A stretch of DNA of 54,283 bases from the NCBI RefSeq assembly GCF_004117855.1, contig NZ_QWBW01000026.1, positions 20,115 through 74,397 of the forward strand, read 5' to 3'. The stretch comes from Modicisalibacter coralii (GTDB taxonomy: Bacteria; Pseudomonadota; Gammaproteobacteria; Pseudomonadales; Halomonadaceae). Positions 1-54,283 of the stretch are shown here, piece after piece. Every line of letters begins with the position of its first letter. The first letter of the stretch is position 1. The notes below the pieces were generated by a model, which saw only the letters and a list, made by a program, of their open reading frames with translations, did no database searches and was not told the origin of the DNA. Position numbers and translations under genes: made by a program.

Positions 1-411
1 GAGATCCAGCAGGAGCTCGACAACAACTGCCAGGGCATCCTCGGCTACGTGGTGCGCTGGGTCGAGCACGGCGTGGGCTGTTCCAAGGTCCCCGACATCC
101 ACGACGTGGGGCTGATGGAAGACCGCGCCACGCTGCGCATCTCCAGCCAGCACATCGCCAACTGGCTGTATCACGGCGTGATCAGCGAGGCCCAGGTCAA
201 GGAGACGCTCGCGCGCATGGCGAAAGTCGTCGACGACCAGAACGCGCACGATCCGGACTACACGCCGATGACGTCGCACCTGGCCGACTCCAGCGCCTTC
301 CAGGCCGCCTCGGACCTGATCTTCAAGGGCCGCGAACAGCCGGCGGGCTACACCGAGCCGTTGCTGCATCATTGGCGGGCGGTGCACAAGGCCAAGGAAC
401 GCACTGCCTAA
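1..411 (+). CDS. glcB: malate synthase G, C-terminal part (5' end outside window)
   Basis: Frame 1 is open from the first base and gives 136 residues ending at TAA 409-411. Malate synthase G condenses glyoxylate and acetyl-CoA to malate in the cytosolic glyoxylate shunt. The fragment carries the family's well conserved C-terminal segment, with stretches such as [26 protein letters not shown] and [13 protein letters not shown], recognised from the E. coli and Pseudomonas GlcB proteins. The N-terminal three quarters, including the catalytic base region, lie upstream of the window. The last codons and the stop fall inside a 137-bp palindromic repeat that begins at about 401, so the native C-terminus may have been altered slightly by insertion of that element. 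Identification is secure; completeness cannot be judged. Confidence 0.95.
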
Positions 412-537
412 ATGCCTGCGCGGGGGTAGCGCGGCGTTGCACAATACTCGGAATCCTCACCTATGACGTATAGGCTCCGGTTCCTGCGTGTTGTGCGCCT
501 TGCGCTACGCCCCGCTCGGCGATTTATCCAGCGCTTC
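401..537. repeat. 137-bp palindromic interspersed element, copy 1
   Basis: This copy aligns without gaps to 1531-1667 at a constant offset of 1130 bp, with about 104 of 137 bases identical by hand count. The ends are imperfect inverted repeats: CACTGCCTAAAT near 402 against the complement of ATTTATCCAGCG near 522-533. The whole unit folds on itself. GTAGCGC (426-432) pairs with GCGCTAC (502-508), GCACAA (439-444) with TTGTGC (491-496), and the centre is GGAATCC...GGCTCCGGTTCC around an ACCTAT/ATAGG stem. It supplies the stop codon of glcB. It has no coding capacity and resembles a MITE or REP-type element; I do not recognise a named family. Confidence 0.8.
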
Positions 538-659
538 CCGTGGGGTAACCCTGGCTTTGGGCTAGTCTGATGCTCGTGGCTCGCGCTCTGTGCGGCCGGA
601 TTGCGTTGCGCTATCTTGGGCGCAGTGACACGCCGAGCCCAGCGCCAGGAGATCCCCCC

Positions 660-1085
660 ATGACCGTGATGACCGCTGCCGCCATCGAGGAGTTTCTCGA
701 CGAGGTCTTTCCCTTCCGTCAGGGCACCATCGAGGGGGTCGACGAGATGCGCGCGACCATGAGCCTGGCCATCGAGGACGAACACCTGCGTCCCGGGGCC
801 TGCGTCTCCGGGCCGAGCATGATGGCGCTGGCCGATGTCTGCCTCTACGTGGCGATCCTCGCCCAGATCGGTCCCGAGGCGATGGCGGTCACCAGCGACA
901 TCAACTGCCATTTCCTGCGTCGCGCCCGCGGCGATCGCGACCTGATCGCCAACGCCCGACTGATCAAGCTGGGCCGTCGTCTGGCGGTCGGCGAGGTCGA
1001 ACTGTTCTCGGCCGGCGACGACGAGCCGGTGGCGATCGTCACCGCGACGTACGTGCTCCCGGACCGCGACGAGGACGACGACTGA
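660..1085 (+). CDS. PaaI-family hotdog-fold thioesterase
   Basis: 141-residue protein of the acyl-CoA thioesterase (PaaI/YbgC-like) hotdog superfamily, predicted to hydrolyse acyl-CoA thioesters in the cytosol; the substrate is unknown. The pattern RPGACVSGPSMMALADVCLY is the helix-containing hotdog motif in which the acidic residue near 65 normally acts in catalysis. It is followed by the beta-strand region ending TATYVLP. The start at 660 is chosen because AGGAG (647-651) sits 8 bases before this ATG and because the upstream in-frame extension (from 570) is not family-like. The C-terminus ends in an acidic DRDEDDD tail. It stands alone between the glcB 3' end and a convergent DUF423 gene. 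Confidence 0.8.
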   Translation: MTVMTAAAIEEFLDEVFPFRQGTIEGVDEMRATMSLAIEDEHLRPGACVSGPSMMALADVCLYVAILAQIGPEAMAVTSDINCHFLRRARGDRDLIANARLIKLGRRLAVGEVELFSAGDDEPVAIVTATYVLPDRDEDDD

Positions 1086-1104
1086 GCGACTCTCGTCACG
1101 GCGC

Positions 1105-1497
1105 TCAGCCGGCGGTCCCGGCCGGCCGGGACCGCCAGGCACTCACCGCCAGCGCCAGCCAGCCGGTCATCAACAGCAGCCCGCCGAACGGGGTGATCAG
1201 CCCCAGGCGCGGCGTCCCGGTGAGCGCCAGCAGATACAGCGACCCGGAGAACAGCACGATTCCCGTCCCCCAGAGACTCAGCGTCACGGCCTGACCGCGC
1301 AGCGGTTGTCGTGACCGCCATACCAGCACCGCGAGCATCGCCAGGGTGTGCCAGGCCTGATAGCGAACGCCCGTCTCGAAGACGTCGAACAGTCTTGGCG
1401 GGATCCGTCCCTGCAGGCCGTGCGCGGCGAAGGCGCCGGCCGCCACCATGATGAAACCGCTCAGCGCGACCGCGACCCAACTGGCTCGATGCGGCAT
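1105..1497 (-). CDS. DUF423 family small membrane protein
   Basis: 130-residue integral membrane protein with about four hydrophobic segments. The N-terminal WVAVALSGFIMVAAGAFAAHGL and the RYQAWHTLAML motif are typical of DUF423 (YgdD/YwdK-type) proteins, whose function is not established. The start at 1497 is preceded on the minus strand by AGGAGTC about 8 bases upstream; longer in-frame extensions (to 1590) would run through the palindromic repeat and are not family-like. It converges with the thioesterase gene, with 19 bp between the two stops. Confidence 0.85.
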   Translation of the reverse strand: MPHRASWVAVALSGFIMVAAGAFAAHGLQGRIPPRLFDVFETGVRYQAWHTLAMLAVLVWRSRQPLRGQAVTLSLWGTGIVLFSGSLYLLALTGTPRLGLITPFGGLLLMTGWLALAVSAWRSRPAGTAG

Positions 1498-1530
1498 GTT
1501 AAGAGACTCCTGAATGACTACGCTTGGGAA

Positions 1531-1667
1531 GCACTGCATAAATGGCTGCGCGGGCCAATCACGTCGTTGTGCGGTGCGCGGAATCCTCACCTATACCCCA
1601 TAGGCTCCGGTTCCTGTGCGCCGTACGCCTCGTGCTTTACACCGCTCGCCAATTTATTCAGCGCTGC
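1531..1667. repeat. 137-bp palindromic interspersed element, copy 2
   Basis: Second copy of the element at 401-537, same length and ungapped. The terminal inverted repeats are CACTGCATAAATGGC (1532-1546) against the complement of GCCAATTTATTCAGCG (1648-1663). The central blocks GAATCCTCAC (1581-1590) and TAGGCTCCGG (1601-1610) are identical to copy 1. At the site where copy 1 pairs GTAGCGC with GCGCTAC, this copy pairs AATCACG (1557-1563) with CGTGCTT (1631-1637): both strands of the stem changed while pairing was kept. It lies in the 324-bp gap between the divergent DUF423 and symporter genes, so it is in a position to affect expression of either. Confidence 0.8.
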
Positions 1668-1821
1668 CTGAATAAGGACGCAATAACCCGCTGTTGGCGT
1701 TCATGTTTCGTTATCCGGCGCCGGTCGCTATGATGCGGCCCGCCGCCGGGCTCCCTGACGACACGCCGGCTACCGGTGGTACCAAGAAAACAAGGCTTAG
1801 AACGCTCAGGAGAATGATGCC

Positions 1822-3303
1822 ATGGAATCCCTCGTCTCGCTCATCGCGCCCTTGCGCGATGGCCTATATGCCGTCATGACCCCGGTCAGTGACTTCATCT
1901 GGAGCTATATCCTCGTCTACCTGCTGCTGGGGGCCGGGGTGCTGTTCACGGTGATGACCCGCGGCATGCAGTTTCGCCTGTTCGGCCACATGGCCAAGGT
2001 CACCGTTTCCGCCCGCGGGGCCGGCGAGGGGGTCAGTGGGTTCCAGGCCTTCGCCACCTCGCTGGCGGCGCGCGTCGGCACCGGCAACCTGGCCGGGGTG
2101 GCGATCGCCCTGTGGGTGGGCGGCCCCGGGGCGATCTTCTGGATGTGGATCACCGCGCTGGTGGGCTTTGCCACCGCCTTCGTCGAATCCACCCTTGCCC
2201 AGACCTACAAGCATCGCAACGAGGACGGCGTGTTCCGTGGCGGGCCGGCCTATTACATCGAGCGCTGCCTGAACGCGCGCTGGCTGGGGGCGCTGTTCGC
2301 GGTATTCCTGCTGATCGCCTACGGCCTGGCCTTCAATGCCGCGCAGTCCAATACCATCGCCCAGGGCATGAACGGCGCCTTCGGCATTCCGACCTGGCTG
2401 ACCGGCGTGGTGCTGGTCTGCGTGGTGGCGGTGGTGATCTTCGGCGGGCTCAAGTCGGTGGCACGCACCGCCGAGTTGATCGTGCCGTTCATGGCGATCG
2501 CCTATCTGCTGGTCGCCTTGTGGATCCTGTTTGCCAACATCTCCGAGGTGCCGGCGATGCTGGCCTTGATCGTCAAGAGCGCCTTCGGCTTCGGCCCGGC
2601 GGTCGGCGGGGCGGCCGGTTACGCCATCAAGGCGGCGATGGAGAACGGCATCAAGCGTGGGCTGTTCTCCAACGAGGCGGGCATGGGCTCGGCGCCCAAC
2701 GCCGCGGCTCAGGCCACGGTCAAGCATCCCGCCGCCCAGGGGCTGGTACAGTCGTTCGGGGTGTTCGTCGATACCCTGGTGATCTGCAGCTGCACGGCGG
2801 TGGCCATCCTGCTTTCCGGCGTCTATGAAACGCTGCTCAGCGAGTCCGCCGGCCAGTCGATCGAGGGCATCAAGCTCACCCAGGATGCCATGGTCGACCA
2901 CCTCGGCGCGTTCGGCGAGATCTTCATCGCCATCGCCATCCTGCTGTTCGCCTTCACCTCGATCATCGCCAACTTCTCGTTCTCGGCGGTGAACATCGAG
3001 TACCTGTTTCGCGGACATGCCAAGAAGGCGGTACACGTGCTGCGCTGGGTCGTGTTGGCGATGACCATGATCGGCGCGCTGGCCAAGCTCGAGTTCGTCT
3101 GGCACTTCGCCGATCTGGCGATGGGGCTGATGGCCACCACCAACCTGATCGCCATCCTGATCATGTCGCCGATCGCCATTCGCGTGCTCAAGGACTACGA
3201 GCGACAGCGCAAGGAGGGCGTCAGCGAGCCGGTGTTCGATCCCAAGGTGCTCAAGCGCCCCGACCAGGTCGACGCCGACGTCTGGCCGCCCAAGGATGTC
3301 TGA
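1822..3303 (+). CDS. AGCS-family sodium:alanine/glycine symporter
   Basis: 493-residue inner-membrane carrier of the alanine or glycine:cation symporter family (APC superfamily), importing small neutral amino acids with Na+. Around eleven hydrophobic segments are visible. The family blocks ARVGTGNLAGVA (residues 83-94), FRGGPAYYIE (about 138-147) and the NEAGMGSAPNAAA stretch near 290 are all present; these regions line the substrate and Na+ sites in AGCS structures. Length is normal for the family. AGGAG sits about 10 bases before the ATG at 1822. The gene is monocistronic, ended by an intrinsic terminator at 3328. Na+-coupled uptake fits a halophilic host. Confidence 0.92.
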   Translation: MESLVSLIAPLRDGLYAVMTPVSDFIWSYILVYLLLGAGVLFTVMTRGMQFRLFGHMAKVTVSARGAGEGVSGFQAFATSLAARVGTGNLAGVAIALWVGGPGAIFWMWITALVGFATAFVESTLAQTYKHRNEDGVFRGGPAYYIERCLNARWLGALFAVFLLIAYGLAFNAAQSNTIAQGMNGAFGIPTWLTGVVLVCVVAVVIFGGLKSVARTAELIVPFMAIAYLLVALWILFANISEVPAMLALIVKSAFGFGPAVGGAAGYAIKAAMENGIKRGLFSNEAGMGSAPNAAAQATVKHPAAQGLVQSFGVFVDTLVICSCTAVAILLSGVYETLLSESAGQSIEGIKLTQDAMVDHLGAFGEIFIAIAILLFAFTSIIANFSFSAVNIEYLFRGHAKKAVHVLRWVVLAMTMIGALAKLEFVWHFADLAMGLMATTNLIAILIMSPIAIRVLKDYERQRKEGVSEPVFDPKVLKRPDQVDADVWPPKDV

Positions 3304-3327
3304 GTGAGGATTTGGCGTTAAAATGAC

Positions 3328-3353
3328 GGCCCGTCGACCCCGACGGGCCTTTT
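3328..3353 (+). terminator. intrinsic terminator after the AGCS symporter gene
   Basis: Perfect nine-base stem GGCCCGTCG / CGACGGGCC with a four-base loop (3337-3340), followed by TTTTGCTTTTT. It ends the symporter transcript and leaves only about 30 bases before thiS. Confidence 0.9.
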
Positions 3354-3384
3354 GCTTTTTCGACCCACGAACGCGGGGGTAGCC

Positions 3385-3585
3385 ATGCAGATTCAGCTCA
3401 ATGGGGAACGGCGTGATCTCGACGGCCAGCCGACCATCAGCGATCTGGTGACGACGCTGGGCCTGGCCGGGCGGCGCATCGCGGTGGAAGTCAACGAGGA
3501 GATCGTGCCGCGCAGCCAGCATGCCGCGACCCGCCTGACCGAGGGCGACCGGGTCGAAGTCGTGCACGCCATCGGCGGCGGCTGA
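3385..3585 (+). CDS. thiS: ThiS sulfur-carrier protein
   Basis: 66-residue ubiquitin-like sulfur carrier for thiazole synthesis in thiamine biosynthesis. It begins MQIQLNGERRDL and ends with the Gly-Gly tail (AIGGG) that is adenylated and thiocarboxylated. The ATG at 3385 gives the normal length; an in-frame ATG at 3352 would run back into the preceding terminator and is rejected. It is followed 99 bp downstream by thiG, its sulfur acceptor partner. No TPP riboswitch was recognised in the short leader between the terminator and this gene. Confidence 0.93.
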   Translation: MQIQLNGERRDLDGQPTISDLVTTLGLAGRRIAVEVNEEIVPRSQHAATRLTEGDRVEVVHAIGGG

Positions 3586-3684
3586 GTCGGCCGTCTTTCG
3601 TCACCGGGGCCCGTCGCCCCCTTCACCATCCCGTAGCGCCTGCCCGTCGGCCATCGCCGCCTCGGGCGGGGCCCAGGAGTTGTC

Positions 3685-4482
3685 ATGACCGATCGTCATC
3701 TGGATCAACCGTGGTGCGTCGCCGGCCGCGAATTCACCTCGCGGCTGCTGGTCGGCACCGGCAAGTACCGCGATCTCGACGAAACCGCCGCCGCGGTGGC
3801 GGCCAGCGGTGCCGAGATCGTCACCTTCGCCGTGCGTCGCACCAATCTGGGGCAGAACGCCGACGCGCCCAATCTGCTCGATGCCGTCTCCCCCGAGCGT
3901 TACACCCTGCTGCCCAATACCGCGGGCTGCTACACCGCCAGGGATGCGGTGCGGACCTGCAAGCTGGCGCGCGAGCTGCTCGACGGCCACAACCTGGTCA
4001 AGCTCGAGGTGCTCGGCGACGACAAGACCCTCTATCCCAACGTGGTCGAGACGCTCAAGGCCGCCGATGAGCTGGTCCGTGACGGCTTCGACGTGATGGT
4101 CTATACCAGCGACGACCCGATCGTCGCCAAGGAGCTCGAGACCCTCGGCTGCAGCGCGGTGATGCCGCTGGGGTCGCTGATCGGCTCCGGCCACGGCCTG
4201 CTCAACCCGGCCAGCCTGCGGGTGATCCTCGAGAATGCCGAGGTCCCGGTGCTGGTCGATGCCGGTATCGGCACCGCTTCCGACGCCGCGCTGGCGATGG
4301 AGATGGGCTGCGCCGGGGTGCTGATGAACTCGGCGATCGCCCATGCCCGCCACCCGGTGGTGATGGCCGGCGCCATGCGCAAGGCGATCGAGGCCGGACG
4401 CGAGGCGTTCCTCGCCGAGCGCATGCCGCGGCGTGCCTACGCCGAGGCGTCGTCCCCGACCCAGGGCCGTATCACCGACTGA
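3685..4482 (+). CDS. thiG: thiazole synthase ThiG
   Basis: 265-residue TIM-barrel enzyme that combines 1-deoxy-D-xylulose 5-phosphate, dehydroglycine/iminoglycine and ThiS-thiocarboxylate to make the thiazole phosphate. The Schiff-base lysine is in [10 protein letters not shown] (K106 here), and the phosphate-binding end is [16 protein letters not shown] followed by GVLMNSAIA. Start chosen at 3685, with CAGGAG about 6 bases upstream. It lies 99 bp after thiS and 15 bp before trmB, so thiS-thiG-trmB is probably one transcript, an arrangement also seen in pseudomonads. Confidence 0.95.
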
Positions 4483-4497
4483 CCGAAATTCCGCGAC

Positions 4498-5256
4498 ATG
4501 AGTGACGATCGCTTGACCGCCGATACCCCCAAGGCCGCCTCTTCCGAGACCGCGGCGTCGCCAGAGAGCAACGAACGGCCGCGCCGCGGCGTGAAGAGCT
4601 ACGTGCTGCGTGCCGGGCGCATGACCGCCGCCCAGACCCGCGGCCTCGAGGAGGTCTGGCCGCGGCTGGGGCTGCGCGTGGCCGACGGGCGCCAGGATCT
4701 CGAGGCCCTGTTCGGGCGCCGCGCGCCGTGCGTGGTGGAGATCGGCTTCGGCATGGGTGCCTCGCTGATCGAGCAGGCCGAACGTCATCCCGAGACCGAC
4801 TTCATCGGTGTCGAGGTGCATGCGCCCGGTGTCGGCAAGCTGCTCGACGAGGCCGACAAGCGCGGGCTCACCAACCTGCGCGTGTACCGCGAGGATGCCC
4901 TCGAGGTGCTGAGCCAGTGCCTGCCCGAGGCCAGCCTCGAAGGGGTGCAGCTGTTCTTCCCCGACCCCTGGCCCAAGAAGAAGCATCACAAGCGGCGCAT
5001 CGTCCAGCCGGCGTTCGTCGCGCTGGTGCGCTCGCGCCTCAGGCCCGGCGGCTGGCTGCACATGGCCACCGACTGGGAGGCCTATGCCGAGCACATGGCC
5101 GAGGTGCTGAGCGAGGCGCCGGGGCTGCGCAACACGGCGCCCGAAGGCCACTACGTGCCGCGTCCCGCCTTCCGTCCGCTGACCAAGTTCGAGACCCGTG
5201 GCGAGAAGCTCGGCCATGGCGTCTGGGATCTGATCTACGAACGCGTCGAGGGCTGA
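4498..5256 (+). CDS. trmB: tRNA (guanine-N7-)-methyltransferase TrmB
   Basis: 252-residue SAM-dependent enzyme forming m7G46 in the variable loop of tRNAs. The SAM-binding glycine motif EIGFGMG is at residues 81-87. The family signature FFPDPWPKKKHHKRR is at 153-167, and the MATDWEAYAEHM block follows. The first 30 residues are a polar, low-complexity extension (ETAASPESNERPRRG) common in TrmB. No strong Shine-Dalgarno is visible before the ATG, so translation may depend on coupling to thiG, whose stop is 15 bases upstream. Downstream there is no plus-strand terminator before the minus-strand sRNA region. Confidence 0.93.
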   Translation: MSDDRLTADTPKAASSETAASPESNERPRRGVKSYVLRAGRMTAAQTRGLEEVWPRLGLRVADGRQDLEALFGRRAPCVVEIGFGMGASLIEQAERHPETDFIGVEVHAPGVGKLLDEADKRGLTNLRVYREDALEVLSQCLPEASLEGVQLFFPDPWPKKKHHKRRIVQPAFVALVRSRLRPGGWLHMATDWEAYAEHMAEVLSEAPGLRNTAPEGHYVPRPAFRPLTKFETRGEKLGHGVWDLIYERVEG

Positions 5257-5310
5257 GCGCCTCGTCTTGCCCCGGGGATGCCCGTACCGCCGCCTGTTTT
5301 CCCGCCCGAC

Positions 5311-5425
5311 AGAAAAGCGGCGACTCCGAGGAGTCGCCGTAAGGACCGTGACTAGCTTGATGAGGAGAAACCATAAGCGGGAACCTGACTTCCTGCTTAG
5401 GCCACGATGTCTGACGAGCATCGTG
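5311..5425 (-). ncRNA. candidate Fur-regulated small RNA, copy A (of a tandem pair)
   Basis: No protein is plausible here, but the minus strand has every part of a small-RNA gene. There is a promoter at 5431-5459, and a first stem CACGATG/CATCGTG (plus positions 5403-5409 and 5419-5425). A second stem TAAGC-GGAA/TTCC-GCTTA displays a GTCAGG loop. A single-stranded tract reads TTTCTCCTCATCAAGC followed by TAGTCACGGTCC. The terminator stem CGGCGACTC/GAGTCGCCG (5318-5339) leads into CTTTTCT. Predicted length is about 115 nt. The same plan recurs at 5523-5642 with compensatory changes. The CTCCTCAT tract is complementary to Shine-Dalgarno sequences, suggesting base-pairing repression. The layout resembles PrrF1/PrrF2 and RyhB, but I do not recognise the primary sequence. 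Confidence 0.72.
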
Positions 5426-5430
5426 TTTAA

Positions 5431-5459
5431 ACAGTAATCATTAGCATTTGAGATGTCAA
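5431..5459 (-). promoter_or_regulatory. sigma70-type promoter with overlapping Fur-like box for sRNA copy A
   Basis: On the minus strand TTGACA (plus 5454-5459) and TACTGT (5431-5436) are separated by exactly 17 bases. The spacer contains AATGCTAATGATTA (plus 5435-5448), close to the core of the Fur consensus AATGATAATCATTA. A repressor bound there would block polymerase, so transcription is expected under iron limitation. Confidence 0.65.
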
Positions 5460-5522
5460 ATCTTTCGCGAGGCTTTTTTGCACTCGCTCGTCGGTTCGTC
5501 GAGAAAGCGGTTGCATGGACAC

Positions 5523-5642
5523 AAAAAGAAGGCGGCGACTCGAGGAGTCGCCGCAAGACCGTGACTAGCTGATGAGGAGATAACCATGGCAGGAACCTGA
5601 CATTCGCTGCGATGGTCGTGTGATGCCTGGCGAGCACCACAC
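5523..5642 (-). ncRNA. candidate Fur-regulated small RNA, copy B (of a tandem pair)
   Basis: Paralogue of the RNA at 5311-5425. The first stem is GTGTGGTG/CATCACAC (plus 5635-5642 and 5618-5625), which differs in sequence from copy A but keeps the pairing. The second stem GCAG-GAA/TTC-CTGC again presents a GTCAGG loop. The unpaired core reads TTATCTCCTCATCAGC then TAGTCACGGTC. The terminator GCGGCGACTC/GAGTCGCCGC (5532-5541, 5545-5554) is followed on the minus strand by CTTCTTTTTG. Predicted length is about 120 nt. The shared core is nearly identical between copies while the 5' part diverges, the pattern expected when the core is the target-pairing region. Targets are unknown. Confidence 0.74.
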
Positions 5643-5647
5643 GGATA

Positions 5648-5676
5648 AAAGTAATGATTCTCATTTTATCTGTCAA
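5648..5676 (-). promoter_or_regulatory. sigma70-type promoter with overlapping Fur box for sRNA copy B
   Basis: Minus-strand TTGACA (plus 5671-5676) and TACTTT (5648-5653) with a 17-base spacer. The spacer holds AATGAGAATCATTA (plus 5652-5665), which matches 13 of 14 bases of the core Fur consensus AATGATAATCATTA. Same geometry as the promoter of copy A, 217 bp away. Confidence 0.72.
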
Positions 5677-5709
5677 GGAGAACGAGAAACATTTTCAACA
5701 AAGCCCGTG

Positions 5710-6624
5710 TCAGCCCGTCAGGCTCAGCCACAGCGGCAGACTGAGCATCGCCAGCAGGGTCTGGCCGGTGATCAGCGCCGCCATCAGCTCGGCATCGCCA
5801 CCCAGCTGCCGGGCGAGGATGTAGGCCGAGGTGGCGGTGGGCAGGGCGGCGAAGAGCAGGGCCACGTCCCGGCTCACCGGATCGAGCCCCGTGAGGGTCG
5901 CCAGGGCGAGAACCAGGGCCGGCATCAGCACCAGCTTGATGGTGTTGGCGGCCCACACGCCGCGATCGATGCGCAGCAGGGCGTGCGGGCGTAGCGCCAC
6001 GCCCACGGCGACCAGCCCCAGCGGCAGGGCGGCACGGCCCAGCAGGCCGACGGCGCGCTCGCTCCAGCCGGGCAGGCCGATGCCGCTGAGGTTGAGCGCG
6101 ATGCCGGCGAGGCAGGCGAGGATCAGCGGATTGCGGGTCAGCGCGGCGAGGCTCTTCGACAGGCTGGACGGGCCCAGGGTGCCGGCGGCGATGAAGCTCG
6201 CCACGCACAGCACGTTGATCGTGGGTACCATCAGCGCGACCGCCACGGCGGCCACGGTGGCGCCGGCCTGCCCGTGCAGCGCCGCCGCGCCGGCGACGCC
6301 TACGTAGGTGTTGAAGCGTAGCGCCCCCTGGAACACCGAGGTGAATGCCGGCGCCGCCAGCGCCAGGTGCTTCTTGAACAGCCACAGCAGCGCAGAAAAG
6401 CCGCCGATGCCGCCCAGCAGGGCAATGGCCACCCGGACCACGGGAACCTGCGAGACATCGGCGGTGGCCAGGGTGGCGACCAGCATGGCGGGAAACAGCA
6501 GGAAGTAGATCAGCCGCTCCATGACCGGCCAGAAGTCCGCCGAGGGCAGGCGACGCCAGCCGAGCACGGCGCCCAGCAGAATCAGCAGGAAGAGGGGACC
6601 CAGAGCGTCCTGGACGCCGGACAT
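5710..6624 (-). CDS. AEC-family transporter
   Basis: 304-residue inner-membrane protein of the auxin efflux carrier / malonate permease-like family (AEC). About ten hydrophobic segments are arranged as two five-helix halves, with the family's NTYVGVAGAAALHG and VALMVPTINVLCV stretches near the middle of the first half. In bacteria such carriers move dicarboxylates or other small organic anions, but the substrate here cannot be told. AAGGAGAG precedes the ATG at 6624 on the minus strand. The gene ends 34 bp before the Fur-box promoter of sRNA copy B on the same strand, and readthrough into the sRNA pair cannot be excluded because no terminator is seen between them. Confidence 0.82.
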   Translation of the reverse strand: MSGVQDALGPLFLLILLGAVLGWRRLPSADFWPVMERLIYFLLFPAMLVATLATADVSQVPVVRVAIALLGGIGGFSALLWLFKKHLALAAPAFTSVFQGALRFNTYVGVAGAAALHGQAGATVAAVAVALMVPTINVLCVASFIAAGTLGPSSLSKSLAALTRNPLILACLAGIALNLSGIGLPGWSERAVGLLGRAALPLGLVAVGVALRPHALLRIDRGVWAANTIKLVLMPALVLALATLTGLDPVSRDVALLFAALPTATSAYILARQLGGDAELMAALITGQTLLAMLSLPLWLSLTG

Positions 6625-6759
6625 GACGACTCTCCTTGTCAGGCTATGACACGCCGTGAGGCGACGGGATTCGATAACCTTACGCGAGTCACGATCGCGG
6701 ACAAACTGATAAGCTTACCGCGATTCCGACGCCTGTCGACGAGGCCCGCCACGCAACCC

Positions 6760-7260
6760 ATGCACCACCAAGACGATGACAACGCGCGCTCACCCCTGCT
6801 CAAGCTACTGATCGTGATCACCCTGCTGACCATGATCGTGGCGGTGGGCTACCTGATCAGCTATTACACCCGCGGGGGCAGCGAGGAGGTCACCTGGTAT
6901 CCGCCGGACATGCCGTGCGACCTGCATCACGGCAGCTGTCACGCCGGCCTGGGCGGTGGGGGCGGTCTCACCCTGTCGCTGGGCGGGGCCATCGTGCCGC
7001 TCGAGACACTGCCGATCGACGTTCGGCTCGACGGCATCGACGCTCGTCGGGTGGTGGTGGAATTCATCGGCCGCAACATGAACCTGGGGCTGAACCGTTA
7101 CGTGCTCGAAAGGCGGGGGGCGGGTCATTATCACGGCCGCGGCCTGTTGAGCAGCGGCGGCGAGGCGATCACGCCGTGGCGGGTGGAGGTGATCGTGAGT
7201 ACCGACGAGGGGCGTGTGGGCAGCTGGTTCGACGTCGACGTGCACCGCCGGGTGCCGTGA
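6760..7260 (+). CDS. membrane-anchored periplasmic protein of unknown function
   Basis: 166 residues. A single strong transmembrane segment (LLKLLIVITLLTMIVAVGYLISYY, about residues 13-36) follows a short polar N-terminus, so the protein is probably anchored in the inner membrane with its C-terminal domain in the periplasm. That domain has two cysteines eight residues apart (PCDLHHGSC) and several histidines, a glycine run, and beta-strand-like repeats. The overall plan resembles FixH/YtkA-like sandwich domains, but this is only an impression. The ATG at 6760 is chosen because it places the anchor at the N-terminus; no clear ribosome site is visible. It is divergent from the AEC gene. Confidence 0.55.
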   Translation: MHHQDDDNARSPLLKLLIVITLLTMIVAVGYLISYYTRGGSEEVTWYPPDMPCDLHHGSCHAGLGGGGGLTLSLGGAIVPLETLPIDVRLDGIDARRVVVEFIGRNMNLGLNRYVLERRGAGHYHGRGLLSSGGEAITPWRVEVIVSTDEGRVGSWFDVDVHRRVP

Positions 7261-7280
7261 CGCATCGGCGGGCGGTAAAC

Positions 7281-7307
7281 ACGGCCTCCGGAGGCACCGG
7301 AGGCCGT
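7281..7307. terminator. long hairpin between convergent genes
   Basis: Perfect 11-base stem ACGGCCTCCGG/CCGGAGGCCGT with a five-base loop (7292-7296), placed between the stops of the plus-strand unknown gene (7260) and the minus-strand FKBP gene (7351). On the minus strand it is followed by GTTTACC, a weak T tract; on the plus strand there is none. Probably a bidirectional transcription barrier rather than a textbook terminator. Confidence 0.5.
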
Positions 7308-7350
7308 CGCTAGGGCCGGGAGACTACCGGCCCCGCTGAGGGGGCAGGAC

Positions 7351-8124
7351 TCAGCCCTGCTTCTCGTCGCTCTTGGCGTCGGCGGTGCCTTCCTGCTGGG
7401 CGGCAGCCTTGTCGTCGGCATTCGCCGAGGCGTCGTCGTCCTGCTTGGTGACGTCGAGCAGTTCGACCTTGAAGGTCAGCGCCTGATTGGGGCCGATCGG
7501 GCCGCCGGTGCCGGCCGGACCGTAGGCCAGGTCGGAGGGCAGGTAGATCATCCAGGTATCGCCGACGTGCATCTTCTTCAGGGCTTCCTGCCAGCCGGGG
7601 ATGACCTGGTCCACCTGGAACTCGACCGGCTCGCCACGCTTGTAGGAGCTGTCGAAGACGGTGCCGTCGATCAGCTTGCCCTCGTAGTTGACCTTGACCT
7701 GGTCGTTGTCGTCCGGCGAGGCGCCGTCACCGGACTCGAGCACCTTGTACTGCAGCCCGGAGTCGGTCACCTTGACGCCATCCTTCTTGGCATTCTCGGC
7801 GAGGAACTTCTCGCTCTCGGCCTTGTTCGCATCGGCGAGCTTCTTGGCCTCGGCCTTGCGCTCGGCCATCTTCTGCTGCTGGAACTGGGTCAGCGCCTGG
7901 GTCATCTCCTCCTTGCTCAACTGCAGGTCGTCGCCGGCATAGACGTCCTCGATGGCCTGCGTGAAGCTGTCGATGTCCAGATCCTTGATGTCCTGGGACA
8001 GGCTTTGGCCGAGCGTTACGCCGATGCTGTAACTGAGTTTTTCCTGGTCGCTCTGCGGTGCGGCCAACGCCAGCGGGGCCGTGGCCAGCAGCGTCAAGGC
8101 AACGGCGGTCACCCGTGTCTTCAT
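7351..8124 (-). CDS. exported FKBP-type peptidyl-prolyl isomerase (FkpA/Mip-like)
   Basis: 257-residue periplasmic or envelope chaperone-isomerase. Residues 1-21 form a signal peptide (MKTRVTAVALTLLATAPLALA). An N-terminal helical dimerisation domain with a long charged helix (about 28-130, QQQKMAERKAEAKKLADANK) comes next, then the FKBP catalytic domain (about 145-225) containing VKVNYEGKLIDGTVFDSSY, IPGWQEALKKMHVGD and LAYGPAG. The last 33 residues are an acidic, alanine-rich tail (DDDASANADD...) not usual in E. coli FkpA and perhaps a halophile adaptation. The start at 8124 is chosen for the signal peptide and a GAGGAGA site 5 bases upstream. Confidence 0.92.
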   Translation of the reverse strand: MKTRVTAVALTLLATAPLALAAPQSDQEKLSYSIGVTLGQSLSQDIKDLDIDSFTQAIEDVYAGDDLQLSKEEMTQALTQFQQQKMAERKAEAKKLADANKAESEKFLAENAKKDGVKVTDSGLQYKVLESGDGASPDDNDQVKVNYEGKLIDGTVFDSSYKRGEPVEFQVDQVIPGWQEALKKMHVGDTWMIYLPSDLAYGPAGTGGPIGPNQALTFKVELLDVTKQDDDASANADDKAAAQQEGTADAKSDEKQG

Positions 8125-8314
8125 GAAATCTCCTCGGATTCTCGATTCGGCAAGCGATGTCATTGGTCGGCTGGCGAGCATGAAGGCGCCAAACCGTCTC
8201 ATGGGACTCTAACAGGGTGGATTATGTTCCGCATCCCGGGTCATTTGGCCGCCAACTTGACATCGCAAAGCCTTTGCTCTTTTCTGGATTTACATCGACA
8301 AAAAGGGGAACGAG

Positions 8315-9349
8315 ATGCAAATGCGCAATATCGTCATCGGCGTTACCGCTCTGGGCATGGTGGGGGTCGCCTCTTCGGCCTTCGCCGATACCTGGCGCTT
8401 CGGCCTCGAGGAGACCGAGGGCAGTGTCCAGTACGGCTATGCCGAAGAGTTCAAGAAGCTGATCGAGGAGAAGACCGACGGCGACGTCACCGTCCAGTTG
8501 CTTCCGTACGGCTCCTGGGGCTCGAACTACTCGGCGCTGTACGACGCCGTCCAGAACGGGGCGATCCAGATCGGCTTCGGTTCCGGCTTTCTCGGCGGCA
8601 CGGTGCCCGAGAGCCAGTTGATGAGCCTCAACTTCGTCATGCCCAACGACCAGCTCGAGACGGCGAAGATCCTCAACTCCGACGCCTTCCTCAAGAGCGA
8701 TGCCTGGCAGCAGTCGTTCCGCGAGCGTGGTCTGGTACCGCTGGGTGCCCTGCCCGAGGGGTATCAGGTGTGGACCGCCAACAAGGAGATCCGCACGCCG
8801 GCGGACATGCAGGGGCTGCAGATCCGCGTCATGGATAACAGCCTGCTGCGCAAGACCTACGAGGCCTACGGCGCGTCGCCGATCACCATCGCCTACGGCG
8901 AGCTCTACAGCGCGCTGCAACAGGGCCAGGCCGAGGGCAACATCCAGCCGGTGTTCGCCCACGAGAACATGGGCTTCTACGAGGTCCAGGACTACATGAT
9001 CTTCGCCGATCAGTCGCAGTTCGTGGCCAATCTCATGGCCAACGAGGACTGGTACGAAGGCCTGTCCGACGACCAGCGCAAGGCGCTCGACGCCACGCTG
9101 GGCGAAATGGTCCAGAAGGGCCATGACATCCAGACGCAGTTCAATTCCGAGCGTCTCGACACCATCAAGGAAAAGAGTGATATCAACATCATTCACCTGA
9201 ATGACGAGGAGCGCGAGCAGTTCCGCGAACTGGCCAAGCCGATTCGTCAGGTCTACGTCGACATGGTCGGCGAGCGCGGCAAGGAAGCGCTGGACATCGT
9301 CCTCGACCAGATCGACAAGGCCGGAGCCGGCAGCGACCAGGGCTCCTGA
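8315..9349 (+). CDS. dctP: TRAP transporter periplasmic solute-binding subunit DctP
   Basis: 344-residue extracytoplasmic binding protein of a tripartite ATP-independent periplasmic transporter, which delivers organic acids to the DctQM membrane complex. A signal peptide ends near residue 24 (SSAFA-DTW). The body has the DctP fold, with the region LQIRVMDNSLLRKTYEAYGASPITIAYGELYSALQQG, the family's ligand-arginine and 'ELYsALQqG' helix. GGGGAACG precedes the ATG at 8315; an ATG two codons downstream is an alternative. Unusually, its presumed partners dctQ and dctM lie downstream on the opposite strand, facing it. Substrate not deducible. Confidence 0.88.
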   Translation: MQMRNIVIGVTALGMVGVASSAFADTWRFGLEETEGSVQYGYAEEFKKLIEEKTDGDVTVQLLPYGSWGSNYSALYDAVQNGAIQIGFGSGFLGGTVPESQLMSLNFVMPNDQLETAKILNSDAFLKSDAWQQSFRERGLVPLGALPEGYQVWTANKEIRTPADMQGLQIRVMDNSLLRKTYEAYGASPITIAYGELYSALQQGQAEGNIQPVFAHENMGFYEVQDYMIFADQSQFVANLMANEDWYEGLSDDQRKALDATLGEMVQKGHDIQTQFNSERLDTIKEKSDINIIHLNDEEREQFRELAKPIRQVYVDMVGERGKEALDIVLDQIDKAGAGSDQGS

Positions 9350-9407
9350 TACACCGCCATACCCCGGCCGGTCATGTGCCGGCCCGGCGATTCCGTCGCC
9401 GATTCGA

Positions 9408-9436
9408 CGCCCGGAAGCCACTCTTCCGGGCGTTTG
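9408..9436 (+). terminator. intrinsic terminator after dctP
   Basis: Stem CGCCCGGAAG/CTTCCGGGCG (9408-9417 and 9423-9432) with a five-base loop, then TTTGCG. Located 58 bp after the dctP stop. Confidence 0.8.
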
Positions 9437-9450
9437 CGTGTCTGGCTCCT

Positions 9451-9541
9451 GAGCCACGAGCCACGAGCCACGAGCCACGAGCCACGAGCCACGAGCCACG
9501 AGCCACGAGCCACGAGCCACGAGCCACGAGCCACGAGCCAC
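9451..9541. repeat. 13-copy perfect tandem heptamer array (GAGCCAC)n
   Basis: Thirteen uninterrupted, identical 7-bp units of GAGCCAC followed by two more bases of the next unit. The array has no start codon or ribosome site and lies between convergent TRAP genes. Perfect short tandem arrays of this kind arise by slipped-strand replication and vary in copy number between strains. The unit is read as GTGGCTC on the other strand. No CRISPR-like spacing is present. Confidence 0.95.
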
Positions 9542-9554
9542 GATCGAGAGACTA

Positions 9555-9622
9555 GTGGGAGGGAATTTATTCCCGATGGCGGAGCCCCGAGGCCGATACA
9601 TGGCGAATCGACTTGCTCCCAC
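9555..9622. repeat. REP/BIME-like pair of inverted units
   Basis: The segment begins GTGGGAGGGAATTTATTC and ends, on the opposite strand, GTGGGAGCAAGTCGATTC, so two similar units face each other around a GGAGCCCCGAGGCC centre. The left unit is itself palindromic (GGGAATTTATTCCC). This matches the plan of REP sequences of Pseudomonas and relatives, which typically open with GTGGGAG and form inverted pairs mobilised by RAYT (REP-associated tyrosine) transposases. No RAYT gene is in the window. Confidence 0.6.
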
Positions 9623-9681
9623 GCCTCCCGGTACGAGCCAAACCGTGTTGGCAAAAGCCTGCCGGGCAGCAAGCGATGATG

Positions 9682-9708
9682 AAAAAGGCCCGGCGCGAGG
9701 CCGGGCCT
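9682..9708 (-). terminator. intrinsic terminator after dctM
   Basis: On the minus strand AGGCCCGGCC and GCCGGGCCT flank a four-base loop and are followed by TTTTTCATC. It ends the dctQ-dctM transcript 21 bp after the dctM stop. Confidence 0.9.
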
Positions 9709-9728
9709 GAGGGTCGGGAACGACGGGG

Positions 9729-11012
9729 TCAGTCGCCGCCCAGCGAGGGCAGCAGCAGGGAGATCTCCGGGAACAGGATGAGCACCAGGGTCGCCATCAT
9801 CAGGATGAAGATGAACGGCGGGGTACCGCGGATCACGTCCATGTAGGGGCGGCGGAACACGGCGATGGCCGTGAAGATGTCGCAGCCGAACGGCGGCGTG
9901 GCCGAACCGATGGCCGCCTGGAGGGTGACGATCACGCCGACGTGTACCGGATCCAGGCCGGTGGATTGCACGAGCGGCTTGAAGATCGGCACCAGGATCA
10001 GGATGACCACGATCGGGTCGACGAACATGCAGCCGATGAAGAAGGCGGCGGCAATCAGCAGCAGCGCCAGGAACTGGTTGTCGCCGATGCCGTCGATGAT
10101 CGGGCCGAGGATCTTCTCCGGCACGCCGGCCGTGCCCAGGGTCTGGGAGAAGGCCGCGCCGATGGCGACCAGGATGAACACCACCGCGGTGATCATGCCG
10201 GTGGACAGGGCCAGGCTGCCGAGGTCGCGGATCGAGACCTGGCGGTAGATGACGACTTCCAGGATCAGGGCGTAGGCCACCGCCACGGCGGAGGCCTCGA
10301 CGGCGCTGAAGAAGCCGCCGTAGATACCGCCGACCACCAGCACCGGAAAGCCCATCGGCAGTATCACCCGGCGGATGGCGCGCAGGCGTTCGCTCCAGGA
10401 GGCCCGGGGCTCCGCCTCGATGCCCTTGATGCGCGAATAGATGTAACAGTACAGGGCGAACATCGCCAGGATCAGCAGGCCGGGCAGAATGCCGGCGAGG
10501 AACAGATCGCCGATCGAGGTCTTCATGACCACGCCGTAGACGATGAAGCCGATGCTCGGCGGAATCAGCAGCGCGATGTCGCTGGCGTTGATGATCAGCC
10601 CCAGGCTGAAGTCGTCGCTGTAGCCCTTGGCCAGCAGCCGCGGGCGCATGGGTCCGCCCATCGCCACCACCGTCGCCTGGGTCGAGCCCGAGACCGCCCC
10701 GAACAGGGCGCAGGAGGCGGCAGTGGTGATCGGCAGGCCGCCGCGGACGTGTCGGGTGAAGGCATCGACGACGTCCAGCAGTCGGTTGGCCGTGTGGCCC
10801 TTGGTGAGGATGTCGGCGGCGAAGATGAACATGGGCACCGCCGCCAGCACCCAACTGCCCACGCCGTTGATCATCCAACTGACGGCCTGATCGGGGCCGA
10901 AGAACGTCATGCCGGTGAACATCATGAAAAGCGTGCCTGCGGCGAGCGGGACCATCATCGGGAATCCCAGCAGCAAGAGCACGAGCATGATCACGCCTAG
11001 CCAAGTCAGCAT
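9729..11012 (-). CDS. dctM: TRAP transporter large permease DctM
   Basis: 427-residue integral membrane subunit that forms the Na+-coupled transport channel of a TRAP system (IT superfamily). It starts MLTWLGVIMLVLLLLGFPMMVPLAAG and shows about twelve hydrophobic segments. Family blocks include GAVSGSTQATVVAMGGPMRPRLL, the LIINASDIALLIPPSIGFIVYG loop and the repeated GGIYGGFFSAVEASAVAVAYAL half. The start at 11012 is preceded by GAGGAC on the minus strand. Longer readings back to 11237 are rejected because they overlap dctQ in another frame. It follows dctQ by 44 bp in the same transcript. Confidence 0.92.
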   Translation of the reverse strand: MLTWLGVIMLVLLLLGFPMMVPLAAGTLFMMFTGMTFFGPDQAVSWMINGVGSWVLAAVPMFIFAADILTKGHTANRLLDVVDAFTRHVRGGLPITTAASCALFGAVSGSTQATVVAMGGPMRPRLLAKGYSDDFSLGLIINASDIALLIPPSIGFIVYGVVMKTSIGDLFLAGILPGLLILAMFALYCYIYSRIKGIEAEPRASWSERLRAIRRVILPMGFPVLVVGGIYGGFFSAVEASAVAVAYALILEVVIYRQVSIRDLGSLALSTGMITAVVFILVAIGAAFSQTLGTAGVPEKILGPIIDGIGDNQFLALLLIAAAFFIGCMFVDPIVVILILVPIFKPLVQSTGLDPVHVGVIVTLQAAIGSATPPFGCDIFTAIAVFRRPYMDVIRGTPPFIFILMMATLVLILFPEISLLLPSLGGD

Positions 11013-11056
11013 GCAAAAGTCCTCGCGTCTGTCATTGTTCGGGGCTTGTGTGGGGC

Positions 11057-11680
11057 TCACGCATCGCGCGACGCGTCCCCGTTCTGAGGCGCTTCCTCGT
11101 CGGGGACCTCGGCGTAGCTCTCCTTCTCGTTGAACGAGCGGTAGATATCCTCGCTCACGAGGTTTCGCGCGGCGGTCAGCAGGTACTGAGTGCCGGCGAG
11201 CACGAAGCCGATGGGCAGGGAGAGATAAACGATCCACATGGGGACGTGCAGCGAGGCACTGGTCCGCCCGCGTCCGTAGAGGGTGACGACGTACTCGACG
11301 GACTTGTAGGCGAAGTAGAACATCAGCACGGCGGTGCCGAGACAGATGAGAATCAGCAAGGCCTTGCGCAGGCGGCCGCTGAGCTGGTCGTAGATGGCCG
11401 ACATGCTGATGTGGCGGGCGTGGCGGGCGGCGTAGCCGACACCGACGAAGGTGATCACCACGATCAGCATCTCGGTGACTTCGTAGGTGCCGGCGATACC
11501 GCTGCCGAAGAGGATGTTGCCGACCACGTGGGCGCTCATCAGGGCGGCCATGATCAGGACGCTGCCGGCCACGATGATGCGTTCGATGACGCCCAGTCCG
11601 CGGTCGAGAACGCCCAGGGCGCGCATCAGGCCGCGCGGGCGCTTCGCGCTATCGCCGGAGGAGGTGGATGGTTGGGTCAT
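11057..11680 (-). CDS. dctQ: TRAP transporter small permease DctQ
   Basis: 207-residue membrane subunit with four transmembrane helices that joins DctM in TRAP carriers. It has the SAHVVGNILFGSGIAGTYEVTEMLIV stretch and GYAARHARHISMSAIYDQL, both typical of DctQ. The C-terminus is a charged cytosolic tail (EVPDEEAPQNGDASRDA). AAGGAAAG lies about 8 bases before the ATG at 11680 on the minus strand. The pair dctQM is convergent with dctP instead of following it. Confidence 0.85.
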   Translation of the reverse strand: MTQPSTSSGDSAKRPRGLMRALGVLDRGLGVIERIIVAGSVLIMAALMSAHVVGNILFGSGIAGTYEVTEMLIVVITFVGVGYAARHARHISMSAIYDQLSGRLRKALLILICLGTAVLMFYFAYKSVEYVVTLYGRGRTSASLHVPMWIVYLSLPIGFVLAGTQYLLTAARNLVSEDIYRSFNEKESYAEVPDEEAPQNGDASRDA

Positions 11681-11845
11681 GTCGCAGCTTTCCTTGTTGT
11701 GTCAGGGATGGCGAGCCGCCGACGGCAGACCTCGGGCCGCCGTCGTTCCTGAGAATGTCTGCGCCCCGCCCATGCGGCATTGACGGGCTACCCGTCGCGA
11801 TGCCGGCTCCCCCAGGCGAAGTGTGGCGGGAATCCGGAAAACCCG

Positions 11846-11870
11846 CGCGGGCGATCTCCCCGCGTTTTTT
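11846..11870 (+). terminator. orphan intrinsic terminator in a 319-bp gap
   Basis: The gap 11681-11999 upstream of dctQ has no credible gene. It holds a plus-strand terminator-like hairpin: CGCGGG (11846-11851), loop, CCCGCG (11859-11864), then six Ts (11865-11870). No plus-strand gene precedes it, so it either ends an unannotated transcript divergent from dctQ or is fortuitous. Further stems such as ACGGCGG-type repeats are present but not clearly organised. Confidence 0.4.
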
Positions 11871-11999
11871 GCTGACGACCGCCTCACCCGAGTGACGCCC
11901 ACCGACATGACGGATCTCGCCCTGAGCTCGACGACGGCGTTGCCGCCGGGCGAAGGCGCAGCATGTCTCCTTGAACTTACAAGCTTTGCCGCGTCAGTG

Positions 12000-12548
12000 C
12001 TACTCGCCATGCGGTTCGCGGCCCGCCGGTTTCGTGGTTGCCAGGCCTTGGGCCAGCGCGCGCAACGGGCATGTCAGTCGAGGATCGAGGTGGCCGAGAT
12101 GGCGCAGGAGCGTGGTGTACAGGTCCCCGTCGGCGGGACCTCGGCGGCGTATGCCGTCGCCCCGTCGGGTCAGTGCCTGCAAGCCTTCCAGGGCCTCGCG
12201 CTCGGCCTGGAGCTCGTCGCGCTTGAGCTGCTCCCGCCACTCGGCCAGCGGCGAGCCGGGGCGCGCCAGGGGCTTGAGGGCGCGGCGCCGGGCCCGCAAC
12301 GGGCGGGTCGTGCGCGCCTGGTGATCGCGCACCGGGGCCAGCGCCTCGCCGACATCGGCATCCGCCGCCAGGCCGAGGTGGTACAGCCAACCCAGCCACA
12401 GCAGTTCGCAGACGTCGGCATCGGCGCGGTCCTGCAGCGCGAGGCAGGCGGCGGCCACATCGGGGTCGGCGTAACGGTCGCAGGCATAGCGCCACAGCGC
12501 ATCCGGGGCGGTCAAGGCGAAGGGGGATCGGGTAGAATGGGCGGCCAT
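12000..12548 (-). CDS. TIGR02444-like protein of unknown function
   Basis: 182-residue soluble protein. The opening SPFALTAPDALWRYACDRYADPDVAAACLALQD and ADVCELLWLGWLYHLG match my memory of a small proteobacterial family (TIGR02444) that is found in Pseudomonas and Halomonas next to the ABC-F gene yheS and has no assigned function. The rest is arginine- and leucine-rich with predicted helices. The start at 12548 leaves 46 bp to the divergent yheS start, so the two share a promoter region. A longer reading to 12632 would overlap yheS and is not family-like. Confidence 0.7.
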   Translation of the reverse strand: MAAHSTRSPFALTAPDALWRYACDRYADPDVAAACLALQDRADADVCELLWLGWLYHLGLAADADVGEALAPVRDHQARTTRPLRARRRALKPLARPGSPLAEWREQLKRDELQAEREALEGLQALTRRGDGIRRRGPADGDLYTTLLRHLGHLDPRLTCPLRALAQGLATTKPAGREPHGE

Positions 12549-12594
12549 GATCCGCGCGTCCTTATGATGCAGACTGAGTCGAAGGGAGAAAGGC

Positions 12595-14517
<1,923 letters not shown>

Positions 14518-14524
14518 CGTGGAA

Positions 14525-14549
14525 CCACGCCGGCCCCGGTCCGGCGTGG
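14525..14549. terminator. hairpin between convergent yheS and dtd
   Basis: Perfect nine-base stem CCACGCCGG/CCGGCGTGG with a seven-base loop, placed in the 45-bp gap between the two stop codons. No T tract on either side, so it is probably a weak bidirectional terminator. Confidence 0.45.
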
Positions 14550-14562
14550 AGAGGGGCGCGGG

Positions 14563-15000
14563 TCAGGTTTCCAGCAGGAAGGTCACCGGGCCGTCGTTGA
14601 TCAGGCTGACCTGCATGTTGGCGCCGAACTCGCCGCTGGCGACCTGCGGCCAGGCCTCGCGGGCGGCGCCGAGCAGGTAGTGGAACAGCCGGTCGCCCTC
14701 GGCCGGCGGGGCGGCGCTCGAGAAGCCGGGACGCAGCCCCTTGCGGGTATCGGCGGCCAGGGTGAACTGCGAGACCAGCAGCAGCCCGCCGCCGGCCTGC
14801 TGCAGGTTACGGTTCATGCGCCCGGTGTCGTCGGCGAAGACCCGGTAGTGAAGCAGCTTGTGAAGTAGCCGGTCGGCCTTGTCCTCGTCGTCGTCGCGCT
14901 CGACGCCGATCAGCGCCAGCAGACCCTGGTCGATGGCGCCCACCGTGCGGTCGTCGACGGTGACGCTGGCGCGGCTGACGCGCTGGATGAGTGCCCGCAT
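14563..15000 (-). CDS. dtd: D-aminoacyl-tRNA deacylase
   Basis: 145-residue homodimeric enzyme that removes D-amino acids (and glycine mischarged on tRNA-Ala) from tRNAs. Both DTD signature motifs are present: [12 protein letters not shown] (residues 77-88) and NDGPVTF (135-141), in which the Gly-cisPro pair is the chiral proofreading element. Length and start ([15 protein letters not shown]) match the family exactly. It is convergent with yheS and followed upstream on the same strand by a Usp gene 72 bp away. Confidence 0.96.
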
Positions 15001-15072
15001 GCTCGCCTCGTGGTCGGGGGGTGGCAGAGCGCTACGCTGCCCCAGGTGCCGGCCTGACGCAAGCGCGGGTGG

Positions 15073-15918
15073 TCACCAGGCCCGGCAGACCATCAGGTCG
15101 CAGTGAGGCTCGGCCAGCAGCCGCTCGGTCAACGCGCTCTGACGGCCGACGCGGGACTGGCTGCTCAGCGCCAGCAGGTCGGGCGGCTGGCGCCGCAGGC
15201 GGCCCATCAGCACCTCCAGCGGCTCGCCCTGTTCGAGGACCAGTTCGAGCTCGGGTACCTCGCCCACCTCGCTCATCAACCGCTCGACCTCTTCTTCGAG
15301 CCGGCTTCTCAAGCGCCTCACCTCGCGGTCGCGCCAGCGGGCGTAGTCACCGTTCGAGGCCAGCTCGCTTTCGCCGGGAATGCACCAGGCGTGCAGCAGG
15401 GTCAGGCGGGCCTCCGGGAAGCGGGTGATGACCTCGCGCAGGGTGTGCCGGCAGGGCAGCGAGAAGTCGATGGGCACCAGGATGTCGTGCCACTCCTGGT
15501 TGGCGGGATGGCTGATCGTGAAGACCGGGCAGGGCGCGCTGCGCATTACCCGGGCCAGGGTGGTGCCGCTGACCAGCTCCGGCTGGCCGCGCTTGCGGTG
15601 GGCACCGAGCAGTATCAGATCGGCCTCGCGCTCGTGGGCCTCGCGAATGATCTCGGCATAGGGCGCGCCGGCGACCGTCTGGATCAGCGTCTCGGGTGCG
15701 GCCAGGGCATAGTCCTCGCGCAGGTCGGTCAGCGTGCGTTCCATCTCGTCGACCACGGCGCTTTCGAGATCGTGCAGTGCCCGGTGCGGCAGGTACGGGT
15801 CGAGCACGTGAAGGACGTCGAGCCGGGCGCCGCCCTCCACGGCCATGCGGATCGCCCGGGCGAAGCCGGCGCGGTTCTCGGCGGACAGGTCACAGGCGAA
15901 CAGCAGCGTCTGGGGCAT
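15073..15918 (-). CDS. tandem universal stress protein (UspA family, two domains)
   Basis: 281-residue cytosolic protein made of two Usp domains (about 1-140 and 145-281). The first begins MPQTLLFACDLSAENRAGFARA and holds the LILLGAHRKRGQPELVSGTTLARVMRSAPCPVF block, a form of the G-x2-G-x9-G(S/T) ATP-binding motif. The second begins HDILVPIDFS and ends LLALSSQSRVGRQSALTERLLAEPHCDLMV. This two-domain form resembles E. coli UspE. Of two possible starts, ATG 15918 is preferred because GGAGG lies nine bases before it, whereas the same site abuts the ATG at 15927. Probably its own transcription unit. Confidence 0.88.
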   Translation of the reverse strand: MPQTLLFACDLSAENRAGFARAIRMAVEGGARLDVLHVLDPYLPHRALHDLESAVVDEMERTLTDLREDYALAAPETLIQTVAGAPYAEIIREAHEREADLILLGAHRKRGQPELVSGTTLARVMRSAPCPVFTISHPANQEWHDILVPIDFSLPCRHTLREVITRFPEARLTLLHAWCIPGESELASNGDYARWRDREVRRLRSRLEEEVERLMSEVGEVPELELVLEQGEPLEVLMGRLRRQPPDLLALSSQSRVGRQSALTERLLAEPHCDLMVCRAW

Positions 15919-16088
15919 GGTCGGCATCCTCCACGAGAGCGTTCCTGCGATGGCCGGCAGGTCGTCCCGCCGGGGTGAACGAGCGGCGTGCTTCCAGCAT
16001 GGTGCGCGGGGCGCGCCCCTGCAAGGGAAACCCGTTATCGACGCCGGCCACTCACCCGTCGTGGCCCTATCTGCAGACGGTGGGCGCC

Positions 16089-16913
16089 CTACCACCAGGC
16101 GTGGAAATGGTGGACCGGCCCACACCCTCGCCCCACCGACAGACGGTGGCTCTCGTGCAGTGCCTGGCTGAGCCAGACCTTGGCGTGCTGGACGGCGCCC
16201 ACCAGGCTATCGCCACGGGCCAGCCGGGCGGCGATGGCCGATGACAGCGAGCAGCCGGTACCGTGCAGGTTGGGCGTGGCGACCCGCTCGGCCTCCAGCC
16301 AGCTGGCGCCTTCCGGCGAACTCAGCAGGTCCGGGCAGCGCTCGCCCTCGAGGTGCCCGCCCTTGAGCAGCACGTGCGGTGCCCCCAGCGCCTGGAGGGC
16401 CGGCAGCAGGGCTTCCATCGCTTGCGGCGAGTCGACGGCGGGGCTATCCAGCAGCACCGCGGCCTCGGGCAGGTTGGGAGTGATCAGATCGGCGAGCGGC
16501 ACCAGCACGTCGCGCACGGCCCGAATGCCGGCATCGTCGACCAGCAGATCGCCGCTCTTGGCGACCATCACCGGATCGAGCATGATCCAGCGCGGGCGGC
16601 GGCGTTCGAGCCGCTCGCGAATCGTCTCGGCGACCTCGCGGCTGGCGACCATGCCGATCTTCACGGCATCGATCGCGACATCGTCGAACAGGGTATCGAG
16701 CTGAGCGGCGATGAAGTCCACCGGCACCGGATGAACGCCCGCCACTCCCCGGGTATTCTGGGCGGTGAGCGCGGTGATCACGCTGGTGCCATAGGTACCC
16801 TGGGCCGAGAAGGTCTTGAGATCGGCCTGAATGCCGGCCCCGCCCGACGGATCGGAGCCGGCGATGGTCAGGACATTGGCGATACGGGGAGTCTCGGACA
16901 TCGACGAACCCAT
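16089..16913 (-). CDS. thiD: hydroxymethylpyrimidine (phosphate) kinase ThiD
   Basis: 274-residue ribokinase-fold enzyme phosphorylating HMP and HMP-P in the pyrimidine branch of thiamine synthesis. The N-terminal TIAGSDPSGGAGIQADLKTFSAQGTYG motif binds HMP; VKIGMVAS, LDPVMVAKSGD and the anion-hole motif TPNLHGTGCSLSSAIAARLA (catalytic Cys in GTGC) are all present. Start taken at 16913; an internal ATG at 16901 (MSETPR) is possible and neither has a clear ribosome site. It is separate from thiSG, 12 kb away. Confidence 0.94.
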   Translation of the reverse strand: MGSSMSETPRIANVLTIAGSDPSGGAGIQADLKTFSAQGTYGTSVITALTAQNTRGVAGVHPVPVDFIAAQLDTLFDDVAIDAVKIGMVASREVAETIRERLERRRPRWIMLDPVMVAKSGDLLVDDAGIRAVRDVLVPLADLITPNLPEAAVLLDSPAVDSPQAMEALLPALQALGAPHVLLKGGHLEGERCPDLLSSPEGASWLEAERVATPNLHGTGCSLSSAIAARLARGDSLVGAVQHAKVWLSQALHESHRLSVGRGCGPVHHFHAWW

Positions 16914-16964
16914 TTCATGCGCTGTGGGGGGCTATAGCCTAGCCCATGGGGCGGCGGTCCGGCC

Positions 16965-17393
16965 ATGCTGAGCCTGTTTCTGGTGGCGCTGGCCAGCGCC
17001 ACGTTGCTGCCGGGCGGCTCCGAGGTCTGGCTGGCACGGCAGTGGTGCGCGGGACAGCCGGCCGCCGCGTTGTGGCTGGTGGCGACGCTGGGCAACACCC
17101 TGGGCGGGTTGATCAACGTCGCGCTGGGGCGCTATGCCCGTCACTTCGAGAACCGTCGCTGGTTCCCAGCGGGGCCCCGGGCGCTGGCCCGCGGCGAGGC
17201 GTGGTACGCCCGGGCGGGCGCCTGGAGCCTGCTGCTGTCCTGGGTGCCGCTGGTCGGCGATGCCCTGACGGTCGCCGCCGGGGTGATGCGTCTGTCCGTC
17301 TGGCGTGCCGCGCTGCTGATCGGGGTTGCCAAGGGATTGCGCTATGCCGTGGTGCTGTGGCTGGCCGAGCGTTGGCTAAGCGTGATGTGCTGA
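16965..17393 (+). CDS. YqaA-like small membrane protein (DedA/SNARE-associated superfamily)
   Basis: 142-residue membrane protein with about four hydrophobic segments. It carries ASATLLPGGSEVWLA near the N-terminus, LGNTLGGLINVALGRY, and SWVPLVGDALTVAAGVMRLSVWRAAL, the re-entrant-loop blocks of the YqaA/DedA superfamily, whose better-known members handle membrane lipids. The function of YqaA itself is unknown. It is divergent from thiD, with 51 bp between starts. No terminator is visible downstream; the 229-bp gap to nuoA holds a TATACT hexamer at 17529-17534 as a possible -10 element. Confidence 0.82.
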   Translation: MLSLFLVALASATLLPGGSEVWLARQWCAGQPAAALWLVATLGNTLGGLINVALGRYARHFENRRWFPAGPRALARGEAWYARAGAWSLLLSWVPLVGDALTVAAGVMRLSVWRAALLIGVAKGLRYAVVLWLAERWLSVMC

Positions 17394-17622
17394 GGCGGAC
17401 ATGGTCCTCAGGGTCTGGCGGGTGAGCGGTCGCTTGCTGCACTGCGGTAAACGATTCTCACTTAGTCACGCTACTCCAAAAGTACGGCTTGTCTCTGACA
17501 ATTCTCTAATGATCTCCTATGCTTAACGTATACTGTTCGAGCGCGTCCGGTGAGGGTCGTTGTCGTCGCAGGCGGCCACGGATTCGCGTTCGTTCCGTGA
17601 TAGGGTTTGAACGAGGGAGTGT

Positions 17623-18033
17623 ATGAACCAGCACGACGCCACTTCGATCATCGCGCAGCATTGGGCCGTGGGGCTCTTCGTCATCGCCGTCGTCGGTCTC
17701 TGCGCGTTCATGATCGGCGCTGCCGCTCTGCTGGGCGGGCGCAGCAAGGGGCGTAGCAAATCCCTGCCTTTCGAATCCGGCGTGATCGGCGCCGGCAGTG
17801 CACGCCAACGTTTTTCCGTCAAGTTCTACCTGGTCGCGATGCTGTTCGTGATCTTCGATATCGAGGCCGTGTTCCTGTTCGCCTGGGCCGTGTCGGTCCG
17901 CGAGGTGGGCTGGGCCGGCTTCATCGGCGCAGCGGTGTTCATCTTCATCCTGCTGGCCGGCCTGGTCTACGACAGCCGGGTCGGTGCCCTGGAATGGGCG
18001 CCGAAGCGCAAGATGCGCGAGCCGGGGGCCTGA
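17623..18033 (+). CDS. nuoA: NADH-quinone oxidoreductase subunit A
   Basis: 136-residue membrane subunit with three transmembrane helices, first gene of the complex I operon. It has the conserved [37 protein letters not shown] segment; the acidic residues in the second helix (DIE) contribute to the proton path near the quinone site. GGGAG lies six bases before the ATG. The upstream gap (17394-17622) would contain the operon promoter; a TATACT at 17529-17534 is a candidate -10 but has no good -35 partner. The genes nuoA to nuoN run without a terminator to 32678. Confidence 0.95.
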
Positions 18034-18097
18034 CACCCAACCGGTCGGGGCCCGGGCCCCATGACAACAGACGACTAGAGTTCGCTGGAGGAGTCGC

Positions 18098-18778
18098 ATG
18101 CCTTATACCCTGACGCGTGCCGAAGATGCTGTGGCAGCGGACGAGCGTTACCCGCTCGGAGAGCGGCAGCGGGTCGAGGAAGACCCGATGAAGCAGCAGG
18201 TGCATCGCAACGTCTTCACCGGCAAGCTGGAAGAGGTGCTCAATTCGGCGGTCAACTGGGGGCGCAAGAACTCCCTGTGGCCCTACAATTTCGGCCTGTC
18301 GTGCTGTTACGTGGAGATGACCACCGCCTTCACCGCGCCGCACGACGTCGCCCGTTTCGGCTCCGAGGTGATTCGCGCCTCCCCGCGTCAGGCCGACTTC
18401 ATGGTCATCGCCGGCACCTGCTTCATCAAGATGGCGCCGGTCATCCAGCAACTCTATGACCAGATGCTCGAGCCCAAGTGGGTGATCTCGATGGGCTCCT
18501 GCGCCAATTCCGGCGGCATGTACGACATCTATTCGGTGGTTCAGGGTGTCGACAAGTTCCTGCCGGTGGACGTCTACGTGCCGGGCTGCCCGCCGCGCCC
18601 CGAAGCCTTCCTCCAGGGTCTGCAGCTGTTGCAGGACTCGATCCAGGAGGAGCGCCGGCCGCTGTCCTGGGTGGTCGGCGACCAGGGTGTCTATCGCGCC
18701 GAGATGCCGTCGCAGCGCGAGAAGCACCGGGATCGGCGTATCCAGGCCACCGAACTGCGTACGCCCGACAGCATCTGA
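18098..18778 (+). CDS. nuoB: NADH-quinone oxidoreductase subunit B
   Basis: 226-residue peripheral subunit carrying the terminal [4Fe-4S] cluster N2 that hands electrons to quinone. Ligands visible: the tandem C69-C70 (LSCCYVEM), C136 (GSCANSGG) and C165 ([11 protein letters not shown]). GGAGGAG precedes the ATG. The N-terminal 35 residues are polar and vary between species. Second gene of the operon, 64 bp after nuoA. Confidence 0.96.
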
Positions 18779-18816
18779 GCCGTGTCCACTTTCAGTCGAG
18801 GAGCCTGCCGACGTCC

Positions 18817-20601
18817 ATGAGCGCTGACACACCGACAACCGATCACACGGCCGCCGGGATCACCGACGATCCGGTCGTCGCCGCGCTCAAGCAGCGCTTC
18901 GGCGATCACGCCATCCTCGAACAGGCCACGCTGACCGGAATGCCGGTGCTGTGGATCGCTCGCGAGGCGCTCACCGAGGCGCTCGGCTTCCTGCGCGACA
19001 TGCCCGAGCCGTTCGAGCTGCTCTTCGATCTCTCGGCGATCGACGAACGCCTGCGCGCCAATCGCCGCGGCCTGCCGGCGTCCGATTTCACGGTCTTCTA
19101 CCACCTGATGTCGATCTCGCGGAATCGCGACGTGATGCTCAAGGTGGCGCTCGCCGAGAGCGATCTGAAGCTCCCCAGCGTGGTCTCGCGCTATCCCAAC
19201 GCCAACTGGTACGAGCGCGAGGTGTGGGACATGTTCGGCATCGATTTCGCCGGCCATCCGCACCTCACCCGGATTCTCATGCCGCCGACCTGGAACGGCC
19301 ATCCGCTGCGCAAGGACCACGGCGCCCGGGCCACCGAGTTCGATCCCTACACGCTCACCGTGGAAGGCCAGGACGTCGAGCAGAAGGCGCTGCAGTTCAA
19401 GCCCGAGGAGTGGGGCATGCGCCGCGAGAACGCCGACACCGAGTTCATGTTCCTCAACCTCGGTCCCAACCACCCCTCGGCGCACGGCGCGTTTCGCATC
19501 GTGCTGCAGCTCGACGGCGAGGAGATCGTCGACTGCGTGCCGGACATCGGCTACCACCACCGTGGCGCCGAGAAGATGGGCGAGCGGCAGTCCTGGCACA
19601 GCTTCATCCCCTACACCGACCGAATCGACTATACCGGCGGGGTGATGAACAACTTCCCCTACGTGCTGGCGGTGGAGAAACTCGCCGGCATCGAGGTGCC
19701 CGACCGCGTCAAGACCATCCGCATCATGATGGCGGAGATGTTCCGCATCAACAGCCACCTGCTGTTCCTGGGCACCTACCTGCAGGACCTGGGGGCGATG
19801 ACCCCGGTGTTCTTCACCTTCACCGATCGGCAGAAGGCCTACGAGGTGATCGAGGCGATCACCGGCTTCCGCATGCACCCGGCGTGGTTCCGCATCGGCG
19901 GGGTGGCGATGGACCTGCCCAAGGGCTGGGACACCCTGGTCAAGGGCTTCCTCGACTGGATGCCCAAGCGCCTGGTCGAGTACGAGCGGGCGATGATGGA
20001 GAACGCCATCGTCCGCGAGCGTACCCGCCACGTCGCCGCCTTCACCACCCGCGAAGCGCTGGCCTGGGGGGTCACCGGGCCCAACCTGCGGGCCACCGGC
20101 TGCGACTTCGACCTGCGCAAGAAACGCCCCTACGGCGGCTACGAGAACTTCGACTTCGAGGTGCCGCTGGGCAGCAACGGCGACGTCTTCGACCGCGGCC
20201 AGCTGCGCATCGAGGAGATGCGCCAGAGTCTGCGGATCATTCGCCAGTGCGTCGACAACATGCCCGCCGGCGATTACAAGGCCGATCATCCACTGACCAC
20301 GCCGCCGCCGCGCGAGAAGATGCTGCAGCACATCGAGACGCTGATCACCCACTTCCTGCAGGTGTCGTGGGGGCCGGTGCTCAAGCCCAACGAGTCGTTC
20401 CAGATGGCCGAGGCGACCAAGGGCATCAACAGCTACTACCTGACCAGTGACGGCAACACCATGAGCTATCGCACGCGCATCCGCACGCCGAGCTTCCCGC
20501 ATCTGCAGCAGATTCCGGCGGTGATGCGCGGCGGCTTCGTACCCGACCTGATCGCGCACCTGGGGAGTATCGATTTCGTGATGGCCGACGTGGACCGCTG
20601 A
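18817..20601 (+). CDS. nuoCD: NADH-quinone oxidoreductase fused subunits C/D
   Basis: 594-residue fusion of NuoC (about 1-190) and NuoD (about 205-594). Both form the hydrophilic connecting arm and NuoD lines the quinone pocket. The NuoC part has [21 protein letters not shown] and HPLRKD; the NuoD part begins near [21 protein letters not shown] and includes [15 protein letters not shown], where the quinone-site histidine lies. Fusion of C and D is normal in enterobacteria, Pseudomonas and Halomonas. Start at 18817 chosen for GAGGAG 13 bases upstream and a family-like N-terminus; an in-frame reading back to 18478 overlaps nuoB and is rejected. Confidence 0.96.
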
Positions 20602-20603
20602 CC

Positions 20604-21107
20604 ATGACCGACACCGCACGCACAATCGCCAGCGACGGTTTCGTCCTCGAGGCCGAGGACCGCCGCGCCATCGAGCACGAGCGCGACCACTACGAGCAGC
20701 CCCAGGCGGCCTGCATCGAGGCGCTCAAGATCGTCCAGCGTCGGCACGGCTGGGTGCCCGACGCCGCCATTCCGGCGATCGCCGACGTCCTGGGCGTGGG
20801 CCCCGCCGACGTCGAGGGCGTGGCGACCTTCTACAGCCTGATCTTCCGCCAGCCGGTGGGGCGCCACGTCATCCTGCTCTGCGACAGCAGCTCGTGCTTT
20901 CTCAACGACTACGAGCAGCTGCGCGACGCCCTGTCCGAGCGGCTCGGCATCGGTTACGGCCAGACCACCGCCGACGGCCGCTTCACGCTGCTGCCGGTGT
21001 GCTGCCTGGGGGCCTGCGACCGCGGGCCGGCACTGATGATCGACGACCAGACCTACGGCCCCGTCGCTCCCGACGAGCTGGCCGACCTGCTGGAGGGCTA
21101 CGCATGA
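20604..21107 (+). CDS. nuoE: NADH-quinone oxidoreductase subunit E
   Basis: 167-residue subunit of the NADH dehydrogenase arm with the [2Fe-2S] cluster N1a. Ligands are C93 and C98 (LLCDSSSCF) and C134 and C138 (CCLGAC), matching the E. coli spacing. It begins 2 bp after the nuoCD stop and overlaps nuoF by four bases (ATGA), so translation is coupled. Confidence 0.96.
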
Positions 21108-22462
21108 GCGTGAGGCGATATCACAGCCAGCTGCGCCAGAGCGCCGCCGAGCGCCGCGCCGAGACGCATCCGCTGACCTGGCGGCTGCGCGAGGACGGGG
21201 CCCGGGTGGGCCTCGACGAATACGTCGAGAAGCAGGGCTATGCCGCGGTTCGCGAGGTCCTCAACCAGCGCACCGCCGACGACGTCATCGCGACCATGAA
21301 GGAGGCCAATGTCCGCGGGCGCGGCGGTGCCGGCTTCTCGGCGGGCATGAAGTGGAGCCTGACCATGAAGGGGCCGGGGATCCCGCGCGGTTACCTGGTC
21401 TGCAACGCCGACGAGATGGAGCCCGGCACCTTCAAGGATCGCCTGCTGCTCGAACAGCAGCCGCACCTGCTGATCGAGGGCATGATCCTCGGTGCCTACG
21501 CCAACCACTCGCGCTTCGGCTACATCTTCCTGCGCGGCGAGTACGTCGAGGCGGCCCGCGCCGTGCAACAGGCGCTCGACGAGGCGCGGGCCGCCGGCTG
21601 GCTGGGCAACGACATCGCCGGCAGCGGCTTCGACTTCGACATCGCCCTGCATACCGGGGCCGGCCGCTACATCTGCGGCGAGGAGACCGCGCTGATCAGC
21701 TCGCTGGAGGGCAAGCGCGCCAACCCGCGGGCCAAGCCACCCTTCCCCGGGCAGTCCGGGGCCTGGGGCAAGCCCACCGTGGTCAACAACGTCGAGACCT
21801 TCTGCAACGCGCCCGGGGTGATGTACCACGGTGCCAAGTGGTACCAGGATCTCTCCGGCGACCTGAGCAACGACGGCGGCACCAAGCTGTTCGGTGTCTC
21901 GGGCAAGGTCGAGCGCACCGGCCTGTGGGAGCTGCCGATCGGCACCCCGGCGAGCGAACTGCTCGAACGCGCCGGCGGCATGCGCGACGGCAAGGCGCTC
22001 AAGACCTGGCTGCCCGGCGGCGGCAGTACCGGCTTCCTGCTGCCCGAGCATCTCGACTCGGCGCTCGATTTCGACACCATCGGCAAGCTGGGCAGCCGCC
22101 TGGGCACGGGGCTGCTGACGGTGATCAACGAGGACCAGAGCGTGCTCTCTCTGGTGCGCAACCTCGAGCAGTTCTTCGCCCGTGAATCCTGCGGCTGGTG
22201 CACGCCGTGCCGCGACGGCCTGCCCTGGTCGGTCAAGCTGCTCCAGGCGCTGGAGGCCGGCGAGGGCGAGCGCGGCGACATCGAGATGCTCGACAAGCTG
22301 GCCGACGACCTGGGCCCGGGCAAGACCTTCTGCGCCCATGCCCCGGGGGCGGCGATGCCGCTGCAGTCGGCCCTCAAGTACTTCCGTGAGGAGTTCGAGC
22401 GCGGCGTCGCGCACCCCACGGGCGTGGCCCATGCCGATCCGATTCCGGTGGGCGAGGTATGA
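21104..22462 (+). CDS. nuoF: NADH-quinone oxidoreductase subunit F
   Basis: 452-residue flavoprotein subunit that binds NADH, FMN and [4Fe-4S] cluster N3. The glycine-rich nucleotide motif [13 protein letters not shown] is near residue 70 and the FMN-site block [19 protein letters not shown] lies near 190. The N3 ligands are [12 protein letters not shown] with the fourth cysteine in TFCAHAPG. The ATG at 21104 overlaps the nuoE stop. C-terminal segment FREEFERGV is typical. Confidence 0.96.
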
Positions 22463-22494
22463 GCCGTTTCATTCATCAGGAGGCGAGGTAAGGC

Positions 22495-25296
22495 ATGGCG
22501 ACGATTCACGTGGACGGTCAGCGCTACGACGTGGACGGGGCGGACAACCTGCTCGACGCCTGCCTCTCGCTGGGCCTCGATGTCCCCTATTTCTGCTGGC
22601 ACCCGGCGATGGGCAGCGTGGGCGCCTGTCGCCAGTGCGCGGTCAAGCAGTACAAGGACGCCGACGATACCCAGGGCAAGCTGGTGATGTCGTGCATGAC
22701 GCCGGCATCCGACGGCACCTGGATCTCGATCGACGACGACGAGGCCCGCGAGTTCCGCGCCAGCGTCATCGAGTGGCTGATGACCAACCACCCCCACGAC
22801 TGTCCGGTGTGCGAGGAGGGCGGCCACTGCCACCTCCAGGACATGACGGTGATGACCGGCCATGACCGCCGGCGCTATCGCTTCCGCAAGCGGACCCACC
22901 GCAACCAGTACCTGGGGCCCTTCATCGCCCACGAGATGAACCGCTGCATCACCTGCTACCGCTGCGTGCGCTTCTATCGCGACTACGCCGGCGGTACCGA
23001 TCTGGGGGCCTTCGGGGCCAACAGCAACGTCTATTTCGGCCGCCATCAGGACGGCGTGCTGGAGAGCCCCTTCTCCGGCAACCTGACCGAGGTGTGCCCG
23101 ACCGGGGTGTTCACCGACCAGACCCACTCCGAGCGCTACACCCGCAAGTGGGACCTGCAGTTCTCGCCGAGTGTCTGCCATCAGTGCGCGGTGGGCTGCA
23201 ACATCAGCCCCGGCGAGCGCTACGGCGACATCCGGCGCATCGAGAACCGCTACCACGGCGAGGTCAATCGCTACTTCCTCTGCGACCGCGGACGCTTCGG
23301 CTACGGCTACGTCAATCGCGATGACCGCCCGCGTCTGCCCGAATGGCGCAGCGAACGCGACGAAGGGCGGGTCACGCTCGAGGTCGATGCCGCCCTGGAC
23401 CGCGGCGCCGACCGCCTGCGCAGCGCCCGCCGGGTGATCGGCATCGGCTCGCCGCGGGCCAGCCTGGAGAGCAACCACCAACTGCGCGAACTGGTCGGCG
23501 AGGGCAACTTCTCGACCGGCATCGTCGCCGCCGAGCAGCGTTGCCTGTCGCTGATGCACGAGCTCGGCCGCAGTTGCGGGCTGCCCACGCCGACGATCCG
23601 TGACGTCGAGGACCACGACGCGGTACTGGTGCTCGGCGAGGACCTGATCCAGAGCGCGGCGCGCATCGGCCTGGCGGTACGCCAGGCGGCCTATGCGCGG
23701 CGCGAGTCGCTGGCCGCCGAGCGCAGCATCCCCGCCTGGAACGACGCCGCCGTGCGCACCCTCGGCCAGGACGACTATCATCCGGTGTTCATCGCCTACC
23801 CGACGACCACCGAGCTGGACGACGTGTGTGCCGCCAACTGGGCCCTGGCGCCGGACGACATCGCCCGGCTGGGCTTCGCCGTGGCCCACGAGATCGACGC
23901 CGACGCCCCGGCGGTCGCGGATCTCGACGAGGCCACCCGCGCCGCGGCCCGCGACATCGCGGCCCGGCTGACGGCCGCCAAGCGCCCGCTGGTGATCAGC
24001 GGCGGTTCGCTGGGCTCGGAAGCGATTCTCCAGGCCGCCGGCAACGTGGCGCGGGCCCTGGCGCGGCGTGCCTGTCACGGCAGCCTGCTGCTGGTACGCC
24101 GCGAGGCCAACAGCACCGGTCTGGCGATGATGGGCGGCGAGCCGCTGGAATGGGCCCTCGACGAGCTCGACAGCGAGCGCGCCGATGCCGTGGTGATCCT
24201 CGAGAACGATCTCCACCGACGCCTGCCCGGGCCGCGTGTCGATCGCGCCCTGGATGCCGCGGCGACCGTGGTGGTGCTCGATCATCAGCGCACGGCGACC
24301 TGGGAACATGCCCACCTGGGCCTGCCGGCGGCCGCCTTCACCGAAGCCGACGGCACCCTGGTCAGTCTCGAGGGCCGCGCCCAGCGCTTCTTCCAGGTCT
24401 TCGATCCGGCCTATATCCGCCCCGAAACCCGCATCCGCGAGAGCTGGCGCTGGCTGCATGCGCTGCGTGCCGACGTGCTGCGCCACGATGTCGGCGACAT
24501 CGCCCTGGATGCCGTGACCCACGACTGTGCCCGCCGCTATCCCGAGCTGGCCGGCATCATCGGCGCCGCGCCGGGGGCCGATTACCGCGTCCGCGGCCTC
24601 AAGCTGGCTCGCGAGCCGCACCGCTACAGCGGGCGTACCGCGATGCGCGCGCACATCGACGTCAGCGAGCCGCGCGCGCCCCAGGACCCCGATTCGCCGT
24701 TCACCTTCTCGATGGAGGGCTACAATGGCTACGACCGCCCGCGCGAGGAGGTGGCCTTCGCCTGGGCGCCGGGGTGGAACTCGCCGCAGGCCTGGAACAA
24801 GTTCACCGACGAGGTCGGCGGCCATCTGCGCGCCGGCGACCCGGGCGTGCGCCTGCTGGCGCCGCGCCCCGGCGACTATCGCTACGCCACGGCGATCCCC
24901 GAGGGCTTCCGGCCCCGTGACGGCGAATGGCAGGTGGTGGTGCTGCCGCGGCTGTTCGGCGGCGACGAGACCTCGTCGCGGGCCGCGCCGATCATCGAGC
25001 GCGCGGCGCCCACCGCGCTGACGCTCTCCGCCGATGACGCCGGGCGGCTGGGCTGCGCCGACGGCGCGCTGGTCGAGATGTCCAGCGATGCCGGCAGCCT
25101 GACCGTGCCGGTGCGCCTCGATCCGGCCTTCCCGGCCGGGATGATCGGCGTGCCGGCGGGGCTCGACCCGTCGCTGGTCGCCGGGGGGCGGGCGCGGCTC
25201 GCCGTGGCGGCAGCGGCACGTAGCGCCGCTGGGGAGGCGCCGCCACCCCGCGCCGGAGGGGCCGACTCGCACGCCGACCGGGGGGATCGCTCATGA
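22495..25296 (+). CDS. nuoG: NADH-quinone oxidoreductase subunit G
   Basis: 933-residue iron-sulfur subunit of the peripheral arm. N-terminal [2Fe-2S] ligands: C34, C45, C48 and C67. The histidine-ligated [4Fe-4S] site has H99, C103, C106 and C112 ([14 protein letters not shown]), followed by the CITCYRC...EVCPTG cluster. The extra N7 cluster motif CHQCAVGC...C near residues 228-263 is kept, as in E. coli. The long C-terminal molybdopterin-oxidoreductase-like domain is present but catalytically inert in complex I. AGGAGGCGAGG precedes the ATG at 22495; the gene overlaps nuoH by four bases. Confidence 0.96.
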
Positions 25297-26273
25297 GCTG
25301 GTTGTCGCCGACGATCGCCGCCAGCCTGATCGCCATGATCCAGGCGGTGGTGATCCTGCTGGGTGCGGTACTGCTGGGGGCGGTGATGACCGTGGTCGAG
25401 CGCCGCCTGCTGGGGCTGTGGCAGGACCGCTACGGGCCCAACCGGGTGGGGCCCTTCGGCTCGCTGCAGTTGATCGCCGACATGATCAAGATCTTCTTCA
25501 AGGAGGACTGGATCCCGCCGTTCGCCGACCGGCCGATGTTCGTGCTGGCGCCGGCGATCGCCATGGCCTCGCTGCTGCTGTCGTTCATCATCATCCCCAT
25601 CACTCCGGGCTGGGGCGTGGCCGACTTCAACATCGGCCTGCTGTTCTTTCTCGCCATGGCCGGCATCAACGTCTACGCGGTGTTGTTCGGCGGCTGGTCG
25701 AGCGGCAACAAGTACGCCCTGATCGGCGCCATGCGCGCCTCGGCGCAGACCCTCTCCTACGAAGTGTTCATGGGCCTGGCGCTGATGGGCGTGGTGGCGA
25801 TGGCCGGGACGTTCAACATGCGCGAGATCGTCAACGCCCAGGAGGGCTTGTGGTACGTGGTCCCGCAGTTCTTCGGCTTCTGCACCTTCCTGATCGCCGG
25901 CATCGCGGTGACCCACCGCCACCCGTTCGACCAGCCCGAAGCCGAGCAGGAGCTCGCCGACGGCTACCACATCGAGTATTCGAGCATGAAGTTCGGGATG
26001 TTCTTCATCGGCGAATACGTCGGCATGGTGCTGATCTCGGCGCTGATCGTCACGCTGTTCTTCGGCGGCTGGCACGGCCCCTGGCTGCCGCCGATCGTCT
26101 GGTTCGCGCTCAAGACCGGCGCCTTCCTGGTGTTCTTCGTGCTGCTGCGCGCTTCCCTGCCGCGACCGCGCTACGACCGGGTGATGAGCTTCGGCTGGAA
26201 GTTCTGCCTGCCGCTGACCCTGATCAATCTACTGGTGACCGGGGCGGTGATTCTGCTCGCCGACCCGTCGTGA
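25293..26273 (+). CDS. nuoH: NADH-quinone oxidoreductase subunit H
   Basis: 326-residue membrane subunit linking the quinone chamber to the proton-pumping arm. It has eight hydrophobic segments. Conserved blocks are [31 protein letters not shown], the acidic [25 protein letters not shown] loop and [10 protein letters not shown]. Start overlaps nuoG stop (ATGA). Confidence 0.96.
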
Positions 26274-26289
26274 CCGAGGAGCGACCGCG

Positions 26290-26829
26290 ATGTTGATGAA
26301 CGTGCTCAAAGGTACCGTTTCCCAGCTGCGCACGATCGGCATGGTCTTCATGCACAGTTTCCGCAAGCGGGAGACGCTGAATTATCCCGAAGAGTCGGTG
26401 TATCTGCCGCCGCGCTATCGCGGGCGCATCGTGCTCACCCGCGATCCCGACGGCGAAGAGCGCTGCGTGGCCTGCAACCTGTGTGCGGTGGCCTGCCCGG
26501 TGGCCTGCATCTCGCTGCAGAAGAGCGAGCGGGAGGACGGCCGCTGGTATCCGGAGTTCTTCCGTATCAACTTCTCGCGCTGCATCTTCTGCGGCATGTG
26601 CGAGGAGGCCTGCCCGACCTCGGCGATCCAGCTCACCCCCGATTTCGAGTTGGGCGAGTACCGCCGCCAGGAACTCGTCTACGAGAAGCAGGACCTGCTG
26701 ATCGATGGGCCCGGCAAGGATCACGACTACCACTTCTACAAGGTGGCGGGGCTGGCGATCGCCGGCAAGGACAAGGGCAAGGCCCGCAACGAGGCCGAGC
26801 CGATCGACGTCAAGACACTGCTTCCCTGA
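26290..26829 (+). CDS. nuoI: NADH-quinone oxidoreductase subunit I
   Basis: 179-residue ferredoxin-like subunit with two [4Fe-4S] clusters (N6a, N6b). Ligand sets are C59-x2-C62-x2-C65-x3-C69 and C98-x2-C101-x2-C104-x3-C108. An amphipathic N-terminal helix ([10 protein letters not shown]) lies at the membrane surface. GAGGAG sits close to the ATG, 16 bp after nuoH. Confidence 0.96.
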
Positions 26830-26846
26830 CCGGGGTAACGAACGAC

Positions 26847-27392
26847 ATGGAAATCGCCTTCTATCTGAGTGGACTGGTCGCGGTACTCGCGACCCTGGGC
26901 GTGATCACCAACACCAATCCGGTGCATGCGCTGCTCTATCTGATCGTCTCGCTGATCAGCGTGGCGCTGGTGTTCTTCTCGCTGGGGGCGCCCTTCGCCG
27001 GGGCGCTCGAGGTGATCGTCTACGCCGGGGCGATCATGGTGCTGTTCGTGTTCGTGGTGATGATGCTCAACCTGGGCGATGCGGTGGTCGCCCAGGAGCG
27101 GGCCTGGCTCAAGCCGCGGGTCTGGCTGGGCCCGGCGGTGCTGTCCGGCATCCTGCTGCTGACCCTGGTCGCCACGCTGTGGAGCGGCGATGGCAGCCAG
27201 CGGATCACGGGCGATCTGCTCACCGCCAAGGCCGTGGGCACGCTGCTGTTCGGCCCCTGGCTGCTGATCGTCGAGCTGGCCGCCATGCTGCTGCTGGCGG
27301 CGCTGGTCACCGCGTCCCACGTGGGGCGGCTGCCGGCACCGGCCAAGCCGCCGGTGAGTCGTGAATCCGGAGCCCGCAAGGAGGCCTCATGA
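26847..27392 (+). CDS. nuoJ: NADH-quinone oxidoreductase subunit J
   Basis: 181-residue membrane subunit with five predicted helices. It includes the conserved [21 protein letters not shown] segment whose pi-bulge helix takes part in coupling. The start at 26847 is the first methionine giving the family N-terminus ([17 protein letters not shown]). Overlaps nuoK by four bases. Confidence 0.95.
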
Positions 27393-27697
27393 GCGGTATT
27401 CCCATGGAGCACGGTCTGATCCTGGCCGCCATTCTCTTCACGCTGGGCCTCGCCGGCCTGATCTGCCGGCGCAACATGGTGTTCGTGCTGATGAGCCTGG
27501 AGATCATGCTCAACTCGGCGGCACTGGCGTTCATCGTCGCCGGCACGGCCTGGGGGCAGCCCGAAGGGCAGGGGATGTTCCTGCTGGTGATCACCCTGGC
27601 GGCGGCCGAGGCGAGCATCGGCCTGGCGCTGTTGATCCAGCTCCACCACCGCTTCAAGACGCTGGACGTGGACGCGGCCAGTCGCATGCAAGGATGA
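27389..27697 (+). CDS. nuoK: NADH-quinone oxidoreductase subunit K
   Basis: 102-residue membrane subunit with three helices. It carries the buried glutamates in [16 protein letters not shown] and [13 protein letters not shown] that belong to the proton channel. Its ATG overlaps the nuoJ stop. Confidence 0.96.
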
Positions 27698-27707
27698 GGA
27701 CCTGCCG

Positions 27708-29567
27708 ATGTCGTTGTTGCCCCTGACATTCCTGTTTCCGCTCGCCGGAACCCTGATCATCTCGCTGTCGCGCGGGCGTCTCAGCCCGCGGGCCGGCGCG
27801 GTGGTCGGGGTGACCAGCGTGGGCCTGGCGGCGCTGGTCGCGGCCTGGGTCATCTGGCAGTTCCTCGCCGGTGGCCGCGAGGCGGTCGACATGACGCTGT
27901 GGACCTGGGTCGCGGTCGGCGATTTCCAGCCCACCATCGGCCTGCGTCTCGACGGCCTGTCGCTGACCATGACCGGCATCATCACCGGCGTGGGGTTCTT
28001 GATCCACTTGTTCGCCGCCTGGTACATGCAGGGCGAGGCCGGGGTGACGCGATTCTACGCCTACATGAACCTGTTCGTGTTCAGCATGATGCTGCTGGTG
28101 CTCGGCGACAACATGCTCTTGCTCTACCTGGGCTGGGAAGGCGTCGGCCTGTGCAGCTATCTGCTGATCGGCTACTACTACGAGACCGCGGCCAACGGCT
28201 GGGCGGCCTTCAAGGCATTCATCATCACCCGGCTGGGCGACGTCTTCCTGGCCATCGGGCTGTTCATGATGTTCCGGGAACTGGGCACGCTGAATATCGT
28301 CGAGCTCCTCGCCAGGGCGCCGGAGGTCTGGAGCGAGGGCGCCTGGCAGGCACAGGTGGCGGCGCTGCTGATTCTCGGCGGGGCGCTGGGCAAGTCGGCC
28401 CAGTTGCCGCTGCACACCTGGCTGGCCGACGCCATGGCCGGCCCCACTCCGGTTTCGGCGCTGATCCACGCGGCGACCATGGTCACCGCCGGGGTCTATC
28501 TGGTCGCGCGGATGCACGGCATCTTCGAGCTGGCGCCGAACGTGCTCTATCTGGTCGGGGTGATCGGGGCGCTGACGCTGCTGATGGCCGGGTTCGCCGC
28601 ACTGGCCCAGACCGACATCAAGCGCGTGCTGGCCTACTCGACGATGAGCCAGATCGGCTACATGTTCCTGGCGCTGGGCGCCGGGGCCTACCATGCGGCG
28701 ATCTTCCACCTGATGACCCACGCCTTCTTCAAGGCGCTGCTGTTCCTGTCCGCCGGGTCGGTGATCGTCAGCTGCCATCACGAGCAGGACATGCGCCGGC
28801 TGGGCGGCCTGTGGCGCCGATTGCCGCTGGCCTACATCGGTTTCGTGGTCGGCGGGGCGGCGCTGTCGGCACTGCCCCTGGTGACCGCCGGCTACTACAG
28901 CAAGGACGAGATCCTCTGGCAGGAACTGGCCGCCGGCGACAACGGGCTGCTGCTGGCCGGCCTGGTGGGGGCCCTGCTGACCTCGCTGTACACCCTGCGG
29001 CTGATCATCGGCACCTTCCACGGCGAGATGAAGAGCGACAATGCGCGCCACGCCGAACCGGGGCGCGGCCTGGTGCATGGTCTGCCGCTGGTGGTGCTGT
29101 CGGTGCTGGCGACCTTCCTCGGCGCCTGGATCCATCCGCCGCTGGAAGGCGTGTTGCCGCAGGGGGCCGGCGCCGGCGACCACGGCATGGCCCATACCGT
29201 GGTGGCCATCGTCGCCTCGGCGACCTCGGTCGCCGGGATCCTGATCGCCCTGTGGCTGTTCTTCAAGCGCTGGGACTGGCTCGCCGAGCGGGTCCAGAGC
29301 GGCTGGGAAGCGCGCCTGTGGTGGTTCTGGAACCAGGCCTGGGGCTTCGACATCGCCTACGACTGGCTGTTCGTGCGCCCCTATCGCGGCCTGACGAGGC
29401 TGCTGCGGCGCGACATCATCGATCGCATCCTGCTGCTGCCGGCCTGGCTTGCCTGGGGCCTGCATCGTGGCCTGAGCCGGACCCAGACCGGCAAGTTGCG
29501 CCTTTACGCCGGCACCATGGCCGCCGGGGCGACGCTGATCCTGATCGTGCTGGTACTGGGGGGCTGA
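27708..29567 (+). CDS. nuoL: NADH-quinone oxidoreductase subunit L
   Basis: 619-residue antiporter-like subunit at the distal end of the membrane arm, with a C-terminal lateral helix. The family blocks LLYLGWEGVGLCSYLLIGYYYE (including the channel glutamate), GKSAQLPLHTWLADAMAGPTPVSALIHAATMV and LAYSTMSQIGYM are present. Length is normal. It begins 10 bp after nuoK. Confidence 0.96.
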   Translation: MSLLPLTFLFPLAGTLIISLSRGRLSPRAGAVVGVTSVGLAALVAAWVIWQFLAGGREAVDMTLWTWVAVGDFQPTIGLRLDGLSLTMTGIITGVGFLIHLFAAWYMQGEAGVTRFYAYMNLFVFSMMLLVLGDNMLLLYLGWEGVGLCSYLLIGYYYETAANGWAAFKAFIITRLGDVFLAIGLFMMFRELGTLNIVELLARAPEVWSEGAWQAQVAALLILGGALGKSAQLPLHTWLADAMAGPTPVSALIHAATMVTAGVYLVARMHGIFELAPNVLYLVGVIGALTLLMAGFAALAQTDIKRVLAYSTMSQIGYMFLALGAGAYHAAIFHLMTHAFFKALLFLSAGSVIVSCHHEQDMRRLGGLWRRLPLAYIGFVVGGAALSALPLVTAGYYSKDEILWQELAAGDNGLLLAGLVGALLTSLYTLRLIIGTFHGEMKSDNARHAEPGRGLVHGLPLVVLSVLATFLGAWIHPPLEGVLPQGAGAGDHGMAHTVVAIVASATSVAGILIALWLFFKRWDWLAERVQSGWEARLWWFWNQAWGFDIAYDWLFVRPYRGLTRLLRRDIIDRILLLPAWLAWGLHRGLSRTQTGKLRLYAGTMAAGATLILIVLVLGG

Positions 29568-29636
29568 GACGATGACACGCAAACGACAAACGGGCGGTCT
29601 GCCGCCAAGGGTTAAACGACAGGGAATGCTCCGCTT

Positions 29637-31181
29637 ATGACGCTGCTCTGGCTGATCCTGATCCCCTTCATCGGGGGCCTGCTGTGCTGGCAGGGCGAAC
29701 GCTACGGGGGCATGGCGCCGCGCTGGATCGCGCTGGCGACCATGCTGATCGAGCTGCTGATCACGCTGGGGCTGTGGTTCCAGGGCGAGTACCACCTGCC
29801 CGGCGCCGGGACCGCCAGCGACGCGGTGCGCTGGTCGATGGAATGGCAGGTGCCGTGGATTCCGCGCTTCGGCATCAGCGTCCATCTGGCGCTCGACGGC
29901 CTGTCGCTGGTGCTGATCGCGCTGACCGGCTTCCTGGGCATGCTGGCGGTACTCTGCTCCTGGAACGAGATCGTCAAGCGCGTCGGCTTCTTCCACCTCA
30001 ACCTGCTGTGGATTCTCGGCGGCGTGGTCGGGGTTTTCCTGTCGATCGACCTGTTCCTGTTCTTCTTCTTCTGGGAAATGATGCTGGTGCCGATGTACTT
30101 CCTGATCGCGCTGTGGGGGCACAGCGGCTCGGAAGGGCGCACCCGCATCCGCGCGGCCACCAAGTTCTTCATCTACACCCAGGCCAGCGGCCTGTTGATG
30201 CTGGTGTCGATCCTGGGGCTGGTGTTCGCTCATCACGCCAACACCGGCGAGTATTCCTTCGAATACGCGACACTGATGCAGACGCCGCTGTCCGACAACG
30301 TGGCGATGTGGCTGATGCTGGGCTTCTTCGTCGCCTTCGCCGTCAAGCTGCCGGTGGTGCCGGTGCATGGCTGGCTGCCCGATGCCCACGCCCAGGCGCC
30401 CACCGCGGGCAGCGTCGATCTGGCGGGGATCCTGCTCAAGACCGCGGCCTACGGCATGCTGCGCTTCGCGCTGCCGCTGTTTCCCGAGGCATCCCAGGCG
30501 TTCGCCCCGGTGGCGATGACCCTGGGGTTGATCGGCATCTTCTACGGCGCGGTGCTGGCCTGCGGTCAGCAGGACGTCAAGCGGCTGATCGCCTATACCA
30601 GCATTGCCCACATGGGTTTCGTGCTGATCGGCATCTACGCCGGTACCGAATTGGCACTGCAGGGCGTGGTGCTGATGATGGTGGCGCACGCCTTCTCGGC
30701 GGCCGGGCTGTTCATTCTCAGCGGCCAGCTCTACGAACGCCTGTTCACCCGCGACATGCGCGAGATGGGCGGCCTGTGGGGGCGCACGGGCAGCCTGCCC
30801 GGTTTCTCGCTGTGCTTCGTCGCCGCCTCGCTGGGCATGCCGGGCACCGCCAACTTCCTCGGCGAGTTCCTGATCCTGTTCGGCAGCTTCCCGGTGGCGC
30901 CCTGGACCGTGGCGATCGCCAGCTTCGGCTTCCTGCTGGCGGCGGTCTATGCCCTGCTGTTGATGCAGCGCGTGTATTTCGGCCCGCCGAAGGCAGAGGG
31001 GCTGTTCGCCGATCTCGACCGCCGCGAGTACCTGATGATGCTGTCGCTGCTGGGGCTGGTGCTGCTCTTCGGGCTCTATCCCCAGCCACTGCTGGACACC
31101 ACCAGCGCGGCCATGGGTGAAGTCGAGCGTCTGTTCACGGCGGTATCACAGTCGTCCACTCTGCTGACGGGGGCACCATGA
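29637..31181 (+). CDS. nuoM: NADH-quinone oxidoreductase subunit M
   Basis: 514-residue antiporter-like proton-pumping subunit. It shows FFFWEMMLVPMYFLIALWG with the key glutamate, VKLPVVPVHGWLPDAHAQAPTAGSV and LIAYTSIAHMGFVLIG. The 69-bp spacer before it is the longest in the distal half of the operon and contains a small GGCGG/CCGCC hairpin (29593-29606) without a T tract. Overlaps nuoN by four bases. Confidence 0.96.
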   Translation: MTLLWLILIPFIGGLLCWQGERYGGMAPRWIALATMLIELLITLGLWFQGEYHLPGAGTASDAVRWSMEWQVPWIPRFGISVHLALDGLSLVLIALTGFLGMLAVLCSWNEIVKRVGFFHLNLLWILGGVVGVFLSIDLFLFFFFWEMMLVPMYFLIALWGHSGSEGRTRIRAATKFFIYTQASGLLMLVSILGLVFAHHANTGEYSFEYATLMQTPLSDNVAMWLMLGFFVAFAVKLPVVPVHGWLPDAHAQAPTAGSVDLAGILLKTAAYGMLRFALPLFPEASQAFAPVAMTLGLIGIFYGAVLACGQQDVKRLIAYTSIAHMGFVLIGIYAGTELALQGVVLMMVAHAFSAAGLFILSGQLYERLFTRDMREMGGLWGRTGSLPGFSLCFVAASLGMPGTANFLGEFLILFGSFPVAPWTVAIASFGFLLAAVYALLLMQRVYFGPPKAEGLFADLDRREYLMMLSLLGLVLLFGLYPQPLLDTTSAAMGEVERLFTAVSQSSTLLTGAP

Positions 31182-32632
31182 CCTTGACCGCGACGCATTT
31201 GCTGGCGCTTGCGCCGCTGATTCTGGTCTGCGCCACGGCCATCGTGGTGATGCTGGGTATCGCCTGGCGGCGTCACCACACCGGAAGCGCCATCGTCACC
31301 GTGGTGGGGCTCAACCTGGCGTTGCTTTCGTTGTTTGGCGTATGGCAACTGGCCCCGCTCGAGACGCCGATGCTGGCGATCGACGGTCTGGCGATCCTCG
31401 CCGCGGCGCTGATCCTGATCGCCGCGCTGGCCTGCGCGACACTGGCGCACGCCTACCTGGAGCAGTTCGACGACCAGCGCGAGGAGTTCTACCTGCTGCT
31501 GCTGTGTTCCACGGCGGGCGGTCTGGTGCTGTCGGCGAGCACCCATCTGGCGACGCTGTTCTTCGGTCTGGAGTTGGTCTCGATGCCGCTCTACGGGATG
31601 CTCGCCTACACCTACCGGGCGCGCCGCTCGCTGGAGGCGGGGATCAAGTACCTGGTGCTGTCGGCGGCGGCGACCACCTTCCTGCTGTTCGGCATGGCGC
31701 TGCTCTACGCCGAGACCGGCCACCTGGACATCGCCGGCCTGGTCGACAGCGCCGCCGGCGGTATCGGTGCCTGGGGCCTGGCGGGGGCGGCGCTGGTGAT
31801 CGTGGGGCTGGGCTTCAAGCTCTCGGTGGTGCCTTTCCACCTGTGGACGCCCGACGTCTACGAGGGCGGCCCCGGGCCGGCGACCACCTTCCTGGCCTCG
31901 GCCAGCAAGGTGGCGGTGTTCGCGGTACTGTTGCGTCTGGTGATGAGCGCCCCGGCCTTCCAGAGCGACTGGCTGCACGGCGTGCTGGCGGTGCTGGCGG
32001 TCGTCACCATGCTGGTCGGCAACCTGCTGGCGGTGACCCAGTCCAACCTCAAGCGCCTGCTGGGCTATTCATCGATCGCTCACTTCGGCTATCTGCTCAC
32101 CGCGCTGGTGATCGGTGAAGGACTGTCCATCGAGGCGACCGGGGTCTACCTGGTCACCTACATGCTCACCACGCTGGGCGCCTTCGGGGTGGTCACGCTG
32201 ATCTCGAGTCCCTACAGCGGTGAGGATGCTGCCGCGCTGCACCACTACCGTGGGCTGTTCTGGCGGCGCCCCTACCTGACGGCGGTGCTGACGATCACCA
32301 TGCTGTCGATGGCGGGCATTCCCTTCACCGCCGGCTTCATCGGCAAGTTCTACATCATCGCCCTGGGCGTCGAGGCGGGGCGCTGGTGGCTGGTCGGCGC
32401 GGTGATCGTCGGCAGCGCCATCGGGCTCTACTACTACCTGCGCGTGATGGTCACCCTGTACCTGGCGGAAGCCGGCATGCAGCGCCGCGATGCGCCCGAA
32501 AACTGGGCGATCCAGGCCGGCGGCGTGATGGTGCTTGGCGCGGCGGTGCTGGTGATCCTGCTGGGGATCTACCCGGCGCCGATGATCGACTGGGTGCGCG
32601 TGATGAGTTCGGCGATGCTCGGGGTGGGCTGA
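31178..32632 (+). CDS. nuoN: NADH-quinone oxidoreductase subunit N
   Basis: 484-residue antiporter-like subunit, last gene of the operon. It carries FFGLELVSMPLYGMLAY, GLGFKLSVVPFHLWTPDVYEGGP and LLGYSSIAHFGYLL, the family's channel and quinone-arm blocks. About fourteen helices. The operon terminator lies 46 bp downstream. Confidence 0.96.
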   Translation: MTLTATHLLALAPLILVCATAIVVMLGIAWRRHHTGSAIVTVVGLNLALLSLFGVWQLAPLETPMLAIDGLAILAAALILIAALACATLAHAYLEQFDDQREEFYLLLLCSTAGGLVLSASTHLATLFFGLELVSMPLYGMLAYTYRARRSLEAGIKYLVLSAAATTFLLFGMALLYAETGHLDIAGLVDSAAGGIGAWGLAGAALVIVGLGFKLSVVPFHLWTPDVYEGGPGPATTFLASASKVAVFAVLLRLVMSAPAFQSDWLHGVLAVLAVVTMLVGNLLAVTQSNLKRLLGYSSIAHFGYLLTALVIGEGLSIEATGVYLVTYMLTTLGAFGVVTLISSPYSGEDAAALHHYRGLFWRRPYLTAVLTITMLSMAGIPFTAGFIGKFYIIALGVEAGRWWLVGAVIVGSAIGLYYYLRVMVTLYLAEAGMQRRDAPENWAIQAGGVMVLGAAVLVILLGIYPAPMIDWVRVMSSAMLGVG

Positions 32633-32677
32633 GTATCGCCGGTGGTGTGGCAAGCGTGCCGCGAGAGATAGCCTGAA

Positions 32678-32714
32678 CAAAACACCCCGCGTCCCATGGG
32701 CGCGGGGTGTTTTG
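32678..32714. terminator. bidirectional intrinsic terminator between nuoN and dctP2
   Basis: Fourteen-base perfect stem CAAAACACCCCGCG/CGCGGGGTGTTTTG with a nine-base loop (32692-32700). The stem ends in A's on one side and T's on the other, so it works as an intrinsic terminator in both directions, for the nuo operon and for the second TRAP operon. Confidence 0.92.
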
Positions 32715-32724
32715 TGGTTGCCGG

Positions 32725-33825
32725 TCAGTCCTGCGTGGTGTCGCCCTCGGGGTTGCGGGCGTTGTAGTAGGCCTGTTCGGAAATCGCGTGGTAGTTCTCC
32801 ACCTTGTCCTGGAAGGTGCTGTAGGAGTCGTAGATCTTCTTGGCCATGGGATCGGAGGCGGCGAGTTCCGAGACCACCTGTGCCGAGAGTTCCTTGGCCT
32901 TGGCGAGCACGTCGTCCGGGAAACGCTTGAGCACCACGTCGTGCTCCTCGACCAGCGTCTTGAGCGCGTCGTTGTTGCGAGCGGTGTACTCGTCGAGCAC
33001 CGACTGGTTGACGTCGGCGACGGCACTGCGCAGGATCGCCTGCAGGTCGGCGGGCAGCGATTCCATGGCCTGCTGATTGACGATCGCCTCGAACATCACC
33101 GTGGGCTCGTGCCAGCCCGGATAGTAGTAGTAATCCGCCGCCTGGTAGAGGCCGAAGGCCAGGTCGTTGTAGGGCCCGATCCACTCGGTGGCATCGATGG
33201 CGCCGGATTGCAGGGAGGTGAAGATCTCGCCGCCGGGCATGTTGACGATCGCCACGCCCATGCGGTTCATCACCTCGCCGCCGAGCCCCGGCATGCGCAT
33301 CTTGAGGCCCTCGAGGTCGGCGACCGAATTGATCTCCTTGTTGTACCAGCCGCCCATCTGCACGCCGGACGCGCCGGCGACCATGACCTCCACGCCGAAC
33401 GGCTCGTAGACCTCGTTCCAGAGATCCATGCCGCCGCCGTACTGCAACCAGGCGTTCATTTCCTGGGCATTCATGCCGAACGGCACCGCGGCGAAGAACT
33501 GCGCCGCCGGCACCTTGCCTTTCCAGTAGTAGGAGGCCGAGTGGCCCATTTCGGCGGTACCCTCGGAAACCGCGTCGAAGACCTCGAAGCCCGGCACCAG
33601 CTGGCCGGCGCCGTAGACGTCGATGGTCAGGCGGCCGTCGGACATCTCGTCGACCAGCTTGGCGAGACGTTCCGGCCCCTGCCCCACGCCGGGGAAGTTC
33701 TTGGGCCACGAGGTGACCATCTTCCAGTGATAGCTGTCCTGGGCCTGGGCGGTACCGGTGAGGCTCATCAGCCCGGTGACGGCGGCCGCCAGGGCCACGG
33801 CGGAGACTAGCGCGTTACGTTGCAT
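32725..33825 (-). CDS. TRAP transporter binding subunit, TakP-like (2-oxo acid type)
   Basis: 366-residue periplasmic protein with a signal peptide ending near residue 28 (GTAQA-QDS). WKMVTSWPKNFPGVGQGPERLAKLVDEMSDG, the GAGQLVPGFEVFDAVSEGTAEMGHSASYYW block and GAIDATEWIGPYNDLAFG are the hallmarks of the TakP subgroup, whose Rhodobacter member binds 2-oxo acids with Na+. The exact ligand here is not proven. AGGGGAACG precedes the ATG at 33825 on the minus strand. It is the last gene of the dctQ2-dctM2-dctP2 order, separated from dctM2 by 98 bp, unlike the common P-Q-M order. Confidence 0.86.
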   Translation of the reverse strand: MQRNALVSAVALAAAVTGLMSLTGTAQAQDSYHWKMVTSWPKNFPGVGQGPERLAKLVDEMSDGRLTIDVYGAGQLVPGFEVFDAVSEGTAEMGHSASYYWKGKVPAAQFFAAVPFGMNAQEMNAWLQYGGGMDLWNEVYEPFGVEVMVAGASGVQMGGWYNKEINSVADLEGLKMRMPGLGGEVMNRMGVAIVNMPGGEIFTSLQSGAIDATEWIGPYNDLAFGLYQAADYYYYPGWHEPTVMFEAIVNQQAMESLPADLQAILRSAVADVNQSVLDEYTARNNDALKTLVEEHDVVLKRFPDDVLAKAKELSAQVVSELAASDPMAKKIYDSYSTFQDKVENYHAISEQAYYNARNPEGDTTQD

Positions 33826-33923
33826 GGTGTCGTTCCCCTTTGTTGTTGCGTGCGCGCCGGGGGGCGCGCGGTTTGTGGCGGACGGGGGTCGCCCGTCCGG
33901 AAAACACCGATGAATCGTGACTC

Positions 33924-35330
33924 CTACTTGAACTGGTCGGGCAACCAGGTGGCCAGTTCGGGGATGAAGGACAGGGCGACGAGCATGGCGAGCTGCAGCA
34001 CGATGAAAGGCACCACTCCGCGATAGATGGCGGTGGTGGGCACCGACGCCGGCGCCACGCCGCGCAGGTAGAACAGGGCGAAGCCGAACGGCGGGGTCAG
34101 GAAGGAGGTCTGCAGGTTGATGGCGATCATGATCCCCAGCCACACCGGGTCGAGCCCCATGGCCAGCAGTACCGGCCCGACGATGGGCACCACCACGAAG
34201 GTGATCTCGATGAAGTCGAGGATGAAGCCCAGGAAGAAGATCACCAGCATGACGATGATCGTCGCGCCGACCACGCCGCCGGGCATGTGGTCGAACAGGT
34301 CCTTGACCAGCTCCTCGCCGCCGTAGGCGCGGAACACCAGCGAGAACAGCGCCGCACCGATCAGGATCAGGAACACCATGGTGGTGACGTGGGTGGTCGA
34401 GCGCACCACGTCGGTGAGGGTGGCGAGATCCAGCTTGCGGTAGGCGATGGCCAGCACCAGGGCGCCGAAGGCACCGACCGCCGAGGCCTCGGTGGGCGTG
34501 GCGAAGCCGCCGAGAATCGAACCGAGCACGGCGACGATCAGCGCCAGCGGGGGCACCAGCCCCTTGAGCAGCAGCGTGGTCAGCCCGCCCTGATGGCCGA
34601 GTTCGTCCATCAGTTCGCGGCGATCGGCCGGCGGCGCGGACTCGGGTTTCAGCCAGGCGATGAACGCCACGTAGGCGATGTACAGCACCACCAGGATCAT
34701 CCCCGGCACCAGGGCGCCGATGAACAGATCGCCCACCGAGACGGTCTTGGGGCTCCAGATACCCATCGACAGCTGGGCCTGCTGGTAGGCCGAGGAAAGC
34801 ACGTCGCCCAGCAGCACCAGGGCGATCGACGGCGGGATGATCTGGCCCAGGGTGCCGGTGGCGCAGATCGTGCCGGTGGCCAGCGACTGGCTGTAGCCGC
34901 GCTTGAGCATGGTCGGCAGCGACAACAGTCCCATGGTCACCACGGTGGCGCCGACGATGCCGGTCGAGGCGGCCAGCAGCATGCCGACGATGGTCACCGA
35001 TATGCCCAGCCCGCCGCGCAGCGAGCCGAACAGCAGCGCCATGGCGTCGAGCAGGGTCTCGGCGACCTTGGACTTTTCCAGCAGCACGCCCATCAGCACG
35101 AACAGCGGTACCGCCAGCAGCGTCTGGTTGGTCATGATGCCGTAGAGGCGGTTGGGGAAGGCCGACAGGAAACTGGCATCGAAGTTGGCATCGATACCCA
35201 GCGACTCGAGGCCCATCCCGAGGCCGGCGAAGGCCAGCGAGGTACCGGCGAGCGTCAGCGCCACCGGATAGCCGAGCATCAGCACGGCGCAGATCAGTGC
35301 GAAGAGCACCAGCGGCATGAACTCCAGCAT
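33924..35330 (-). CDS. TRAP transporter large permease (second system)
   Basis: 468-residue DctM-type membrane channel, larger than the first system's by about 40 residues. The family blocks ASTGIVGATVVTMGLLSLPTMLKRGY, GTLGQIIPPSIALVLLGD and GGFATPTEASAVGAFGALVLAI are present. An insertion of about 30 residues near 185-215 (SSAYQQAQLSMGIWSPKTVS) is typical of the TakP-linked subgroup. GAGGAG lies just before the ATG, which overlaps the dctQ2 stop by one base (TGATG), so the two are translationally coupled. Confidence 0.9.
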   Translation of the reverse strand: MLEFMPLVLFALICAVLMLGYPVALTLAGTSLAFAGLGMGLESLGIDANFDASFLSAFPNRLYGIMTNQTLLAVPLFVLMGVLLEKSKVAETLLDAMALLFGSLRGGLGISVTIVGMLLAASTGIVGATVVTMGLLSLPTMLKRGYSQSLATGTICATGTLGQIIPPSIALVLLGDVLSSAYQQAQLSMGIWSPKTVSVGDLFIGALVPGMILVVLYIAYVAFIAWLKPESAPPADRRELMDELGHQGGLTTLLLKGLVPPLALIVAVLGSILGGFATPTEASAVGAFGALVLAIAYRKLDLATLTDVVRSTTHVTTMVFLILIGAALFSLVFRAYGGEELVKDLFDHMPGGVVGATIIVMLVIFFLGFILDFIEITFVVVPIVGPVLLAMGLDPVWLGIMIAINLQTSFLTPPFGFALFYLRGVAPASVPTTAIYRGVVPFIVLQLAMLVALSFIPELATWLPDQFK

Positions 35331-35887
35331 CAGACGCGCTCCTCGGTATGGTCGTGCTCGGGTTGCGGCGGGATGCGCCCGGCGATGACCAGCGCCTTGC
35401 GGATGATCTCGGCGATGCCCTGGACGATCATCAACCCGGCGAACAGCGGGATCAGCGTCTTGAGCAGGAAGACCGCGGGGATGCCGCCGGTGTCCGGCGA
35501 GCCCTCGAGGATCGACCAGGACTTGCCGACGTAACCCAGGCTGGTGAGGATCACGAAACTCATGAAGGGAATCAGCAGCAGCAGGGTGCCGAGCAGGTCG
35601 ATCCAGGCCTGCTTTCGTGGCGAGAAGTTGCGATAGAAGATGTCCACGCGCACGTGGCCGTCATGCTTGAGCGTGAAGGACGCGGCGAGCATGAACAGCA
35701 CGGCGTGCATGTACATCACCGATTCCTGCACGGGGATGCTGTTGAAGTTGAAGACATAGCGCAGCACGACCACCAGGAACTGGATCAGCATCATCGCCAT
35801 GACCAGCCAGGCGAGCGCCTTGCCCAGCCGTTCGGTGATGGCGTCGATCCAGGCCAGGGGGGCTGGCAGGTGCGAACCTCGATTCAT
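35330..35887 (-). CDS. TRAP transporter small permease (second system)
   Basis: 185-residue DctQ-type subunit with four helices; shows RYVFNFNSIPVQESVMYMHAVLFMLAASFTLKHDGHVRVDIFY, which is diagnostic of the family. First gene of its operon; AGCGAGGG precedes the ATG on the minus strand. The 138-bp region upstream (35888-36025) holds an inverted repeat CGTCACG/CGTGACG (35933-35971) that may end the preceding gene's transcript or lie in this operon's leader. Confidence 0.87.
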   Translation of the reverse strand: MNRGSHLPAPLAWIDAITERLGKALAWLVMAMMLIQFLVVVLRYVFNFNSIPVQESVMYMHAVLFMLAASFTLKHDGHVRVDIFYRNFSPRKQAWIDLLGTLLLLIPFMSFVILTSLGYVGKSWSILEGSPDTGGIPAVFLLKTLIPLFAGLMIVQGIAEIIRKALVIAGRIPPQPEHDHTEERV

Positions 35888-36025
35888 GGAACCCTCGCTT
35901 TACGTGGCGTTGTTGCCGAGTTTTCTTCGTATCGTCACGGCGGCCGCCGGCTTTAACGGCGACGCGTGACGAAGCCACGCCGGAATGGCGTCAGGTTGCC
36001 GTGTGGCGGGGGCGACGACAATGGA

Positions 36026-36835
36026 TCATTGGTCTGACAGGATCCCCATCGCCTGCCGGCAACGTGCCGGCGGATGGATGTCGACGGCCAGGGGGAGGTG
36101 ATCGGAAAACAGCTGGTCGAGGACCTGCAGGTTGTCCGCCTTCAGGGACGACGACACGAGAATGTGATCCAGGGCCCGGCGTGGCTGCCAGGAAGGATAA
36201 CTCAACAGCGGGCGTACCGGGTCGAGCGGCAACGAGGTTCGAAAGCGGGTGTGCCCGTGGAGCTGCTCCGGCGAGCAGTTGAGATCGCCCATCACCACCA
36301 CGTGCTCGAGCGGCGCGATCAACTCGCTCAGGTAGTCGAGCTGACGGACGCGGCCGCGATGACTGAGCGCCAGGTGGGCGATGAACACGTGCAGGGCTTC
36401 GGGGCCGTCGCCGTAGCGCACGTGAAGGGCGCCGCGGCCGGGCAGGGTACCCGGCAGACGGTGCTCCTCGATGCGCGAGGGCGTGAAGCGGGACAGCAGC
36501 CCGTTGCTGTGCTGGGCGACCCGGCCCAGGTTGCGGTTGAGCTGCTTGTAGTGATTGGGAAAGCCGGCGTGCTGGGCCAGGTAGGCGACCTGGTCGACGT
36601 TGCCCGAGCGGAAGCTGCCGCCATCGACCTCCTGGAGGCCGATGATGTCGTAGCCCTTGAGCACCTCGCCGATCAGGTCCAGGCGCCGCTGGCGGCTGGG
36701 GTGCGGCAACAGGTGCTGCCAGCTGCGGGTAAGATAGTGGTGATAGGCCGAGGTCTGGATGCCGACCTGCAGGTTGAACGTCACCAGCCGCAGCCTGTCT
36801 GCGCGATCCGTACGGGCAGCGCGCGCCGACTCCAT
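36026..36835 (-). CDS. endonuclease/exonuclease/phosphatase (EEP) family protein
   Basis: 269-residue member of the EEP metallo-phosphohydrolase superfamily. Catalytic motifs are visible in order: TFNLQ (N-terminal Asn), GLQEVD (metal Glu), IAHLALS, MGDLNC (Asp/Asn), LDHILVS and SDHLPL (terminal Asp-His). Members cut DNA, RNA or phospholipids, and the substrate here cannot be told. No signal peptide is seen. The ATG at 36835 starts 2 bases after the dsbA stop codon on the same strand, so the two are co-transcribed. This dsbA-EEP adjacency is also seen in pseudomonads. Confidence 0.85.
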   Translation of the reverse strand: MESARAARTDRADRLRLVTFNLQVGIQTSAYHHYLTRSWQHLLPHPSRQRRLDLIGEVLKGYDIIGLQEVDGGSFRSGNVDQVAYLAQHAGFPNHYKQLNRNLGRVAQHSNGLLSRFTPSRIEEHRLPGTLPGRGALHVRYGDGPEALHVFIAHLALSHRGRVRQLDYLSELIAPLEHVVVMGDLNCSPEQLHGHTRFRTSLPLDPVRPLLSYPSWQPRRALDHILVSSSLKADNLQVLDQLFSDHLPLAVDIHPPARCRQAMGILSDQ

Positions 36836-36837
36836 GC

Positions 36838-37467
36838 TTACTGCCCCCGTTCGTCGCGAACCTTGTCGATCAGCTCGCCGGCGATCTTGGGCATGTTCTC
36901 GAGGCTGCCGGCGGTCTGCGGGGTGACCACGTAGTGGCCGTCGACCACCAGCGCCGGGACCCCCATCAGCTGGTAGGCCCGCATCTTGGCGTGGGCCTGG
37001 TTGATCTCGCTCTTCACGCCGAAGGACTCGATCGCGTCGAGGGCGGCCTGCTTGGTGACACCGTACTGGCTGAAGAACTCGGCGACATCGTCGGGATCGG
37101 TCAGGTGCTTGCCCTGCTGATGGATGGCGTCGAAGAAGTCCTCGTGGACCTTGTCGAGGATGCCCAACTGCTTGGCGGCATAGAAGGCGCGGGCATGGGC
37201 CGTCCAGGTATCGCCCATGGTCGCCGGGATGCGCTGGAAGGTGACGTCGTCGGGGAGCTGGGCGACCCAGTCGTTGAGCGGACCCTCGAGCTTGTAGCAG
37301 TGCGGGCAGCCGTACCAGAAGACCTCGTTGACCTCGATCTGGCCGGCGGGCACCGAGGTTTCCACCGGGGTGTCGAGTACCTTGTAGTCCTCGCCGGCGA
37401 CCGGCGCCGCCATGACCAGGGTGGAAAAGCCGAGTCCGGCGATCGCCGCGATCCACTGTTTCAACAT
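36838..37467 (-). CDS. dsbA: thiol:disulfide interchange protein DsbA
   Basis: 209-residue periplasmic oxidant of protein thiols. Signal peptide at 1-20 (MLKQWIAAIAGLGFSTLVMA); active site C54-P-H-C57 in FWYGCPHCYKL; cis-proline in GVPALVVDG. The CPHC dipeptide is the same as in E. coli DsbA. Start at 37467 is supported by AAGGAGAG eight bases upstream. It lies downstream of the cytochrome c4 gene, an arrangement typical of Pseudomonas. Confidence 0.95.
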   Translation of the reverse strand: MLKQWIAAIAGLGFSTLVMAAPVAGEDYKVLDTPVETSVPAGQIEVNEVFWYGCPHCYKLEGPLNDWVAQLPDDVTFQRIPATMGDTWTAHARAFYAAKQLGILDKVHEDFFDAIHQQGKHLTDPDDVAEFFSQYGVTKQAALDAIESFGVKSEINQAHAKMRAYQLMGVPALVVDGHYVVTPQTAGSLENMPKIAGELIDKVRDERGQ

Positions 37468-37581
37468 GCGCCCACTCTCCTTGCCAATCATCGTCTTGCC
37501 GTTAAAGGTAACAGATATCCGCGGCGAGCGTGATGCCGCCGCCACGCCTTTGAGTCGGCGTCGGCGATGAGGTTCCCGGGC

Positions 37582-38214
37582 TCAGTGCAGCCCGGAGAGG
37601 TAGTCGGCGAGCGCCTCGATCTGGGCGTCGCTCAGCCGGGCGGCGATGTCGCGCATGATCGCGTTGGGGTCGTTGTCGCGGGTGCCGCTGGCGAAGGCCT
37701 CGAGCGTGGCGCGGGTATAGGGGGGATGCTGCCCCGACAGTGCCGGGAAGCCGGCGGCGCCCAGCCCCTGCCCGGTCGGGGTGTGGCAGGCCGCGCACGC
37801 CGGCAGGCCGGCCTCGGGATCGCCCCCCTTGTAGAGGCGGCGTCCCCGTTCGGCGAGGGCCGGGTCGGCCTGGCCGAGATGGGATGGCAGGCTCGCGTAG
37901 TAGGCGGCCAGATCGGCGATGTCCCGGTCGTCGAGCCCGGCGACCACCCCGGCCATCTGCGGCACGGAACGCCGGCCGTCGCGGATGTCGGCCAGCTGCT
38001 TGGCCAGGTAGCTGGCCTGCTGTCCGGCGAGGTTGGGGAAGGCGGGCACCTGGCTGACGCCCTCGGCACCATGGCAGGCGCTGCAGACCTGGGCCTTGTC
38101 GCGGCCGGCCTCGGCCGAGCCGGGCGTCGCGATCGGTGTCTGGGCCCATGCGCCGCCGGCCCCGCCCAGTACGGTGACCAGTGCGGCGGCCAGGCCCATC
38201 AGAATCCGTTTCAT
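37582..38214 (-). CDS. cytochrome c4 (dihaem c-type cytochrome)
   Basis: 210-residue periplasmic electron carrier made of two homologous class-I c domains. The signal peptide ends near residue 24 (GAWA-QTP). Haem sites are C44-x2-C47-H48 (CSACH) and C140-x2-C143-H144 (CAACH). Axial methionines are probably M87 (VPQMAGV) and the one in NAIMRDIA near 190. Two nearby starts, 38226 and 38214, are possible; 38214 gives the more usual lead peptide. It probably passes electrons to a terminal oxidase. Divergent from engB. Confidence 0.92.
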   Translation of the reverse strand: MKRILMGLAAALVTVLGGAGGAWAQTPIATPGSAEAGRDKAQVCSACHGAEGVSQVPAFPNLAGQQASYLAKQLADIRDGRRSVPQMAGVVAGLDDRDIADLAAYYASLPSHLGQADPALAERGRRLYKGGDPEAGLPACAACHTPTGQGLGAAGFPALSGQHPPYTRATLEAFASGTRDNDPNAIMRDIAARLSDAQIEALADYLSGLH

Positions 38215-38449
38215 CGCCTGCGTCATCCTGCCGGCCGTGTACATGAACACCCGCTGAGGGGCCGTGGCACGTGCGGCGAGGGTTCGCCGCCGTCGAGAGC
38301 GGGATGCTACACTAGCCCGCTTCGCGTCGTCCGCTGCTCGCGAGTATAGCCAATCGCCCTACCGGGGTGAACGCGACCGGCGGTCGCCCACGTCGCTTCC
38401 GGCCGGGCCGCCCGCCGGGCCCGTCGTCAACGTCAGAACGAGATCCATC

Positions 38450-39064
38450 GTGACCCGCCTCAACTATCACTCCGCGCGTTTCATGACCAGCGCGCCGACC
38501 CTGGCCCAATGCCCCGACGACAGGGGTCGCGAGGTCGCCTTCGCCGGGCGCTCCAACGCCGGCAAGTCGAGCGCGATCAATACCCTCTGCCAGCAGAAGG
38601 CGCTGGCCCGCACCTCCAAGACGCCGGGACGCACGCAACTGATCAACTTCTTCGGCCTGGGCAGCGATACGACCCGTCGCCTGGTGGACCTGCCCGGCTA
38701 CGGTTACGCCAAGGTGCCCGAGTCGGTCAAGCTCGAGTGGCAGCGTCACCTGGCGGACTACCTGCAGCGCCGTCAGTCGCTGCAGGGGCTGGTGCTGCTG
38801 ATGGACGTGCGCCACCCGCTCAGCGACTTCGACGAGATGATGCTGGGCTGGGCCGACGAGCAGGAGATGCCGGTGCACATCCTGCTCACCAAGGCCGACA
38901 AGCTCAAGCCGGGGGCGGCGAAGAACATGCACCAGAAGGTCCGCAGCCAGCTCCGCGAATGGGAGGACCTGGTCAGCATCCAGCTGTTCTCGGCGCTCAA
39001 GCGCCAGGGGCTGGAGACCCTCACCGCGCGGCTCGACGGCTGGCTGGGCGACGCCGAGGCGTGA
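38450..39064 (+). CDS. engB: ribosome biogenesis GTPase EngB/YihA
   Basis: 204-residue essential GTPase of large-subunit assembly. G1 GRSNAGKS (33-40), G2-region KTPGRTQ, G3 [11 protein letters not shown]4 TKADKL. The GTG at 38450 is chosen because it yields the family N-terminus ([22 protein letters not shown]); the open frame extends upstream to 38264 but that segment is arginine-rich non-family sequence overlapping the cytochrome promoter region. The ribosome site is weak (ACGAGA). Located beside the c4 cytochrome, as in many gammaproteobacteria. Confidence 0.93.
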
Positions 39065-39070
39065 CCGCGG

Positions 39071-39289
39071 TCACAACGACCAGATCACGGGCCGCCCGCT
39101 CTCGGGGGCCCGGTAGGATGTGCCCGGGTAAGGCATGGAGCGGCTCCCGGGCTGGCTGACCGTTTCCTGACGGGCCGCCGGCGCGACCGCCTGGGGCGTG
39201 TCGTGCGTGGCCAGCGGCAGGGCGACGAGTGTGAGCAGCGGCACGGCCGCCACCACCAGCCAGGTGGTCAGTCGATCGCAGACGTGCAT
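39071..39289 (-). CDS. small exported or membrane-anchored protein, unknown
   Basis: 72 residues with a hydrophobic N-terminal segment (TTWLVVAAVPLLTLVALPLA, about residues 8-27), then a polar proline-rich tail. A perfect GGAGG lies five bases before the ATG at 39289, a strong sign that it is translated. It ends 6 bp from the convergent engB stop. The upstream region contains GTACAGGATTTGTAC on the minus strand (about 39305-39319), which may be an operator. Not recognised. Confidence 0.55.
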   Translation of the reverse strand: MHVCDRLTTWLVVAAVPLLTLVALPLATHDTPQAVAPAARQETVSQPGSRSMPYPGTSYRAPESGRPVIWSL

Positions 39290-39367
39290 GGCGGCCTCCG
39301 CATTGTACAAATCCTGTACGCAGTATCGTTGCTGGTAACGGTTTGCACAAGCCGGGACGGCCGCTCG

Positions 39368-40093
39368 CTAGCCCTTGGTCTCGAGGTGGCCCAGCAGCGC
39401 CGGCAGATCGCGGATGTGGGCCAGACGGTGGACGCCGTCGGGCAGCGTCGCCGGTCGCGCGTCGTCCTTGTCGATCCACGCCACGCGCATCCCCAGCCGC
39501 AGCGCCGGCAGCACGTCCTCCCGCCAGGAATCGCCGACGTGCAGCGCCCGCGAGGGCGGCACCGGCCCGAGCCGCGCCAGCGCCGCCAGGAAGGCGCGCG
39601 CGTCGGGCTTGGGTGCCAGGCTCTCGCCGGCGTTGATGATCACCGGAAAGTGCTCGCCGATCGCCAGCCGCGTCAGGTCGACGTTGCCATTGGTGATCGC
39701 GGCGAGGCGGTAGCGGCCGGCCAGCGCATCCAGCATCTCGGGCACCTCCTCGAACACCGTGATGTCGTGGCGCAGCTCGAGCATGTGCTCGATCGTCGCG
39801 TCGGCCCAGCGGGCCGCCTCGTCGGTGTCCAGGCCGAACTCGAGGAGCATCTCGCGCAGCGTCTCGCGACGTACCCAGGTGAAGTCGCCGCGCCTCACGG
39901 GATGGCGGGCGGCGAATTCGAGGCGCCGGCGCTGGTACTCCTCCAGCGGAAAGCGCTCGGCATGGCCGACGCGTTCGTGCAGCCAGTCGTAGTGGCCCGC
40001 TTCGGTACGGGCCATCACCGGCTGGTTGTCCCAGAAGGTGTCGTCGAGATCGAAGGTCAGTGCCTCGATGCGGGTGGGATGGGGAGCTGTCAT
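39368..40093 (-). CDS. HAD-superfamily hydrolase (YigB-like)
   Basis: 241-residue cytosolic phosphatase of the haloacid dehalogenase superfamily. Motif I is DLDDT (D15 nucleophile, D17), motif II the AITNGN stretch, motif III the lysine in APKPDARAF and motif IV HVGDSWREDV. A helical cap lies between about 25 and 110. YigB of E. coli acts on FMN in riboflavin synthesis; the same location after xerC supports an orthologue, but substrate is not proven. The ATG at 40093 begins 4 bp after the xerC stop. Confidence 0.88.
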   Translation of the reverse strand: MTAPHPTRIEALTFDLDDTFWDNQPVMARTEAGHYDWLHERVGHAERFPLEEYQRRRLEFAARHPVRRGDFTWVRRETLREMLLEFGLDTDEAARWADATIEHMLELRHDITVFEEVPEMLDALAGRYRLAAITNGNVDLTRLAIGEHFPVIINAGESLAPKPDARAFLAALARLGPVPPSRALHVGDSWREDVLPALRLGMRVAWIDKDDARPATLPDGVHRLAHIRDLPALLGHLETKG

Positions 40094-40097
40094 GGGC

Positions 40098-41018
40098 TTA
40101 CTCGTTGGCGTCGTCGGGGCCGCGGCGGCGGGCCCGCGGGTGGGCGGCGTCGTAGGCGCCGGCCAGATGCTGCCAGTCCAGCCGGGTGTAGACCTGGGTC
40201 GTCGACAGCTGGGCGTGGCCGAGCAGTTCCTGGACGGCGCGCAGGTCCTGGCTGGATTCCAGCAGGTGGCTGGCGAAGGAGTGGCGCAGGCGGTGCGGAT
40301 GCAGATGCTCGGGCAGACCGCGCTCGATGGCGAGCCGCGACAGCCGCTGCTGAATGGCACGGTGGCCGAGCCGCGTGCCGCGTCGGCCGACGAACAGAGC
40401 CGTTTCACCGGCCACGGCGATGCTCGGGCGGATCGCCAGCCAGGCGTCGAGCGCCTCTCGGGCACGGCGTCCCACCGGCACCTGGCGGGGCTTGCTGCCC
40501 TTGCCGATCACCCGCACGCGACTGCCATCGAGCTGGGCGAGATCGAGTGCGGCGAGCTCCGCCAGACGCAGGCCGCTGGAATAGAGCAGCTCGCAGATCG
40601 CCTGGTCGCGAATCGCCAGCGGCGAGCCGTCGTGAGGGGTGTCGAGAAAGCGCGCCAGCTGGTCGACGTCCACCGGATGGGGCAGGTGGCCCGGCAGGCG
40701 CGGCGCGCGCGACAACCGCACCGGGTTGTGAGCGAGAATGCCGCACTCGACCAGATACTCGGCGAAGCTCGACACCGCGGCGCGGCGTCGGGCCAGGCTG
40801 CGCGGCGCCAGGCCGCGGGTCCGCTCGCCGCCCAGGAAGCGCCGCAGCCGGGCGGCGTCGAGGGCCGTCCAGTCCGTCAGGCCGGCATCTTGGGCGAAGC
40901 GCGTCAACGCCGTGAGGTCGCGGCGGTAGGCATCGACGGTCGCCGGGCTGGCGCGTCGGGCCAGCTCGGCGAGGAAGGCGTCGCGGCGCGTCTCGAGGCG
41001 GTCAGCGGCGCTGGACAT
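40098..41018 (-). CDS. xerC: site-specific tyrosine recombinase XerC
   Basis: 306-residue recombinase that, with XerD, resolves chromosome dimers at dif. An N-terminal SAM-like DNA-binding domain (about 1-105) is followed by the catalytic domain. Catalytic residues: R151 (SSGLRLAE), K173 region (GKGSK), H242 and R245 (HRLRHSFASH), H268 (LGHA) and nucleophile Y277 (QVYTRLD). It is a housekeeping gene here, not part of an integron. It overlaps the 3' end of DUF484 by 17 bp. Confidence 0.95.
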   Translation of the reverse strand: MSSAADRLETRRDAFLAELARRASPATVDAYRRDLTALTRFAQDAGLTDWTALDAARLRRFLGGERTRGLAPRSLARRRAAVSSFAEYLVECGILAHNPVRLSRAPRLPGHLPHPVDVDQLARFLDTPHDGSPLAIRDQAICELLYSSGLRLAELAALDLAQLDGSRVRVIGKGSKPRQVPVGRRAREALDAWLAIRPSIAVAGETALFVGRRGTRLGHRAIQQRLSRLAIERGLPEHLHPHRLRHSFASHLLESSQDLRAVQELLGHAQLSTTQVYTRLDWQHLAGAYDAAHPRARRRGPDDANE

Positions 41019-41718
41019 GCCCCACCATCAGGCGGGTGACCACCTCGCCCAGGTACTCGGTGAACAGGGTGTCGAGACTGGCACGGAAATGGTCGCTGTC
41101 GTGGCTGGCGAGAATCAGGTAGCCCTGAGGTTCGCCGAGCGTCAGCCGGGTCAGGGCGCAGGAACCGGCCTGCTTGGGCGGATCGAGGTGCGGCAGCAGG
41201 CGCTGCCAGTCCTTGCGCGACAGCCGCCGGCAGCGGCTGGTACGGCCGTCGAGCAGCGCACCCAGGCGCGCGCCGCTGGCCTCGTCGAGGACGAAGCGCG
41301 GCGGCTGCGGCGGGCTGGGCTCGGCGTCGGTGAGCTGCGGCGCGCACCACAGCGCCACCGCGTGGGTCCGGAAACGCTCGGCCAGTTGGGTGGCCAGCGC
41401 CTCGCCCAGCGCGTCGTTGTCCTCGGCCTCGAGCAGCGCCAGGATCAACTCGCGGGTGCGGCGGTACTGGGACTCGTTGTGGCGCGCCGATTCCAGCAGC
41501 TGCTCCAGCCGCCACTCCGCGCTCTCGGCGCGTTCGCGCAGGTCGTGGACCAGTCGCTCGAGCAGCGACACGGCGCCGCGTGCCTCGGGGTGAGGGACCT
41601 TGAGCTGCTGCAGCAGGCCCTCGCGACCGATGAAGAAGTCGGGATGCCGGGCCAGCCACTGGGCGACCATCTCGGGGTCGAGTGTCTGGCGGGGCTCGGG
41701 CGCTTTCGCAGGGGGCAT
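41002..41718 (-). CDS. DUF484 family protein (GAF-like)
   Basis: 238-residue protein of the DUF484 family (E. coli YigA neighbourhood). It begins with DPEMVAQWLARHPDFFIGREGLLQQLKVPHP, the family's signature, then a coiled-coil (LLERLVHDLRERAESAEWRLEQLLESARHNE, about 50-85) and a GAF-like C-terminal domain ending GEPQGYLILASHDSDHFRASLDTLFTEYLGEVVTRLM. Function is unknown; it always lies between dapF and xerC in this cluster. The 17-bp overlap with xerC implies coupled translation. Confidence 0.88.
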   Translation of the reverse strand: MPPAKAPEPRQTLDPEMVAQWLARHPDFFIGREGLLQQLKVPHPEARGAVSLLERLVHDLRERAESAEWRLEQLLESARHNESQYRRTRELILALLEAEDNDALGEALATQLAERFRTHAVALWCAPQLTDAEPSPPQPPRFVLDEASGARLGALLDGRTSRCRRLSRKDWQRLLPHLDPPKQAGSCALTRLTLGEPQGYLILASHDSDHFRASLDTLFTEYLGEVVTRLMVGHVQRR

Positions 41719-41740
41719 GTTGGCGTCCTCGTCGATTCGC

Positions 41741-42574
41741 TCAGCTCAGTTGAACCCGGCCGTCGAAGACCCGCACGGCGGGACCGGTCATGAACAGCGG
41801 GGCGTCGTCGCCGTCCCATTCGATGGTCAGGCGCCCGCCGGGCAGGTGGACGTCCACCGGGCTGTCGAGCAGGCCCTGGCGGATACCGCTGGCGACCGCG
41901 GCGCAGGCGCCGGTGCCGCAGGCCAGGGTCTCGCCGGCGCCGCGCTCGAAGACGCGCAGGCGGATCTCGTGGCGCGAGACGACCTGCATGAAGCCGGCAT
42001 TGACCTGACGCGGGAAGCGCGGGTGGCGCTCGATCAGCGGCCCCAGCCGTGCCACCGGGGCGCTGGCGACGTCGACGACCTGCAGCACCGCGTGGGGGTT
42101 GCCCATCGACACCGCGCCGATCTCCAGGCGCTCGTCCTCGACCTCGAGGACGTGCAGCGTGCGGTCCTCGTCGGCCTCGAAGGGCAGCGACGCGGGGGCG
42201 AAGCGCGGCGCGCCCATGTCGACGCGCACCCGTTCATCGTCGTCGACGACCAGGGTCAGCGGACCGCCCAGTGTCTCGACGTGGATCTCGCGCTTGTGGG
42301 TCAACTGCTGGTCGCGCACGAAGCGGGCGAAGCAGCGTGCGCCGTTGCCGCAGTTCTCGACCTCGCTGCCGTCGGCGTTGTAGATCCGGTAGCGGAAATC
42401 CATCTCCGGGTCGCGTGGCGGCTCGACCAGCAGCAACTGGTCGAAGCCGACCCCGAGGTGGCGGTCGGCGAGCTGACGGATCTGCTGGGTGTCGAAGCGC
42501 GCGCGCTGGGTGACCAGATCGACGACCATGAAGTCGTTGCCCAGCCCGTGCATCTTGGTGAAATAGACCCGCAT
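41741..42574 (-). CDS. dapF: diaminopimelate epimerase
   Basis: 277-residue enzyme converting LL-DAP to meso-DAP for lysine and peptidoglycan synthesis. The two catalytic cysteines are C75 (ENCGNGARC) and C219 (LACGTGAC), in the symmetric two-domain fold. The start at 42574 gives [19 protein letters not shown], the exact family N-terminus; it overlaps the lysA stop by one base (TGATG). Longer readings upstream lie inside lysA in another frame. Confidence 0.96.
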
Positions 42575-43842
42575 CAGCGCTTCTCCGGCAGCAGCGCCTC
42601 GCCGGCCCACAGGTCCTCGAGGGGCTCGCGGCGCCGGACCAGGTGGGCCCGGTCGCCGTCGACCATCACTTCCGGCGGGCGCGGGCGGCTGTTGTAGTTC
42701 GAGGCCATGACGAAGCCGTAGGCGCCGGCGGAGCGCACCGCCAGCAGGTCGCCCTGGGCCACCGCCAGGTCGCGGTCCTTGCCCAGGAAGTCGCCGGTCT
42801 CGCAGACCGGGCCGACCACGTCGTAGATGGCCGTCTCGCGCGGCTGCCGGGTGTCCACCGGCAGGATCGCCTGCCAGGCCTGATAGAGCGACGGACGGAT
42901 CAGGTCGTTCATGCCGGCGTCGACGATCGCGAAGTGCTTGGTCTCGCCGGGCTTGAGGTATTCGATGCGGGTCAGCAGCACGCCGGCGTTGGCGGCGATC
43001 GAGCGACCGGGCTCGAACAGCAGCGTCAGTCCCTCGCCGCCGTCCCACTCGGCGAGCCGTTCGAGCAGCGCGCGGGCGTAGTCGAACGGGGCCGGCGGGC
43101 GCTCGTCCTGATAGGGCACGCCCAGGCCGCCGCCGAGATCGAGATGCTCGATGGCGATGCCGCGCGCCTTGAGCCGGTCGAGCAGCACCAGCAGCCGGTC
43201 GAGGGCGTCGAGGAAGGGCGCGGTGTCGGTGAGCTGCGAGCCGATGTGGCAATCGAGCCCGACGATCTCGATGTGGGGCAGGGCGGCGGCGCGCTCGTAG
43301 ACGGCGAGCGCCTCGTCGACGGGGATGCCGAACTTGTTGGCCTTGAGCCCGGTGGAGATGTAGGGGTGGGTGCGGGCGTCGACGTCGGGGTTGACGCGCA
43401 GCGACACCCGGGCGATCTCGCGGCATTCGCCGGCCACGTCGTCGAGGCGCTCCAGCTCGGGCAGCGACTCGACGTTGAAGCACTTGATGCCGACTTCCAG
43501 GGCGCGGGCCATCTCGTGGCGTTCCTTGGCGACGCCGGAGAACACCACCCGGGCGGGGTCGCCGCCGGCGGCCAGTACCCGCTCGAGCTCGCCCACCGAG
43601 ACGATGTCGAAGCCGGCCCCCAGGCGTGCCAGCAGATTGAGCACCGCCAGGTTGGAGTTGGCCTTGACCGCGTAGCAGATCAGGTGCGGATGGCCGGCGA
43701 GCGCCTCGCTGTAGGCGCGGTAGTGGCGCTCCAGCGTGGCCCGCGAGTAGACGTAGCAGGGCGTGCCGTAGCGCGCGGCGATGGTCGCCAGCGAGATGTC
43801 CTCGCCGTGAAGTACCCCGTCGCGATAGTCGAAATGATCCAT
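42574..43842 (-). CDS. lysA: diaminopimelate decarboxylase
   Basis: 422-residue PLP-dependent fold-III enzyme making L-lysine from meso-DAP. PLP lysine K60 is in [21 protein letters not shown], the HIGSQ loop and the C-terminal [16 protein letters not shown] motif with its catalytic cysteine are present. Starts two bases after the lptM stop and is coupled to dapF. Confidence 0.96.
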
Positions 43843-43844
43843 GC

Positions 43845-44081
43845 TTACTCCGTGCCCCCCGCGTCGGGCCGGCCGTCGTCGGCCGACTCGCTGGACGGCT
43901 GTGGGTCGTCGCCGGCCGCGCGGTCGTCGTCGTAGGCGCCGGCCGGGTCGTATGCCTCGGCGGCCTGCTCGTCGCCGGGGTGGTAGAGCGGGCCCTTCTG
44001 GCCGCAGCCGCCGAGCCCGGTGCCGACCAGCAGCCCCAGGACGAGCAGTGCCGGTACGCGCCGATGGGTCGTCCGGCTCAT
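43845..44081 (-). CDS. lptM: LptM (YifL)-like lipoprotein
   Basis: 78-residue lipoprotein: signal peptide with lipobox LGGC (lipidated C26), then [12 protein letters not shown], the conserved segment of LptM, which in E. coli helps assemble the LptDE lipopolysaccharide translocon. The remaining 45 residues are strongly acidic ([11 protein letters not shown]...), longer than in E. coli. Located between argH and lysA, as in other gammaproteobacteria; its ATG overlaps the argH stop by four bases. Confidence 0.88.
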
Positions 44082-45484
44082 TCGACGACCTCCGTCAACG
44101 TGGCGAGGGCCTCGCGGGCCCGCTGGGCGGCGGCGCGGACCTGATCCGGCGCGGTGCCGCCGATGTGGTTGCGGGCGGCCACCGAGCCCTCGAGCGTGAG
44201 TACCTCGAAGACGTCGCCTTCGATGGTCGCGGAGAACTGACGCAGCTCGTCGAGGGTCATCTCGGAGAGATCCTTGGCGTTGTCGAGGCCGTAGGCCACC
44301 GACTGGCCGACGATCTCGTGGGCATCGCGGAAGGCCACGCCCTTGCGCACCAGGTAGTCGGCGAGGTCGGTGGCGGTGGAGAAGCCCTTGCGCGCGGCCT
44401 CGTACATGTTGCCGGCCTTGGCCTCGATCGCCGGAATCATGTCGGCGAAGGCGCGCAGGCAGCCCTTGACGGTGTCGAGGGTGTCGAACAGCGGCTCCTT
44501 GTCCTCCTGGTTGTCCTTGTTGTAGGCCAGCGGCTGGGACTTCATCAGCGTCAAAAGGCCCATCAGGTGGCCATAGACGCGCCCGGTCTTGCCGCGCACC
44601 AGCTCGGGTACGTCGGGGTTCTTCTTCTGCGGCATGATCGAGCTGCCGGTGCAGAAGCGATCGGGCAGGTCGATGAAGTCGAACTGAGCGCTGGTCCACA
44701 GCACCAGTTCCTCGCTCATCCGCGACAGGTGCATCAGCAGCAGGCTGGCCAGGGCGGTGAACTCGATGGCGAAATCGCGATCCGAGACCGCGTCCAGCGA
44801 GTTCTCGGCGGGGCGCTCGAAGCCCAGCAGCTCGGCGGTGACGTGGCGGTCGATGGGGTAGGTGGTGCCGGCCAGCGCGGCGGCGCCCAGCGGCATGACA
44901 TTGACCCGCTTGCGGCAGTCGAGCAGGCGCTCGTGATCGCGGGCGAGCATCTCCTGCCAGGCCAGCAGGTGATGGCCGAAGGTCACCGGCTGGGCGGTCT
45001 GCAGATGGGTGAAGCCGGGCATGATGGTGTCGGCCTCGCGCTCGGCGAGTTCGATCAGGCCCGTGCGCAGCCGCGCCAGTTCCGCCTCGACGACGTCGAT
45101 CTCGTCGCGCAGGTAGAGGCGGATGTCGGTGGCGATCTGATCGTTGCGCGAGCGTCCGGTGTGCAGCTTCTTGCCGGTGATGCCGATCTTCTCGGTGAGC
45201 CGCGCCTCGATGTTCATGTGCACGTCCTCGAGGGCGACCGACCAGGGGAACTGCCCGGCCTCGATCTCGCGCTCGATCTCGCCGAGCCCGGCGATGATCG
45301 CGTCGCGTTCGTCGAGGGTCAGCACGTCGACCCGCGCGAGCATGGTGGCGTGGGCGATCGAGCCGCGAATGTCGTGATGGTAGAGGCGGCGATCGAAGTT
45401 CACCGAGGCGGTGAACTGCTCGACGAAGGCATCGGTGGGTTCGCTGAAGCGTCCCCCCCAGGATTGATTGGTCTGCTGGCTCAT
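44078..45484 (-). CDS. argH: argininosuccinate lyase
   Basis: 468-residue homotetrameric enzyme, last step of arginine synthesis, in the fumarase/aspartase superfamily. The signature [12 protein letters not shown] is present, as are [20 protein letters not shown] and [17 protein letters not shown]. Length is normal. Divergent from hemC across a 216-bp region; first gene of the argH-lptM-lysA-dapF-DUF484-xerC-HAD run on the minus strand. Confidence 0.96.
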
Positions 45485-45700
45485 CGGGGATGCGGGTCCT
45501 GCCGGGTGATTTGGAAATCTGTCCCGAGTGTACCAGAGTCGGCGCGTCAGGCGAGCGGCCCGGCATGCCGGCCGCGGGCGATTTTTCCTCGCCTCGCGAC
45601 TGTTTTATCATGGTCGTCATTGCCGCCGTCGTCGTCACTGGCGACGGCCTATCGCCGCACCCGTGCCGCCCATCGAGATCGACGCTTTCAGGAGACCGCC

Positions 45701-46642
45701 GTGTCCGCCAACCAGACCCTCCGAATCGCCACGCGCAAGAGCCGCCTGGCCCTGTGGCAGGCCGAGCACGTGCGCGAGCGTCTCGAAGCGCTGCATCCCG
45801 GCCTGGCCGTGGAACTGGTGGCGATGTCCACCAAGGGCGACAAGATCCTCGATGCGCCGCTGGCCAAGGTCGGTGGCAAGGGGCTGTTCGTCAAGGAACT
45901 GGAAGACGCCATGCTCGACGGCCGGGCCGACATCGCCGTGCACTCGATGAAGGACGTGCCCATGCACTTTCCCGAGGGGCTGGGGCTGTCGGTGATCCTC
46001 GAGGGCGCCGAGCCCACCGACGCCTTCGTTTCCAACCAGTACGCCGGGCCGGATGCGCTGCCCGAGGGCGCCCGGGTGGGCACCTCCAGCCTGCGCCGCG
46101 GCCTGCAGATCAGCGAGGCGCGGCCCGATCTCGAGGTGCTCAACCTGCGCGGCAGCGTCCAGACCCGGCTGGCCAAGCTGGATGACGGCGAGTTCGACGC
46201 GATCATCCTCGCTACCTCGGGGCTGCGCCGGCTGGGTCTCGGCGAGCGGGTCACCCGGGAGCTGCCGCCCGAGGTCAGCTTGCCGGCCTGCGGCCAGGGC
46301 GCGCTGGGCATCGAGTGCCGGACCAACGATCCCGAACTGCTGGCGTTGCTCGCCCCCCTCGACCATGCCGAGACCGCCACCCGGGTGCGCGCCGAGCGGG
46401 CCATGAACACCCGGCTCGAAGGGGGCTGCCAGGTGCCCATCGCCGGCCACGCGGTGCTCGAGGAGGGTGGTCGCACGCTGTGGCTGCGCGCCCTGGTGGG
46501 CATGCCGGATGGCTCGCAGGTGCTGCGTGCCGAGGGGCGTGGATCGGCCAGCGAGCCCGAGACGCTGGGCATTCGGGTCGCCGAGGACCTGCTCGACCAG
46601 GGGGCCGGGGAGATTCTCGCCCGGGTCTACGGCGAGGCCTGA
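45701..46642 (+). CDS. hemC: porphobilinogen deaminase (hydroxymethylbilane synthase)
   Basis: 313-residue enzyme of tetrapyrrole synthesis that polymerises four porphobilinogens on a dipyrromethane cofactor. The cofactor cysteine is C243 ([12 protein letters not shown]). The conserved arginines [10 protein letters not shown] and [10 protein letters not shown], and catalytic Asp region HSMKDVP, are visible. The GTG at 45701 is preferred since AGGAG lies seven bases before it and the protein starts at the family position. Confidence 0.95.
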
Positions 46643-46644
46643 GG

Positions 46645-47430
46645 GTGAGCCGGCCGCGGGTGCTGATCTCGCGTCCCGGCGAGCGTGCGCGGCCGCTTCG
46701 CGAGGCGCTGGCGGCCGGCGGCGCCGAGGTCGAGACGCTCGACGCGATGCGTCTCGAACCGCTGACCGAGACCCCGGCCGTGCGCCAGGCCTGGCTCGAT
46801 TTCGACAACTTCCACCGGGTGGTGGTGGTCAGTCCCTTCGCCGCGCGCTGCCTGGCCGCCGGGGTCGACCGCTACTGGCCGCAGTTGCCGCTGGGGCCGC
46901 GCTTCTACGCGGTGGGTGCGGCGACCGCCGAGACCCTGCATCGCGAGCTCGGCGTTCGGGTTCATCACCCGCCGTTCGCGGCCGGTACCACCAGCGAAGC
47001 GCTGCTGGCCCTGCCGTCGTTGTGCCGGCTCGACGCACAGCGGGTGTTGCTGGCGGCCGGCGAGGGGGGGCGTGCCACCCTGGGCGAGACGCTCGCTGCA
47101 CGTGGCGCGCGCATCACCCGGCTGGCGCTCTACCGCCGCGTTCTCCAGCCGCTGGATGAGGCGGCGACGGCCCGCCTGGCGAGTGGCGATTTCGCCGCAC
47201 TGGTTGTGACCAGCGGCGAACTGCTCGAACATCTGGCAGGATGGTGTGGCAAGGCAGCGTTGAACCAACCGCTAATCGTTTCCAGTCGGCGCTTGGCTAC
47301 ACTGGCCCACACACTGGGTTTCCTGCGTCCCGTGACGGCGCAGGGCGCCTCGCCGGCCGCACTGGCAGCCGCCGTGGCCGAGGTTTGCGACCTGGATGGC
47401 GCCGATCATGAAGATCTCGAAAAGGGCTAG
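46645..47430 (+). CDS. hemD: uroporphyrinogen-III synthase
   Basis: 261-residue enzyme cyclising hydroxymethylbilane with ring D inversion. This family is poorly conserved, but VLISRPGERARPLREALAAGGAEVETL at the N-terminus, FYAVGAATAETL, VLLAAGEGGR and the LVVTSGELLEHL segment fit the two-lobed HemD fold. The start is a GTG at 46645, two bases after the hemC stop, without a strong ribosome site, so it is coupled to hemC. Confidence 0.88.
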   Translation: MSRPRVLISRPGERARPLREALAAGGAEVETLDAMRLEPLTETPAVRQAWLDFDNFHRVVVVSPFAARCLAAGVDRYWPQLPLGPRFYAVGAATAETLHRELGVRVHHPPFAAGTTSEALLALPSLCRLDAQRVLLAAGEGGRATLGETLAARGARITRLALYRRVLQPLDEAATARLASGDFAALVVTSGELLEHLAGWCGKAALNQPLIVSSRRLATLAHTLGFLRPVTAQGASPAALAAAVAEVCDLDGADHEDLEKG

Positions 47431-47436
47431 CGACAG

Positions 47437-48867
47437 ATGAGCAAGCAAGAGCACGATCAGGACGACTCCCGGGCGCCGTCCGGCGCAGGCAAGGCCAAGG
47501 CGGGCGGTGACGCCAAGCCGGCCGGCGAGACCCCTGCGACGACGGCCGAGGACGGCTCTCGGCGGGCATCGTCCGAGCGTGGTCGTGACAAGGCCGCCGC
47601 ATCCGACGGCGAGAAGGCGGGCAGCCGCCCGCAAAAGACCGGGGATGAGGCCGCCGCCAAGGCGGACGATGCCGCGAAGCGCGACAACCCCAAGGGCAGC
47701 GATGCCCAGGGGGGCAAGGCATCCCCGTCCGGTCAGTCCAACGCACAGTCGGGGGGCAATGCCGGCAGGTCGGGCGGCAAGCCCGCCGAGTCCCCACGCT
47801 CCGCGAGTGGCACCACGCCACCGGCGGGGGGCAAGAGTGCGGCCTCCGGCGGCGATTCGCGGGGTGGCGGCGGCAAGCTCGGCGGTATCGCCCTGGTGCT
47901 GGTGATCCTGCTGGCGCTGGTCGTGGTGGCCGGCGGCTGGTGGGGCTGGCAGCGGCTCGAGTCCCAGCAGCAGCGGCTCGCTCAGAGCGAACAGAACGCC
48001 CAGGCCATCGATGAACTCAAGTCGCAGTTCGGTCAGCGTGACCAGCAGCGCGAGCAGGCGCTGCAGTCGATTCGCAGCGATTTCCAGCAGTATCGCCAGC
48101 AGATGAACGATACCCTCGACAAGGTGCTCGATCAGCTCGCCAGCAAGCAGCAGACCGATACCAGCGAGTGGCGCTATGCCGAGGTCGAGTATCTGTTGCG
48201 CCTGGCCAACCAGCGTCTGCAGCTCGAGCGCGACGTGAAGGGCGCGATCTCGCTGCTGCAGACCGCCGACAAGCGTCTGGCGCAGATCGACAATCCGGCC
48301 CTGACGCCGGTGCGCCGCAGCATCCAGTCGGAGCTCGGCGAACTGCAGTCGGTGCCGCAGGTCGACCGCACCGGGCTGTATCTCGAACTGATGGCACAGC
48401 AGGAGCAACTGGCCAAGCTGCCGCTGCAGCAGGATATCCAGCAGCAGGCCGCCGAGGCTGGCGATACCTCGCCGGTGAGTGGCGGCTGGAAGCAGCAGCT
48501 GTCGCGCTTCGGCCAGGAACTCAAGGATCTGGTGGTAATCCGCAAGCACGACCAGGCGCTGGAGGCGCTGATCACCCCCGAACAGGAGTCCTACCTGCGT
48601 CAGAACGTGCGCCTGCAGCTCGAGCAGGCCCAGCTGGCGCTGCTGCAGAGCGATCCCAAGCTCTACCGGGCGAGCCTGGACAAGGCGCGCTCGCTGATTC
48701 AGGGCTACTACGACACCGACAGCCAGGGCGTGACGCGCTCGCTCGACACCCTGGCCTCGCTGAAGGGCAAGACCATCCGTCCCGAGCTGCCGGACATCAG
48801 CGATTCCCTGCAGCAACTGCGTGACTTCATGGAGCGTCGCCATGACGCCGGGAGCGGCGCGGCATGA
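47437..48867 (+). CDS. hemX: HemX-like membrane protein
   Basis: 476-residue single-pass protein. Residues 1-146 are a low-complexity, charged, Gly/Ala/Ser/Lys-rich cytosolic region; a transmembrane segment follows (about 149-170, IALVLVILLALVVVAGG), then a periplasmic coiled-coil (QRLESQQQRLAQSEQN...) and a helical domain (WRYAEVEYLLRLANQRLQLERDV) characteristic of HemX. Although often labelled uroporphyrinogen methyltransferase, HemX lacks that domain and its role is unsettled. It sits 6 bp after hemD and overlaps hemY by four bases. Confidence 0.88.
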   Translation: MSKQEHDQDDSRAPSGAGKAKAGGDAKPAGETPATTAEDGSRRASSERGRDKAAASDGEKAGSRPQKTGDEAAAKADDAAKRDNPKGSDAQGGKASPSGQSNAQSGGNAGRSGGKPAESPRSASGTTPPAGGKSAASGGDSRGGGGKLGGIALVLVILLALVVVAGGWWGWQRLESQQQRLAQSEQNAQAIDELKSQFGQRDQQREQALQSIRSDFQQYRQQMNDTLDKVLDQLASKQQTDTSEWRYAEVEYLLRLANQRLQLERDVKGAISLLQTADKRLAQIDNPALTPVRRSIQSELGELQSVPQVDRTGLYLELMAQQEQLAKLPLQQDIQQQAAEAGDTSPVSGGWKQQLSRFGQELKDLVVIRKHDQALEALITPEQESYLRQNVRLQLEQAQLALLQSDPKLYRASLDKARSLIQGYYDTDSQGVTRSLDTLASLKGKTIRPELPDISDSLQQLRDFMERRHDAGSGAA

Positions 48868-50087
48868 GAAAGTTCATTCTCGTCGTCGTCTTCGGCCTGG
48901 CGATCGGCGCGCTGTTCGGCCAGTTGATGCAGTCGCTGCCCGGCTACTGGCTGGTGCGGGTCGGCGACACCTCCTTCCAGACCTCGTTCTGGTTCGGCCT
49001 GATCCTGCTGTTCGCGCTGTTCGTGGTCCTGCACTTCGTGCTGCGCCTGCTGACCCGGCTGCGCCGCCCGATGAGCCGCCTGAAGGTGTGGAACAGCCGC
49101 ACCCGTCATCGCAACGCCATGCGGCGTACCGTGCGCGGCCTGGTGGCGCTGGCCGAAGGGCGCTGGAAGCGTGCCGAGAAGGCGCTGACCAGGGCCGCCG
49201 ACGACTCCAGCACACCGCTGGTCAACTACCTCTCGGCGGCGCTGGCGGCCCATTACCAGGGGCGCTATGACCAGGCCGACACCCTGCTCAAGCGGGCCCA
49301 CTACAGTACCGAGGGCTCGGAAGCGGCCGTGGGACTGGTGCAGGCGCAACTGATGCTCGATCGCCAGCAGTTCGAAGAGGCGCTGGCGACCCTGACCCGG
49401 CTCGAGAAGCAGCTGCCCGATCACCCCCAGGTTCTCAAGCTGCTCAAGCAGGCCTACCTGAGCGTCAACGACTGGGACGGCCTGCGCCGGCTGATGCCGC
49501 GCCTGGCGCGTCAGCAGTTGATCGGCGACGACGAGCGCCGCGAGATGGAACAGCGCGCCTATCGCGAGCTGATCGTCCAGGCGGCGCGCAACCCCGGCGA
49601 CGTCGAACGGGTGCGCAACCTCTGGGCCGAAATGCCGGATTACCTGCGCGGTGACGTGGAGCTGGTCGGTTTGTATACCGAGGCGCTGGTGCGCGGCAAG
49701 GAAGAGGGCATCGCCGAGCGCCTGCTGCGCCACACACTCAAGGAGCACTGGGACAGCCGGCTGGTGCTGCGCTACGGTCTGCTCAACGTCGATGCCGGGC
49801 GTCAGCTCGCCTATGCCGAGAAGTGGCTGCAGGAGCGTCCCAACGACCCCGACCTGCTGCTGACCCTGGGCCGGCTGTCGCTGCGCAACGCCTTCTGGGG
49901 CAAGGCGCAGGAGTACTTCGAAGCCAGCCAGCGCCAGCGCCCCAGCGGGGTTGTGTGTGCCGAGCTGGCGAGGCTGTTCGCCAATCTCGGCGAACACAAC
50001 AAGAGTCAGCTCTACTACCGTCAGAGTGTCGAACTGCTCGACAAGTCACTGCCTGCCCTGCCGCAGCCCAGCGACCAGAACCCCTGA
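48864..50087 (+). CDS. hemY: HemY-like TPR membrane protein
   Basis: 407-residue inner-membrane protein of the gammaproteobacterial HemY family (not the Bacillus protoporphyrinogen oxidase). Two N-terminal transmembrane segments (ILVVVFGLAIGALFGQL and GLILLFALFVVLHFVLRLL) are followed by TPR-type helical repeats, with blocks such as NYLSAALAAHYQGRYDQADTLLKRA and LLLTLGRLSLRNAFWGKAQEYFEAS. Last gene of hemCDXY; terminator follows at 50108. Confidence 0.9.
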   Translation: MRKFILVVVFGLAIGALFGQLMQSLPGYWLVRVGDTSFQTSFWFGLILLFALFVVLHFVLRLLTRLRRPMSRLKVWNSRTRHRNAMRRTVRGLVALAEGRWKRAEKALTRAADDSSTPLVNYLSAALAAHYQGRYDQADTLLKRAHYSTEGSEAAVGLVQAQLMLDRQQFEEALATLTRLEKQLPDHPQVLKLLKQAYLSVNDWDGLRRLMPRLARQQLIGDDERREMEQRAYRELIVQAARNPGDVERVRNLWAEMPDYLRGDVELVGLYTEALVRGKEEGIAERLLRHTLKEHWDSRLVLRYGLLNVDAGRQLAYAEKWLQERPNDPDLLLTLGRLSLRNAFWGKAQEYFEASQRQRPSGVVCAELARLFANLGEHNKSQLYYRQSVELLDKSLPALPQPSDQNP

Positions 50088-50107
50088 CGCCACGCGTTTG
50101 CTCTCCT

Positions 50108-50131
50108 GGGCGCCGATCGGCGCCCTTTTTT
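50108..50131 (+). terminator. intrinsic terminator of hemCDXY
   Basis: Stem GGGCGCC/GGCGCCC around GATC (50108-50125), then six Ts. The following stretch to about 50380 shows no gene I can support; it contains GC-rich short inverted repeats only. Confidence 0.9.
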
Positions 50132-50380
50132 GTATCCGGGTCAGCGTGGCGGGCGATTGACCGCGGGTCGCGGTGTGGCGCTCATGGCGTCCGGGTCTCT
50201 CCGGCGATGGGCGAGGTATTCGGCGAAGGCTGTCGGCGAAGTGGCGGCCAGGCGGTCCGTCGGCTGAGCGATACCACCGAGCCGGCGTATGACCCCGCAA
50301 CCCGGCAGGCGACGCACCGCAGCAGGCCGATGGTATCCGCCAGGTGTGGCATGGCAGCAGGCAGGCGTGATGCGCCCACG

Positions 50381-50407
50381 AAAAAGGGCTGCCCCCTGGG
50401 CAGCCCT
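50381..50407 (-). terminator. intrinsic terminator of the mechanosensitive channel gene
   Basis: On the minus strand AGGGCTGCC and GGCAGCCCT pair around a short loop and are followed by TTTTTCGTG. Located 23 bp after the channel's stop codon. Confidence 0.9.
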
Positions 50408-50429
50408 TGACGTGGCTCGGCGCGCTCGC

Positions 50430-52844
50430 TCAACGCTCCTGCGGCGAGTCGACGTCGTCCTCGTCCGGCTTGCGGTGCGAGGGGTCGTTGACCTGATAGA
50501 CCGGCGCCTCGTCGCTGTCGGCTGCCGGCTCGGTGCGGGTGGTATCCGCCGCGCGCCGACGCTCTTCGACCAGGCGGATGTTGGCCGCGGGGGCGCTGCC
50601 ATCCTTGTCCTCGCCGAAGTAGAGCGTGGTGTGCGGGAAGGGAATCTCGATACCGGCGGCGTCGAAGCGCAGCTTGACCAGCCGGTTGTAGGCGCGGCCC
50701 ACGCCCCACTGGTCGCCCGGCGTGGTCTTGATCACCACGCGGATGTTCACCGAGCTGTCGGCCAGGGCGGTCACGCCGGCCACGGTGAGCGGTGCCAGCA
50801 GCTTGTTGCCGTGCTCGCTCTCCTTGAGATCCTCGAAGGCCTGTTCCAGTTGGGCGATGGCCTCGTCGATGCTCTCGCGGTAGGCGATGCCGTACTCACC
50901 GACGTGGTTGCCGAACTCGCGCATGTAGTTGGAGACGGTGTCGACGCTGGAGAAGGGCACGATGTGATAGGTGCCCGCCAGGTCGCGGATGGCCACCGAG
51001 CGGATGCTCAGGCGTTCGGCGGTGCCGGTGACACCGCCCACGGTGACCACGTCGCCGGTGTTCATGGCGTTCTCGACCTGGATGAAGACCCCGGTGATGA
51101 TGTCCTGGACCAGCTTCTGTGCCCCGAAGCCGATCGCCAGGCCGATGACCCCGGCGCCGGCGATCAGCGGGCCGATGTTGATGCCGATCTCGGCGAGCAC
51201 GATCATCGCGGTCATGGTGATCAAAGTGATCGCCAGGGCATTGCGGAACAGGCTGAGCAGGGTCTTGGCGCGTGCCGAGGGTTCGCCGCTGCCGGTTTCC
51301 GGGTTGAGGCGGTGCTCGATCAGGCTGGCCAGGGCGATCCACAGCGCTGCGGCGACGACGAGGATGACGATCACGTCGATCAGCTTGCCGACCAGGCTGC
51401 GTCCGGCCTCGGTGGCGTACCAGGCGGCCAGGTCGAAGGCGCCCCAGGCGTTGAGCACCAGCATCACCACGACGACCAGGATGATCGTGCGGATCACCTT
51501 GAGGAAGGTGGGGATGTAGGCATTGAGACGCTTCTCGAGCTTGGGCAGCTTGCGCCGCAAGTCCTCGGAGAGCGTGATACGCCGGCCGATCAGTTGCGTC
51601 AGTACGCTCGAGAGCAGCAGACCCAGGCCGATGACGATCAGCGACTGCAGCGTCGCCGCGGCGACATCGGGCAGGGCGCGTTCCGGGCGCACGATGCTGA
51701 CCAGCAGCACCATCAGGCAGTAGGCGATGGCCAGCAGGTGCCAGACCTTGCCGAGCAGGCGCAGACCCACCCGGGCGGGGCTCATGGTGGCCTGCTCGGC
51801 CTTGGCTTCCAGCCCGCGGCGTACCGTGAGACGGTTCTTGAGCACCATGGTGGTGGCGTAGATGAAGGCCAGCACCATGATCAGCAGGCCGATGCCCTGA
51901 CCCAGCGCCGGCGACAGGTTGAAGCCGACGATCGGCACCACGACCAGCATGCCGTAACCGACGAAACCGGTCAGGGCGGCCAGCCAGCGGTTCCAGTGTG
52001 CCGCTGCGGCGGCGTCGACGGAGACCAGGCGCAGCCCTTCGTAGCGCGACGCGAGCAACATGCGCAGCGCGGCCTTGATCAGCTCGATGACCAGGAAGGC
52101 GTTGAGGAACAGCGAGGCCTGGGTCGTCAGGCTGCCGGTCTCGCCGATCGCGAAGGTGGCGATCAGGTTGCCGCCGACATAGGACAGCGCGATCACCACC
52201 ACGTCGATCAGCGCGGCGATCGCCACGGCCACGATCAGGCGCAGCAGGGCGCTGCGCCCTTCGGCGTGCCGGGACCAATGGCTGATCCGCGTGAACAGCG
52301 GGTGCGCCACCCGGCGCAGCACGAAGAACACCACGAAGGTGGCGACGATCACCAGGGCCAGATTGATCGCGGCGTTGGTCAGGGCGGCGGTGTCGATGCC
52401 CGGCCCGGCGCTGGCCTGAGGCGCGAAGATACCGCCCAGCGCGGCGGTCAGGGCCTTGAACTGATGGCCGATGTCGCCGGCCACCTGGCTGGTCATCACC
52501 GCCAGACGCCGGGCCAGGCTGGCCTGTTCGGGCTTCTGGCCGCTGGGCGCGCTCTGCGCGGCGCTCTCCGCCGACGACGCCTCGGCCGGCGTGGATTGCT
52601 CGGCGTTCGTCGAGGCGGCCAGCGAGCGCAGCTCCTCGATCAGGCGCTGGCGCGAGGCGTCGTTTTCCAGCAGGTCGGCGAGCGTGGCGTAGCCCGGGTC
52701 CTGGGCCTGATCTGCCGAGGACTGCTCCGCTGAAGAAGAGGGGGGCGCACTATCGCCTTGTTGAGCCAGTGTCGGCAGCGCGAATAGCATCAAGGCCAGC
52801 CAGAGACAGCATCCCAGCCAGGATTGAGTACGTGTTTTCGGCAC
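50430..52844 (-). CDS. MscS-family mechanosensitive channel (YbiO-like)
   Basis: 804-residue channel, far larger than MscS (286 aa) and close to E. coli YbiO (741 aa). A signal peptide (about 1-27) is followed by a Ser/Ala/Gln-rich periplasmic stretch (30-115), about ten transmembrane segments (145-520), and the pore-lining helix with the family's AIGFGAQKLVQDIITGVFIQVEN at about 585-607. The MscS beta and alpha-beta cage domains come next, ending near TTLYFGED. The last 60 residues are a charged tail. Such channels release solutes on osmotic downshock. The start is a GTG at 52844 with GGAGGT six bases upstream. Confidence 0.9.
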   Translation of the reverse strand: MPKTRTQSWLGCCLWLALMLFALPTLAQQGDSAPPSSSAEQSSADQAQDPGYATLADLLENDASRQRLIEELRSLAASTNAEQSTPAEASSAESAAQSAPSGQKPEQASLARRLAVMTSQVAGDIGHQFKALTAALGGIFAPQASAGPGIDTAALTNAAINLALVIVATFVVFFVLRRVAHPLFTRISHWSRHAEGRSALLRLIVAVAIAALIDVVVIALSYVGGNLIATFAIGETGSLTTQASLFLNAFLVIELIKAALRMLLASRYEGLRLVSVDAAAAAHWNRWLAALTGFVGYGMLVVVPIVGFNLSPALGQGIGLLIMVLAFIYATTMVLKNRLTVRRGLEAKAEQATMSPARVGLRLLGKVWHLLAIAYCLMVLLVSIVRPERALPDVAAATLQSLIVIGLGLLLSSVLTQLIGRRITLSEDLRRKLPKLEKRLNAYIPTFLKVIRTIILVVVVMLVLNAWGAFDLAAWYATEAGRSLVGKLIDVIVILVVAAALWIALASLIEHRLNPETGSGEPSARAKTLLSLFRNALAITLITMTAMIVLAEIGINIGPLIAGAGVIGLAIGFGAQKLVQDIITGVFIQVENAMNTGDVVTVGGVTGTAERLSIRSVAIRDLAGTYHIVPFSSVDTVSNYMREFGNHVGEYGIAYRESIDEAIAQLEQAFEDLKESEHGNKLLAPLTVAGVTALADSSVNIRVVIKTTPGDQWGVGRAYNRLVKLRFDAAGIEIPFPHTTLYFGEDKDGSAPAANIRLVEERRRAADTTRTEPAADSDEAPVYQVNDPSHRKPDEDDVDSPQER

Positions 52845-53128
52845 GTTGGACCTCCATGTGAGGCGGCATCGACCCGCCGTTTTTGGCTGTGAGTTTTTCG
52901 AGACGGTGATCGGCGATCATACCATCGGCGTGGGCCTATCCAGAATCGCCTGTGGGGCTCGGCCGAACTCTTCGAAGGCGCGTGCCTGCTCGCGAGGGAG
53001 TGATGGCGGCATCGCGGTCGCCAAGCCTTGTACAGGTATTGTATATGGTAGCCAATCAAGGCAGACTAGCCTACCGTGCCGTCGTGACGGCGCACGACAA
53101 AGACTCCTATAAAAGGGAAGGGATCCCC

Positions 53129-53335
53129 ATGCTGAAGGTAACGCTGGAACTGAATTGCAACGTCTGTGGCGGCGAACGTTTCATGCTGCCGACACCCAGG
53201 GATACGGAGCAGGACATCCGGTGTGCCGAATGCCGTGCCTACAAGTGTCACAGTGACGACCTGGAGAAGGTCATGGCGATGACCGGCGGCCGTGATACGC
53301 GGCGCCCGTTACCGGCCGGACAACTGGCCTCTTGA
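53129..53335 (+). CDS. small zinc-ribbon-like protein, unknown
   Basis: 68 residues with two CxxC pairs, CNVC (residues 10-13) and CAEC (32-35), plus a later cysteine in YKCH; the spacing of about 18 residues suits a zinc ribbon. AAGGGAAGGGA precedes the ATG at 53129, and TATAAA (53108-53113) lies just ahead. The opening KVTLELNCNVCGGERF recalls small zinc-binding proteins such as the ECs_2282-type family, but I cannot confirm it. Divergent from the mechanosensitive channel; the 284-bp gap between them contains TTGTACAGGTATTGTATA at 53029-53046. Confidence 0.65.
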   Translation: MLKVTLELNCNVCGGERFMLPTPRDTEQDIRCAECRAYKCHSDDLEKVMAMTGGRDTRRPLPAGQLAS

Positions 53336-53343
53336 GTGTCTGA

Positions 53344-53365
53344 CGAACCGCCGCCCGGCGGTTCG
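53344..53365. repeat. strong hairpin after the zinc-ribbon gene
   Basis: Perfect nine-base stem CGAACCGCC/GGCGGTTCG with a four-base loop, 8 bp after the stop codon. There is no T tract on the plus strand. A related hairpin built on CGAACCG/CGGTTCG occurs at about 53874-53891 in the leader of the next zinc-ribbon gene. Confidence 0.5.
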
Positions 53366-53435
53366 AGAGTCTGAAACGCCCCTGGCGCCCATCCTCCCGA
53401 GGGGTGTCCGGGCAGCGGTGGTCCTGACGGCTCGG

Positions 53436-53648
53436 TCAGCCATCGCCCGGGTCGGCGTCCTGCTTGCGACGGTTTTCGTCGAGCCCCTCCACGTCGGACC
53501 GGTTCATCGACTCGACCTCGTTCTCGGCGGCCTGCTGGGTGTCGAAAACGCCGATCACGCTGCCGGTATCGCTGTCATAGACTTCGTAGCGCCTCTGCGA
53601 GGCCTCGCTGGCCGGCACCGTCCGCCAAGTGATGGTCTTCTTGAGCAT
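53436..53648 (-). CDS. small conserved-looking hypothetical protein
   Basis: 70 residues (MLKKTITWRTVPASEAS...). The middle RRYEVYDSDTGSVIGVFDTQQAAENEVESMN looks like a short beta-beta-alpha module, in the style of DUF2188-type proteins where a 'tag' strand pair is followed by a helix; this is only an impression. The tail is polar and acidic. AGGGAG lies eight bases before the ATG at 53648 on the minus strand, which favours translation. Confidence 0.55.
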   Translation of the reverse strand: MLKKTITWRTVPASEASQRRYEVYDSDTGSVIGVFDTQQAAENEVESMNRSDVEGLDENRRKQDADPGDG

Positions 53649-53927
53649 GCGTCGACTCCCTGTGGGCATGGGCTGGCAGTGTGGCACATCGGCGGGAGGG
53701 GGTTAAAACCCGTATCCACACCACGCCCCCGTTGCGTAACGTCATTCACTTGATTATTTTTTTGCGGCGCACATGACGGCGCTACCGCCTGCCCGGCTGA
53801 GAAGCATTAGCCACCGCGGCGGCAGGTTTTTCATCTCGACGCCTTGGCGAGTGCCTGACAAGCTTGAGCGTAACGAACCGTTTCCGCGGTTCGGGTCGGG
53901 GGACTTTCCAGGGGGGGGAAAGCGGTC

Positions 53928-54122
53928 ATGTTCGAGACTCACCGGGCGCTGTATCTTTGCCGCCACTGTCAGACGCTGATCTACCGGACCAAGGCCGAGG
54001 CCGTTACCTCGCCGCCGTGTCCGCGTTGCCACTCCATCGATTTCGAGGGCGTCGTGGTGCCGCCGTTGATGCCCAGCCCCCTGGCCCTGGGGCAGATGCT
54101 GGCGCAGGGCTTGCCACGTTGA
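53928..54122 (+). CDS. second small zinc-ribbon protein, unknown
   Basis: 64 residues with CRHC (residues 11-14) and CPRC (31-34), 16 residues between the pairs, as in rubredoxin-like or zinc-ribbon folds. The C-terminal half (FEGVVVPPLMPSPLALGQMLAQGLPR) is hydrophobic. A purine-rich GGGGGGAAAG lies before the ATG. Its leader (53760-53927) contains two stems: CCTGCC...GGCAGG then TTTTT (about 53788-53830), and CGAACCG/CGGTTCG (about 53874-53891). The rest of the 279-bp gap upstream shows nothing clear. A terminator follows at 54208. Confidence 0.6.
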   Translation: MFETHRALYLCRHCQTLIYRTKAEAVTSPPCPRCHSIDFEGVVVPPLMPSPLALGQMLAQGLPR

Positions 54123-54207
54123 AACCGGCTTTGGCTTTGTACGAAAATTGCCTGCGCTCGCCGACTTTTCGTAGAAAACCTAGTATGTTGAATCCTGAAT
54201 GAAACCG

Positions 54208-54232
54208 GGCTCGCCGCCCCGGCGGGCCTTTT
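54208..54232 (+). terminator. intrinsic terminator after the second zinc-ribbon gene
   Basis: Stem GGCTCGCCG/CGGCGGGCC (one T-G wobble) with a CCC loop, then TTTTGTG. Lies 85 bp beyond the stop codon. Confidence 0.8.
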
Positions 54233-54256
54233 GTGTCCTTCGCTCAGGAGCCCTTC

Positions 54257-54283
54257 ATGACCGCTCGTCCGGCCGCTCTGGTC
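54257..54283 (+). CDS. start of a gene running off the window
   Basis: AGGAG six bases before ATG 54257, followed by nine open codons (MTARPAALV). The terminator just upstream and the good ribosome site support a true gene start. Too short to identify. Confidence 0.5.

Follow-up and report, generated by a model that had tools for sequence, protein, structure and literature searches.

A tandem pair of candidate Fur-regulated small RNAs of the PrrF lineage in Modicisalibacter coralii and its relatives among the Halomonadaceae

Two units lying in tandem on the minus strand of a 54,283-nucleotide stretch of Modicisalibacter coralii DNA (hereafter the window, meaning the whole stretch analysed) are, judged from their sequence, very probably trans-acting, Fur-repressed and Hfq-assisted iron-sparing small RNAs (sRNAs) of the PrrF lineage. 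The best-supported reading is that of paralogous, structure-conserved tandem sRNAs, probably under Fur control, that would repress iron-using proteins. Descriptions of PrrF come mainly from Pseudomonas, and the units form a distant branch of this known family. The branch is notable for its breadth, for its apparently repeated tandem duplication, and for an arm of the second stem-loop (SL2) that matches sodB.

Architecture and predicted structure of the two units

The two units, copies A and B, are each about 120 nt long and are offset by 216-217 bp. Downstream of them lies a convergent gene, which we take to be trmB, encoding the tRNA m7G46 methyltransferase, and upstream, on the same strand as the sRNAs, a gene presumably encoding an AEC-type transporter. 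The features of the locus are as follows, with Fur-like boxes scored against the 19-mer that we took as the Fur consensus, GATAATGATAATCATTATC.

4498..5256, plus strand: ORF taken to be trmB, convergent and conserved neighbour
5307..5428, minus strand: sRNA copy B, covariance-model span (R3, 79.9 bits; RF00444, 48.0 bits over 5309-5459)
5311..5339, minus strand: copy B intrinsic terminator with a weak T tract (pattern scan and fold)
5344..5370, minus strand: copy B targeting core, TTTCTCCTCATCAAGCTAGTCACGGTC (alignment)
5371..5401, minus strand: copy B SL2 (single-strand fold)
5403..5425, minus strand: copy B first stem-loop, SL1 (single-strand fold)
5431..5459, minus strand: copy B promoter, TTGACA at 5454-5459, N17 spacer and TACTGT at 5431-5436 (read from sequence)
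5433..5451, minus strand: copy B Fur-like box, 12/19 to the consensus (3 of 100 shuffles as good)
5522..5644, minus strand: sRNA copy A, covariance-model span (R3, 109.1 bits; RF00444, 52.4 bits over 5524-5676)
5523..5554, minus strand: copy A intrinsic terminator (pattern scan and fold)
5557..5582, minus strand: copy A targeting core, single-stranded, TATCTCCTCATCAGCTAGTCACGGTC (alignment and fold)
5584..5615, minus strand: copy A SL2, CCAT-GCAG-GAAT / GTTC-CTGC-ATGG with loop GTCAG (fold and covariation)
5618..5642, minus strand: copy A SL1 (single-strand fold and covariation over 37 copies)
5648..5676, minus strand: copy A promoter, TTGACA at 5671-5676, N17 spacer and TACTTT at 5648-5653 (read from sequence)
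5650..5668, minus strand: copy A Fur-like box, 14/19 to the consensus (1 of 100 shuffles as good)
5710..6624, minus strand: ORF taken to be the AEC-type transporter gene, upstream and conserved neighbour

A first-pass annotation, made from the letters alone, had described two minus-strand units sharing a promoter, a Fur-like box, SL1, an SL2 with GTCAGG at its loop, a core and a terminator, and this shared design was recovered from the sequence. It had also assigned each copy a GC-rich intrinsic terminator with a T tract. A pattern scan recovered the terminators of both copies (three found, against 0.8 expected), but the T tract of copy B, CTTTTCTGT, is weak. Neither copy's promoter was recovered in the region by a strict promoter scan. 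The proposed Fur-like box in the spacer of each promoter scored above shuffles and lies mostly within the spacer; by sequence match (14/19 and 12/19) both copies resemble PrrF in having a putative Fur box in a sigma-70 promoter.

A BLAST search with copy B and its promoter gave matches in 34 of 58 genomes, the own genome included. These loci yielded 39 copies. Two diverged ones (L022 minus 1094 and L027 plus 1929) were set aside, and the other 37, of which two are the window copies and 35 come from relatives, were aligned. The motif TTG[AC] lies 31-32 nt ahead of the aligned start in 35 of the 37. The best 19-mer Fur match averaged 13.7/19 over these copies, against 10.0 in dinucleotide shuffles, and overlapped the promoter spacer in 29 of them; for three copies the match was equalled by 8-24 of 100 shuffles. 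For the Cobetia-, Halotalea- and Carnimonas-type copies (L022, L032 and L033) the highest-scoring Fur-like box is found immediately upstream of the -35 element and not in the spacer.

Folded alone, both copies adopt SL1, SL2, an open core and a terminator, with z scores of -5.20 for copy A and -4.93 for copy B and none of 200 shuffles as good. The core is unpaired at 24 of 24 positions in copy A and at 21 of 25 in copy B, and more than half of it is paired in the single-sequence folds of 5 of the 37 copies. The SL1 stem is GTGTGGTG/CATCACAC in copy A and CACGATG/CATCGTG in copy B, and the covariation that this exchange had led the first-pass annotation to invoke is also found in the stems of relatives. 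Six of the eight SL1 pairs change on both sides over the 37 copies, where 95.3% of cells are paired, against 27-59% when slid, the structure having been predicted on the same 37-row alignment. In a set of 18 copies from relatives, with the window copies excluded, 14 of 28 pairs in three helices change on both sides and 99.4% of cells are paired, against 35-54% when slid; these percentages are biased upward, as 11 rows were admitted by a pairing rule and seven were picked by eye. RNAalifold recovers only SL1 on the raw 37-row alignment, because SL2 and the terminators differ in length; the clean alignment came with the 18-row subset, and covariance model R1 covered SL1 only. Among the 18 rows, 7 of 12 SL2 pairs are invariant, compared with one of eight in SL1 and none of eight in the terminator. 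Such invariant pairs tell us nothing about structure and point to a second constraint on the sequence of SL2.

That the region instead acts in cis, as a leader or attenuator for one of its neighbours, or encodes a short protein, we regard as extremely improbable. The downstream trmB is convergent, which leaves nothing to lead, and variation among the copies tracks base pairing. An ATG does occur within 15 nt ahead of the core in 28 of the 37 copies, and a mechanical ORF of 691 aa spans the region; however, the peptides vary in frame and length, with MVISSSS-stop in 14 copies, others running on in another frame, and nine copies lacking an ATG. Both ideas were rejected on the convergent trmB and the lack of a conserved peptide, and these same two observations count in favour of the sRNA reading.

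Relationship to PrrF and distribution

At gathering cut-offs, Rfam returned no match anywhere in the 54-kb window. A permissive search of positions 5250-5750 (501 bases against 4227 families) matched both copies to the PrrF family, RF00444, over model positions 1-150 of 150, with 52.4 bits for copy A (E 4.5e-8) and 48.0 bits for copy B (E 4e-7). These matches are significant but lie under the curated gathering cut-off of 90 bits. No RyhB- or NrrF-type family, nor any other Fur-sRNA family held in Rfam, was listed for this region up to an E value of 10. The comparison with Rfam models that the first-pass annotation had suggested therefore yields PrrF for both copies under permissive settings and no other Fur-sRNA family. 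The annotation's parallel with the PrrF1/PrrF2 layout is upheld by the end-to-end match and the tandem spacing. Its remark that the sequence was not one it recognised has to be revised, as both units appear homologous to PrrF over the whole model and fall only below the Rfam cut-off.

Under stricter filters, RF00444 matched three of 274 genomes of the class (the own genome, one member of the family, and G056, the only one to exceed the cut-off), and the 14 control genomes gave no match. When 20 loci were searched against Rfam at gathering, five passed (L294, L295, L299, L300 and L301), all from family f21, which is probably the Pseudomonadaceae because only f21 loci pass RF00444 at this threshold. 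Of the other 15 loci, 14 were searched again permissively and all 14 matched PrrF, at 39.9-82.7 bits and so below 90. PrrF scores are graded across the order, at 40-75 bits in the Halomonadaceae, 43-83 in other families and 127-152 in f21.

The reverse comparison used R3, a covariance model built from 18 of the 37 aligned copies and none from the window. R3 scores 109.1 bits on copy A and 79.9 bits on copy B, the sole other match listed at E <=1 reaching 10.2 bits. At the RF00444-positive locus of G056 (L062 and L294), this family-only model scores 46.9 bits. The survey of the Halomonadaceae that had been proposed bore the prediction out, with R3 matching 267 of 275 genomes, 250 of 254 of good quality, and 23 of 24 genera. 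By these matches a putative PrrF-lineage sRNA family is almost universal in the Halomonadaceae, an extension beyond what the first-pass annotation had claimed. In the order, 34 of 244 genomes were matched, 24 of them outside the Halomonadaceae, in families f2, f7, f21, f194, f204, f205 and f206. Besides f21, five of these were matched at E <=1.2e-5, and f194 is represented by one weak match (E 8.8e-4). Plasmids gave no match.

These data bear on whether a Fur-regulated sRNA pair like PrrF or RyhB might have arisen here without common descent, which we consider improbable. The match covers the model from position 1 to 150 and takes in GCTA-TCACGGT, a stretch that is not anti-Shine-Dalgarno; the gradation of scores from the Halomonadaceae through other families to f21 suggests that intermediates exist; and R3 recovers RF00444-positive loci. 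Convergence would nevertheless account for scores under the Rfam PrrF cut-off and for a CTCCTCAT tract much of which is expected in any anti-Shine-Dalgarno sRNA. It would also fit a neighbourhood unlike that of P. aeruginosa prrF, the Pseudomonas prrF genes lying in a genomic locus other than the trmB/AEC one.

Several known RNAs invite comparison with the PrrF-lineage sRNAs proposed here. RyhB, NrrF, HrrF and BrrF are Fur-repressed and spare iron through base pairing near ribosome sites; their role is the same, and the permissive Rfam search of the region (to E 10) scores PrrF only. ArrF of Azotobacter, a genus closely related to Pseudomonas, is reportedly an iron-repressed PrrF homologue outside Pseudomonas proper that acts on sodB and feSII, a likeness drawn from its description. 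Likeness to PrrF1/PrrF2 extends from the full-length model match to the order of parts (Fur-like box, SL1, SL2, core UCUCCUCAUCA-GCUARUCACGGU and terminator), to a spacing of the pair much like the 217-223 bp of f21 genomes with tandem copies, and to overlapping candidate targets (sodB, with ferritin-family and sdh genes). The Halomonadaceae RNAs differ in scoring 40-75 bits against a cut-off of 90, in having an SL2 of the form CCAU...AUGG that is complementary to sodB, and in their 5' modules, which are 64% alike in the window copies, whereas PrrF1 and PrrF2 of P. aeruginosa are given as 95% identical (PMC4211561).

Copy number and tandem duplication

An exact-core scan of named genomes, which is blind to the variant core TCTCCCTCTCATTGCTAGTCACGG of genera g11 and g20, gave 76 stretches. 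Going by their titles, we take all of these to be Halomonadaceae except one unclassified gammaproteobacterial isolate. The trmB gene, the AEC-transporter gene or both lie within the same stretch (<=8 kb) in 65 of the 76, and neither does in 11. Copies retrieved from genera g11 and g20, the two largest of the family (L172-L187), carry the variant core in place of TCTCCTCATCA-GCTAGTCACGG, together with an SL1 loop TTGATGAG. As this loop is nearly complementary to the variant core, a kissing contact between the two is possible in the g11 and g20 copies.

Most family genomes have a single R3 match, and at least two were found in 76 of 275 by a hand count that includes weak, distant and non-tandem matches. 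Tandem pairs are spaced, core to core, at 199 bp in Bisbaumannia, 206 in Halotalea and 207 in Halomonas sp. McH1-25, and more widely in Larsenimonas (321-373), Kushneria avicenniae (344) and Carnimonas (641 bp); they also occur in families f21, f204 and f206. L187 holds three copies about 1.3 kb apart, L184 and L185 hold two each, and G487, G528 and G533 have four or five matches.

The 5' modules of paralogues were mutually nearest in four of the seven pairs compared. In the window and in G001 and G010, which are genus-mates, they are only 62-64% alike (64% in the window), compared with 78, 89 and 92% for the part after the core. G029 and G030 show the opposite pattern, with 3' parts 60-73% alike and 5' modules 81-89% alike. 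The 5' module of copy B is nearest to that of the second copy of G010 (72%), and a tree of these short sequences places copy B on a long branch with the G021 copies, with weak support (81/82), and not with the G010 second copy. From these comparisons, tandem duplication probably happened several times. In this genus it seems to be old, with copy B as the duplicate; its 5' module has apparently diverged, and its core and terminator have stayed more alike. Such recurrence makes the reason for the tandem arrangement of prrF in P. aeruginosa testable in harmless halophiles.

PrrH of P. aeruginosa is a heme-regulated transcript that spans both prrF units. The tandem prrF genes and this read-through RNA are described in two papers (PMC2851614 and PMC4211561). 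A PrrH-like RNA of about 338 nt as the main product of the present locus, with the short RNAs secondary, strikes us as a slim prospect. Each copy retains its own promoter, Fur-like box and terminator, and one match only is found in most family genomes (at least two in 76 of 275). In favour of such a product are a tandem spacing of about 200-235 bp that recurs in several genera and other families (though spacings of 321-641 bp occur too), a predicted read-through RNA that folds well (z -5.86) and whose two terminators can pair together, and the precedent of PrrH itself (PMC2851614). In the predicted read-through fold (5307-5644, minus strand) the terminators are near-identical palindromes that pair with one another, and this pairing could either favour or impede termination between the two units.

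Proposed mechanism and candidate targets

On the preferred reading of two short PrrF-lineage sRNAs, iron-loaded Fur would sit on the promoter spacer of each copy. When iron is low, sigma-70 polymerase would transcribe RNAs of about 115-120 nt ending at the intrinsic terminators. With the help of Hfq, whose gene is present in the own genome (100.9 bits), each sRNA would then pair, through its open core, its linker and the 3' arm of an opened SL2, with ribosome-binding and start regions. The mRNAs concerned would be those for proteins that use or store iron, with sodB, bacterioferritin (bfr) and sdhC as the best candidates. By analogy with PrrF and RyhB, such pairing would block translation and lead to mRNA decay, so that iron is spared. 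What the sequences themselves show is homology, structure, conservation, a promoter with a Fur-like sequence, and complementarity; from these we infer Fur repression, Hfq dependence, translational block and decay, and the identity of the targets.

With at most one mismatch allowed, the 11-mer complementary to the core turns up at 26 places in the own genome, compared with nine when the pattern is reversed. The sRNAs account for two of these 26; several others fall on start codons, among them those of genes that we take to encode bacterioferritin and MsrB. Further start regions of the own genome that match the core lie in L061 near 1501-1520, L038 near 1501-1517, L053 and L056, presumably those of msrB and of genes for a periplasmic binding-type protein (13-nt run), an amidohydrolase-like and an oxidoreductase-like protein; msrB is said in one paper to be a RyhB target.

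Duplex energies did not separate the candidates from a background that was partly biased by loci chosen for the 11-mer, the best copy ranking 35/71 for sodB, 18/71 for bfr, 31/71 for sdhC and 14/71 for msrB. An ungapped complementarity score was then chosen, after the energy test had failed and the data had been seen, and taken over a longer stretch of the sRNA with the SL2 3' arm included. When ranked against 40 window gene starts from a rough gene caller, sodB (13 genomes) had a median rank of 1, bfr (20) of 0 and sdhC (19) of 1. The sodB genomes are 13 from 30 loci, as only MAFELPALPYE-type starts were taken. Mean z was 5.06 for sodB, 3.30 for bfr and 2.37 for sdhC, compared with -0.24 for trmB (50), 0.51 for AEC (50) and 0.38 for thiG (42), control starts that were placed by a rough rule and of which at least one, for trmB, looks misplaced.

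Fully shuffled sRNAs reached the observed value, in subsets of 10, in 0 of 60 cases for sodB and bfr and in 2 of 60 for sdhC, and shuffles that keep TCTCCTC did so in 0 of 60 for each. The corresponding counts for the controls, full and TCTCCTC-kept, were 15 and 7 for trmB, 1 and 3 for AEC, and 20 and 27 for thiG, with AEC at z 1.4 in the 10-row subset. The first-pass annotation had proposed that the CTCCTCAT tract is complementary to ribosome sites. By the post hoc ungapped score the sRNA is complementary to the start regions of sodB, bfr and sdhC above controls, but duplex energies do not discriminate.

Beyond the CTCCTCAT tract, the SL2 3' arm and the linker appear to match candidate targets. 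The SL2 3' arm of copy A is complementary to the start region of sodB, which in the window genome reads AGGAGATAACC, a perfect complement of copy A over 11 nt. Among 13 genomes with GGTTA as the sRNA linker, 9 have TAACC or TGACC in sodB, and among 13 with GGTTT, 9 have AAACC or AAATC; this comparison dropped 16 of 42 loci that had no recognisable MAFELP start, and the relatedness of the genomes leaves few independent events. Conservation of the targets in general is pseudo-replicated for the same reason. For bfr, the match was poor in 5 of the 20 genomes. Coding constraint may explain part of the sdhC match, because GTGAATAGC is also present in G043, a genome for which R3 lists no sRNA. In the window genome, moreover, sdhC scores best at another site.

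Candidate pairing addresses in the sRNA are GGUUA, CUCCUCAUCA and GCUAGUCACGG. A more elaborate proposal, which we put forward tentatively and would not yet favour, is that of a PrrF-lineage sRNA with three addresses, in which GCUAGUCACGG pairs with sdhC, UCUCCUCAUCAGC with bacterioferritin, and the SL2 3' arm with its linker (CUGCCAUGGUUAUCUCCU) with sodB. SL2 would then act as a latch, its lower stem fixed and its linker, GGUUA or GGUUU, co-evolving with sodB. If so, the closing arm of SL2 would have to be freed before it could reach the start codon of sodB. Repeated tandem duplication would allow the copies to share out the addresses, and the divergence of SL2 in copy B hints at this.

The breadth of the PrrF lineage provides a comparative set in which fixed parts, such as the core and the sodB-matching arm, can be set against parts that need only to pair. 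At the standard Rfam cut-off, the Halomonadaceae RNAs that were scored are missed by annotation. Halomonas is an industrial chassis, and cross-talk is possible there between the P. aeruginosa PrrF1 scaffold and a native homologue whose core is much the same. PrrF1 of P. aeruginosa serves as an engineering sRNA scaffold in Halomonas bluephagenesis, a member of the PrrF lineage in a Halomonas host but taken from P. aeruginosa, and the accessible parts of these reports do not mention a native homologue (PMC12164125, PMC13101641, PMC13414033). Within the open-access literature, as far as its available text goes and with most subscription papers outside its reach, we found no report of a native PrrF in the Halomonadaceae. 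Named PrrF targets in P. aeruginosa include sodB, katA and the ferritin-family gene brnD (PMC13104616), which agree with sodB and, in kind, with bfr here.

Elsewhere in the window, positions 9451-9543 hold a perfect tandem array of the 7-mer GAGCCAC, in 13.3 copies, between two genes that we presume to be parts of a TRAP transporter.
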